Below, piece by piece: positions 1 to 42,169 of a DNA stretch of 42,169 nt. The stretch's first letter is position 1; every line of letters starts with the position of its first letter. The DNA comes from Bacteroidia bacterium (GTDB lineage: Bacteria; Bacteroidota; Bacteroidia; B-17B0; Aurantibacillaceae). Where the stretch lies: NCBI GenBank assembly GCA_025451115.1, contig JANWKZ010000107.1, forward strand, positions 1 to 42,169, in the 5' to 3' direction. The notes beneath the pieces were generated by a model that was not told where the DNA came from, made no database searches, and was given only the letters and a program-made list of their open reading frames with translations. The translations under genes were made by a program, and so were the position numbers.

Positions 1-43
1 GAACTACGGGATCTATGCTTATTGTAACGTTATAGATAAACAT

Positions 44-1312
44 CTAACTTAAATTTCTAACCACTAATTGAACCGTATAACGACTCTTTTGCTCCAATAA
101 AACCTGCTTGTTGATACAAACGCGGTCTATGGTCGATTGATCATAGTAACGGATGGTCACCAGCTCCACATTCTCATTATACAGTACTTTATATTCCTTC
201 TGAAGTTCTGCAACCAATTCGGGGATCTTCTTTTCGTCCATATCCACGCAAACCGAAAAACTGATGGCCGATAGTTGCATCACGTGACTTTTAACACCAT
301 ACTGATGGAACAAAGCAAATATCTTGCTCAGGTTCTCCTCAGCGATGAAAGAAAAATCGCGCGGCGAGATCGTAATAAGCAGTTGGTTTACTTTAAAAAT
401 AAAAGAAGGAATAGGTAAATGGCGATTGATATCCTTAATAACTGTTCCCGTCGCCTCAGGATTAACAAATGACTTTACATAGAGCGGAATATTTTTATTC
501 TGCAGTGGCTTGATCGTCTTCGGGTGAATGACAGTGGCGCCGTAATAGGCCAGCTCGATGGCATCCTGGTAGGTGAGATCTTCTATCAGTTGGGTATTAT
601 TGAACCATTTTGGGTCGGCATTTAATACACCCGGAACGTCTTTCCAGATAGTTACGCTTTCGGCTTCGGTACTGTAAGCCAGAATAGCCGCGGTATAATC
701 AGAGCCTTCGCGACCTAAAGTTGTGGTGAAATTCTCACTGGTTCCACCTAAAAATCCTTGTGTAACAATAACCTTATTCTTTTTGAGGACAGGCATCAGT
801 TCCTTTTGAGCCAGTTTTTGTGTCAGCTCAAAATCTACATTTCCTTCGCGGTATGTATTATCCGTCTGAATGATCCCGCGGGAATCCATCCATTCGCAGT
901 TAATTCCGTTTTCCTTAAGATACGCTGCTACAATGCGGGCAGAGATCACTTCTCCCATGCAAACGATCTGGTCATACTCATGGTTATACCCGTAGCTTGG
1001 TTCATCTTCTATCGCCCATTGCAGTTCCACAAAATCGTTTTCTACTTGCGCATAGATGGGATGAGAAGTATTCGGGAAAAGCTCCTTTAGAATTCCGGCA
1101 TGAAAGTTTTTGACCTCGTCAAGCACGGTCTGAGGGTCTTCTTTTTTGTAAAAGAAGGCATTGGTGAGTCGCTCGAGGTTATTGGTGGTTTTGGCCATGG
1201 CCGATACCACGATAATGAGTTCCTCTCCGGCAAAACGCTTTAAGATAGCCGCTACATTTTTCACAGCCGCCGCGTCCTTAACGGATGCTCCCCCAAACTT
1301 GAAAACTTTCAT
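44..1312 (-). CDS. lysC: Aspartate kinase (monofunctional)
   Basis: It phosphorylates aspartate in the first step of the lysine, threonine and methionine pathway in the cytoplasm. The N-terminus carries the kinase signature KFGGASV, and GREGSDYTAA and DPKWF mark the amino-acid kinase fold. The last ~130 residues look like an ACT-type regulatory region (LLITISPRDFSF onward), so feedback control by an amino acid is likely but not shown. At 422 aa it is slightly short for a stand-alone aspartokinase, and no homoserine dehydrogenase domain is fused. I chose the ATG at 1312 because MKVFKFGG is the usual N-terminus; a TTG three codons upstream is less likely. It is the last gene of a minus-strand run after radC and the acyltransferase, 26 nt downstream of the latter. 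A TATTTTTG box lies just upstream. Confidence 0.93.
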   Translation of the reverse strand: MKVFKFGGASVKDAAAVKNVAAILKRFAGEELIIVVSAMAKTTNNLERLTNAFFYKKEDPQTVLDEVKNFHAGILKELFPNTSHPIYAQVENDFVELQWAIEDEPSYGYNHEYDQIVCMGEVISARIVAAYLKENGINCEWMDSRGIIQTDNTYREGNVDFELTQKLAQKELMPVLKKNKVIVTQGFLGGTSENFTTTLGREGSDYTAAILAYSTEAESVTIWKDVPGVLNADPKWFNNTQLIEDLTYQDAIELAYYGATVIHPKTIKPLQNKNIPLYVKSFVNPEATGTVIKDINRHLPIPSFIFKVNQLLITISPRDFSFIAEENLSKIFALFHQYGVKSHVMQLSAISFSVCVDMDEKKIPELVAELQKEYKVLYNENVELVTIRYYDQSTIDRVCINKQVLLEQKSRYTVQLVVRNLS

Positions 1313-1318
1313 AGGATA

Positions 1319-1326
1319 CAAAAATA
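1319..1326 (-). promoter_or_regulatory. Candidate -7 promoter element for aspartokinase
   Basis: Read on the minus strand the bases are TATTTTTG, matching the Bacteroidota -7 consensus TAnnTTTG. It ends only 6 nt before the ATG at 1312, so a transcript from it would be nearly leaderless. No good -33 TTTG is visible, so this rests on one element. Confidence 0.35.
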
Positions 1327-1338
1327 GCTAATTAAGCC

Positions 1339-2439
1339 TTACGTAAACCGCTCCCGCAGGTTAGTAATAGGCTTTTCGAAGTAATTGTACACCAGGGCGG
1401 AAAATACCAGGGTGCCCGTCCAATAAAGGAAGTAGTACAACCAGCCGTGCTCCCAATAATGGGTATTGTTCACGATCAATGCAGCCGCTATTCCCAGGTT
1501 GGTCAGGTAAACGGCATAAGAAATTATACTGAGGCAAATGACCGCCTTGGCAAACTTACCCGACCCCGTTTTTTCCTGTTCGGCCAGCGGTAATAGAAAC
1601 ATAGCCGCCAAAGCAGAAACCGTAAAATAGGTTGTGCAGGCAAAGTAAGGACTGTTATTGAAATTGTAATTCAGAACAATGCCAAACAGCACCGCGCCAA
1701 CAAAAAAACAGATCCATTTACTTTTTACCCAAAGGTCGTTATAGTAAAAATGTATCCAGGCCGCCAACAAACCGAAACCAATACTGTCGAAGCGGCAGGG
1801 CACCAGTTTTCGGATCCAGAAATCCCATATCTCGTAATCAAAGCTCCCGGCGTTTCTTGCTTTATAGAACCGAACGGCGGTTGAAAATAGGATCATGGCA
1901 ATGGTAAGAAACAGGAACAAGGCTTTTCTGTTCTTCATAAAAAAGGAGCAGATCAAAATTCCAATGGGGAAAAGCAGGTAGAACCACTCTTCTATGCTCA
2001 GGCTCCACGATTCCCAATAGAGAAAATCATAGGGCTTAAAGAAGTTCTGCATGAAAACAAAAAATGTAATAATGTATTTATTGATAAAGCCGTTAGCCAA
2101 TCCAAGCGCTATCAGCAGAACGTTCAGTGCCAGGAACAAAAAATAATTCGGCAGGGTGCGGAACCAGCGTCGAACAAGAAACTTTTTCACGAAAGAAAAA
2201 CCGATCTTCTCTTCAGTAGCTAATCCGCGTAATAAAATTCCCCCAATGAGAAATCCGCTTAGGACAAAGAAAAGGTCAACCCCGTCAATGATCGGAATAC
2301 TGGCCAATGTGGGAGAAACCTTTTCCAGGATAAAATTCCCGTGTTCATAAACCACGATGAAGACCGCCAGCGCGCGCAGCACGTCGAGCCCGTATACCCG
2401 CTTGGGGTTGTTTATTTCGGCGCGCAGGATATTGAGCAT
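1339..2439 (-). CDS. Acyltransferase 3 family membrane protein (OafA/YrhL-like)
   Basis: This is an integral-membrane O-acyltransferase of the acyltransferase 3 family, whose members acetylate or acylate lipopolysaccharide, peptidoglycan or exported sugars. The N-terminus shows the family pattern YGLDVLRALAVFIVVYEHG with the conserved Arg and His, followed by FFVLSGFLIGGILLRG and about ten hydrophobic segments. The 366 aa length fits a bare acyltransferase core without a fused SGNH hydrolase domain. It starts 2 nt after the radC stop, so the two genes are probably co-transcribed. The acceptor cannot be told from the sequence. Confidence 0.85.
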   Translation of the reverse strand: MLNILRAEINNPKRVYGLDVLRALAVFIVVYEHGNFILEKVSPTLASIPIIDGVDLFFVLSGFLIGGILLRGLATEEKIGFSFVKKFLVRRWFRTLPNYFLFLALNVLLIALGLANGFINKYIITFFVFMQNFFKPYDFLYWESWSLSIEEWFYLLFPIGILICSFFMKNRKALFLFLTIAMILFSTAVRFYKARNAGSFDYEIWDFWIRKLVPCRFDSIGFGLLAAWIHFYYNDLWVKSKWICFFVGAVLFGIVLNYNFNNSPYFACTTYFTVSALAAMFLLPLAEQEKTGSGKFAKAVICLSIISYAVYLTNLGIAAALIVNNTHYWEHGWLYYFLYWTGTLVFSALVYNYFEKPITNLRERFT

Positions 2440-2441
2440 AT

Positions 2442-3149
2442 TTAAATTAGGCCCTCATCGGTAAAACTATAGTAGGCGCCTTCGCCCACTATAATATGAT
2501 CCAGCAATTGTATATCGAACAAATTAGCGGCTTCCTTCACTTTACGTGTGAGTTGAATATCCGCGTCGCTGGGTTTTATATTTCCCGAAGGATGATTGTG
2601 TGCCAACACCGCCGCGCTGGCCAGGTTCTCGACTGCCATTTTCATCATCATGCGTACATCGGCTACGGTTCCGCTCACTCCTCCCCTGCTTACCAGTTCG
2701 GTCTTTGTGATCTTGTGCGCACGGTTCAGCAGCATGATCCAGAATTCCTCATGAGGCAGGTCACTAAGCTTCGACTCAATGTGTTTATAAGCATCCATGC
2801 TGGTTCGCACAACCGTCTGCTGTGGAGATTCTGTGTCTTTCTTCCTACGGCCCAATTCCAGCGCTGCAACAATGGTAATGGCCTTAGCCTCACCTATTCC
2901 TTTGAACTTCTGCAGATCGGCCACCGATAATTTGGCAAGATCGTATAGATTATGATTATTTTCTCTAAGTATCCTTTGAGCCAATTGTACCGCCGTTTCG
3001 TTGCGATTACCACTACCTAATAAAATAGCGATCAATTCGGCATCCGACAGCGCCTGTTTTCCTTTTAAAAGCAGTTTCTCACGCGGACGGTCGTCCTCGG
3101 CCCAGTTCTTTAGGGGTATATGTTGTAAAACTTCCTCTTCCATACTCAT
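2442..3149 (-). CDS. radC: RadC family JAB-domain protein (UPF0758)
   Basis: The N-terminal part has the RadC signature WAEDDRPREKLLLKG and ALSDAELIAILLGSG, followed by a helix-hairpin-helix-like stretch (LQKFKGIGEAKA). The C-terminal half is an MPN+/JAB metalloprotease-like domain with AHNHPSGN and a downstream Asp (SDADIQLT), the zinc-binding pattern HxH...D. Despite the name, a direct repair role is not established for this family. I prefer the ATG at 3149 (235 aa); an in-frame TTG lies at 3164. It is divergent from the MFS gene at 3199 with about 50 nt between them, which must hold both promoters. Confidence 0.9.
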   Translation of the reverse strand: MSMEEEVLQHIPLKNWAEDDRPREKLLLKGKQALSDAELIAILLGSGNRNETAVQLAQRILRENNHNLYDLAKLSVADLQKFKGIGEAKAITIVAALELGRRKKDTESPQQTVVRTSMDAYKHIESKLSDLPHEEFWIMLLNRAHKITKTELVSRGGVSGTVADVRMMMKMAVENLASAAVLAHNHPSGNIKPSDADIQLTRKVKEAANLFDIQLLDHIIVGEGAYYSFTDEGLI

Positions 3150-3198
3150 AAAATTACGAGGCAAGTTAATAAAACTTCATTTACTTTTACCATAATTT

Positions 3199-4464
3199 AT
3201 GAGCGCGCCCGTTTCGGCACTTGGCATTTTCGAAAACCGGTCCTTCCGCAACTTCATCCTGGGCAGGCTCTTCACCACGCTGGCTATACAAATGCAAATG
3301 ACCACCATTGGCCTGCAGATGTACTATGAGTACCTGCAACATCTGAAGGCCGAGCAAAGCGCTTATGTATTAGGCCAATTGGGACTCTACGAAGCCATTC
3401 CTTTTATCATCACCTCCTTTTTGTCGGGCTACCTGGCCGACCGCTTCAATCGCAAACATATTATCATGCTTAGCTGCACGGCCATCATGCTTTGCTCGGT
3501 AGTGCTTTATTTCATAAGTACACATAAGATCATGTTTTTTGAAAAGCTGGGTTACCACGTTTTCTTTTTTGTAACGATCGTTATTGGGATCATACGTTCG
3601 TTCAATTCGGCCAGTCTTATGCCTTTTATGTCGGAGTTGGTAGATAGAAATCTATACCTTGCTTCCGCCACCTGGAATAGTACCGTATGGCATGTGAGTT
3701 CTATTAGCGGGCCTGTATTGGGAGCGCTTCTTTACGGGTTCACCAAATCAGCAGAGACCACTTACCTGGTAAATGCTTTCTTATTTGGTGCAGGAATCCT
3801 TTCCTTCGCTATTATAAAATACAATCCAAGTGAAGTGAACCACATCAAAGAGGGTATACTTAAAAGTCTCCGGGGCGGGATTGACTTTGTATTTAAACAG
3901 AAGTTGCTGCTATCAGCTATTTCTTTGGATCTTTTCGCGGTGTTGTTTGGCGGAGCGGTTGCCATTCTTCCGGTGTTCAACGACAAAATACTGCATGCCT
4001 CTCCAGAGCAATTTGGCCTTTTGCGTACAGCACCTGCTGTCGGTGCCTTGTTGATGGGAATTATTTTAACTATTCGTCCGCCGGCCAAACGCGCCGGGGC
4101 TTCTTTGCTATGGGCCGTAGTTGGATTTGGAGTGTTTACGATTCTTTTCGCGCTTTGTGAATACTACTGGCTGGCCTTCGCGGCTCTGTTGATGACCGGC
4201 GCGCTCGATAATATTAGTGTAGTAGTTCGTCAATCCGTAATGCAATTAGTAACGCCCGATCATATGAGAGGGCGCGTTTCGGCGGTGAACAGCGTTTTCA
4301 TCGGTTCTTCCAATGAAATCGGCAGTTACGAATCGGGATTAGCAGCGAAATTAATGGGACTTATTCCGTCTATTATCTTTGGAGGAGGAATGACGATATT
4401 GACGGTATTAGGAATAAATGCACTGAATCCGAAATTAAAAAAACTTGATCTAACCAAAGTTTAA
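3199..4464 (+). CDS. MFS transporter (DHA3/EntS-like)
   Basis: A 421 aa, roughly 12-helix major facilitator. The loop between helices 2 and 3 reads GYLADRFNRKHIIML, matching the MFS motif GxxxDRxxRRxxl. A second signature, TPDHMRGRVSAVNSVFIGSSNEIG, is typical of the DHA3/EntS-type exporters. The substrate cannot be predicted. It is followed after 3 nt by the M24 peptidase gene, so the two are likely one transcript; a peptide or amino-acid derivative would be a natural guess, but that is inference only. Confidence 0.88.
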   Translation: MSAPVSALGIFENRSFRNFILGRLFTTLAIQMQMTTIGLQMYYEYLQHLKAEQSAYVLGQLGLYEAIPFIITSFLSGYLADRFNRKHIIMLSCTAIMLCSVVLYFISTHKIMFFEKLGYHVFFFVTIVIGIIRSFNSASLMPFMSELVDRNLYLASATWNSTVWHVSSISGPVLGALLYGFTKSAETTYLVNAFLFGAGILSFAIIKYNPSEVNHIKEGILKSLRGGIDFVFKQKLLLSAISLDLFAVLFGGAVAILPVFNDKILHASPEQFGLLRTAPAVGALLMGIILTIRPPAKRAGASLLWAVVGFGVFTILFALCEYYWLAFAALLMTGALDNISVVVRQSVMQLVTPDHMRGRVSAVNSVFIGSSNEIGSYESGLAAKLMGLIPSIIFGGGMTILTVLGINALNPKLKKLDLTKV

Positions 4465-4467
4465 ACC

Positions 4468-5730
4468 ATGAACAGAAGAAATTTCATCAAAACAACCGGG
4501 CTTGTAACGGCAGTTTCCGCTATCAGTCCTTCTTTGTCAGCAGAGACTATCACGAAAAATGTATTCGATGGTTTTATTCCGAAGGAGATCATTAACGCTA
4601 TCCGATCAAGGATAAAGCTTATTACACCGGAGGAACGTCTACAGCGGATCGAGAGGGCGAGGCAATTAATGACTGAAAATAAGATAGACGCAATCCTCAT
4701 GGAAGGTGGAACATCCTTAAGTTATTTTACCAAAGCAAGATGGGGACGTTCAGAAAGATTGTTCTGTATGGTGCTGCCCGCCAAAGGCGATGCTTTCTTC
4801 ATTTCACCAAAATTTGAAGAATCAAGAGCTAAAGAGCAAACAGAAAACGCGCAGGTACATTGCTGGGAAGAAAACGAAAGTCCTTACGAATTGATCAAAA
4901 AAGTACTGAAAGAAAGAGGCTTGCTTTCCGCTACTTTAGGAGTAGAAGAAACAACCAGACATTTTGTTACTGAAGGAATAAGAAAGGCTATTCCAGCACT
5001 TAAAATTAAAAGTGCCGATGCCGTAACTGCCGGATGCCGGAGCGTAAAAACAGCACATGAAATAGAGCTGATGCAGATCGCCAACGACATGTCTGCCGAA
5101 GTTTATAAGGCTGCCGTTAAACAATTAAAGGTTGGAATGAGCGAGAATGAATTTGGAGAGATCATTTCAAATCTATTCGGGGAATTTGGTGTTGGAGGCG
5201 GTGCACTGGTACTTTTTGGAGAAGCCAGCGCGCATCCGCACGGGTTGGTAAAAACAAATTACCTGAAAGAAAATGATGTAGTGTTGATGGACGGAGGCTG
5301 TGAAGTGGAGGGTTATGAATCAGACATCACCCGAATGTGGATGTTCGGCAAGGCTTCAGATAAGGCTTTAAAAAACCTAGAGCTAGTTCGCAAAGCGCAG
5401 GACCAAGGATTAAAGGCTGCGAAACCAGGCGTAGAAGCATGGACTGTTGATGCAGCAGCTAGAAAAGTAATTACAGACAATGGCTATGGTCCCGGGTACA
5501 AATATTTTACTCACCGTCTCGGTCATGGTATCGGAATGGATGGTCACGAATGGCATTACCTGGTTGGAGGAAATAAGCACATTCTAAAAACAGGAAATAT
5601 GTTCAGCAACGAGCCCGGCATTTATATTCCCGGTGAGTTCGGGATACGGCTGGAAGATGAAATGCTGATCACTGAGAATGGAGCACGCCTCCTTCTACCT
5701 CAGCAAGACAACTTCGAGAAGATGTTCTAG
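4468..5730 (+). CDS. Tat-exported M24 family metallopeptidase (Xaa-Pro peptidase-like)
   Basis: The protein begins MNRRNFIKTTGLVTAVSAIS, a twin-arginine signal (RRxFIK plus hydrophobic stretch) with a likely cut near SLSA. The C-terminal half is a pita-bread fold with the dinuclear metal ligands visible: D275 and D286 (DGG...SDITR), H353 (LGHGIG), E382 (NEPGIY) and E396 (RLEDE). These ligands are complete, so the enzyme should be active as an aminopeptidase P, prolidase or creatinase-type enzyme. Tat export suggests folding with metal in the cytoplasm before translocation. Its 420 aa length is normal for the family. It sits 3 nt after the MFS gene. Confidence 0.88.
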   Translation: MNRRNFIKTTGLVTAVSAISPSLSAETITKNVFDGFIPKEIINAIRSRIKLITPEERLQRIERARQLMTENKIDAILMEGGTSLSYFTKARWGRSERLFCMVLPAKGDAFFISPKFEESRAKEQTENAQVHCWEENESPYELIKKVLKERGLLSATLGVEETTRHFVTEGIRKAIPALKIKSADAVTAGCRSVKTAHEIELMQIANDMSAEVYKAAVKQLKVGMSENEFGEIISNLFGEFGVGGGALVLFGEASAHPHGLVKTNYLKENDVVLMDGGCEVEGYESDITRMWMFGKASDKALKNLELVRKAQDQGLKAAKPGVEAWTVDAAARKVITDNGYGPGYKYFTHRLGHGIGMDGHEWHYLVGGNKHILKTGNMFSNEPGIYIPGEFGIRLEDEMLITENGARLLLPQQDNFEKMF

Positions 5731-5789
5731 GAAGGTTATTCGTTAATTGTATGCGTTATTCGTACGTATAACCTAGAACGCATAACGAT
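5731..5789. repeat. Compact direct and inverted repeats between converging genes
   Basis: The 59-nt gap holds the direct repeat GTTATTCGT at 5735-5743 and 5755-5763. It also holds two inverted pairs: AGGTTAT (5733-5739) with ATAACCT (5768-5774), and TATGCGTT (5750-5757) with AACGCATA (5777-5784). The arms interlock, so only one pair can fold at a time. It may stop transcription of one or both converging genes, but it lacks a clean T-run. Confidence 0.45.
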
Positions 5790-6959
5790 TTACTTGCCAG
5801 CTACTTTCTTCATCAGATCGGCGGGCACCGCTTTTTTATGAACCGTGATGCTTATGGTTTTCAGTTTCACATACTCAGGTGAAGCGTAGAAATAACCATC
5901 ACAGTCGTTGCGTTTATTGCCCCATGAATTCTTTACCAGGTAGTATTTATTTCCATTCTGATCGGTAGCTGTGCCAATAAGGTGCATACCGTGATCGTCG
6001 ATGGTAGTATAGTTATCAAACCCTTCCTGTCGCATTTCTTTAGTTATATTTTGCTGTTTGCAAGGTTTAACGAAGCAATTGTCTTTATCCACATCGCTCA
6101 TTTTATCCCAACCCTCAGGCACCAAGGCCAAACCGTCTTTAAAACGGAAATACGTTTCGCTTACATCGGCAGCCCAGGCCACACCGTAGCCGTTGGCCAA
6201 AGCGTTGTCAATGGTCTTCATCATATCTTCCATCGGTACGTTGTTATATTCTTTCCAGGCCCAATTATCAGGTACTTCCAAAATAAATGGTTTGTAAAAA
6301 GGGTGGTGCGTGAAAGAAGAAAGCGCTATATAATCATCAGGATTCAGTCCTAACTCAGCCGCGTAGCTCTTCGGGGTATATTTTTTCCCTTGATACTCAA
6401 ATTCCTCCGGAGCCTTACCTAAATATTTATCAAGGACAGATTCAACGGTTGCTTTATAAGCCGCCGGATCGATCTTTTGGTTCTTCGGGTCAACTACTTT
6501 TTTCATCTCAGCCAACAGCGTTGAATCCATTTGCTTGTGGTTGTATGGATAGGTCTCCAATTCGCGGAACCCGTTATTGTAAACTTCCTGCGGAACAATG
6601 CCGAAATTCTTCCAGCAGTAGATCACATCGCTGGGCTCTCCACCTTCCGCAAACTGGGCAGCACCATGCATACGCACATAATTCTCGGCTTTGAGCGGAT
6701 ACGTTTTACGCACTACGTACATCGCACTCAATTTCACACCCTTGATCTTCTTCATGCGCATTACTTCCGATTCAAAGAAAGAAAGCGTAGAAAAGCTCCA
6801 GCAAGTACCGGTCATACCCTGATTCTGCACCGGTCCGGCATCGATACTTTTGGTAATGGTGAATTTATATTCGCTGTTCTTTTTATTGGTAGCGGGCGCC
6901 TGGGCCAGCAGGTTCAGGCCGATAAGACCAAACACAAAAGAGGATGCAAATTTGTTCAT
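5790..6959 (-). CDS. Secreted C1 family cysteine peptidase (bleomycin hydrolase / PepC-like)
   Basis: A papain-fold peptidase related to bleomycin hydrolase and aminopeptidase C. The catalytic set is visible: Q47 and C53 in QNQGMTGTCWSF, H323 in DDHGMHLIG and N344 in VKNSWG. The N-terminus (MNKFASSFVFGLIGLNLLAQ) is a Sec-type signal peptide, so the enzyme acts in the periplasm or outside, unlike the cytosolic PepC of Firmicutes. At 389 aa it is somewhat shorter than typical PepC. It lies downstream of infC but beyond the hairpin at 7027-7052, so it probably has its own promoter. Confidence 0.88.
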   Translation of the reverse strand: MNKFASSFVFGLIGLNLLAQAPATNKKNSEYKFTITKSIDAGPVQNQGMTGTCWSFSTLSFFESEVMRMKKIKGVKLSAMYVVRKTYPLKAENYVRMHGAAQFAEGGEPSDVIYCWKNFGIVPQEVYNNGFRELETYPYNHKQMDSTLLAEMKKVVDPKNQKIDPAAYKATVESVLDKYLGKAPEEFEYQGKKYTPKSYAAELGLNPDDYIALSSFTHHPFYKPFILEVPDNWAWKEYNNVPMEDMMKTIDNALANGYGVAWAADVSETYFRFKDGLALVPEGWDKMSDVDKDNCFVKPCKQQNITKEMRQEGFDNYTTIDDHGMHLIGTATDQNGNKYYLVKNSWGNKRNDCDGYFYASPEYVKLKTISITVHKKAVPADLMKKVAGK

Positions 6960-7026
6960 GTTTCTGTTTTAGGTAAGCAAAAATAGCGAAATATCCTTAG
7001 CTACCTCTCCCTCGCTTAGGGGGAAT

Positions 7027-7052
7027 AAAAAAGGGCCCTGAGGCCCTTTTTT
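7027..7052. terminator. Strong bidirectional-type terminator after infC
   Basis: A perfect 11-bp stem (AAAAAAGGGCC at 7027-7037, GGCCCTTTTTT at 7042-7052) encloses a CTGA loop. The A-run on one side and T-run on the other give a U-tract on either strand. It lies 17 nt after the infC stop and ends the thrS-infC transcript. Confidence 0.9.
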
Positions 7053-7069
7053 CCACTATATGGAACTGA

Positions 7070-7678
7070 TTATTTCTTCTTAGGTGCAATGATCATGATC
7101 ATTCGTTTACCCTCCAGCAAAGGAAGTTGCTCGGCTTTCCCCCACTCTTCCAGCTCGTTGGCAAAGCGCAGCAACAGGATCTCTCCCTGCTCTTTAAAAG
7201 CGATCTCACGGCCCCGAAAGAACACAAAGGCTTTCACCTTAGCTCCATCCTTCAAAAAGTTCATGGCGTGGTTCCTTTTAAAGTTATAATCGTGCTCATC
7301 GGTATGCGGACCGAAACGGATCTCCTTTACAATAACCTTCGCGGCTTTGGATTTAGCTTCTTTCTGCTTCTTCTTCAGCTCGTACAGGTATTTTTTATAG
7401 TCGATGACCTTACAAACAGGTGGGTCGATCTGTGGAGCTATCTCCACAAGGTCTAACCCTTGCTCGCGGGCAATTTCTAAAGCTTTTTGAATAGGATAAA
7501 CGCCCTGCTCAAATCCTTCTCCAACCACACGCACTTTTTGCGCAGTGATCTTTTCGTTGATCTTGTGGGCATCTTCTTTTTTCTGGGGGCCTCTGTATCC
7601 GCGGTTAAACGGTTTGTTTCCCTGGTAACCTCCGGGCCTGCTGCCTCCGGGTTTTGGTCTGAATGGTGTTGCGATAAT
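7070..7678 (-). CDS. infC: Translation initiation factor IF-3, AUU start
   Basis: IF-3 binds the 30S subunit and checks initiator tRNA and start-codon pairing. The core is unmistakable: [38 protein letters not shown] and [18 protein letters not shown]. The first ATG/GTG-type codon in frame, a GTG at 7534, would remove the conserved HKINEKI segment. The frame stays open upstream with no ATG, GTG or TTG that keeps that segment with a sensible leader, but an ATT lies at 7678, 13 nt after the thrS stop. This gives a 202 aa protein with a Gly/Arg-rich N-terminal tail ([14 protein letters not shown]). An AUU start is the classic infC arrangement, in which IF-3 represses its own translation. An ATC one codon later is the alternative. 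Confidence 0.92.
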
Positions 7679-7691
7679 TCTTAATTTTAGT

Positions 7692-9656
7692 TTATACTTC
7701 TGTTTTCTCTATTGTTTTAGACTTCGAAAAGTCTTCTTCAATCTCTTTATGTACTATTCCGGCAAATTCTTCTACGCTGAAAATTCCAAGATCTCCCTTT
7801 CCATGCCTGCGCACTGCGACTTTTTTATCAGCCACTTCTTTCTCTCCAACGATAAGCATGTACGGAACTTTTTTCATCTCGTTATCACGGATCTTACGCC
7901 CTACCTTTTCGTCGCGGTCATCAACATAACCACGAATATCGGAATTATTTAACAATTGCAAAACCTCGTGGGCGTAATCGTTAAAACGTTCACTAATTGG
8001 TAACACAGCTACCTGGTCGGGCGTTAGCCATAATGGGAAATTGCCGGCGCAGTGTTCGATGAGCACAGCAATGAAACGTTCAAGCGATCCGAAGGGAGCG
8101 CGATGGATCATCACAGGGCGGTGTTTCTGGTTGTCGCTGCCGGTATACTCCAGCTCAAAACGCTCAGGCAGGTTGTAATCCACCTGTATGGTACCCAATT
8201 GCCATTTGCGACCAATGGCGTCTTTTACCATGAAATCGAGTTTCGGACCATAGAAGGCAGCCTCACCGTATTCTGTAACTGTTGGTAATCCTTTTTCGGC
8301 AGCTGCTTCAATAATAGCCTGTTCGGCCAAAACCCAATTGGCTTCGCTGCCAATGTATTTGCTGCGGTCTTCCTTGTCACGCAAAGAGATCTGTGCAACG
8401 TATTCTTTAAAATCCAGCGCGTTGAAAACGTGCAACACGAGATCTATAACCTTGCAGAATTCTTCTTTCACCTGGTCAGGGCGGCAGAATAAATGCGCAT
8501 CGTCTTGTGTAAAACCGCGCACTCGGGTTAATCCGTGTAACTCTCCGGCCTGCTCGTAACGATAAACTGTTCCAAACTCCGCCAAACGAAGAGGTAATTC
8601 TTTATATGAACGAGGTGAGGATTTGTAAATTTCACAGTGGTGCGGACAATTCATTGGTTTTAAAAAGAATTGTTCGCCTTCACGCGGAGTTGAGATAGGC
8701 TGGAAAGAATCCTTCCCGTATTTCTCGTAGTGGCCTGAGCAAATGTAAAGCTCTTTCAGGGCAATGTGCGGAGTTGCCACCTGTACATACCCTGCTTTCA
8801 TTTGCGACTTCTGCATGAAGTTTATCAAACGCTCGCGCAAAGCCGCTCCTTTGGGTAACCAAAGTGGTAAACCCATTCCTACTTTTTCAGAGAAGGTGAA
8901 CAAGCCCAATTCCTTGCCCAATTTACGGTGATCGCGCTTCTTGGCTTCTTCAAGTAATGTTAAGTATTCTTTAAGTTCTTTGTCTTTAGGGAATGTGATC
9001 CCGTAAAGACGTGTAAGCATTTTGTTCTTTTCATCACCACGCCAGTAAGCTCCGGCAATGCTCATCAGCTTAATAGCCTTGATGAAACCGGTATTGGGAA
9101 TGTGCGGACCGCGACAGAGATCTGTAAAATTTCCCTGTGTATAGAAGGTAATGGAGCCGTCGGGCAGACCCTCAATAAGCTCAAGCTTGTATTGATCCTT
9201 TTTTTCAGTAAAATATTTTATTGCATCTGCTTTACTTACATCTTTTCTAACGAACTCGCTTTTCGTAGCCGCCAACTCCTGCATCTTCGCTTCTATTTTC
9301 GGAAGCTCTTCGGGAGAAAGTTGCTTGTCACCAAGATCTATGTCGTAATAAAAACCGTTTTCAATGGGCGGGCCAATACCCAGTTTTACACCGGGATACA
9401 ATGCTTCCAGCGCCTCGGCCATTAAGTGCGCCGACGAGTGCCATAGGGTTTGTTTACCATCGGTATCGTTCCACGTCAATAACGTAAGTGATACATCGCT
9501 GTTCAGCGGACGCGTGGCATCCCACACTTCTCCGTTTACTTTTGCCGCCAATACGTTTCTTGCTAATCCCTCGCTAATGCTTAGAGCAACCTGCAGGGAG
9601 GTGGTTCCTTTTTCGTATTCTCTTACAGAACCATCGGGTAATGTTACTTTGATCAT
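7692..9656 (-). CDS. thrS: Threonyl-tRNA synthetase
   Basis: This class II synthetase charges tRNA-Thr. Domains run in order: an N-terminal TGS domain ([20 protein letters not shown]), the SAD editing domain with [11 protein letters not shown], the catalytic core with [12 protein letters not shown] (zinc Cys and His), [13 protein letters not shown] and [12 protein letters not shown], and the C-terminal anticodon-binding domain after [11 protein letters not shown]. The length of 654 aa is normal. It is followed by infC after 13 nt, the usual thrS-infC pair. A TATATTTG box and a small hairpin sit in the 5' leader. Confidence 0.97.
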
Positions 9657-9667
9657 ATTTTATTTAG

Positions 9668-9684
9668 CCCACTTACAACGTGGG
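9668..9684 (-). promoter_or_regulatory. Small hairpin in the thrS leader
   Basis: CCCAC at 9668-9672 pairs with GTGGG at 9680-9684 around a 7-nt loop. It lies between the -7 box and the thrS start, ending 11 nt before the ATG. It could influence translation, but a 5-bp stem is weak evidence. Confidence 0.3.
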
Positions 9685-9698
9685 TTTTTGTTAGAGTG

Positions 9699-9706
9699 CA
9701 AATATA
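9699..9706 (-). promoter_or_regulatory. -7 promoter element for thrS-infC
   Basis: The minus strand reads TATATTTG, an exact match to the Bacteroidota -7 element TAnnTTTG, 42 nt before the thrS ATG. A TTG lies 23 nt further upstream, longer than the usual ~19-20 nt spacing, so the -33 box is uncertain. Confidence 0.6.
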
Positions 9707-9739
9707 CGATTTTCTCTCTAAAATCCTTACAATTTTAGG

Positions 9740-9986
9740 GCTGTTTCCCTCTCCCGCGGGGTAGGGTTAGGGAGGGGGGGTTGGCGGGGGCGTTACCCCG
9801 CGTGTAGCATCTACTTTCAGTGAATTTATTCGAGCGGGGTCGGGCTGCTGCGGGGTTCCGCTTTTTGCAGCTACAGGGCTGTTATCTTAATTAATCATAC
9901 CTATCTGCGTCATCAGCGTTCCAAATCACCTCCCTACAAGGCAAAAGAGCCCCTTCGGGCCCGCCGCATCCCTAACGCAGTGTTTT
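9740..9986. repeat. GC-rich structured intergenic element, likely dispersed repeat
   Basis: This fills most of the 346-nt gap between thrS and the DUF4279 gene; I see no coding frame in it. It is clearly richer in G and C than the flanks. Foldable parts are GCGGGG (9784-9789) with CCCCGC (9796-9801), GCTGC (9844-9848) with GCAGC (9867-9871), and GCCC-CTTC-GGGC (9949-9960). The stretches CGGGGTCGGGCTG and ATCCCTAACGCAG resemble conserved ends of intergenic elements I recall from several Bacteroidota genomes; this is memory, not a search. Whether it is a structured RNA, a mobile repeat or a DNA-level element cannot be decided here. Confidence 0.5.
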
Positions 9987-9988
9987 TG

Positions 9989-9996
9989 TATATTTG
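9989..9996 (+). promoter_or_regulatory. -7 promoter element before the DUF4279 gene
   Basis: TATATTTG matches TAnnTTTG exactly and ends 6 nt before the ATG at 10003, the same spacing as at aspartokinase. A transcript would be almost leaderless. No -33 TTTG is seen at the expected distance. Confidence 0.4.
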
Positions 9997-10002
9997 ATAA
10001 AT

Positions 10003-10419
10003 ATGGGCATTAGCTACGTATATTTTGCATTGTCGGGGAACAACTTCGACCCAGATATTGTAACAAAAAAGCTTGGCATAATTCCAACGCAAGTCATGAA
10101 AAAAGGAAGACCCATTGGGAATAGCGGAAAGAAGCTAAGTTTTTCCTCTTGGGAGTGGCGCGCTGAAAAAATCGATAATCTTTTTGTCAATAAATTGGTT
10201 GAAGAAGTAGTAAATAGGCTTTTCGAAAAGATTGATCTTATTAATGAACTAAAAAAAGAGTTTCAATTGTCATCAATATTAGAAGTCGTTCTTTACATAG
10301 ACGCGAATGAAGAAATATCAACACCTGTTATCGGTCATGACTTAAAAACAATTGAATTTCTGTATAAAACGAATACCGAAACGGATGTCGATATCTATAG
10401 GTTTAATTCTAGGGATTAA
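10003..10419 (+). CDS. DUF4279 domain protein
   Basis: A 138 aa soluble protein of unknown function. The pattern YVYFALSGNNFDPDIVTKKLGIIPTQ, then KKGRPIGNSG and SSWEWR, fits my recollection of the DUF4279 family. No signal peptide or membrane segment is present. I chose the ATG at 10003 over a TTG at 9994 because that TTG lies inside the likely -7 box. The gene stands alone between thrS and trmD, next to the structured element, and its A/T-rich codon use differs somewhat from its core neighbours, so recent acquisition is possible. It ends 9 nt from the convergent trmD stop. Confidence 0.72.
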   Translation: MGISYVYFALSGNNFDPDIVTKKLGIIPTQVMKKGRPIGNSGKKLSFSSWEWRAEKIDNLFVNKLVEEVVNRLFEKIDLINELKKEFQLSSILEVVLYIDANEEISTPVIGHDLKTIEFLYKTNTETDVDIYRFNSRD

Positions 10420-10428
10420 AAATCCGAA

Positions 10429-11118
10429 CTACTTCTTCCCGTACTTATTATAAAGCTCCGGCCTTCTCTCCTTCGTTCTTTCCAGGCTTTTTTCATGCCT
10501 CCACTTTTCAATATTGGCCGTATGACCGCTGGTTAAAATATCCGGTACTTTCCAGCCGTTGTATTCGGCGGGACGGGTATAAACGGGAGGGGCCAAAAGA
10601 TCGTCCTGAAAAGAATCTGTAAGGGCTGATGTTTCATCATTTAGTACTCCCGGCAACAGGCGAATTATTCCGTCACACAACACAGCCGCAGCAAGTTCTC
10701 CTCCACTTAAAACATAATCCCCAATAGAAATTTCTTTCGTTACAAAATGCTCACGCACACGCTCGTCAACTCCTTTGTAGTGGCCACAAAGCACAATGAT
10801 ATTCTTCAGCGTTGAAAAATAATTGCAGGTACTTTGCTGTAAAAGCTCGCCATCGGGGCTTGTGTAAATTATCTCGTCATAGGTATTCTTCTCTTTCAGC
10901 GCTTTCAGACAATTGGCAATAGGTTCTATCATTAAAACCATACCCGCTCCACCGCCAAAAGCGTAATCATCCACCTGGTTATGTTTGTAGGTGGTATAGT
11001 CGCGCAGATCGATCAGGTTCACTTCCACCACTTTTTTCTCAATGGCACGCTTCAAAATACTGTGCTCAAAGGGGCTCTTCAGCAATTCGGGATGTATGGT
11101 GATAATATCGATACGCAT
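10429..11118 (-). CDS. trmD: tRNA (guanine-37 N1)-methyltransferase
   Basis: TrmD methylates G37 next to the anticodon of several tRNAs and prevents frameshifting. The family pattern is clear: [13 protein letters not shown] at the start, [14 protein letters not shown], and the trefoil-knot AdoMet site around [31 protein letters not shown]. The 229 aa length is normal. The ATG at 11118 gives the usual N-terminus; a TTG at 11133 would add five residues. It is not in the rpsP-rimM-trmD-rplS operon known from many bacteria but stands alone, divergent from purT. Confidence 0.96.
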
Positions 11119-11150
11119 CGAACAAAGGTACAAGATTTTGCTATTAGATT

Positions 11151-11235
11151 AACAGCCTTGATTAGTGATTGGTGCTTAGTGATTAGAAAACAGCCACTAA
11201 GCACCAATCACTATCCACTAATCACTTTGGCTGTT
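11151..11235. repeat. Nested inverted repeat between trmD and purT
   Basis: A perfect 18-bp inverted repeat (AGTGATTGGTGCTTAGTG at 11164-11181, its complement at 11195-11212) has a 13-nt loop. Outside it, GATTAGTG (11160-11167) pairs with CACTAATC (11216-11223) and AACAGCC (11151-11157) with GGCTGTT (11229-11235). It lies inside the 158-nt divergent intergenic region. No T-run follows, so a simple terminator is unlikely. Confidence 0.8.
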
Positions 11236-11276
11236 CCGGCTGTTCTGTGTAACTTGCGGCTCCAATCAAAAAACAC

Positions 11277-12446
11277 ATGCAAAAAAAGATCTTATTACTC
11301 GGCTCCGGCGAATTAGGTAAAGAACTGGTAATTGCTCTACAGCGTCTCGGGCAACACGTAATTGCGGTTGACAGTTACGCAGGTGCTCCTGCCATGCAGG
11401 TCGCGCATGAGTTTGAAGTAATAAACATGCTTGACGGCGATGCACTCGATAAGATCGTGGCCAAACATAAACCTGATCTTGTGGTTCCGGAGATCGAGGC
11501 CATACGCACCGAACGTTTTTACGATTACGAAAAACAAGGAATTACCGTTGTACCCAGCGCCAAAGCGGCAAATTTCACAATGAATCGCAAGGCCATCCGC
11601 GATCTTGCCGCCAAAGAATTAGGACTTCGCACAGCCAAATACAAATACGCCACTACACTCGAAGGTTTCACTAAAGCCGTGGAGGAAATTGGCATTCCTT
11701 GCGTAGTAAAACCGCTCATGAGCAGCAGCGGAAAAGGACAAAGCGTAGTAAAAACAAAAGAAGATATCTCCAAATCGTGGAACTACGCCATGGAAGGCAG
11801 CCGCGGCGATTACAAGGAAGTGATCATTGAGGAATTCATCAAATTCAATTCAGAAATAACCTTGCTCACGGTCACACAAAAAAGCGGGAATACTTTGTTT
11901 TGTCCGCCCATTGGTCACCGCCAGGAGCGCGGCGATTACCAGGAAAGCTGGCAGCCCTGCGCCATCAGTAGTACTGATCTGAAAGACGCGCAGGATATGG
12001 CCGCCAAGGTTACAAAGGCGCTAACCGGATCCGGCATCTGGGGTGTTGAGTTCTTTCTTACAGATAAAGGCGTTTATTTTTCGGAGCTATCGCCTCGCCC
12101 GCACGACACCGGCATGGTGACACTTGCGGGAACACAAAATTTGAGTGAATTTGAATTGCACGCCCGTGCTATTTTAGGTATGCCCATTCCTGAAATTACA
12201 CTAGAGAGAACCGGCGCTTCGGCTGTGGTGCTTGCTACCGCCGAAGGGAAAAACCCTGTTTATTCAGGCGTAAACGAGGTTCTGACCGAAAAATTGAGCG
12301 ATGTTCGTGTATTCAATAAGCCCACAACGCGTCCATATAGAAGTATGGCGGTTGTTTTAGCTTACGACAAGGTTGGAACTGACCCGAACTCAGTGAAAGA
12401 GAGGGCGATAAAATTGGCCGCGAAGGTCAAAGTTAATCCTTCCTGA
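11277..12446 (+). CDS. purT: Formate-dependent phosphoribosylglycinamide formyltransferase
   Basis: PurT makes formylglycinamide ribonucleotide from GAR, ATP and formate in purine synthesis, bypassing the folate-dependent PurN. It is an ATP-grasp enzyme. The N-terminus [23 protein letters not shown], the PEIEAIRTE motif, [16 protein letters not shown] in the ATP lid and [21 protein letters not shown] near the metal site are all diagnostic. The 389 aa length is normal. The gene stands alone, reading away from trmD, and ends about 20 nt before the convergent pntB stop. Confidence 0.96.
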
Positions 12447-12466
12447 AATTCCCGGTTTATCTAGCC

Positions 12467-13870
12467 TTAATTCCTTAAAAAGGTCAGCATCTTTTCAACG
12501 CTTACTTTAGCGTCGCCGTAAAGCATTTCAGAGTTTTGCTTATAAAATAATGGATTGTCTTCTCCGGAATAACCTGCCGACATGGAGCGCTTCATGATAA
12601 TTACTTTTTCTGCTTTCCATGCTTCAATTACCGGCATACCATAAATTGAACATCCTGGATCGTCTTGTGCACTTGGATTTACAACATCGTTTGCGCCAAT
12701 TACCATCACCACATCTGTATCAGGCATGTCTTCGTTGATCTCATCCATTTCCAAAACAATATCGTAGGATACATTCGCTTCCGCTAATAACACATTCATG
12801 TGTCCCGGTAAACGTCCTGCAACAGGATGAATTGCGAACCTGACCTTTTTACCTGCCTTTTGCAATACCTGAACCATTTCGTGAATAGGATACTGCGCTT
12901 TTGCAACCGCCATACCATAACCCGGAACGATCACTACAGATTTTGCCTCTTTTAATAAGCCTGCAACTTCTTCGTGATTCAACGCTGTTACTTCTCCTTC
13001 CATTGCTTTTTTCTCACCTGTTCTGGTTCCCAAACTTGCACTTGCAAATATTACCGAGAAGAAAGAACGATTCATAGCCTCACACATGTGCATTGAAAGT
13101 ATAGCACCGGAACTTCCTACCAAAGCGCCCGTAACAATTAAAAGATCGTTACCTAACATAAAACCGGCTGCTGCTGCTGCCCAGCCGGAATAAGAGTTAA
13201 GCATAGAAACTACCACCGGCATATCTCCGCCGCCAATTGCCATCACTAACACAATTCCGATAAAAGAAGCAATGGCTGTCATGATACCCAGATAAAGCAT
13301 GCCTTCTGTACCTTCTGCTTTGCAGAAGAAAAAGCCCATGACAACACAAGCCAGAAGTAATATTAAATTCATCATTTGAAGTCCGGCAAAACTCCAGGGT
13401 TTAGAAGGGATCTTGCCATCCAGTTTTCCCCAGGCAACGATAGAGCCTGTGAACGTAATGGCTCCGATAAAGATTCCTGCAAAAACCTCTATTAAGTGGA
13501 TCTTATGCTCTGCGCCCGATAAAGCTTGGGTACTTGGATCGAGATAAGAACCAACACCCACTAATACCGCGGCTAATCCCACAAAACTGTGAAGGATCGC
13601 AACTAATTGTGGCATGGCTGTCATTTCAACTTTCCTGGCGAGCAGAATTCCAATAACAGATGCAACGGCAATTGCGGATATAATGTAGACATGGCCTTCT
13701 ACACCTTGCCCTAAAACAGTTGCGAAGATCGCGATGATCATTCCGACAATTCCATAAAGAACACCGCGTTTTGCAGATTCCTGGGAAGATAATCCGCTCA
13801 AACTTAAAATAAACAGGATACTTGCAAATAAGTATGCCGCTGTTTGTATTTCCTTAGCTATAAAAATCAT
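12467..13870 (-). CDS. pntB: NAD(P) transhydrogenase subunit beta
   Basis: PntB supplies about eight to nine membrane helices and the NADP(H)-binding domain III of the proton-translocating transhydrogenase, which makes NADPH from NADH using the proton gradient. The C-terminal domain shows [52 protein letters not shown] and [20 protein letters not shown], all typical domain III signatures. The 467 aa length matches known PntB. It follows pntA after 53 nt on the same strand. Confidence 0.97.
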
Positions 13871-13923
13871 AATTTAACTCCCTTTCTTATTTTATTTTTT
13901 TGTGCCGTTGAACCGACAGCTAG

Positions 13924-15471
13924 TTATTTTTTAAACATTTTCAACATACGATGCGTAACCACAAATCCTCCAACAATATTGATACTCGCGATCAAAATTC
14001 CTACAGAGGCCAGAATTGTCATGATATTACCTATGTCGTTCTTAGTTTGCAGCAACCCACCAACTACGATGATGCCGCTAATGGCATTAGTAACCGCCAT
14101 AAGTGGGGTGTGTAAAGCGTGAGATACATTGCTGATCACTTGCCATCCGACAAAAATAGCCAACACAAATACAGTGAAGTGCTGGATAAAAGCAGGAGGC
14201 GCAAATGCACCCACTAAAAGCAGCAATCCTCCAACAACTGCGATGCTGATAGCTGATGCTACTGCTTTTTTCTTCGCGATCGCTTCATCGGATGCCTTTG
14301 TTTCCTCGGCTGTGGGCGCGACAACTTTTTTAGCGCCGCCGCCGGCAGTAGGGCTCACTTGTAAAGGAGCAGGAGGCCAGTTGATCTTTCCGTTATGTGT
14401 TACCATTGCACGGGACACAACGGCATCTTCCATGTCAATTTTCCATTTCTCAGCTTTGCCCATGTCATCTAACAAGTGGCATAAGTTGTTTCCATATAAT
14501 TGAGAGGCCTGGTTTGGTAATTGATCTAATTTACCAACTATAACAACGCCGTTATCTGTTGTGTAAACTTCTCCGTTTTTGGTTAAAGCACAGTTCCCGC
14601 CTGAAGATGCTGCGAGATCCACCACAACAGAACCCGGTTTCATAGCCGCCACGTGATAGTCTAACCATAATTTAGGAGCTTGCCTACCCGGAATTTGCGC
14701 CGTTGTAATTACGATATCAACTTCCTTGGCTTGTTCTAAAAATAATTTCATCTCTGCTTCGATGAATTCTTTACTCATTTCCTTTGAGTAACCCGAAGCA
14801 GTAGCGCCATCCTCATTAATTTCTACCGTAAGGAATTGGGCGCCCATTGATTCGATTTGTTCCGCCACTTCTTTACGGGTATCGAAAGCTCTTACGATCG
14901 CGCCCAAAGAATTTGCTGCTCCAATAGAAGCTAATCCCGCAACACCGGCGCCGATCACTAATACTTTTGCAGGTTCAACTTTTCCCGCGGCGGTTATCTG
15001 TCCGTTTAAAAATCTTCCGAAGTGATAGGAGCCTTCAATTACAGCACGGTAGCCCGCTATGTTCGCCATTGAAGAAAGTACGTCCATTTTCTGCGCCCTC
15101 GAGATGCGGGGAATCGCGTCCATCGCAACAGCGTTCACTTTTTGTTCTGCCAATATTTTTAAAAGATCCGGGTTTTGCGCTGGCCATAAATAGCTTAGCA
15201 ATACCAAACCTTCACGCATCATTTTAACCTCTTCTACAGACGGTTCTTTTACTTTTAATACGATATCTGATTTGCCGTATATATCGGCGGCTGTTTGAAC
15301 GATCTTAGCGCCGGCTTCTTCAAAATCTTTATCTGAAAAATTTGCCTTGGTGCCCGCGTTGTGTTGAATGTAAACTTCAAAGCCCTGCTTTTGCAGTCTT
15401 TTGACAGTTTTAGGGGTGGCGGCAACTCTTAGTTCTTTTGGAGAGATCTCCGCTGGGATTCCAACTTTCAT
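13924..15471 (-). CDS. pntA: NAD(P) transhydrogenase subunit alpha (full-length)
   Basis: PntA binds NAD(H) in domain I and contributes membrane helices. Domain I is visible from [20 protein letters not shown] through [20 protein letters not shown] and [22 protein letters not shown]. After a linker of Ala, Lys and Glu come four hydrophobic segments in the last ~100 residues ([17 protein letters not shown] onward). Alpha-1 and alpha-2 are therefore fused in one 515 aa chain, as in E. coli, rather than split as in Rhodospirillum. I chose the ATG at 15471; extending to 15534 adds an implausible leader. Confidence 0.96.
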
Positions 15472-15672
15472 ATGTGCTTGTTTGCTAGTGATTTTTAGAG
15501 TAGCAAATAACGCTAAAAAATGATAAAAAGGCAAATAAAATCAGCTCTGTATTTCGCTAATCCTCAACAGCGTAAATTGCGGATGGTTTATTTAGTGGCT
15601 TTTCGGCGGGGCTAAAAAACCTTTCGGAGATTTAGTTGCCGAATTAAAGAAATGGAGTAGTTTTATAAGCGG

Positions 15673-16446
15673 ATGGACTATATACTCATTTGCCTCGTTT
15701 CCCTTATTGGGTCGGGACTAACTCTATTCTCCGGCTTTGGCTTAGGAACCTTACTTACGCCTGTCTTCGCCATCTTTTTTCCCATTGAGTTGGCCATTGG
15801 TATGACCGCTGTAGTACATTTTCTCAACAATCTCTTTAAACTAATTTTACTTGGGAAGCATGCTGATAAAAATATTGCTTTACGTTTTGGTATTCCATCC
15901 CTTATAGCGGCTTTCCTGGGCGCCTGGTTGCTTACCCGTATCAGTGATATGTCGCCGCTCTACTCGTACTCTCTAAACGAAAAGATATTTGAGATCACGC
16001 CCGTAAAATTGGTGATCGCGCTTCTGCTGGTGTTTTTCGCATTGGCCGAAGTACTTCCTTTCCTCTCTAAACTATCGTTTAAAAAAGAACATTTTGTTAT
16101 TGGCGGACTTGTTAGTGGTTTCTTCGGCGGGCTTTCAGGTAACCAAGGCGCTCTGCGAAGCGCCTTTTTGGTAAAAGCTAATTTAAGTAAAGAGCAATTC
16201 ATTGCAACAGGAGTTATTATTGCTTGCATGGTGGATGTTTCGAGGCTTGTTGCTTATAACAAACTGGAATCGTTTCGTGATTCAGAAGTAAATTATGGTT
16301 TGATAGGAGCTTCCGTACTTTGCGCCTTTGCAGGTGCCTATCTCGGAAACAAGTTCATCAAAAAAGTGACGATCTCCTTCATTCAAAAGCTTGTCACTGC
16401 CATGTTACTTATTTTTGCCATACTTTTAGGTGCAGGAATACTTTAG
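15673..16446 (+). CDS. TauE/SafE (TSUP) family membrane transporter
   Basis: A 257 aa protein with about eight hydrophobic segments. GSGLTLFSGFGLGTLLTPVFAIFFP near the N-terminus and GGLVSGFFGGLSGNQGALRSAFL in the second half are the paired family signatures. Members export or import sulfite, sulfoacetate and other organic anions; the substrate here is unknown. The 200 nt before it hold no gene. A weak promoter, TTG-N19-TAGTTTTA, ends 9 nt before the ATG. Its stop codon overlaps the GTG start of the next gene by one base. Confidence 0.87.
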   Translation: MDYILICLVSLIGSGLTLFSGFGLGTLLTPVFAIFFPIELAIGMTAVVHFLNNLFKLILLGKHADKNIALRFGIPSLIAAFLGAWLLTRISDMSPLYSYSLNEKIFEITPVKLVIALLLVFFALAEVLPFLSKLSFKKEHFVIGGLVSGFFGGLSGNQGALRSAFLVKANLSKEQFIATGVIIACMVDVSRLVAYNKLESFRDSEVNYGLIGASVLCAFAGAYLGNKFIKKVTISFIQKLVTAMLLIFAILLGAGIL

Positions 16447-17672
16447 TGAAACGCCAATACATCAAATATCTCATTCTTGCCGCGCTGGCCATTTATATTC
16501 CCTTGGAAACATTACAGCACCAGGACTTCGATATTTTCCTGCTCGCTTCGAAAGATTACCTGCAAGGCGGGAATATTTTTGCCCATAGCTACGAAGACGG
16601 GTTTCATTTTTTCTATAGTCCGCTTTTTGCTGCTGTGCTGATCCCGTTTACTTATTTACCTGTTTATGTGAGTCGCATACTTTGGCTTATCTTAAACGTT
16701 TGCGCGTTTTTGCGTGTTTTCTCATTGGTAAAAAGCTATTTGGATCTCGATTCTTTCACACAAAAGCAAAAAAATCTTTTCAATTTCCTGGGTGTTTTGT
16801 TTTCTGCCAAGCTGATCCTCGATAATTTTCATAACGGACAAATGACCATTTTCATGTTGCTCTTCATGCTGGAAGGATGGAGATTGATAAAGTCAGGAAA
16901 AGGGATCTGGGGCGCGGCACTGATCGCGCTTGGGATCAATTTTAAGTTTTTGCCGCTGGTGATGTTGCCTTACCTCTTTTACAATAAACAGATCAAAGCC
17001 TGTTTTTACGTGTTGGGCTGGTATGTGATCTTTCTTTTTCTTCCGGCTATCGTTCACGGTTGGGAGCACAATCAAACGCTTATCAGATCCTGGTTGGGAG
17101 AAGTAAATCCTTCGAACGCCCGGCATGTGATCGATACAGACGAAACAACACTTAACGGACTCAGCACTTATCTGCCAACTTTACTGATGGAAAAAGTTCC
17201 CGATCCGCATGCCTTAGAACTCAAAAGAAACATTGCCAACCTGGACGCTAAAACAGTTGGCATGATCATTAATGTGGTCAGGCTTGTGCTGGTAGCTTTC
17301 ATGCTTTATTTTTTGAGGCGGCGGATCTTTGCTCCGCCACCAAACAAAACACACGAGTTATGGGAATTGAGCTATGTATTTTGCCTGATCCCGCTCATTT
17401 TTCCACATCAACAACACTACGCATTCTTTATGATGTTCCCCGCTTCACTCTACCTGATCTGTCACTGCTTTAAAAATTACCGCCGTCCGAAACAAGTCCC
17501 CACAGGGATTTGGGTCTGCCTGGCTCTCATCTTCCTGTTAACCAATGCCCACCTGCTTTTGGGCGAGTTCAATAAGTATTATGATCATTATAAGATAATT
17601 ACCTATGGCGGGCTCCTCCTGCTGGGCCTCCTGGCCGTCCTTAAACCCGCAGGGGAAATAAGCGAAAAATAA
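16446..17672 (+). CDS. GT87-like membrane glycosyltransferase (DUF2029)
   Basis: A 408 aa protein with roughly ten membrane segments. FFYSPLFAAVLIPFTYLP in the first loop, FHNGQMTIFMLLFMLEG and GINFKFLPLVMLPYLF match the pattern of GT87 polyprenol-phosphate-mannose-dependent transferases (an aromatic/Pro loop, an N-GQ motif and a K near the helix). The GTG at 16446 is the best start because it overlaps the previous stop (TAGTG) and gives a normal hydrophobic N-terminus. The acceptor is unknown. The next gene, yebC, starts 33 nt later. Confidence 0.75.
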   Translation: MKRQYIKYLILAALAIYIPLETLQHQDFDIFLLASKDYLQGGNIFAHSYEDGFHFFYSPLFAAVLIPFTYLPVYVSRILWLILNVCAFLRVFSLVKSYLDLDSFTQKQKNLFNFLGVLFSAKLILDNFHNGQMTIFMLLFMLEGWRLIKSGKGIWGAALIALGINFKFLPLVMLPYLFYNKQIKACFYVLGWYVIFLFLPAIVHGWEHNQTLIRSWLGEVNPSNARHVIDTDETTLNGLSTYLPTLLMEKVPDPHALELKRNIANLDAKTVGMIINVVRLVLVAFMLYFLRRRIFAPPPNKTHELWELSYVFCLIPLIFPHQQHYAFFMMFPASLYLICHCFKNYRRPKQVPTGIWVCLALIFLLTNAHLLLGEFNKYYDHYKIITYGGLLLLGLLAVLKPAGEISEK

Positions 17673-17705
17673 CTATTTTTGTTAGCCTCTTTAAAAAGGA
17701 AGATC

Positions 17706-18419
17706 ATGGGAAGGATATTTGAAAAACGTAAACACACGATGTTCGCCCGCTTTGCCAAAATGGCCAAGGCGTTCACCAAAATTGGAAAAGATATTGCCAT
17801 TGCCGTTAAACTGGGCGGCCCTAATCCCGATGCAAATCCACGTTTACGCGCCGTAATACAGAACTCGCGCGCCATCAATATGCCCAAGGCGAATGTGGAT
17901 GCCGCTATCAAACGCGCTTCGGATAAAGATACCGCCCACTACGAAGAAGTAATTTATGAAGGATACGCCCCACATGGCGTTCCTCTTTTAATAGAGTGTA
18001 CTACTGATAATCCCACGCGTACTGTTGCCAATGTGCGCATGCATTTTAATCGCTGCAACGGACAATTAGGAACTAATGGTTCGGTAAGTTTTATGTTTGA
18101 TCGTAAAGCGCTTTTTAAAGTTGCCTCCGCAGGACTGAACCGTGAAGAAATTGAATTTGAATTGATCGATCACGGGGGAGAAGAATTTACCTGGGACGAT
18201 GAGACCGGAGAATTGATCATTCAAACCCCCTTTGTTGAATTCGGAAACATGCAAAAAGGCCTCGAGGATAAAAAGATAGAAATAAAAGAAAGCTCGAAAG
18301 TATTCATACCTACAACTTCCACTAAACTTAACGATGAGCAGGAGGCCGAAGTACAGGCCCTGATCGATAAATTGGAAGATGATGATGACATAGTTGCGGT
18401 GTACCACAACGCGCAGTAA
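17706..18419 (+). CDS. YebC/PmpR family regulator (TACO1-like)
   Basis: YebC-type proteins bind DNA or ribosomes and have been linked both to transcription control and to relief of translation stalling. The sequence shows FARFAKMAKAFTKIGKDIAIAVK, then NPRLRAVIQNSRAINMPKANVDAAIKRA and YEGYAPHGVPLLIECTTDN, all typical. The usual N-terminal stretch AGHSKWAN is replaced by MGRIFEKRKHTMFARF, as in the form common in Bacteroidota. The ATG at 17706 gives 237 aa. recJ begins 9 nt after the stop. Confidence 0.92.
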   Translation: MGRIFEKRKHTMFARFAKMAKAFTKIGKDIAIAVKLGGPNPDANPRLRAVIQNSRAINMPKANVDAAIKRASDKDTAHYEEVIYEGYAPHGVPLLIECTTDNPTRTVANVRMHFNRCNGQLGTNGSVSFMFDRKALFKVASAGLNREEIEFELIDHGGEEFTWDDETGELIIQTPFVEFGNMQKGLEDKKIEIKESSKVFIPTTSTKLNDEQEAEVQALIDKLEDDDDIVAVYHNAQ

Positions 18420-18428
18420 GATCGTTCT

Positions 18429-20129
18429 ATGAAATGGAAATTAAAGCCGCAGCCTGATGCGGATCATATAATAAAACTGGCCAGCGTGCTCAATGCGGAT
18501 CGCGTGAGCGCCACTTTGTTATTGCAGCGCGGCGTCACCGATTTCGATTCCGCCAAAGATTTTTTTCGCCCATCCTTAACTCTGTTGCACGATCCTTTTT
18601 TAATGAAGGATATGGATAAGGGAGTTGAACGCGTTCTGAAAGCCATTGAGGAAAAAGAAAAGATCCTCGTTTACGGAGATTATGATGTAGACGGAACAAC
18701 AAGCGTAGCTTTATTTTACAGTTATTTAAAGTCGGTTGGCGCGGAGGCCGGTTATTATATTCCCGATCGTTACGGGGAGGGATATGGAATTTCATTTAAG
18801 GGAATTGATTTTGCTAAGGAGAATGGTTACTCACTGGTTGTGAGTCTCGATTGCGGTATTAAAGCCAATGAGAAGATCGATTACGCGAATGGCAAAGGAG
18901 TTGATTTTATTATATGTGATCACCATTTGCCCGGTGATGAAATTCCAAAGGCCTACGCGGTACTGGATCCTAAAAGAAAAGATTGCCTTTATCCCTACAA
19001 AGAGCTTTCGGGTTGCGGTGTAGGTTTTAAGTTAGCGCAAGCCATTCAGCAAACTTTAAAAAAGCCTTTTGAAGAATTAAAGAGCTACATGGACCTGGTG
19101 GCGATCAGCATTGCCGCCGATATTGTTCCGGTGACCGGAGAGAACCGCGTGCTTTGCTATTTTGGCCTGCAGGAAGTAAATAAAATGTTACGCCCGGGTA
19201 TTAAGGCGCTGTATCAACTCAATAATTTAAAAAAAGAACTTACGGTTACCGATCTTGTTTTTGTGATCGCGCCACGCATCAATGCGGCCGGTCGTATTGA
19301 TCACGCCATGCGTGCGGCAGAACTTTTGCTAAGTGATAATATTGCCGAAGCTGAAAAATTCGCGGGCGGCATCAATCAAACCAACACAAACCGCAAGGAG
19401 ATAGACCAGGGCATGACGGCCCAGGCTTTGGAAATGATTGACTCAGATCTTGAACTGATCAATAAAAAAACAACCGTTATCTATAACGAAAGCTGGCACA
19501 AAGGCGTGGTTGGTATCGTTGCTTCCCGTTTGATCGAAAAATATTATCGTCCCACGATCGTACTTACAAAATCGGATGGTGTTTTAACGGGCTCTGCACG
19601 CTCGGTGAAAAATTTTGATGTACACAGCGCTATCGAAGCCTGCTCAGATCTTTTAGAACAATTTGGTGGTCATCGACACGCCGCAGGTTTAACCATGAAG
19701 CCGGAGAATTTTGAAACCTTCGTGATCCGCTTCGAAGAAGAGGTGTCCAAGACCATCACGGAAGATGATCTTATCCCGGAAATTGATGTGGATGCCAAGA
19801 TCCATTTCAACGAGATCAGCCCGCGTTTCTTTTCCATTTTGAAACAATTCGCTCCTCATGGTCCCGGCAATATGACTCCCGTATTCGTCACCGACAATAT
19901 CATGGATACCGGCTGGGCCCGCGTGGTTGGCAACAATCATCTGAAACTGGAATTATATCAACCTGATAACCCAACCATCAAATTCAACGCCATCGCTTTC
20001 GATAAGGGAGACTTTCTACCTTTCTTTCAGAAGAAACTGCCGTTGAATGTTTGCTATACCGTGGCAGAAAACCACTATAACGGTAATACCTCTTTACAAT
20101 TAGTGGTGAGAGACATTCAACTTAGTTAA
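18429..20129 (+). CDS. recJ: Single-stranded-DNA-specific exonuclease RecJ
   Basis: RecJ degrades single-stranded DNA 5' to 3' in recombination and mismatch repair. The DHH-family metal motifs are present: VYGDYDVDGTTS (motif I), VSLDCG, and ICDHHLPG (the DHH motif). The DHHA1 half contains SARSVKNFDVHSAIEAC and GGHRHAAGLT, followed by the OB-fold C-terminal region. The 566 aa length is normal. It probably shares a transcript with yebC and ends 6 nt from the convergent DUF4139 gene. Confidence 0.96.
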   Translation: MKWKLKPQPDADHIIKLASVLNADRVSATLLLQRGVTDFDSAKDFFRPSLTLLHDPFLMKDMDKGVERVLKAIEEKEKILVYGDYDVDGTTSVALFYSYLKSVGAEAGYYIPDRYGEGYGISFKGIDFAKENGYSLVVSLDCGIKANEKIDYANGKGVDFIICDHHLPGDEIPKAYAVLDPKRKDCLYPYKELSGCGVGFKLAQAIQQTLKKPFEELKSYMDLVAISIAADIVPVTGENRVLCYFGLQEVNKMLRPGIKALYQLNNLKKELTVTDLVFVIAPRINAAGRIDHAMRAAELLLSDNIAEAEKFAGGINQTNTNRKEIDQGMTAQALEMIDSDLELINKKTTVIYNESWHKGVVGIVASRLIEKYYRPTIVLTKSDGVLTGSARSVKNFDVHSAIEACSDLLEQFGGHRHAAGLTMKPENFETFVIRFEEEVSKTITEDDLIPEIDVDAKIHFNEISPRFFSILKQFAPHGPGNMTPVFVTDNIMDTGWARVVGNNHLKLELYQPDNPTIKFNAIAFDKGDFLPFFQKKLPLNVCYTVAENHYNGNTSLQLVVRDIQLS

Positions 20130-20135
20130 TTGCTT

Positions 20136-21806
20136 TTATCGCACAGCCATCGGCAGATCTTTCGGCGCTTTCACGCTGTAAGAGAAATTAATATGTTTGG
20201 TATCTTTCGATTTGATGCTGAGCCTCCAGGTAAGCGCACCGGTTGATTCATTATAACCCGCTCCCGATAACTCATCTTTTGTTATCGTGATCTGCTTAGA
20301 GTGATTTAGCGGTAATTGATCTACAACCTGCACCTCAATTGATTTCGAGTTTCCGTTCTTTACCACTATTTCATAGCCAAAGGAATATATTTTGTCATCG
20401 TTCAGTATTTTTTCCTTGATCTTATCTTTTTGCTTGTAACGTTTAACCACCACGTTGTCGTCCTTGCCGAGCGTCAGGTCCAGCGTATCATTGGCTACGG
20501 CCGGGTTAATATAACTTTGTCCGATATAGGTTCCATTGTAAAAAATACTCGCTTTGCCGGCCAACAGGTTCAGATCTTCCCAACCGGTAACACGCGCAAG
20601 CAAGTAAGCATTTACGTCGGCCTTAGGCACAACTTTATACATGTACTTCGTATTTAGATCTTTTTGCAAAACAGCAACCGTATGTTTTTTATTATCGGAT
20701 GCTATCGAGTAAGGGAGTTTGATCTCAAAAGTAGCCTGCACTTGCTGATCATCCATGGTCACAAATTCGTAAGCCTGCTGCGCTTCTTTATCAATGCTTA
20801 AAGTCATATCCGAATAAGTATCGCCTGTAGTTGTGGTGGTAGGTTTTGGTTCCCCATTAAAGTTTTTCTGGTTGTAACGGTCGGCATGTTTAAGTTTTAA
20901 TTCGTCAATATACCAGGTATTAAGTTGGGGGGCCTGCAAATTAGCTTGCGGATTGCCTGTTGAAAGAACGAGTTTTACATTGCTCCAATCGATACCGGTT
21001 TGCTGGTGCACAAGACCTTTGTAGGTAAGTTTCACCGACGACTCAACGCCTTCGGTGCGCAAGTCGTACATAGGTTCCCATCCTGCTGTAGTTACATAGT
21101 AATTAATGGTAAGATTCGCCAAAACAGGCGCATCGCATAGCAGGCTAACAACCACGCGGTGATTAGCTTTATAATTGGCATTGTAATTATCATCCCCCAG
21201 ATCGGTCTGTATGCCGTTCAAGCGATTTTGCAAACCTTGTTTGCTTTCCTGCAATTTTGCAGTTTCCTTTTTCAGGGCATGCATTTCAGTATAGATCAGG
21301 GTTAGTTTTTCTTTTAAATAGGTAAGTCCATCCTTTAAAAAAGCCAGGGAGTCCTTCCGTGAATCTCCTTTGTATAAACGATAATTGAGCAATACGTTCT
21401 TTTCTATGCTTAAAACTTCATTCTTATAGGCTATGTCTTCCAGCTTGTAAGCTATCAGTCCGATCGAATCATTGATCTGTTTGATGAGTTTAACGTATTT
21501 CAGATCGGTTGGATTCTTTAATTTCTCAAGTTCAGGCATTTTATCGCCATACTCGGTTTCGGTAATTATAAAATTTCCGTTTCCGCCGGCCTGTATGCTG
21601 GATGGGCTGATCCCGTCTTCCAGCGATTCGAAGATGATCTTATTTTCTCCGGCAACCAGGGCAACAGGCGCGGTTCGGAAGATCTGTGCGCCACTATTAT
21701 AGACCACCACTTTCTCGGGCTTGCTTTTAACGTTTTTTTCTGCCTCTCCACCTTTCAGGGTAAAAAAAGAGCCAATAAATAAAGGGATGTAAATGAGCGT
21801 TTTCAT
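20136..21806 (-). CDS. DUF4139 (MuiA-like) secreted protein
   Basis: A 556 aa protein with a signal peptide (MKTLIYIPLFIGSFFTLKGG). The N-terminal half has the DUF4140-like start VVVYNSGAQIFRTAPVALVAGENKIIFESL, followed by a coiled-coil stretch of about 100 residues rich in Lys, Leu and Glu. The C-terminal half is the DUF4139 domain (LTINYYVTTAGWEPMYDLRTEG; YEIVVKNGNSKSIEVQVVDQLP). The family is named after a mucoidy inhibitor A relative, but its biochemical role is unknown. It is divergent from the ECF sigma gene with 82 nt between starts, so joint control is plausible. Confidence 0.85.
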   Translation of the reverse strand: MKTLIYIPLFIGSFFTLKGGEAEKNVKSKPEKVVVYNSGAQIFRTAPVALVAGENKIIFESLEDGISPSSIQAGGNGNFIITETEYGDKMPELEKLKNPTDLKYVKLIKQINDSIGLIAYKLEDIAYKNEVLSIEKNVLLNYRLYKGDSRKDSLAFLKDGLTYLKEKLTLIYTEMHALKKETAKLQESKQGLQNRLNGIQTDLGDDNYNANYKANHRVVVSLLCDAPVLANLTINYYVTTAGWEPMYDLRTEGVESSVKLTYKGLVHQQTGIDWSNVKLVLSTGNPQANLQAPQLNTWYIDELKLKHADRYNQKNFNGEPKPTTTTTGDTYSDMTLSIDKEAQQAYEFVTMDDQQVQATFEIKLPYSIASDNKKHTVAVLQKDLNTKYMYKVVPKADVNAYLLARVTGWEDLNLLAGKASIFYNGTYIGQSYINPAVANDTLDLTLGKDDNVVVKRYKQKDKIKEKILNDDKIYSFGYEIVVKNGNSKSIEVQVVDQLPLNHSKQITITKDELSGAGYNESTGALTWRLSIKSKDTKHINFSYSVKAPKDLPMAVR

Positions 21807-21845
21807 AGGGTTTGTTTTTAGTTTTATATGTAGATAGCATTTAAA

Positions 21846-21887
21846 GGGAAATTCCATAAAATTCCGTATTTTTATATGGTAATTCCC
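21846..21887. promoter_or_regulatory. Imperfect palindrome in front of the ECF sigma gene
   Basis: GGGAAATTCCATA (21846-21858) and TATGGTAATTCCC (21875-21887) are inverted copies matching at 11 of 13 positions with a 16-nt centre. The right arm ends 1 nt before the TTG start, and the whole sits between the divergent DUF4139 and sigma genes. It may be an operator or a start-masking hairpin. Confidence 0.45.
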
Positions 21888-21888
21888 A

Positions 21889-22482
21889 TTGAAAAAACAC
21901 AAAGAAAATAGCGAACTAACCGACCTGGAGCTTCTGGCCCTTTACCGCGATACGCGCAATAAAGAGCATGTGGGTGTTTTGTACAAACGCTATTCGCACC
22001 TGGTATTCGGTCTTTGTATGAAGTATTTCAAGGACGAGGACCAGGCCTACGACGCCGTTACCAATATTTTCACGAAACTTTTTGATGATCTGCTTAAGCA
22101 TAAAGTAGATTTTTTCAAAAGCTGGCTCTATACTTATAGCAAGAACCACTGTTTGATGGTGCTTCGATCTGCCAAAACCGCTCTTCGTAAATCGCTGGAT
22201 TACAGCAGTGATATGAAAGTTATTATGGAAAACAGCGAGGAAGAGCATCATAAAGCAAACAAGCGCGAAGAGGAATACGCCCTGCTGGAAAAAGCCCTCG
22301 GCGACTTGAGTGATGAGCAACGATTGTGCGTGGAATTATTTTATCTGAAAGATAAAAGCTACGCCCAGATCGTGGAAGTAACCGGATATGACCTGAATAA
22401 GGTTAAGAGTTATATCCAGAACGGAAAACGCAACCTTAAAATTATGCTTGAACAAAGCAATGGACAACAAGGACAAACATAA
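21889..22482 (+). CDS. ECF-type RNA polymerase sigma factor
   Basis: A 197 aa sigma-70 family protein with regions 2 and 4 only. Region 2 spans LTDLELLALYRDTRNKEHVGVLYKRYSHLVFGLCMKYF to FFKSWLYTYSKNHCLMVLR. Region 4 is LEKALGDLSDEQRLCVELFYLKDKSYAQIVEVTGYDLNKVKSYIQNGKRNLK, with the helix-turn-helix. An in-frame stop lies four codons upstream and no ATG precedes region 2, so the start must be the TTG at 21889. Its last 23 nt overlap the next gene, whose product is a membrane protein with a cytoplasmic N-terminus, the usual place for an anti-sigma factor. Confidence 0.92.
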   Translation: MKKHKENSELTDLELLALYRDTRNKEHVGVLYKRYSHLVFGLCMKYFKDEDQAYDAVTNIFTKLFDDLLKHKVDFFKSWLYTYSKNHCLMVLRSAKTALRKSLDYSSDMKVIMENSEEEHHKANKREEEYALLEKALGDLSDEQRLCVELFYLKDKSYAQIVEVTGYDLNKVKSYIQNGKRNLKIMLEQSNGQQGQT

Positions 22483-23971
22483 CATATTCAGCAAGGAGGA
22501 ATTCTTTAAGTCGATCGACGAGAAGAAGTCGCTGCCTGCCGGAGCCGACGATTTTGACAAGGAGGCTTTGGAAGGACTTGCTATGGTTACCGATAGAAAG
22601 AAGCTTGATTCGCTGAACGATTCTCTAGACGAGGTTTTGAGGCTTGAGGCCGCCAAAGCACGTAAAAAGAAAACCATTTATTTTTTGTCGGTAGCCGCTT
22701 CTTTAGTGCTTATCGTTGGGCTTTTCTTTATTATGAAGGAAAACACACTTAATAAGGAAGCCGATAGCCTGGCCATCAACAATCCGGAAAAAACCGAAAG
22801 TGTTAAACAGGTAGGTGAAAGCATGGCAACTGTTACAGAAGAAAAAGCTCCTGCTCCACCTTCTGATATGATCTCTGCTGCTGAAGTAAAAAGCAAAGAG
22901 GTTTTAGAAGATACGAAGTCGCAAAAGGACGAAAGTGGCCTGGATAATACAGTTGCTTCGGGTGCGGCGATCTCTGTTCCCGCCGAAGAAGTTGCTGAGA
23001 ATAAAGTTACTCTTTCGATGAATGAGAAGGCCAACACTAAGGAAGTAGCGGCCGATCGTTTGGATGCCAACCAGGAGGGTAAATCGGGTGCTAAACCCGG
23101 CAAGGGTGATGTCTCTTTCGGAAATACAGAAAAACTGAAAAAAGAAGAAGCCCAAAAAAGGGATGAAGATGTGGCGTACAAAAAAACGCTTGAGGAAGAC
23201 GAGAAGAAGAAAAAAATGTATTACGAGACCAATACCATTTGGGTAAGTGATAAGGACGCCAAGGAAAGTGATAAGCTGAAACAAAAAAGCCTTGCAAAAT
23301 CAGAGGCGAAGCCTTCTGCCACCTCTACCGGTGATAACCGTAACCAGCCCGTAAATGTGGTTACCACAACCAACACGGCTCCTGTACAAACACAAGACCA
23401 GGAAGTGACGGTTAGCGGCAAATTGATGGACGATCAAAGCAAGGTAGATGATGCCCCCGCTAAGAATGCAGAACTGCAATCGACGAGCCAGCCTGTTACG
23501 AAAAAGGTAACGCAAGGCCCATTCTCCAAAAAACACCGTTCCAAGACAAGAAAAATAAAGGCCTCTTTTGGCAGTGAACCTAAGACCGATAAGAAAGAGC
23601 CCGATGCCGTTGAAAAAGAAAGGGCCGGTTACGCATCCTATGAACAGAGTGGCACCCGTGATCTTAAATCGCCCGAATTCATTGGCGGAAAAGAAGCTTT
23701 GCAGGAGTATGTAAAAGGTAATTTAACGATATCAGAGCCGTCGAAGACCGGAACCATTGTGTCGGAATTTACTATTAAGCCCGACGGCAGTGTGGATACG
23801 GGCAGTGTAAAGGTCACTACCCCCATCAAAAAATGTGACCCTTGTAACGAGGACGTTAAGCGTATGGTGAAGAAAATGCCCAAATGGCAGCCCGCGCGCG
23901 AGAACGGCAAGAGCAAGGAGTACCGCCAGAAACTTTCGGTTGATTATGACGCCGAAATGATGAAAAAATAG
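22460..23971 (+). CDS. Membrane-anchored protein with TonB-like C-terminal domain, candidate anti-sigma partner
   Basis: A 503 aa protein with one membrane helix (about residues 72-92, KTIYFLSVAASLVLIVGLFF). The ~70-residue cytoplasmic head includes DDFDKEALEGLAMV, a motif seen in related Bacteroidota membrane proteins. After the helix comes a ~310-residue low-complexity region rich in Lys, Glu, Ala and Ser. The last ~95 residues resemble the TonB C-terminal fold (GGKEALQEYVKGNL, GTIVSEFTIKPDGSVDTGSVKV, MPKWQPARENGK). The ATG at 22460 overlaps the sigma gene. The gene order suggests that it senses an envelope signal and holds the sigma factor, but no classical anti-sigma domain is recognisable, so that role is inferred. 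Confidence 0.75.
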   Translation: MDNKDKHNIFSKEEFFKSIDEKKSLPAGADDFDKEALEGLAMVTDRKKLDSLNDSLDEVLRLEAAKARKKKTIYFLSVAASLVLIVGLFFIMKENTLNKEADSLAINNPEKTESVKQVGESMATVTEEKAPAPPSDMISAAEVKSKEVLEDTKSQKDESGLDNTVASGAAISVPAEEVAENKVTLSMNEKANTKEVAADRLDANQEGKSGAKPGKGDVSFGNTEKLKKEEAQKRDEDVAYKKTLEEDEKKKKMYYETNTIWVSDKDAKESDKLKQKSLAKSEAKPSATSTGDNRNQPVNVVTTTNTAPVQTQDQEVTVSGKLMDDQSKVDDAPAKNAELQSTSQPVTKKVTQGPFSKKHRSKTRKIKASFGSEPKTDKKEPDAVEKERAGYASYEQSGTRDLKSPEFIGGKEALQEYVKGNLTISEPSKTGTIVSEFTIKPDGSVDTGSVKVTTPIKKCDPCNEDVKRMVKKMPKWQPARENGKSKEYRQKLSVDYDAEMMKK

Positions 23972-24052
23972 GCTTCCGCTATTAACAGTGGCCTGTAAAT
24001 AACCATACCCCGAAGGACGTTAAAGCCCCTTCCTAAAAATTTATTTTTGAAT

Positions 24053-24574
24053 ATGCGCTTTTTGCGGGGATACATATTGCCTTTTTCGTTCCTTTTCCTG
24101 GTGGCTTGCCACCCAGGGAAAGATACAGCCTCTTCAAATACATCGAATGAAGCCTCTAAAAGCGTAATGACCAAATACTCCGGGATCATTGGGATCCCCG
24201 AAAAAGAACTCAATAAAAAACTGGTGTACTTTGTGGATTCGTGGTATGGTGCTCCCTACAAATGGGGCGGCGGCGAAAAGAGTGGCGTTGATTGCTCGCA
24301 CCTGGTTTGTCGCGTATACAAAGACGTATACAACAAAAAGATAGCAGGCACGGCCAACGATCTCGAAAAAATGAGCAGCAATGTAAAAGAAAGCAAATTG
24401 AAAGAAGGCGACCTTGTGTTCTTTAAAATAGAAAGCGAAAAGATCTCACATGTGGGTGTTTACATTGCCAACAATAAATTCGTACATGCCTCGGTAAAAA
24501 AAGGAGTGATCATAAACAGCCTAGAAGATAAATACTACAAGAAATATTTTTACTCCGGAGGAAGAATACAATGA
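24053..24574 (+). CDS. NlpC/P60 lipoprotein (C40 peptidase)
   Basis: A cell-wall peptidase that probably cleaves peptidoglycan peptide stems. The N-terminus is a lipoprotein signal ending LVAC, so the mature protein is lipid-anchored. The NlpC/P60 catalytic Cys is in KSGVDCSHLVCRVYKD and the His in KISHVGVYIANNKFVHAS. The ATG at 24053 (173 aa) is preferred to a TTG two codons upstream. Its stop overlaps the start of the next gene as ATGA, so the two are translationally coupled. Confidence 0.9.
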   Translation: MRFLRGYILPFSFLFLVACHPGKDTASSNTSNEASKSVMTKYSGIIGIPEKELNKKLVYFVDSWYGAPYKWGGGEKSGVDCSHLVCRVYKDVYNKKIAGTANDLEKMSSNVKESKLKEGDLVFFKIESEKISHVGVYIANNKFVHASVKKGVIINSLEDKYYKKYFYSGGRIQ

Positions 24575-25716
24575 TAAAAATGACCATCCCCGCAACCACG
24601 CGCTTAAGTATTGTTAAAAGCATCCTGTCACTGTTCCTGATCGCAACCGTAGCCTGCACCTGGCCGCTTTGGTCGGCAGATCGTTATTATCCGGTGTTTC
24701 CTGGGCTTGCGTTTTTATCTTCCGTAAATATGATCGTTGCGTATGCTATACCGGCTTTACTGATCATCAGTCTCGTTCTGGCTTTCCTGCTTCGCAATCC
24801 GCGTTTCTTTATTTTTCTTGCCACGGTTTTATGTGTTAGTCTGCTTTTGCTTGATTCAGGTCGCCTTCAATACTGGTTCTATTTTTATTTCTTATTACTG
24901 GTTGTATTGCTTGGATACAACTGGAGGGTAGACAGCATTCATCATTACACCTCAACTTTCAACGCTGTTAAAGTTGTTCTCGTCTTGGTCTATCTCCTTG
25001 CCGCCCTTCAGCATTTTCGCGCCGATTTCATTCATGTTCAATGGCCCGCCTTCATCAAGCCATTTGAAAGATTCTGGACGCCTGAGCAGTGCGCCTATCT
25101 TTTAAAGATCGCTTATGTTATTCCGGCATTGGAGTTATTTGTTTCCGTGTCTTTATTTTTCGGAGGAGCAAAGATCGCAGGCATCAGCTTTTCGATCCTA
25201 TTTCATGTTTTTTCATTGATCGTTATTTTCCTTCAGCCGCAAATTGAGATTGCAGTGGTGCTCTGGCATTTTTGCATGATACTTTTGGTGCTGTTCGTGT
25301 TCGGCGGTTCTACCACCACACAAAAAAATTACTCCTTCGCGTTCGGACTCTACCCCGTTTGCATGATCCTGCTTTTCGGATTAGCGCTGCCTTTCTACTG
25401 TTACTTCAATGATAAACCCATGAAGAACAGGATCGATCTCATGCAATCGAATAACGCCGTACAATACATTTACCTCACCGAAGAAAGCCGGGACAAACTT
25501 CCGCTCTATATCCAGAGCTTTGCCATGCAAAAAGAAAATGAATTCTATAAACTGAATATAACTGCCTGGGGCCTTCACGAAACAAAAACAAAGCAGGTGT
25601 TAGGCAGCGCGCATTTAATGAAACTTACTTCTGATCTTAACACCAATTACGGAGCCGATGCATTGGTAGCGGTTCCGATAACAGAAAACACAAGCGGCGT
25701 TATCGCCTTAAAATAA
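24571..25716 (+). CDS. Multi-pass membrane protein (HTTM/DoxX-like), function unknown
   Basis: A 381 aa protein with about nine hydrophobic segments (for example FFIFLATVLCVSLLLLD, VKVVLVLVYLLAALQHF and VVLWHFCMILLVLFVFGG) and a ~100-residue soluble tail. The stretch LVYLLAALQHFRADF followed by WPAF recalls the HTTM/MauE-like families, but the match is weak and I would not assign a reaction. It is coupled by an ATGA overlap to the NlpC/P60 lipoprotein. Its last 9 nt overlap the convergent nadE gene. Confidence 0.65.
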   Translation: MIKMTIPATTRLSIVKSILSLFLIATVACTWPLWSADRYYPVFPGLAFLSSVNMIVAYAIPALLIISLVLAFLLRNPRFFIFLATVLCVSLLLLDSGRLQYWFYFYFLLLVVLLGYNWRVDSIHHYTSTFNAVKVVLVLVYLLAALQHFRADFIHVQWPAFIKPFERFWTPEQCAYLLKIAYVIPALELFVSVSLFFGGAKIAGISFSILFHVFSLIVIFLQPQIEIAVVLWHFCMILLVLFVFGGSTTTQKNYSFAFGLYPVCMILLFGLALPFYCYFNDKPMKNRIDLMQSNNAVQYIYLTEESRDKLPLYIQSFAMQKENEFYKLNITAWGLHETKTKQVLGSAHLMKLTSDLNTNYGADALVAVPITENTSGVIALK

Positions 25717-26487
25717 CTCGCGGGGAATTTTACAAACCGGGATAGAATTCATTTTGTGCCGGTTGGCACGATGCCTGTCCTTATAGATCTTCATCACTTC
25801 CTTCTCACGCGCTGTATAAGTTTTTTCGTCGGCATTATTTTCCAAAGCTCTCATCGCCCACTCCAACTCATCATAAGTGGCGCCGATCTGGTCCTCATCT
25901 GTTCTTCCATCGGCAAAAAGTCCGTCGGTAGGCCTTGCCTGTAAAATACTTTCTACTACACCGGCTTCTTTTGCCAACGCATAAACTTCGCTTTTCATTA
26001 GGTCGGCGATCGGGCTTATATCCACGCCGCCATCTCCATACTTTGTAAAAAATCCCACTCCGAAATCTTCTATTTTATTCCCGGTACCTGCTACTAACAT
26101 GCGGTAATGCGAAGCGTATGCGTACAAAGTTAACATGCGTAAGCGCGAGCGTGTATTGGCCATGGTTAAAAAATCCTGGATCTTCTCAGGGAATTCGTTT
26201 TCTATTTTTTCAAAGATGGGTGTAAGGTCCTGTACTTCGGAAGAAACATTCGGAAAATTCTTTTTCAGCCAGATCATGTGTTCCAGGGCCCGGTCTACCT
26301 CAGGTTTGTGTTGCCGGATCGGCATTTTTAAAACCACAACCGACTTGCCGGTCATAGCGCAAAGGGTAGAAGTAAGGGCAGAATCAATGCCTCCAGAGAT
26401 ACCGATCACAAAGCCGTTGGTTCCCGACTTAGCCGAATAGTCTTTCAACCAATTAACGATATGCTGTATGATCTCTTTCTTTTTCAT
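25708..26487 (-). CDS. nadE: Ammonia-dependent NAD+ synthase
   Basis: NadE converts nicotinic acid adenine dinucleotide to NAD+ in the last step of NAD synthesis. The N-type ATP pyrophosphatase loop GISGGIDSALTS is present, together with ANTRSRLRMLTLYAYA, GTGNKIEDFGVGFFTKYGDGG and RPTDGLFADGRTDEDQIG. The 259 aa chain has no glutaminase domain, so it should use free ammonia. It lies next to the gldB-gldC region, a neighbourhood I recall from Flavobacterium. It starts just after the terminator of the barrel-protein gene. Confidence 0.95.
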   Translation of the reverse strand: MKKKEIIQHIVNWLKDYSAKSGTNGFVIGISGGIDSALTSTLCAMTGKSVVVLKMPIRQHKPEVDRALEHMIWLKKNFPNVSSEVQDLTPIFEKIENEFPEKIQDFLTMANTRSRLRMLTLYAYASHYRMLVAGTGNKIEDFGVGFFTKYGDGGVDISPIADLMKSEVYALAKEAGVVESILQARPTDGLFADGRTDEDQIGATYDELEWAMRALENNADEKTYTAREKEVMKIYKDRHRANRHKMNSIPVCKIPRELF

Positions 26488-26497
26488 ATAAATAAAA

Positions 26498-26521
26498 AAC
26501 CCCGAGGCCAGGCTCGGGGTT
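26498..26521 (-). terminator. Terminator after the barrel-protein gene
   Basis: AACCCCGAG (26498-26506) pairs with CTCGGGGTT (26513-26521) around a 6-nt loop. On the minus strand it is followed by a T-run. It separates the PorT-like gene (stop at 26540) from nadE, 11 nt before the nadE ATG. Confidence 0.9.
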
Positions 26522-26539
26522 AAAATTACAAAGATCTTT

Positions 26540-27391
26540 TTAGAACATAATGCCTACGGTAAGTACTACCTGGCGCAGCTTGGTTCCGTTAGGGAACTCG
26601 CTGTATGGATTGGCACCATTTGTGGCGGTAGCACGTAATAAGCTGTACGTATCTTTATTGGTATAGTTCATAATGCCATGCCTGTACTGAATGCTGGCAG
26701 TGACAGCGGTAGATCCCGATAAACGGAACTCAAGGCCGCCACCCACGTGAGCGCCCGCGTTGAAAGCATTTACCTCATTACCCAATTTGTTCTTCACATC
26801 CTCCTCTTTGGTGGTTGTGGTTGTAACAGTACCGGAAGTAGTGGTTACGTCATACTTCACGTGATCATCAGCTTTCGCGCTTGTTTTAACGAACAGGTCG
26901 CCGCCTATATCACCGAAATAAGTAATTCCTCCCAACTCCTTTGTTTTTAATTTAAAAGCGATAGGAATGTGCAGGTAACCCGTCCTGTAATTACGCTTAA
27001 GCAGTTGATAGGTGTTTGCTTTATTGGCTGCAACATCCATGTTAGCCTGTGAAGTAGGACTATTTGCGTCGTTAGGGCTAACAGCGAGGATCGCGTCATC
27101 TTTATAGTAATAACCCGCTGTATCAGTACTGTATTTTACTTTTCCGCCCGCCCCGGTGTACTCGAGACCGGTGCTGAACCAGATCACATCTGTTAACTTA
27201 AAATCAACTGCAAGACCGATACCCATTTTAATAACAGAACCGTCCTTTGCCATTTTTTTAGCATTATCGGGGGTTAACCAGTTCATAGACGGACTGATAG
27301 TGATCCCCATTTTTACCTTTTTATCGTCCTGGGCCACTAAACTGGAAGCCACAAAACCGATGATAAATAAAGAGTAAACTAATTTTTTCAT
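26540..27391 (-). CDS. PorT-like outer membrane beta-barrel protein
   Basis: A 283 aa protein with a signal peptide (MKKLVYSLFIIGFVASSLVAQ). The rest shows alternating hydrophobic strands and glycine turns typical of small barrels (MGIGLAVDFKLTDVIWFSTGLEYTG; HIPIAFKLKTKELGGITYFGDIGG; VGGGLEFRLSGSTAVTASIQYRHG), ending with VVLTVGIMF, an aromatic C-terminus. The fold fits the PorT/outer-membrane-barrel family; the precise role is unknown. The ATG at 27391 is chosen from the signal peptide. It is divergent from gldB with 49 nt between them and has a TATCTTTG box. Confidence 0.82.
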   Translation of the reverse strand: MKKLVYSLFIIGFVASSLVAQDDKKVKMGITISPSMNWLTPDNAKKMAKDGSVIKMGIGLAVDFKLTDVIWFSTGLEYTGAGGKVKYSTDTAGYYYKDDAILAVSPNDANSPTSQANMDVAANKANTYQLLKRNYRTGYLHIPIAFKLKTKELGGITYFGDIGGDLFVKTSAKADDHVKYDVTTTSGTVTTTTTKEEDVKNKLGNEVNAFNAGAHVGGGLEFRLSGSTAVTASIQYRHGIMNYTNKDTYSLLRATATNGANPYSEFPNGTKLRQVVLTVGIMF

Positions 27392-27418
27392 ACGTTTATT
27401 TTTTGAATTTTTGCAGAA

Positions 27419-27426
27419 CAAAGATA
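27419..27426 (-). promoter_or_regulatory. -7 promoter element for the barrel-protein gene
   Basis: The minus strand reads TATCTTTG, an exact TAnnTTTG, 27 nt before the ATG at 27391. No TTTG is found at the expected -33 distance, and upstream sequence runs into gldB. Confidence 0.5.
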
Positions 27427-27440
27427 GACCGATTTATCAA

Positions 27441-28466
27441 ATGAAAAAATTTTTTAATGGCTACCTTTTTAGCCTTCTTGTCCTGGCTCTATTCACGGGG
27501 TGCGGTTTCGACAGGCTTAAAGAGGTAGATCTGTCGGAGGTGAAGGCGGAACCGGTTAAATTGCTAAGGCTTGAACAGGACATTTTCAATACTGAGCCAG
27601 ATTCTTTTGCGGTTACAGCCAAAAAAATGCGTGAAAAATACCATGATTTCTATAACAGTTTTATTTTCAACATAGTTAATCATGGCGAAGAGCGTGACTC
27701 GGTATACAAAGCCCTGAAACTTTTTGTGACAGATCCTGATATGAAGGAGGTCTACAAAATGGTGAACACAACTTATCCGGAAAGCGAAATAAAGCGGATC
27801 GAAGATGAACTCACAAATAGTATTTCCTATTTTAAATATCATTTCCCGAAAGCCGAAAGCCCCAAACAGTTTGTGAGTTTTATCTCCGGCTTTAATTATC
27901 CCATTACTACAACCGATACTACTTTAGGCATCAGTCTCGATATGTATATGGGTGCCGAAAATAAATACTATCAAATGCTGCAATGGCCCCGCTATAAAGT
28001 GCACTTTTTAAATAAAGACCAGGTGGTACCTGATGCCATGCGCTGGTGGATCATTCATTGTTTCGATAAAAGTGAACCTATAAACAACCTGCTTAACCAC
28101 ATGATCTTTCACGGCAAGATGTATTATGCTCTTGATGCCGTTCTTCCCTATACAGAAGATTCTGTTAAAATTCAGTATACCTCGAAGCAAATGGAGTATT
28201 ACCTGCAATACAAAAAGAACCTCTGGGCACATTTTACAGAGAAGGACCGCTTATACAAGAACGACCTCAAAGAACTTGCTCCCTATGTTAGTGAGGGGCC
28301 TTTTACCGGCGTGATCAGCAAGGAATGTCCGCCGCGCATCGCTACTTATATAGGTTGGCAAATTGTACGCGCCTATATGAACAAACATCCGGAAGTAACT
28401 TTGCAGGAGCTAATGGAAGAAAAAGACGCACAGAAGATACTTATCAAATCAAAATTCAAACCCTAG
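27441..28466 (+). CDS. gldB: Gliding motility lipoprotein GldB
   Basis: GldB is a lipoprotein needed for gliding in Flavobacterium johnsoniae. The N-terminus (MKKFFNGYLFSLLVLALFTG, then Cys) is a lipoprotein signal with lipobox LFTGC. The body matches the family: LRLEQDIFN near the start, PKQFVSFISGFNYPI, LGISLDMYMGAENKYY and PRIATYIGWQIVRAYM near the end. The 341 aa length is normal. The ATG at 27441 is supported by the signal peptide. gldC starts 2 nt after the stop, so the two form an operon. Confidence 0.92.
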   Translation: MKKFFNGYLFSLLVLALFTGCGFDRLKEVDLSEVKAEPVKLLRLEQDIFNTEPDSFAVTAKKMREKYHDFYNSFIFNIVNHGEERDSVYKALKLFVTDPDMKEVYKMVNTTYPESEIKRIEDELTNSISYFKYHFPKAESPKQFVSFISGFNYPITTTDTTLGISLDMYMGAENKYYQMLQWPRYKVHFLNKDQVVPDAMRWWIIHCFDKSEPINNLLNHMIFHGKMYYALDAVLPYTEDSVKIQYTSKQMEYYLQYKKNLWAHFTEKDRLYKNDLKELAPYVSEGPFTGVISKECPPRIATYIGWQIVRAYMNKHPEVTLQELMEEKDAQKILIKSKFKP

Positions 28467-28467
28467 C

Positions 28468-28791
28468 ATGAAACAAACCGAAATAAATTTCAAGGTCAGC
28501 CTTGATGCCAATAACCTGCCCGTGCAGATAGACTGGACAGCGCCCGATGCGGGACAAAAAAGCAGCTGCAAAAGCATGATGGTGGCCCTGTGGGACGAAA
28601 AAGAGAATAACACCCTGCGCATTGATCTTTGGACGAAGACCATGAGTGTTGACGAGATGAAGAAATTCTACATCCAGAACATTTTAACGCTTAGCGATAC
28701 GTATCTGAAAGCAACCAACGACGAGGCTACTACCGCCCTGGTAAAAGATTTTTTTTCGGAAGTGGGTAAAAAGCTCGGAGTATTGAAGTAA
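28468..28791 (+). CDS. gldC: Gliding motility protein GldC
   Basis: A 107 aa soluble protein without signal peptide. The pattern TEINFKVSLDANNLPVQIDW, MMVALWDEKENNTLRIDLWT and MSVDEMKKFYIQNILTLSDTY is typical of GldC. In Flavobacterium gldC follows gldB and improves gliding but is not essential. ispF begins 9 nt after the stop, so the transcript may continue. Confidence 0.93.
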   Translation: MKQTEINFKVSLDANNLPVQIDWTAPDAGQKSSCKSMMVALWDEKENNTLRIDLWTKTMSVDEMKKFYIQNILTLSDTYLKATNDEATTALVKDFFSEVGKKLGVLK

Positions 28792-28800
28792 TTTAGTAAA

Positions 28801-29277
28801 ATGAATGTACGCGTAGGCTTTGGATTTGATGTGCACCCGCTGCAGGAAGGGAAAAAACTTTTCCTGGGTGGCGTTGAGATCCCTCACACAAAAGGTTGCG
28901 TGGGCCACAGCGATGCGGATGTTCTCATTCACGCTATTTGCGATGCTTTACTTGGCGCCGCCGGCATGCGCGATATCGGGCATCATTTTCCGAATACCGA
29001 TCCAAAATACAAAGGCATTGACAGCAAATTACTTTTGCTTGAGGTAATAAAATTGATCGGTGCCAAAGGGTACAAAGTAGGGAACATCGATTGCACGCTT
29101 TGCGCGGAAGAACCCAAAATAAATCCGCATATCGATGCCATGAAAAAAGCGCTCGCACCCATTCTGCGGATCAGCATGGAAGATATATCCATCAAAGCCA
29201 CTACCAATGAAAAACTAGGCTATGTGGGAAGAGAAGATGGAATGAACGCTTACGCGGTGGTGCTTATCTCGAAATAG
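28801..29277 (+). CDS. ispF: 2-C-methyl-D-erythritol 2,4-cyclodiphosphate synthase
   Basis: IspF closes the cyclic diphosphate in the MEP pathway of isoprenoid synthesis. The zinc site D10-x-H12 is in GFGFDVHPL, with the partner His in GHSDADVLIHA. DIGHHFPNTDPKYKG, EPKINPHIDAM and KATTNEKLGYVGREDG are all conserved. The 158 aa length is normal. With idi at 41199 it shows that this organism makes isoprenoids by the non-mevalonate route and can also balance IPP and DMAPP. It ends 1 nt from a convergent gene. Confidence 0.97.
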   Translation: MNVRVGFGFDVHPLQEGKKLFLGGVEIPHTKGCVGHSDADVLIHAICDALLGAAGMRDIGHHFPNTDPKYKGIDSKLLLLEVIKLIGAKGYKVGNIDCTLCAEEPKINPHIDAMKKALAPILRISMEDISIKATTNEKLGYVGREDGMNAYAVVLISK

Positions 29278-29278
29278 A

Positions 29279-29806
29279 TCAGGGAGGCATGGGGCCCCGG
29301 TAATTGATACAGGGCGCCGTATTCCATTCACAGGGACGATTGTAAATTACTTCTATCTTCTTTGCGCCATCACCTGTAACCGTAAACACCATATCAGGTG
29401 TGTTTACCCAGTTTTTCAGGCAATTGAGGTCTGCGGCATCATAATTTTCACTTCCCTTTTTATATTGTTTGGCAATATTGGCCACATACTTTTTGTCGTA
29501 CTTACGTTCATCTACGATGCTGTACTCGCCCGGAGGCAAATAGAACATAAAAGCTCCTGAAGAATCGGTAACAAAAGTGGCTACCACCGGTTCTTTGAGA
29601 TTGTTCTTGTTTCCTTTCCTCACAAAGAATTTTTTTCCGGCAAGGGGTTTTGGTTTACTGAGCGCGGCCTGTTCTTCAGGAGAGATCTCCGCACCTCCGC
29701 AATAAGAGGAGGTCTGCATCACTTTACCGCTCACCTGCATTTTATCATTGTAGCCGAAGCTCAAAAGACACAGTGCCAGAACGGGAATGAAGATTTGTTT
29801 TAACAT
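29279..29806 (-). CDS. Small secreted protein with carboxypeptidase-regulatory-like fold
   Basis: A 175 aa protein with a signal peptide (MLKQIFIPVLALCLLSFG). The middle (PLAGKKFFVRKGNKN, then VATFVTDSSGAFMFYLPPGEYSIVDE) resembles the carboxypeptidase regulatory-like/Cna-B-type beta sandwich, where a bound gift of structure is a G-x-F-x-x-x-LPPG-Y turn. Five cysteines in the mature part could form disulfides. I do not recognise a specific family or function. The ATG at 29806 is chosen because it opens the signal peptide; a TTG-type extension adds 18 unlikely residues. It is divergent from mutY. Confidence 0.65.
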   Translation of the reverse strand: MLKQIFIPVLALCLLSFGYNDKMQVSGKVMQTSSYCGGAEISPEEQAALSKPKPLAGKKFFVRKGNKNNLKEPVVATFVTDSSGAFMFYLPPGEYSIVDERKYDKKYVANIAKQYKKGSENYDAADLNCLKNWVNTPDMVFTVTGDGAKKIEVIYNRPCEWNTAPCINYRGPMPP

Positions 29807-29841
29807 GGCAAGTTTTTTAAAAATGGTGCGCCAAAAATAGA

Positions 29842-29849
29842 TAGTTTTG
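29842..29849 (+). promoter_or_regulatory. -7 promoter element for mutY
   Basis: TAGTTTTG matches TAnnTTTG and ends 10 nt before the mutY ATG. No -33 TTTG is present at the expected distance. Confidence 0.4.
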
Positions 29850-29859
29850 CAATATAGCA

Positions 29860-30912
29860 ATGACCGCTCAGCAAATAATTAAGTGGTATAAGGAAAACAA
29901 ACGCGAACTGCCATGGCGCAATACCCGCGATCCTTACAGGGTTTGGTTATCCGAGATCATCCTTCAGCAAACGCGTGTTGCGCAGGGATTACCCTATTAT
30001 GAAAAATTCGTAAAGGCTTTTCCTACAGTCTATGATCTGGCCAAAGCGCCGCAACAAAAAGTACTTAAGTTGTGGCAAGGGCTCGGCTATTATAGTCGCG
30101 CCCGTAACCTGCACGAAGCCGCAAAGTTTGTGGTGAAGGAGTGTAAAGGAATTTTTTCATCGGACTATGAGGATTTGAAGAAATTGAAGGGGGTTGGCGA
30201 CTATACGGCCGCAGCCATTTCTTCTTTTTGCTTTGGCAAACCGCACGCGGTTGTGGATGGAAATGTGTTTCGGGTACTCTCAAGATTGTATGCGATAGAT
30301 ACGCCGATCAATTCAGGTCCGGGTAAAAAGCAATTCACACAATTAGCCAACGAGCTTTTGGATAAAAAAGATCCGGGTACTTTCAACCAGGCTATCATGG
30401 AATTTGGGGCGCAGTATTGCGTACCGGCAAATCCCGATTGTGGTAATTGCGTTTTAAAAAACAAGTGTCTTGTGGGCTCAACGGGTAAAGCATCCCAATT
30501 TCCGGTCAAGGCCGGCAAGACCAAGGTAAGGACGCGGCATTTCGAATACTTCTTTATTTCGGCCAAAGGCAAGACCTTTATCGAAAAAAGAGGTGCGGGC
30601 GATATCTGGCAGGGGCTTTACCAGGTACCTATGTTTGAGTTTCCCAAGAAAACTTCTAAAAAGTTAATTATCAATAGATTATATGCTGAATTTCCCAAAA
30701 TAGGAGAGAAAGGGATTGAATTAAAGGCTGTTACGGGAATCCGAAAACACCAATTATCCCATCAGACAATTTTGGCAAGATTTTGGCAAATAAACCTAAC
30801 AAGCAGTCAGAATTTGTATAATTACACTAAAATTGATCTTAAAAATCTCAAAAAGTACCCTTTCCCGGTGCTGATAGGCAACTATCTAAGGGAAATAACT
30901 ATCTTTGAATAA
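29860..30912 (+). CDS. mutY: A/G-specific adenine glycosylase MutY
   Basis: MutY removes adenine mispaired with 8-oxoguanine. Catalytic E32 lies in LSEIILQQTRV and D114 in the helix-hairpin-helix LKGVGDYTAAAIS. The [4Fe-4S] ligands are C187, C194, C197 and C203 with canonical spacing (C-x6-C-x2-C-x5-C). The C-terminal NUDIX-like 8-oxoG-recognition domain follows (KTFIEKRGAGDIWQGLYQVP; KHQLSHQTI). The 350 aa length is normal. It is divergent from the small secreted protein gene, and the yceI promoter box lies in its last codons. Confidence 0.96.
   Translation: MTAQQIIKWYKENKRELPWRNTRDPYRVWLSEIILQQTRVAQGLPYYEKFVKAFPTVYDLAKAPQQKVLKLWQGLGYYSRARNLHEAAKFVVKECKGIFSSDYEDLKKLKGVGDYTAAAISSFCFGKPHAVVDGNVFRVLSRLYAIDTPINSGPGKKQFTQLANELLDKKDPGTFNQAIMEFGAQYCVPANPDCGNCVLKNKCLVGSTGKASQFPVKAGKTKVRTRHFEYFFISAKGKTFIEKRGAGDIWQGLYQVPMFEFPKKTSKKLIINRLYAEFPKIGEKGIELKAVTGIRKHQLSHQTILARFWQINLTSSQNLYNYTKIDLKNLKKYPFPVLIGNYLREITIFE
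30900..30907 (+). promoter_or_regulatory. -7 promoter element for the YceI gene
   Basis: TATCTTTG, an exact TAnnTTTG, lies inside the last codons of mutY and ends 17 nt before the YceI ATG. No -33 TTTG is visible. Confidence 0.4.
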
Positions 30913-30924
30913 AACCCACACAAT

Positions 30925-31470
30925 ATGAAAAAATCCTTGCTCTTTTTAGCCAGTCTTTTAGCCTTCAATCTAGTTCATTCTCAGGTATATATGGATAAGC
31001 AGGCTAAGTCGCATTTCCTGTCCAAATCCTCATTGGAAGACATCGAAGCGACCAACAAAACAAGTGTTTTTGTTTTGGATGCCAGCAGCGGGAATGTACA
31101 GGCTAAAGTGCAGATCAAGGCTTTTAAGTTCGCTTCTTCTTTCATGGAAGAACATTTCAATGAGAATTACATGGAAAGTGAGAAGTATCCGTTCGCCACT
31201 TTCAAGGGGAAAGTGAACGAAAAAGTGGACCTTACCAAGGATGGAGAGACCAAAGTTACCTGCACCGGTAAGCTCGAAATGCACGGTGTAACCCAGGATG
31301 CAACCCTGCCCGGAACCCTCACCGTAAAGGGTAGCGATATCACACTAACCTCCAATTTCAAGGTGAAACTTGCCGACTACAAAATAAAGGTCCCATCCCT
31401 CTATGTAAAGAACATTGCCGAGGAGATAGCCGTTGACCTTACGGCCGCCCTGCAAGCCTTTAAGAAATAG
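30925..31470 (+). CDS. YceI family periplasmic protein
   Basis: A 181 aa protein with signal peptide MKKSLLFLASLLAFNLVHSQ. YceI proteins form a lipocalin-like barrel that can bind isoprenoid chains. The pattern ASSFMEEHFNENYMESEKYPFATFKGKV and CTGKLEMHGVTQDATLPGTL is diagnostic. The physiological ligand is not known here. It starts 12 nt after mutY but has its own promoter-like box. A weak terminator-like hairpin follows. Confidence 0.88.
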   Translation: MKKSLLFLASLLAFNLVHSQVYMDKQAKSHFLSKSSLEDIEATNKTSVFVLDASSGNVQAKVQIKAFKFASSFMEEHFNENYMESEKYPFATFKGKVNEKVDLTKDGETKVTCTGKLEMHGVTQDATLPGTLTVKGSDITLTSNFKVKLADYKIKVPSLYVKNIAEEIAVDLTAALQAFKK

Positions 31471-31477
31471 AAAAAAG

Positions 31478-31503
31478 CCGTTTTCTGATACGGATTCTTT
31501 TTT
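31478..31503 (+). terminator. Weak terminator-like hairpin after the YceI gene
   Basis: CCGT (31478-31481) and ACGG (31490-31493) form a short stem flanked by an A-run upstream and a T-run at 31498-31503. The stem is only 4 bp before imperfect A/T pairing, so termination is uncertain. The remaining bases to 31595 hold no gene that I can see. Confidence 0.35.
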
Positions 31504-31595
31504 GTACATTCGTAAGCCAAATTTCGGGCTGTTTAGCAACAGTTCGGGAGAATCAAATAGTTATCAAAATTTAACGCGTCAACAGAACAAGGGGC

Positions 31596-34499
31596 ATGAA
31601 AAAACTAGTACTCTTTTTAGTTGCATTATTCGCTGTAGTAGTTGAAGGCAGGGCTCAATGCCCTATCACCATTTCACCTGCGGCTCCTAGTACCTGTTCA
31701 GGTGTGCCCATCGTTTTAACGGCCAGCGCAGCGAACTCCTATACCTGGAGCGCTAACGCGGGAGGTGCCAATACAGCTACGGTTTCTGTAGCTCCATTGA
31801 CAAATACAACGTATACTGTTACTGCTTTCACCGGCACCTGCTCTGCAACGGCCGTAGTTACTGTGAATGTAAACCCATTACCCATCGTAACCGTTAACTC
31901 AACTACACTTTGCGCCACTTACGCAGCTACACTTACTGCCGGCGGCGCTAACACCTATACCTGGAGCACCGGTGCGCAAGGCGCTAGCATCGTAATGAGC
32001 CCTCCTGCTACTACACAATACACTGTGGTAGGTGAAGATGCTAATGGCTGTATGAACTTTGCCGTTTCAACGGTTACTGTTCTTCCCACTCCTACCATCA
32101 CTGTAAACTCTGACGCTATCTGCTCCGGCAGCACTATTCTTACCGCAACAAGTAACGCTACAACTTATACCTGGAGTACGAATGCCGGAAGTGTAAACAC
32201 AAGTACTGTTAACGTCGTTCCCGCTTCTACCACGGTTTACACTATCACTGGTGGTTTTGCCAATACATGTACCGCTCAGGCAACCTCAACGGTTTATGTG
32301 AACTCGAGTACAGTTTCTATCACACCACCGGGTGGAACTTATTGTACCGATGTTCCTTATCAATTCACCGGTAACGCAAACCCGGGCCCGATCCTTTTCT
32401 GGCAATGGTACAGTACACCTTCTGCTAACGTAAACATTCAAAACCCTAATCAAAGCGGAACAAACATTACATTCTACCAGGCCGGAACTTACGTGCTCAC
32501 CTGCATTGCAAATAATTCACTCGGTTGCAGGGACTCTGTTCTTTTCCCGGTATCTGTTACACAAACACCAACCGTTTCGGCAACACCTATTGCCCCTATC
32601 ATTTGTTTAGGAGGGCCCGGTACAACCATGTTTTCCACAGTTACTCCTAATTTCGGTCCAACCACTTATACATGGTCTGGAACCGGTTTGATACAATACG
32701 CTAATGGAGACAGCGCGAACATCAATCCTACAAGCGCCGGTATTTACACTTACACATTGACTGGAACTCAAAATGGATGTATCTCTGAACCAACAACGAT
32801 CACCGCAACGGTTAGCCCTGCTCCAACTCCCACTATCGTGGTAAGTAAGGATACCATTTGCGCAGGATCAACAACAACATTTACGGTACTTGGGCTTCCA
32901 ACAGGCGTAAGTACATATACCTGGTCCGCCCCACAAACAGCAGGGCTTGGAACAAATTCAGGTTATTGGTCGTGGGGAACACCCGTCTTCAATGCCCCCT
33001 ATGATACAACTTTCAACTACTTCACAAATTTCTATGTCCCCGGTTGTCCGGTATATCCAACTTACACAACCAACATAGTCGTTTTAGCCACCCCCATAGT
33101 CGATCCGGTCTCAGACACGGTCGATAATTGTAATAAGATGGGAGACAGTTTGCAGGTAACGAGTATTCCGCCTGTCAGTTCGGGTGTAACATTCACATGG
33201 ACCCCGAGCACAGGACTTAGTTCTACTACCGGAAGTTCCGTTTTTGCGAACCCTGTCAATCCAATGTGGTATTACGTAACACCTTACTACAAAGGATGCC
33301 CCGGTCTTCGTGATTCGATTCGGATGCTTATTGGTGATACCACGTATGCCAAGATCGACGCGCAGTACTTGATAGTCTGTAAGGGCCAGCCGGATACGCT
33401 GGCAGGGTTGCCGATGCTGAATCAGCTTAACGGTACATATCAATATTATTGGCAGCCATCCATAGGGCCGAATGCGGGTACATCGATAAACACAACAGGC
33501 GATACGATCGTCATCAACCCGATCGCAACACAGATCTATACACTTACCGTTACGGGCGTCTGTGTGAAAAAACAAAAAACAGAGATCACTGTTTATGTAA
33601 ATAACTGTCCCACTGTCGTACCAAGTTTCACAATGAACACGGATACTATTTGTGTTAACCACTGTATCTATTACGAAGATCTTACACACCAAACTGGCAA
33701 CGTATTGCCATTGTTCTATCAGTGGGTGTTTATAGGAGGAACCCCTGTGGGCATCACCGGTCAATGGACCGTGCATACCGATACAGCTTATTATGCCGCT
33801 ACCGATTCAACCCTAATTCCTAAGATCAAAGTTTGCTATAAGATCAACAGTTCACTCAACCCTAACGGAATGTTCCCGGTGATTCTTTATGTTTCACATG
33901 GTGTAGGAACCCCAACTGTAGCAGTATCGCACTCGGTGCAGGTTGATGCCGGACCTTTATCGAACGCCGGACCAAATGTTACTATTAATCTCGGCGACAG
34001 CACACAGTTGAACGGAACAGGTAGTACCGGTAATTTTGTGATCACACAGTATACCTGGTCGCCACCCGATTCTCTGCATTGCGATATACCACCATGGCCA
34101 ACCAATTACTCATGTCCTAAGCCATGGGCCAATCCATCTGAGACCACCACGTATTTCTTAACTGTGAAGGATAAGAACGGCTGCGTGAGTACGGATAGTA
34201 TGACGGTTTATGTGGATGTAAAATGTTTTGATCCTTTCATTCCTTCCGCATTCTCACCGAACAACGATGGGCATAACGATTTCCTGTATGTTCGCAGTAA
34301 TTGTCTGAAGAACTTCCAGTTCATGGTATTCGATCGTTGGGGTGAAAAAGTATTTGAGACAACCACACTGAATTTTGGTTGGGACGGAACCTTCCGAGGA
34401 GAGCCTTGCAACGCCGGGGTGTTCATGTGGACATTAGAAGGGTTCCTCTCGAATGGAAAAGAGACAAAGAAACACGGAAGTACAACCATAATAAGATAG
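31596..34499 (+). CDS. T9SS type B surface protein with Ig/PKD-like repeats
   Basis: A 967 aa secreted protein. MKKLVLFLVALFAVVVEGRA is a signal peptide. At least three repeats of ~75-80 residues follow, each with a motif like TYTWS and a terminal YTVxG or YTITG strand, as in SprB/PKD-type adhesins. Thr, Ser, Asn and Pro are abundant. The last ~85 residues are the gliding-motility-associated C-terminal domain (FIPSAFSPNNDGHNDFLYVR, FQFMVFDRWGEKVFET, WDGTFRGEPCNAGVFMW), the type B sorting signal of the type IX secretion system. It should be exported across the outer membrane and displayed or released. The PorP/SprF gene follows after 4 nt. Confidence 0.93.
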   Translation: MKKLVLFLVALFAVVVEGRAQCPITISPAAPSTCSGVPIVLTASAANSYTWSANAGGANTATVSVAPLTNTTYTVTAFTGTCSATAVVTVNVNPLPIVTVNSTTLCATYAATLTAGGANTYTWSTGAQGASIVMSPPATTQYTVVGEDANGCMNFAVSTVTVLPTPTITVNSDAICSGSTILTATSNATTYTWSTNAGSVNTSTVNVVPASTTVYTITGGFANTCTAQATSTVYVNSSTVSITPPGGTYCTDVPYQFTGNANPGPILFWQWYSTPSANVNIQNPNQSGTNITFYQAGTYVLTCIANNSLGCRDSVLFPVSVTQTPTVSATPIAPIICLGGPGTTMFSTVTPNFGPTTYTWSGTGLIQYANGDSANINPTSAGIYTYTLTGTQNGCISEPTTITATVSPAPTPTIVVSKDTICAGSTTTFTVLGLPTGVSTYTWSAPQTAGLGTNSGYWSWGTPVFNAPYDTTFNYFTNFYVPGCPVYPTYTTNIVVLATPIVDPVSDTVDNCNKMGDSLQVTSIPPVSSGVTFTWTPSTGLSSTTGSSVFANPVNPMWYYVTPYYKGCPGLRDSIRMLIGDTTYAKIDAQYLIVCKGQPDTLAGLPMLNQLNGTYQYYWQPSIGPNAGTSINTTGDTIVINPIATQIYTLTVTGVCVKKQKTEITVYVNNCPTVVPSFTMNTDTICVNHCIYYEDLTHQTGNVLPLFYQWVFIGGTPVGITGQWTVHTDTAYYAATDSTLIPKIKVCYKINSSLNPNGMFPVILYVSHGVGTPTVAVSHSVQVDAGPLSNAGPNVTINLGDSTQLNGTGSTGNFVITQYTWSPPDSLHCDIPPWPTNYSCPKPWANPSETTTYFLTVKDKNGCVSTDSMTVYVDVKCFDPFIPSAFSPNNDGHNDFLYVRSNCLKNFQFMVFDRWGEKVFETTTLNFGWDGTFRGEPCNAGVFMWTLEGFLSNGKETKKHGSTTIIR

Positions 34500-34503
34500 C
34501 ATC

Positions 34504-35601
34504 ATGAAAGCAGCGGTAAGGAAGATCGTTTTGGTTTGTGTGTTTTTGCAGGTAATTGCAGCCGTGAACCTTTTTGGACAGGATATCCATTTCTCTCAAT
34601 ACGGCGACGCGCCTGTATACCTGAACCCCGCACTGTGCGCGGTGAGTTACGATATGCGTTTTATCGCCAATTACAAGAGCCAATGGAAAAGCGTAGCCAC
34701 CCCCTATAAAACATTTGGTGCCAGCGGCGAATTTGCCATGAAGCACAAAAAACTGAACCGTAAATCTTACTGGACCACCGGTTTCAACGCTTTCAATGAT
34801 ATTTCAGGTGCCGGCAATTTTAATTCGCTGCACATCGGTCTGATGCTGGGTACAGTTATTAAGTCGGGCCAGTTCGGTAAATTCTCAATGGCACTTTCAG
34901 GCGCTTTTGATCAGCGTTCTGTGAATTATTCAAAATTAACCTGGGACAGTCAGTACAATGGATATAAATACGATCCTTATTTATTGGGAGAGGTTGTTCC
35001 TACCAATAAGTTCATTTATGGTGATTTTGGCGCGGGCCTTAACTATCACTTTGCAAAAAGCGAACGTTATATCAGCGCGGCCGACGGGCACCGCTTCGAC
35101 ATTGGCTTAGCGGCTTATCACGTGAACGTTCCTTTCTATTCTTTTTACGGGAATACCGGCGAGAATTTAAAAATGCGTTATGTTCAGTATTCCAATTTCA
35201 CCTTCGCGTTACCCGGGATACAATCTAACATCACACCTGCCTATGTGGTAATGTTACAGGGAACACAGGTGGAGATCATCGGAAGTCTTATGTTCCGTTA
35301 TGTGATCGCCGATGCTTCTGTACACTCAGGCACCATCAAACCCGTTGCGATCTCTTTAGGCGCGGCTTACAGGATGCGTGACGCGTTCAGCCCGCAGGTA
35401 TTGTTTGAATATGATAAATACGCTTTTGGTGTAAGTTACGATCTGAACCTTTCACCTCTTACACCTTTCAGTAAGACCTTGGGTAGTCTTGAAGTATGTC
35501 TGCGTTATAACTGGAACCCCGGTTACGGCGTTGGCGTAGGAAATACAACCGGGCCACGACCTACACCCGGTAAAACCCAACATTCGAGCACAGGGTTCTA
35601 A
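34504..35601 (+). CDS. PorP/SprF family type IX secretion partner protein
   Basis: A 365 aa outer-membrane protein with an N-terminal signal and the family opening QDIHFSQYGDAPVYLNPALC, followed by MRFIANYKSQWKSV and many barrel strands (FGVSYDLNLSPLTPFSKTLGSLEVCLRYNW). In Flavobacterium, SprF and its paralogues are required to secrete or attach the type B cargo encoded beside them. Here the cargo gene lies 4 nt upstream, so this protein is likely its dedicated partner. The C-terminus ends in a short polar tail rather than an aromatic strand. Confidence 0.92.
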   Translation: MKAAVRKIVLVCVFLQVIAAVNLFGQDIHFSQYGDAPVYLNPALCAVSYDMRFIANYKSQWKSVATPYKTFGASGEFAMKHKKLNRKSYWTTGFNAFNDISGAGNFNSLHIGLMLGTVIKSGQFGKFSMALSGAFDQRSVNYSKLTWDSQYNGYKYDPYLLGEVVPTNKFIYGDFGAGLNYHFAKSERYISAADGHRFDIGLAAYHVNVPFYSFYGNTGENLKMRYVQYSNFTFALPGIQSNITPAYVVMLQGTQVEIIGSLMFRYVIADASVHSGTIKPVAISLGAAYRMRDAFSPQVLFEYDKYAFGVSYDLNLSPLTPFSKTLGSLEVCLRYNWNPGYGVGVGNTTGPRPTPGKTQHSSTGF

Positions 35602-35625
35602 AAAAAGCGTATTTTTACTCCCTAA

Positions 35626-35633
35626 TATTTTTG
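35626..35633 (+). promoter_or_regulatory. TAnnTTTG match before the DUF5606 gene
   Basis: TATTTTTG lies 3 nt before the ATG at 35637. This is too close for normal initiation unless the start is further downstream, so it may be a chance match in A/T-rich sequence. Confidence 0.2.
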
Positions 35634-35636
35634 ATC

Positions 35637-36173
35637 ATGGATCTAAGCGGAATAATCTCAGTAAGCGGCATGCCCGGCCTCTATAAAGTAGTAGGGCAAA
35701 TGAAGAACGGCGTGATCGCTGAGTCTTTAACCGATAAAAAACGGGTTCCTATACACTCGCACCAGCAGATCTCCTCGCTGGAAGATATCAGCATGTTCAC
35801 CACTGGCGATAATAAGCCCGTAGGAGACATTTTAAAGAACATTTACGATAAAGAGAAGGGCGGAAAGTCAATCGACCATAAGGCCGACGAAAAGCAGGTG
35901 CTCGCTTATTTTGAGGGCATCCTTCCCGATTATGATAAGGAGCGTGTTTATATATCGAACATGCGCAAATTGTTCAGCTGGTACAACCTCCTGCAGGAAA
36001 CCGGCAACCTCAAACTTAAGTCGGATAGCGATAAGACCGAGGATAAAGCCAAAGTGCAACACCATGATGACGCGGCCAAGAAATTCACAAAAACGGCTTC
36101 CAAAGACAATATGAAAGCCAATAGCAAGGGCGCCAAGAAAACAGCCGGCGTTCGCAAGACCGGCACAGCCTAA
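35637..36173 (+). CDS. DUF5606 family protein
   Basis: A 178 aa protein of a Bacteroidota family without known function. The first ~65 residues (LSGIISVSGMPGLYKVVGQMKNGVIAESL, then HQQISSLEDISMFT) form a conserved beta-rich module. The C-terminal third is highly charged and rich in Lys, Ala and Thr and is probably disordered. No signal peptide or membrane helix is present. I chose the ATG at 35637; a TTG two codons before it is the alternative. A strong terminator follows directly. Confidence 0.78.
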   Translation: MDLSGIISVSGMPGLYKVVGQMKNGVIAESLTDKKRVPIHSHQQISSLEDISMFTTGDNKPVGDILKNIYDKEKGGKSIDHKADEKQVLAYFEGILPDYDKERVYISNMRKLFSWYNLLQETGNLKLKSDSDKTEDKAKVQHHDDAAKKFTKTASKDNMKANSKGAKKTAGVRKTGTA

Positions 36174-36190
36174 TAGAAATTCTTTAAAAA

Positions 36191-36214
36191 AACCCAGACA
36201 AAATCGTCTGGGTT
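36191..36214 (+). terminator. Terminator after the DUF5606 gene
   Basis: AACCCAGAC (36191-36199) pairs perfectly with GTCTGGGTT (36206-36214) around a 6-nt loop, followed by CTTTATTTTT. An A-run on the left side means it could also act on the other strand. It lies 17 nt after the stop and 16 nt before the M3 peptidase ATG. Confidence 0.9.
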
Positions 36215-36230
36215 CTTTATTTTTACACCT

Positions 36231-37949
36231 ATGATTGCAAGTCCTAAAACTACCCGGAATTACCTTCCCGGAAATTTTGATATTACTTCGTGGTCCGACC
36301 TCGAACCCTTATTTGAAGAATTACTTTCCCGCCCTGTTAATTCGGTCAAAGAACTTGAGAAATGGATGTTGGATGTTAATGAAACGGAGGCAGCGGTGAG
36401 CGAGAATTACGGGTGGCGTTATATTAAAATGAGCTGCGATACAGAGAACACGGATCTTGTTAAAAGCTACGAGTTCTTCGTAATGGAAATAGAGCCTAAG
36501 ATCGCGCCACTTTCAGATAAGCTGAACAAGAAATTAATAGCCTCTCCTTTTTTGAAGGAGCTTGACGCCGATAAATATTTTGTTTACCTGCGTACGGTGA
36601 AGAACGCCATCGAGCTGTTCAGGGAAGAGAACGTGGAGTTGCAATCGCAGATAGCCACCAGATCTCAACAGTATGCCGCCATTACCGGTAAGCAAACCGT
36701 GCACTACGACGGAAAAGAACTTACTCTTCAGCAAGCCGGTATTTATTTCAAGAACCCCGACCGCAAGGTGCGCGAAGAAGTTTATGAGATCATCCAGAAA
36801 AGAAAGAACGAAGACGAGGGTGCATTGAACCGGCTCTTTGAAGAGCTGCTTTCCTTGCGCACCAAAGTAGCGCAGAACGCCGGCTTTAAGAATTACCGCG
36901 ACTATAAGTTCCGTGAATTAGGACGATTTGATTACAATAAAGCCGATTGCTTTAGTTTTCATGAAAGCGTTAAAAAATATTTTGTTCCGCTGAGTAGAAA
37001 GATAGACGAAAGCAGGAAGAAAAAGCTGGGCCTTGAGAACTACAAACCATGGGATACGGAAGTTGATCCCGGAAATAACAAGCCCCTGCACCCTTTTTCG
37101 GAAGCCAAAGAACTTTTAGAAAAATCCATTTCTTGTTTTGATCTAACCGACAAGTATTTTGGCGAATGCCTGAGTACGATGCAAAAGATGCATCACCTTG
37201 ATCTGGACTCAAGAAAGGGAAAAGCGCCGGGTGGTTATAATTATCCTCTATACGAAAGCGGTGTGCCTTTTATTTTTATGAACGCTGTGGGTCTGCAGCG
37301 CGACGTGGTTACGATGGTGCATGAAGGCGGTCATGCCGTACATGCTTTTCTTACAAAGGATTATAAGATCAATGAATTTAAGAATGTTCCTTCTGAAGTG
37401 GCGGAACTTGCTTCTATGAGTATGGAGCTTATCTCGATGCAGCGTTGGGATGTTTTCTATAATGACAACAAAGATCTTCAGCGTGCGAAGAAAGAACAGC
37501 TCCAGAAGATCATTAAAACACTTTGCTGGATAGCCTGCGTGGATGCCTACCAGCACAAACTTTACGAGAATCCCAACCAAACTACGGCCGAACGCTACGC
37601 CACCTGGGAAAAAACATACCGGGAGTTTGAAAGCGGCATTATAGATTATACCGTGCAGGAGGACAACGTAAAAAGAATGTGGCATAGTCAACTGCACATT
37701 TTTGAAGTTCCTTTCTATTATATTGAATATGGGTTTGCCCAACTGGGCGCGCTTGCCGTTTGGAAAAATTATCTAACTGATCCTAAGAAGGCCTTGCAGC
37801 AATACAAAGACGCTTTATCATTGGGATACACAGTGCCCATTCCTAAGCTGTATGAGGCGGCCGGTATTAAATTTGATTTTTCGGATACTTATATTTCAGC
37901 ACTTTCCGGATTCATCTGGAAAGAGTTAGAACAATTGAACAATGGATAG
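36231..37949 (+). CDS. M3 family oligoendopeptidase (PepF-like)
   Basis: A cytosolic zinc peptidase that trims oligopeptides. The HExxH zinc site is H364-E365-GG-H368 in VVTMVHEGGHAVHAF, with the third ligand in the SEVAELASMSMEL region just downstream. The N-terminal helical part (LEPLFEELLSRPVNSVKELEKWM) is typical of PepF. The 572 aa length is normal and no signal peptide is present. Its last 8 nt overlap the start of the flavoprotein gene, so they are co-translated. Confidence 0.93.
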   Translation: MIASPKTTRNYLPGNFDITSWSDLEPLFEELLSRPVNSVKELEKWMLDVNETEAAVSENYGWRYIKMSCDTENTDLVKSYEFFVMEIEPKIAPLSDKLNKKLIASPFLKELDADKYFVYLRTVKNAIELFREENVELQSQIATRSQQYAAITGKQTVHYDGKELTLQQAGIYFKNPDRKVREEVYEIIQKRKNEDEGALNRLFEELLSLRTKVAQNAGFKNYRDYKFRELGRFDYNKADCFSFHESVKKYFVPLSRKIDESRKKKLGLENYKPWDTEVDPGNNKPLHPFSEAKELLEKSISCFDLTDKYFGECLSTMQKMHHLDLDSRKGKAPGGYNYPLYESGVPFIFMNAVGLQRDVVTMVHEGGHAVHAFLTKDYKINEFKNVPSEVAELASMSMELISMQRWDVFYNDNKDLQRAKKEQLQKIIKTLCWIACVDAYQHKLYENPNQTTAERYATWEKTYREFESGIIDYTVQEDNVKRMWHSQLHIFEVPFYYIEYGFAQLGALAVWKNYLTDPKKALQQYKDALSLGYTVPIPKLYEAAGIKFDFSDTYISALSGFIWKELEQLNNG

Positions 37950-39429
37950 TTTCGACCTGGTTGTTATTGGCGGCGGGCCGGCGGGATACGCAGGAGCCAT
38001 GCGCGCTGTTGACTTTAGAAAGAAAGTACTTCTCATTGAAAAGAACCGCGTGGGCGGTGCCGGCGTTTACGACGGAGTATTGAGCTCTAAAACCCTTTGG
38101 GAGCATTCGATGGAAGTGGCAACTATCCGTGAAACCCTACCCGAATATAAAGTAGCTTTTAAAGATGCCGACAACGTGGTTAGAGATGCCATCTTTGAGC
38201 GCAAAACGCAAATGACCACACACCTGCGCTTATTGGAGGCAGCACTTGGTTCTAAATTCTTCCACCTCGAGAAAGGGAACGGAAAGATACTTGATAAAAA
38301 TACCATAGAAATAACTAAAGAGAACGGCGAGAAAAAAGTCATTAAAACAGAGAACATTCTTGTTGCTACCGGAAGTCGTCCTAGATATCTTCCTCACATA
38401 CCAATTGACGAAAAAGTAATTCTGACAAGTGACGGAGTTCGGAGTTTGAATAATTTTCCTAAAAGCATGGTGATCTTAGGAGCCGGTGTTATTGGTTGCG
38501 AGTTCGCCACTATCTTTTCCAACTTCGGGCAATCGCAGGTGAATATCATTGATAAGGCCGATCGCATTCTTCCTATGGAAGATGAAGATGTTGCAAATAC
38601 GGTAACCGCCAATTTAGAGCGTAACGGCGTAGTGGTGCATCACAACTCGCAGTTAGAGCGCATGGAGATCAAAAATGGCCAGGTGGAGTATGAACTTCTA
38701 TATAAAGATGGTCATCGCGAGGTGATCAATGTAGAAAAAGCGCTGATCGCAGTAGGTCGTATTCCCAATATCGAAAATATTGGGCTTGAAAATGCAGGTG
38801 TTAAATTAACCGATCGCGGATACATTACTCATGATGATACCCAGACGAACATTTCCAATATCTACGCAGCCGGGGATGTAACAGGAGGTATTGCGCTTGT
38901 GAACGTTGGAGAACGCCAGGCGCGCCACGCCGCCGTAAGAATGTTTGGTCCGCAGGTTAAACCCATCAACTACAAAAACCTTTCTACCATCATGTTCCTG
39001 AACCCCGAAGTTGCGGCGGTTGGTATTGGTGAACAGGAAGCGAAAGAAAAAAACATTCCCTGTAAGATCGTAAAGCTTGATTACAGCATGAACGCGCGTG
39101 CCATTGCCATGCGCGATACAAAAGGGTTTTTCAAGATCCTGGTGACTAACGACAACGACATGAAAATACTGGGTATGCGGGCCGTTGGCCCGCACGCCAG
39201 CAGCGCTATACAGGCAGTGGCTTACCTGATCCATACCGGGCAAGGAATACGCGAACTCGCCGATATGATCCACCCACATCCAAGTATAATAGAAGGCATA
39301 CAGGAATGCCTGCGTATGCTACTTGGAAAATCCATTTACAAACCCGCCGTGTTCCGCGATAAATTGCTTTGTTACACCTGCGAAAATGGTGTTTGCACTC
39401 CAATCAGTTCTATCTTAACTTCTGAATAA
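37942..39429 (+). CDS. Lpd/SthA-like flavoprotein lacking the redox disulfide
   Basis: A 495 aa FAD/NAD(P) oxidoreductase of the class I pyridine nucleotide-disulfide family. The first dinucleotide loop is VVIGGGPAGYAG, the second VILGAGVIGCEFA, and FAD contacts lie in YAAGDVTGG. The usual GGTCLNVGCIPSK is replaced by GGAGVYDGVLSSK, so both redox Cys positions are G41 and V46. The C-terminal His-Glu dyad is kept (H446, E451 in HPHPSIIE). A short tail adds C477, C480 and C485 (CYTCENGVC). It may be a soluble transhydrogenase-like enzyme (E. coli SthA also departs from the full disulfide). It overlaps hemJ by one base. Confidence 0.85.
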   Translation: MDSFDLVVIGGGPAGYAGAMRAVDFRKKVLLIEKNRVGGAGVYDGVLSSKTLWEHSMEVATIRETLPEYKVAFKDADNVVRDAIFERKTQMTTHLRLLEAALGSKFFHLEKGNGKILDKNTIEITKENGEKKVIKTENILVATGSRPRYLPHIPIDEKVILTSDGVRSLNNFPKSMVILGAGVIGCEFATIFSNFGQSQVNIIDKADRILPMEDEDVANTVTANLERNGVVVHHNSQLERMEIKNGQVEYELLYKDGHREVINVEKALIAVGRIPNIENIGLENAGVKLTDRGYITHDDTQTNISNIYAAGDVTGGIALVNVGERQARHAAVRMFGPQVKPINYKNLSTIMFLNPEVAAVGIGEQEAKEKNIPCKIVKLDYSMNARAIAMRDTKGFFKILVTNDNDMKILGMRAVGPHASSAIQAVAYLIHTGQGIRELADMIHPHPSIIEGIQECLRMLLGKSIYKPAVFRDKLLCYTCENGVCTPISSILTSE

Positions 39430-39980
39430 TGGACTTCAAATACGTCCTTGCACTACATATAATTTTTATGGTCTGCTGGTTCGCCGGTCTCTTTTACATT
39501 GTACGTCTTTTTATCTACCAGATTGAAGCAAATGATAAAACAGAAGTGGAGAAGAACATTTTGATACCGCAATATCAATTAATGCAAAAACGTTTGTGGT
39601 ACGGTATCACCTGGCCTTCGGCCATTCTTACATTGATCTTTGGCGTGTGGCTTCTTTCTTTCAATTTCACTACTTATTTCAACACGCCCTGGATGCTTGT
39701 TAAGCTTTCTTTTGTGGGCTTACTTTACATTTATCAATTGCGCTGCCAACAGATCTTTAAAATGATGCAAACAAATAGTTATAAGGGCACATCTTTGCGC
39801 CTGCGCATCTTCAACGAGATAGCCACGATCTTTTTGTTTGCCATCGTGTTCCTTGTGACCGTAAAAAGCAGCGGTAGTTTTGTTTGGGGGCTCCTGGGAT
39901 TGATCATCCTTTCTGGACTGATCTTTGCCGGGATCTTTATCTACAAAAAGCAGAGAGAGAAAAATTCAGAAGGGAACTAA
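39429..39980 (+). CDS. hemJ: HemJ-like protoporphyrinogen IX oxidase (CopD/UPF0093)
   Basis: HemJ oxidises protoporphyrinogen IX to protoporphyrin IX in the membrane and is thought to bind heme b. The 183 aa chain has about four to five helices and family signatures ALHIIFMVCWFAGLFYIVRLF (H10), QYQLMQKRLWYGIT, WMLVKLSFVGLL (K92) and LRIFNEIATIFLF. H10 and K92, which I recall as conserved, are present. Two other positions where HemJ often has YH read YQ here. The start overlaps the flavoprotein stop (TAATG). Its last 4 nt overlap the convergent pdxH. Confidence 0.75.
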   Translation: MDFKYVLALHIIFMVCWFAGLFYIVRLFIYQIEANDKTEVEKNILIPQYQLMQKRLWYGITWPSAILTLIFGVWLLSFNFTTYFNTPWMLVKLSFVGLLYIYQLRCQQIFKMMQTNSYKGTSLRLRIFNEIATIFLFAIVFLVTVKSSGSFVWGLLGLIILSGLIFAGIFIYKKQREKNSEGN

Positions 39981-40624
39981 GGCGCCAGTCGCTCTTTTTT
40001 CCATTTCCCACTTTTTAATGTATAACAAATGCGGTCGTGTAAACGGCTTTGGCGGCCCTGCCAGAATTCGTAATAATTGGCTTTTAGTATGTAACCACCC
40101 CAGTTCTTAGGTCGTGGAATTTCATCGGTAAATTTTTCACCGTATTGGCTAACCCAGCTATCGAGATCCTTTCGGCTCTTCAGAACTTTACTCTGTGGAG
40201 AAGCCCATGCACCTAATCTGGAAACGCGCGGACGGGTATTAAAATATTCATCGGATATTTTTGCGGGGGCTATTTCAACTTTTCCCTCTATACGAACCTG
40301 TCTTTCTAACTCGGGCCAATAAAATAAAAGGCTGGCATAAGGATTCTCTTTCAATTCATTTCCTTTGCGACTGAAATAGTTCGTGAAAAAATTAAACCCA
40401 TGTAATTTCAATCCCCGTAATAATACGATCCGCGAACTCGGTCTTCCCTTTTTTGTACAAGTACAAAGCACCATCGCATTGGGTTCGTGCAAGCCGCCTT
40501 TCACCGCTTCATCGAACCAAATCTCAAATTGTTTGAAAGGATTGTTGTTTGCATCTTTTTCGTTAAAATTTGCTTTCTGAAAGTCATGTCGCAAATTTTT
40601 CGTATATTCATTGAGCGAATTCAT
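39977..40624 (-). CDS. pdxH: Pyridoxamine 5'-phosphate oxidase
   Basis: PdxH uses FMN and oxygen to make pyridoxal phosphate, so its presence fits an aerobic organism. The pattern MVLCTCTKKGRPSSRIVLLRGL, GFNFFTNYFSRKGNEL, SLLFYWPELERQVRIEG, GAWASPQSKVL and YEFWQGRQSRLHDRICY is diagnostic, with the C-terminal Arg/Pro-rich end. The 215 aa length is normal. A textbook Bacteroidota promoter lies upstream, inside the first codons of the divergent yqgE. Confidence 0.97.
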   Translation of the reverse strand: MNSLNEYTKNLRHDFQKANFNEKDANNNPFKQFEIWFDEAVKGGLHEPNAMVLCTCTKKGRPSSRIVLLRGLKLHGFNFFTNYFSRKGNELKENPYASLLFYWPELERQVRIEGKVEIAPAKISDEYFNTRPRVSRLGAWASPQSKVLKSRKDLDSWVSQYGEKFTDEIPRPKNWGGYILKANYYEFWQGRQSRLHDRICYTLKSGKWKKERLAP

Positions 40625-40641
40625 GCTTTAATTTTGTAATA

Positions 40642-40672
40642 CAAAGATACGTGCCCATTTCACAAGGACAAA
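40642..40672 (-). promoter_or_regulatory. Promoter of pdxH (-33 and -7 elements)
   Basis: On the minus strand TTTG (40672-40669) is followed by a 19-nt spacer and TATCTTTG (40649-40642). Both boxes and the spacing match the Bacteroidota primary sigma consensus. The -33 box lies within the first codons of yqgE, and the ATG of pdxH is 18 nt after the -7 box. Confidence 0.8.
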
Positions 40673-41199
40673 TATTAGTTGCGAGGCCGCTTTTGAACGA
40701 TGGAGGCTTTAAACGCACTGTGATCCTGCTGGCCGAACACAATAAGGAAGGTTCATTGGGCTTTATCCTTAATAAACCCATGCATTTAACGCTAAAGGAC
40801 GTGGTGCCCAATATGGACGATCTTAAATTACCTGTATATTACGGGGGTCCGGTGGCCCAGAACCAGTTATTTTACATTCATACAGCCGGCAAAAAGATAT
40901 CCGACAGCCTGCATATACAGCAGAACTATTACTGGAGCGGCAGCTTTTCAGAGGTTGCCGAAGGATTAAAGAACCATACCCTCCAACCTTCGCAGATCCG
41001 TTTTTTTATCGGATACTCCGGTTGGGGCGAAGGCCAGTTGGCGGCTGAGGTAAAAGAAAAAGCCTGGGGTGTTTTAGATTCCTATACCAGCGAACTCATT
41101 AACAAACATCCCGATGATATGTGGCCCGAACACATCTCAAGACTGGGCGGGAACTATAAAGTGTTTGCCGACCTGCCACAAGAACCAAGTTTGAACTGA
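40651..41199 (+). CDS. YqgE/AlgH family protein (UPF0301)
   Basis: A 182 aa cytosolic protein of unknown molecular function. Diagnostic motifs are GQILVARPLLNDGGFKRTVILLAEH, GSLGFILNKPM, VYYGGPVAQNQLFYIH and IRFFIGYSGWGEGQLAAEV. The start is the GTG at 40651 (MPISQGQILVA), since no ATG precedes the conserved opening. It is divergent from pdxH with 26 nt between starts. Its stop overlaps the idi ATG (TGATG), so idi is translationally coupled. Confidence 0.92.
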   Translation: MPISQGQILVARPLLNDGGFKRTVILLAEHNKEGSLGFILNKPMHLTLKDVVPNMDDLKLPVYYGGPVAQNQLFYIHTAGKKISDSLHIQQNYYWSGSFSEVAEGLKNHTLQPSQIRFFIGYSGWGEGQLAAEVKEKAWGVLDSYTSELINKHPDDMWPEHISRLGGNYKVFADLPQEPSLN

Positions 41200-41711
41200 T
41201 GGAAAAAGAATACGTAGTGCTGGTTGACGAAAAAGACAAAGAGATCGGTACGATGGAAAAAATGCAGGCGCACCACGAAGGTAAACTGCACCGTGCTGTA
41301 TCTGTGATCATTTTCAATTCGAAGAAGGAAATGCTGTTGCAAAAACGCGCGGATATCAAATATCATTCGGCCGGGCTTTGGAGCAATGCCTGTTGCTCGC
41401 ATCCACGTCCCGGCGAAAAAGCGATAGATGCCGCTAAAAGAAGATTGTATGAGGAAATGGGCATTCGCTGTGAATTACAGGAAATGTTCAATTTTACGTA
41501 TGACGTGAAATTAGATAACAACCTGCAGGAGCACGAGTTCGATCATGTTTTCGCAGGCATTTCAGATGATACACCACTCCCCGACCCGATGGAAGTGAGT
41601 GCGTATAAGTACCTGGCCACAGCCGATATAAAAATGCAACTAAAAGAAGATGCAAATCGCTTCTCGGCCTGGTTCCCCCTTATTTTCGGGCATATCAATA
41701 TAACAAATTAG
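41199..41711 (+). CDS. idi: Isopentenyl-diphosphate delta-isomerase (type I)
   Basis: Idi interconverts IPP and DMAPP, the building blocks of isoprenoids. The Nudix-type fold shows LHRAVSVIIFNSKKEMLLQKRA, the metal and catalytic Cys region SNACCSHPRPGEKAIDAAKRR with LYEEMG, and EHEFDHVFAG. The 170 aa length is normal for type I. It overlaps the yqgE stop by one base. It serves the same pathway as ispF at 28801. Confidence 0.96.
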   Translation: MEKEYVVLVDEKDKEIGTMEKMQAHHEGKLHRAVSVIIFNSKKEMLLQKRADIKYHSAGLWSNACCSHPRPGEKAIDAAKRRLYEEMGIRCELQEMFNFTYDVKLDNNLQEHEFDHVFAGISDDTPLPDPMEVSAYKYLATADIKMQLKEDANRFSAWFPLIFGHINITN

Positions 41712-41852
41712 GAATGAAAATCAAAGACATTTATACTGACAAAAGGCCGTTTTTTACCCATAATTCGACTGAATTTCAGGGTGAAAAAGTCTTTTTTCGT
41801 CATGTAAACAAAAATTGCTTCTTTTGCAGACTGAATTTTCAAACAGGCCTTG

Positions 41853-42169
41853 ATGAGTAAGAATCTTGTAATAGTTGAGTCGCCGGCAAAAGCAAAGACC
41901 ATAGAGGGTTTTTTAGGAAAGGATTTTACCGTGAGGTCCAGCTTTGGCCACGTGCGCGACCTGGTGAAGAAAGGAATGGGCATCAATATCGAAAAGAACT
42001 TTGAACCCGAATACGAGATCTCTCCCGATAAAGAAAAGGTCATCGCCGAATTAAAGAGACTTGCAAAGAGCGCCGACATCGTTTGGTTAGCAACGGATGA
42101 GGACCGTGAAGGAGAAGCCATTTCCTGGCATTTGGCGGAAGCATTGGATCTTAAGATCAGCGAAACAAA
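41853..42169 (+). CDS. topA: DNA topoisomerase I, 5' part cut by window end
   Basis: The frame starts with ATG at 41853 and stays open to the window end, giving 105 residues. [21 protein letters not shown] and [18 protein letters not shown] are the two ends of the TOPRIM domain with the acidic metal residues D-x-D-x-E, so this is TopA, which relaxes negative supercoils. The active-site Tyr lies beyond the window. The 141 nt between idi and this start hold no gene that I can see; TTTTG close to the start lacks a TA, so I do not call a promoter. Confidence 0.95.

Follow-up and report, generated by a model that had tools for sequence, protein, structure and literature searches.

An ECF sigma factor and its TonB-domain membrane partner in Bacteroidota, and their predicted control of exbD and tonB

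Introduction

In the window (the whole 42,169-nt stretch of DNA analysed here), an ECF sigma factor gene runs into a gene for a membrane protein that ends in a TonB-like domain. This arrangement raises the question of whether the membrane protein is the anti-sigma factor of its neighbour, and of what the two control. Class I (zinc) anti-sigma factors that act on ECF sigmas include RsiW, RslA, ChrR and DdvA, and the zinc signature of the class I domain (ASDI), H-x3-C-x2-C, is variable and found in many of them, not in all (PMC7406223). None of the papers that we searched described DUF4139 beside an ECF pair, or an anti-sigma factor carrying a TonB domain.

Results

The sigma factor gene and its membrane partner

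The three elements described in an initial annotation, namely the ECF gene, the TonB-domain membrane protein gene overlapping it by 23 nt and the divergent DUF4139 gene, were all recovered at the positions listed in Table 1. The 197-aa sigma factor matched Sigma70_r4_2 (1.6e-9) and Sigma70_r2 (5.8e-7) in Pfam, both exceeding the cut-offs, and scored 72.7 bits against TIGR02937 (cut-off 42.9). With only sigma2 and sigma4 in about 200 aa, it has the make-up of an ECF sigma factor. Strong homologues were found across most of 100 relatives, and in most relatives' pairs the two genes overlapped by 1 to 44 nt.

Table 1. Positions of the features in the window
Feature	Position	Strand	Description or basis
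MuiA-like secreted protein, DUF4140 + DUF4139	20136..21806	-	Pfam DUF4139 2.4e-53; TIGR02231 4.3e-80
Predicted ECF promoter of muiA	21833..21860	-	TTTATGGAAT-N15-ATC; spacing conserved in relatives, genome-wide counts, column conservation
Inverted repeat, 11 of 13	21846..21887 (arms 21846-21858 / 21875-21887)		Noted in the initial annotation
ECF sigma factor gene	21889..22482	+	TTG start, 197 aa, sigma2 + sigma4
Sigma/anti-sigma gene overlap, 23 nt	22460..22482	+	From sequence; labelled translational coupling
Predicted membrane anti-sigma factor, 503 aa	22460..23971	+	Head followed by one helix, a long linker and a C-terminal TonB domain
Cytoplasmic head, residues 1-72, motif DDFDKEALEGL	22460..22675	+	Alignments; HMMER scores compared with those of 558 background N-termini
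Single transmembrane helix, about residues 73-92	22676..22735	+	Hydrophobicity
Charged low-complexity linker, about 305 residues (about 96-400)	22745..23659	+	Composition
TonB-like C-terminal domain	23660..23950	+	Pfam, PDB profile search, AF2, Foldseek
NlpC/P60 peptidase lipoprotein-like gene, downstream neighbour	24053..24574	+	Pfam NLPC_P60 1.2e-27
Membrane protein, no Pfam match	24571..25716	+	Also behind NlpC/P60 in L035, L038, L045 and L077

The concern that homologues of the membrane protein might mostly occur without an ECF gene did not hold up. When 101 genomes were searched with its cytoplasmic head, 57 of 57 confident matches lay directly behind a homologous sigma gene, indicating that the pairing is not accidental. 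Within the family, sigma and partner occurred together 48 times, were both absent 13 times and never occurred singly. As judged by sequence, the two genes form an obligate pair.

The far domain of the membrane protein

TonB_C matched residues 429-497 (E 2.7e-5; 24.9 bits, Pfam cut-off 24.6). In a PDB profile search with the C-terminal domain, TonB chains ranked first. Its AF2 model had a pLDDT of 91, and the top Foldseek matches were TonB domains. The far end of the protein is a true TonB C-terminal domain. The linker before it contains 17% K+R, 18% D+E and 5% P.

A transmembrane helix was present in 159 of 161 partners. Their far domains were most commonly TonB-like (98/161); TPR domains were found in 46, and some related genera had a degenerate TonB_C. 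Pairs of the TonB type also occur in Pedobacter, Pontibacter and Perlabentimonas (L166, L157, L155). Across partners the far domain can be exchanged, being TonB-like or TPR.

Ancestry of the head

The initial annotation had seen neither a FecR nor a zinc anti-sigma domain. Pfam searches of the window protein agreed, with no match to zf-HC2 or FecR; the head itself matched no Pfam model. Its ancestry, however, points to the zinc domain. A chain of HMMER profiles was scored against 558 background N-termini. The window head reached 11.2 bits with the zinc-head profile (background maximum 5.9) and 16.4 bits with the profile of the intermediates (background maximum 6.4), and the best PDB matches of the zinc-head profile were anti-sigma factors. 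The signature H-x3-C-x2-C was found in 57 of 161 relatives and is absent from the window head. Among 70 partners, 11 carried a zf-HC2 domain, and FecR was not among their 25 commonest families. The heads form a graded series, from the zinc head through a zinc-less "DPF" head to the short "DDF" head. These profiles indicate that the window head evolved from the domain of class I (zinc) anti-sigma factors by shortening and loss of the zinc ligands.

Scores from hhalign were dropped as evidence of head homology because column-shuffled alignments scored equally high or higher, and the HMMER scores were used instead. A read-through fusion of sigma and head, built with one +1 step inside the gene overlap, was also modeled using AF2. 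It was folded with sigma rows alone in the alignment, because the aligner placed head rows on the sigma part, and under this setting the head had a pLDDT of 39-81 and the model a pTM of 0.44, giving no direct support for contact between sigma and head. Judged by its pairing and by the ancestry of its head, the membrane protein is very probably an anti-sigma factor.

The inverted repeat and the predicted muiA promoter

The inverted repeat that had been proposed as a palindrome and possible promoter motif is real, but it is not the functional element. Its right arm showed no conservation across four genus relatives, and when the intergenic sequence was shuffled at constant composition, 3 of 60 trials reached 11 of 13. 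The repeat itself is thus weak, and a palindromic operator was ruled out on these grounds. The left arm is strongly conserved as part of the predicted muiA promoter, where it belongs to the -35 element. The -35 block (TTTATGGAAT) lies at 21860-21851 and the -10 block (ATC) at 21835-21833; the window promoter reads TATC, whereas most sites read CATC.

The gene behind this promoter is divergent from the sigma gene and belongs to an NCBIfam family (TIGR02231) named "mucoidy inhibitor MuiA". The spacing of the motif was constant at muiA orthologues, including those distant from the sigma gene. Since the motif accompanies muiA even there, we favour placing muiA in the predicted regulon. Adjacency of DUF4139 was rejected as a general rule, being confined to the window's genus plus L040, L077 and L079.

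The candidate promoter motif across genomes

The general motif, TTTATGGAAT-N14-CATCT, consists of two blocks at constant spacing in the layout of an ECF promoter. It gave 192 hits versus 22 in reversed controls, and 2.41 hits per sigma-bearing genome versus 0.375. Its unfixed columns were conserved, and 46 of 53 sites stood 44-66 nt before an ATG. In sigma-bearing relatives, sites were found at distant muiA, alpha-2-macroglobulin, SIMPL and OmpA genes and at exbD/tonB. The window's own genome has a site between exbB and exbD-exbD-tonB. An NlpC/P60 gene also neighbours the pair in L035, L038, L045 and L077; upstream of the window's NlpC/P60 gene, the motif was not found. This gene and the membrane-protein gene that follows it are only possible members of the unit. 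On the sigma strand, no good motif indicating autoregulation was found, except in L087 and L097.

The motif before exbD/tonB was present in 32 of 39 sigma-bearing genomes versus 1 of 11 sigma-less ones, that one being 56% complete; the genomes are mostly MAGs and the P-values are uncorrected for relatedness, although three within-genus cases in which sigma and motif were lost together agree with the counts. A motif that tracks the sigma factor and precedes muiA and exbD or tonB places TonB energy-transducer genes in the predicted regulon, and we consider it highly likely that the regulon includes exbD/tonB. The exbD motif was kept in G015 and G021, and the pair from G021 (L099) is of the TPR type, indicating that the regulon does not need a TonB-like sensor. 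Both the pairing and the predicted regulon are well supported by sequence comparison.

Discussion

The best reading, and a reasonably likely one, is a sigma/anti-sigma switch with a TonB-like sensor and a regulon containing the TonB energy transducer. We infer that the head binds sigma and that the far domain senses. The head would keep sigma inactive at the inner membrane, and the linker would bring the TonB-like domain within reach of the TonB boxes on outer-membrane transporters, or of TonB. Too little working TonB for the transporters, or an envelope disturbance, would alter this contact. The inhibitor would then be changed by pulling, rearrangement or proteolysis, and sigma would be freed. 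Free sigma would raise ExbD/TonB and the envelope proteins (MuiA, alpha-2-macroglobulin, SIMPL, OmpA-like), giving negative feedback on TonB capacity. That the TonB-like domain senses TonB boxes or the state of TonB is a tentative proposal. More tentative still is a homeostat for the TonB machinery, in which the TonB fold of an anti-sigma factor mimicking TonB competes with TonB at the TonB boxes (or binds TonB itself), signals that TonB is scarce compared with transporters, and frees sigma to switch on the internal exbD-exbD-tonB promoter. Of the envelope-sensing unit first suggested for this locus, the conserved ECF/membrane-partner unit, the TonB-fold domain and the envelope role are kept; the view of the head's ancestry and the role given to the palindrome are not, and the link to exbD/tonB was no part of that suggestion.

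Several known systems resemble the pair. Like class I anti-sigma factors, the partner has a short cytoplasmic N-terminal domain encoded directly after the ECF gene and one membrane helix, and its head is homologous to theirs by profile via zinc-bearing and zinc-less intermediates of the same family. Unlike them, the window clade lost the zinc ligands and the stretch preceding the last helix, and the far domain is TonB or TPR. The Dma anti-sigma factors of Bacteroidota, whose partner is an ECF21 sigma encoded beside them, also combine a head, one helix, a long disordered tether and a C-terminal domain possibly reaching the outer membrane. That domain is a beta-barrel in Dma and a TonB fold here, and Dma regulates vesiculation and polysaccharide loci, whereas the predicted regulon here holds exbD/tonB, muiA and others. 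FecI/FecR cell-surface signalling likewise joins an ECF sigma to a single-helix inner-membrane regulator tied to TonB-dependent transport. In the present pair, by contrast, there is no FecR domain and no TonB-dependent receptor gene in the window's cluster; the regulator itself bears the TonB-fold domain, and TonB machinery is the predicted target.

A general envelope-stress anti-sigma factor appears rather unlikely. It would sense outer-membrane or cell-wall damage, for example by binding peptidoglycan or misfolded proteins, with the TonB fold as one of several interchangeable sensors and exbD/tonB as one target of many. Far domains varying between TonB-like, TPR and others would fit, as would the MuiA, A2M, SIMPL and OmpA-like genes in the regulon and the exbD motif retained in G015 and G021 despite the TPR-type pair. 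However, the TonB-like type is the commonest far domain, exbD/tonB is among the most recurrent targets, and a TonB fold would be odd as a general damage sensor.

It is improbable that another co-occurring regulator, such as a paralogous sigma with a TPR partner or a factor not seen here, owns the motif and that the pair controls something else. The two blocks, constant spacing and ECF layout argue against this, as do the coinciding losses of sigma and motif within genera. The link between motif and sigma is a correlation, and the paralogous sigma/TPR pair of many family genomes (L106-L111, L113, L114) may share the promoter; yet the window's genus, for which no close paralogue is listed, has the motif at muiA and exbD.

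Very improbable is a TonB-like energy transducer or scaffold co-transcribed with the ECF gene by chance, which would share with TonB the C-terminal fold and the single N-terminal inner-membrane helix, but homology ties the head to zinc anti-sigma domains, the N-terminus lacks the Bacteroidota TonB sequence (e.g. NDLVFEGRNQSYGAYEIR in L250), the linker is not proline-rich, 46 of the 161 pairs have a TPR far domain, and the gene is coupled to an ECF gene rather than to exbB/exbD, the genome's own TonB sitting behind exbB-exbD-exbD.

For the sigma/anti-sigma switch favoured here, several consequences follow. A recognised class I anti-sigma domain was found with only 6% of Bacteroidetes ECFs (PMC7406223), and the pair would fill part of this gap. 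The graded series of heads shows why some class I anti-sigma factors could be missed. DUF4139/MuiA acquires a regulatory context, and the promoter motif is precise enough for direct testing.

Bacteroidota have many SusC/TonB-dependent transporters and few TonB complexes driving them. To our knowledge, there is no explanation of how TonB supply is matched to demand in this phylum. A widespread pair whose putative sensor has a TonB fold, and whose predicted regulon contains exbD and tonB, suggests a way in which this may be done.

Pairing of the sigma factor with its membrane partner

The ECF sigma gene, its overlapping membrane partner and the divergent MuiA/DUF4139 gene (muiA) were all confirmed at the positions given in the initial annotation, including the overlap. 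The genome containing them is 2.75 Mb and 73.6% complete. The partner has a single helix at about residues 73–92, a charged linker and a TonB_C domain.

Coordinates of features in the window and in loci (L) taken from its genome or from relatives
Feature	Position	Details
muiA (MuiA/DUF4139)	20136–21806	strand opposite to sigma gene
Sigma start region	21862–21889	TTG start
ECF sigma gene	21889–22482	TTG start
Membrane partner	22460–23971	503 aa; shares 23 nt with sigma gene
CxxC pair	23834–23845	KKCDPC; in TonB-like domain
NlpC/P60 gene and multi-helix membrane protein	24053–25716	downstream of membrane partner
CHENWD...GAFC..C member	L301:1104–1616	
Secreted protein	L299:4352–4564	71 aa
Membrane protein	L302:3958–4593	212 aa; weak DUF6789

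A search for the sigma covered 100 relatives and supplied 80 loci for comparison. In nearly all of them, the sigma gene was overlapped or abutted by a same-strand ORF, with most overlaps measuring 1 to 44 nt, and the partner ORFs encoded proteins with a helix beginning at residue 49–116. The proposed ECF pairing also held in reverse: when a profile of only the partner's N-terminal cytoplasmic head and helix was searched, all 57 matches at E ≤ 1e-5 lay directly 3' of a sigma homologue. Among 61 family genomes, 48 had both sigma and head, 13 had neither, and none had one alone (Fisher p 1.5e-13, uncorrected for kinship). In 80 further loci from a named genome collection, which take in Pedobacter, Pontibacter, Adhaeribacter and Perlabentimonas, the partner was co-directional in 80 and overlapping in 72. 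The pairing thus withstood the neighbourhood comparison that the initial annotation had proposed as its check.

TTG or GTG sigma starts were also found in genus relatives, and a conserved TAnnTTTA stretch upstream resembled the housekeeping -7 box of Bacteroidota; a low, constitutive sigma supply is possible. The NlpC/P60 and multi-helix genes also came after the partner gene at L035, L038, L045 and L077, but in most relatives they were not at this place. Many family genomes (L106–L111, L113, L114) carried a second, paralogous sigma gene (~40% identical), whose partner is a TPR-type membrane protein of 330–345 aa with a still shorter head. This sigma may share its promoters with the first.

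A TonB C-terminal domain at the far end of the partner

Pfam placed a TonB C-terminal domain in the partner, marginally over its cut-off. A profile of this far domain matched TonB chains first in the PDB (E 2.7e-7). The AlphaFold 2 model (pLDDT 91) had the order helix-strand-strand-helix-strand, and its best Foldseek matches were TonB domains, some solved with FoxA, TbpA or BtuB, and TolA III (top probability ~1; E-values all >0.001). All four lines identify it as the C-terminal domain of TonB. Within the family it is swapped for TPR: far domains were of TonB (98), TPR (46) or other (17) types, with at least 12 changes on a quick tree. The CxxC pair was common to genus relatives, several other sequences in the domain alignment and one TonB (L234); it possibly has a redox role.

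The head probably descends from a zinc anti-sigma domain

Heads of the zinc anti-sigma type (H-x3-C-x2-C, then SDALEGL) occurred in 57 of 161 pairs, and 11 of 70 scanned partners matched zf-HC2. The best PDB matches of the zinc-head profile, all weak, were the anti-sigmas DdvA, RslA and ChrR. An intermediate group, including Pedobacter, has a full-length head with DPFVAEALEGL in place of the cysteines; the window's clade has DDFEKEALEGF after a shortened stretch. Against 558 unrelated N-termini, the intermediates' profile scored 54/57 zinc heads and 61/61 window-type heads above every background sequence (best 6.4 bits), and the zinc profile gave the window head 11.2 bits (background maximum 5.9). 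In the sigma tree, 21 of 22 sampled window-type heads formed one supported branch and zinc heads were widespread. Zinc was thus probably lost. By inference, the rest of the head is comparable to the two helices with which class I domains bind sigma4 and sigma2, both of which CnrY also retains (PMC7406223).

A two-block motif and its predicted regulon

The 11-of-13 palindrome described between muiA and the sigma gene did not stand as a unit, since only its left arm was kept in the intergenic alignment. On the muiA strand this arm reads TTTATGGAAT, and ATC stands downstream of it at a fixed spacing; ECF promoters have this layout. Both blocks also preceded muiA orthologues distant from the sigma gene (most of L201–L216, L220 and L223; family genomes), and in nearly all of these a 15-nt gap separated GGAAT from ATC. 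The pattern occurred 192 times in 100 genomes, whereas the reversed control occurred 22 times; genomes with sigma averaged 2.41 and those without 0.375. At intergenic sites, columns left free in the search were conserved: C before ATC (98%), T after it (84%) and AA further downstream (97%). The window's own muiA site deviates slightly, with TATC for CATC. Sites started 44–66 nt upstream of ATG in 46 of 53 measured cases, and only 6 of 68 lay within a same-strand ORF.

Genes recurring downstream were exbD (14 sites), tonB (L234, L250), muiA and those for alpha-2-macroglobulin (A2M) and OmpA-family proteins. The window's genome also had the motif before SIMPL/DUF541, and one-mismatch sites before an A2M-like start as well as two other genes. 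Its exbD site (locus L314) lies between exbB and exbD-exbD-tonB, and is therefore a predicted internal promoter for exbD/tonB. A family of 170–195 aa (CHENWD...GAFC..C) followed the motif at 15 sites; a Pfam scan of one member gave no match. Its N-terminus reads M(K/E)xSIxxPCHENWDxMTPNxxGAFCxxCxKxVVDFS. Other members are in L279, L298, L305, L306, L308, L310, L312 and L313, with two tandem copies, each behind a motif, in L305 and L306. The 71-aa and 212-aa proteins each recurred behind the motif in several genomes.

Promoters were examined one by one, with at least 13 of 15 motif positions required at exbD or tonB. The motif was present in 32 of 39 sigma-bearing genomes but in 1 of 11 sigma-less ones. 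The single exception, G004, has a completeness of 56%, and the contig in question ends at the muiA start, the expected place of the sigma gene. The sigma-less genomes tested from three genera, one from each (G003, G035, G016; each 99% complete), had only distant ECFs and lacked the motif, which most relatives retain.

Proposed mechanism

In the simplest reading, the partner is an anti-sigma that would keep sigma at the inner membrane until a periplasmic or outer-membrane signal set it free. The TonB-fold sensor, tethered by ~300 residues, and the presence of exbD/tonB in the predicted regulon point to TonB occupancy or supply as the signal. Genomes G015 and G021 kept the exbD site, and the pair taken from G021 belongs to the TPR type; the regulon is therefore independent of the TonB-like sensor, and a more general envelope signal has about the same likelihood.

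The plan of head, helix, tether and far domain is common to the partner and the Dma proteins (PMC13088901). The papers searched described neither a TonB-domain anti-sigma nor a regulon with the motif before exbD/tonB, muiA and A2M genes. ECF/anti-sigma pairs are themselves well known; what appears new is the variant with a predicted TonB-domain anti-sigma and its predicted regulon.
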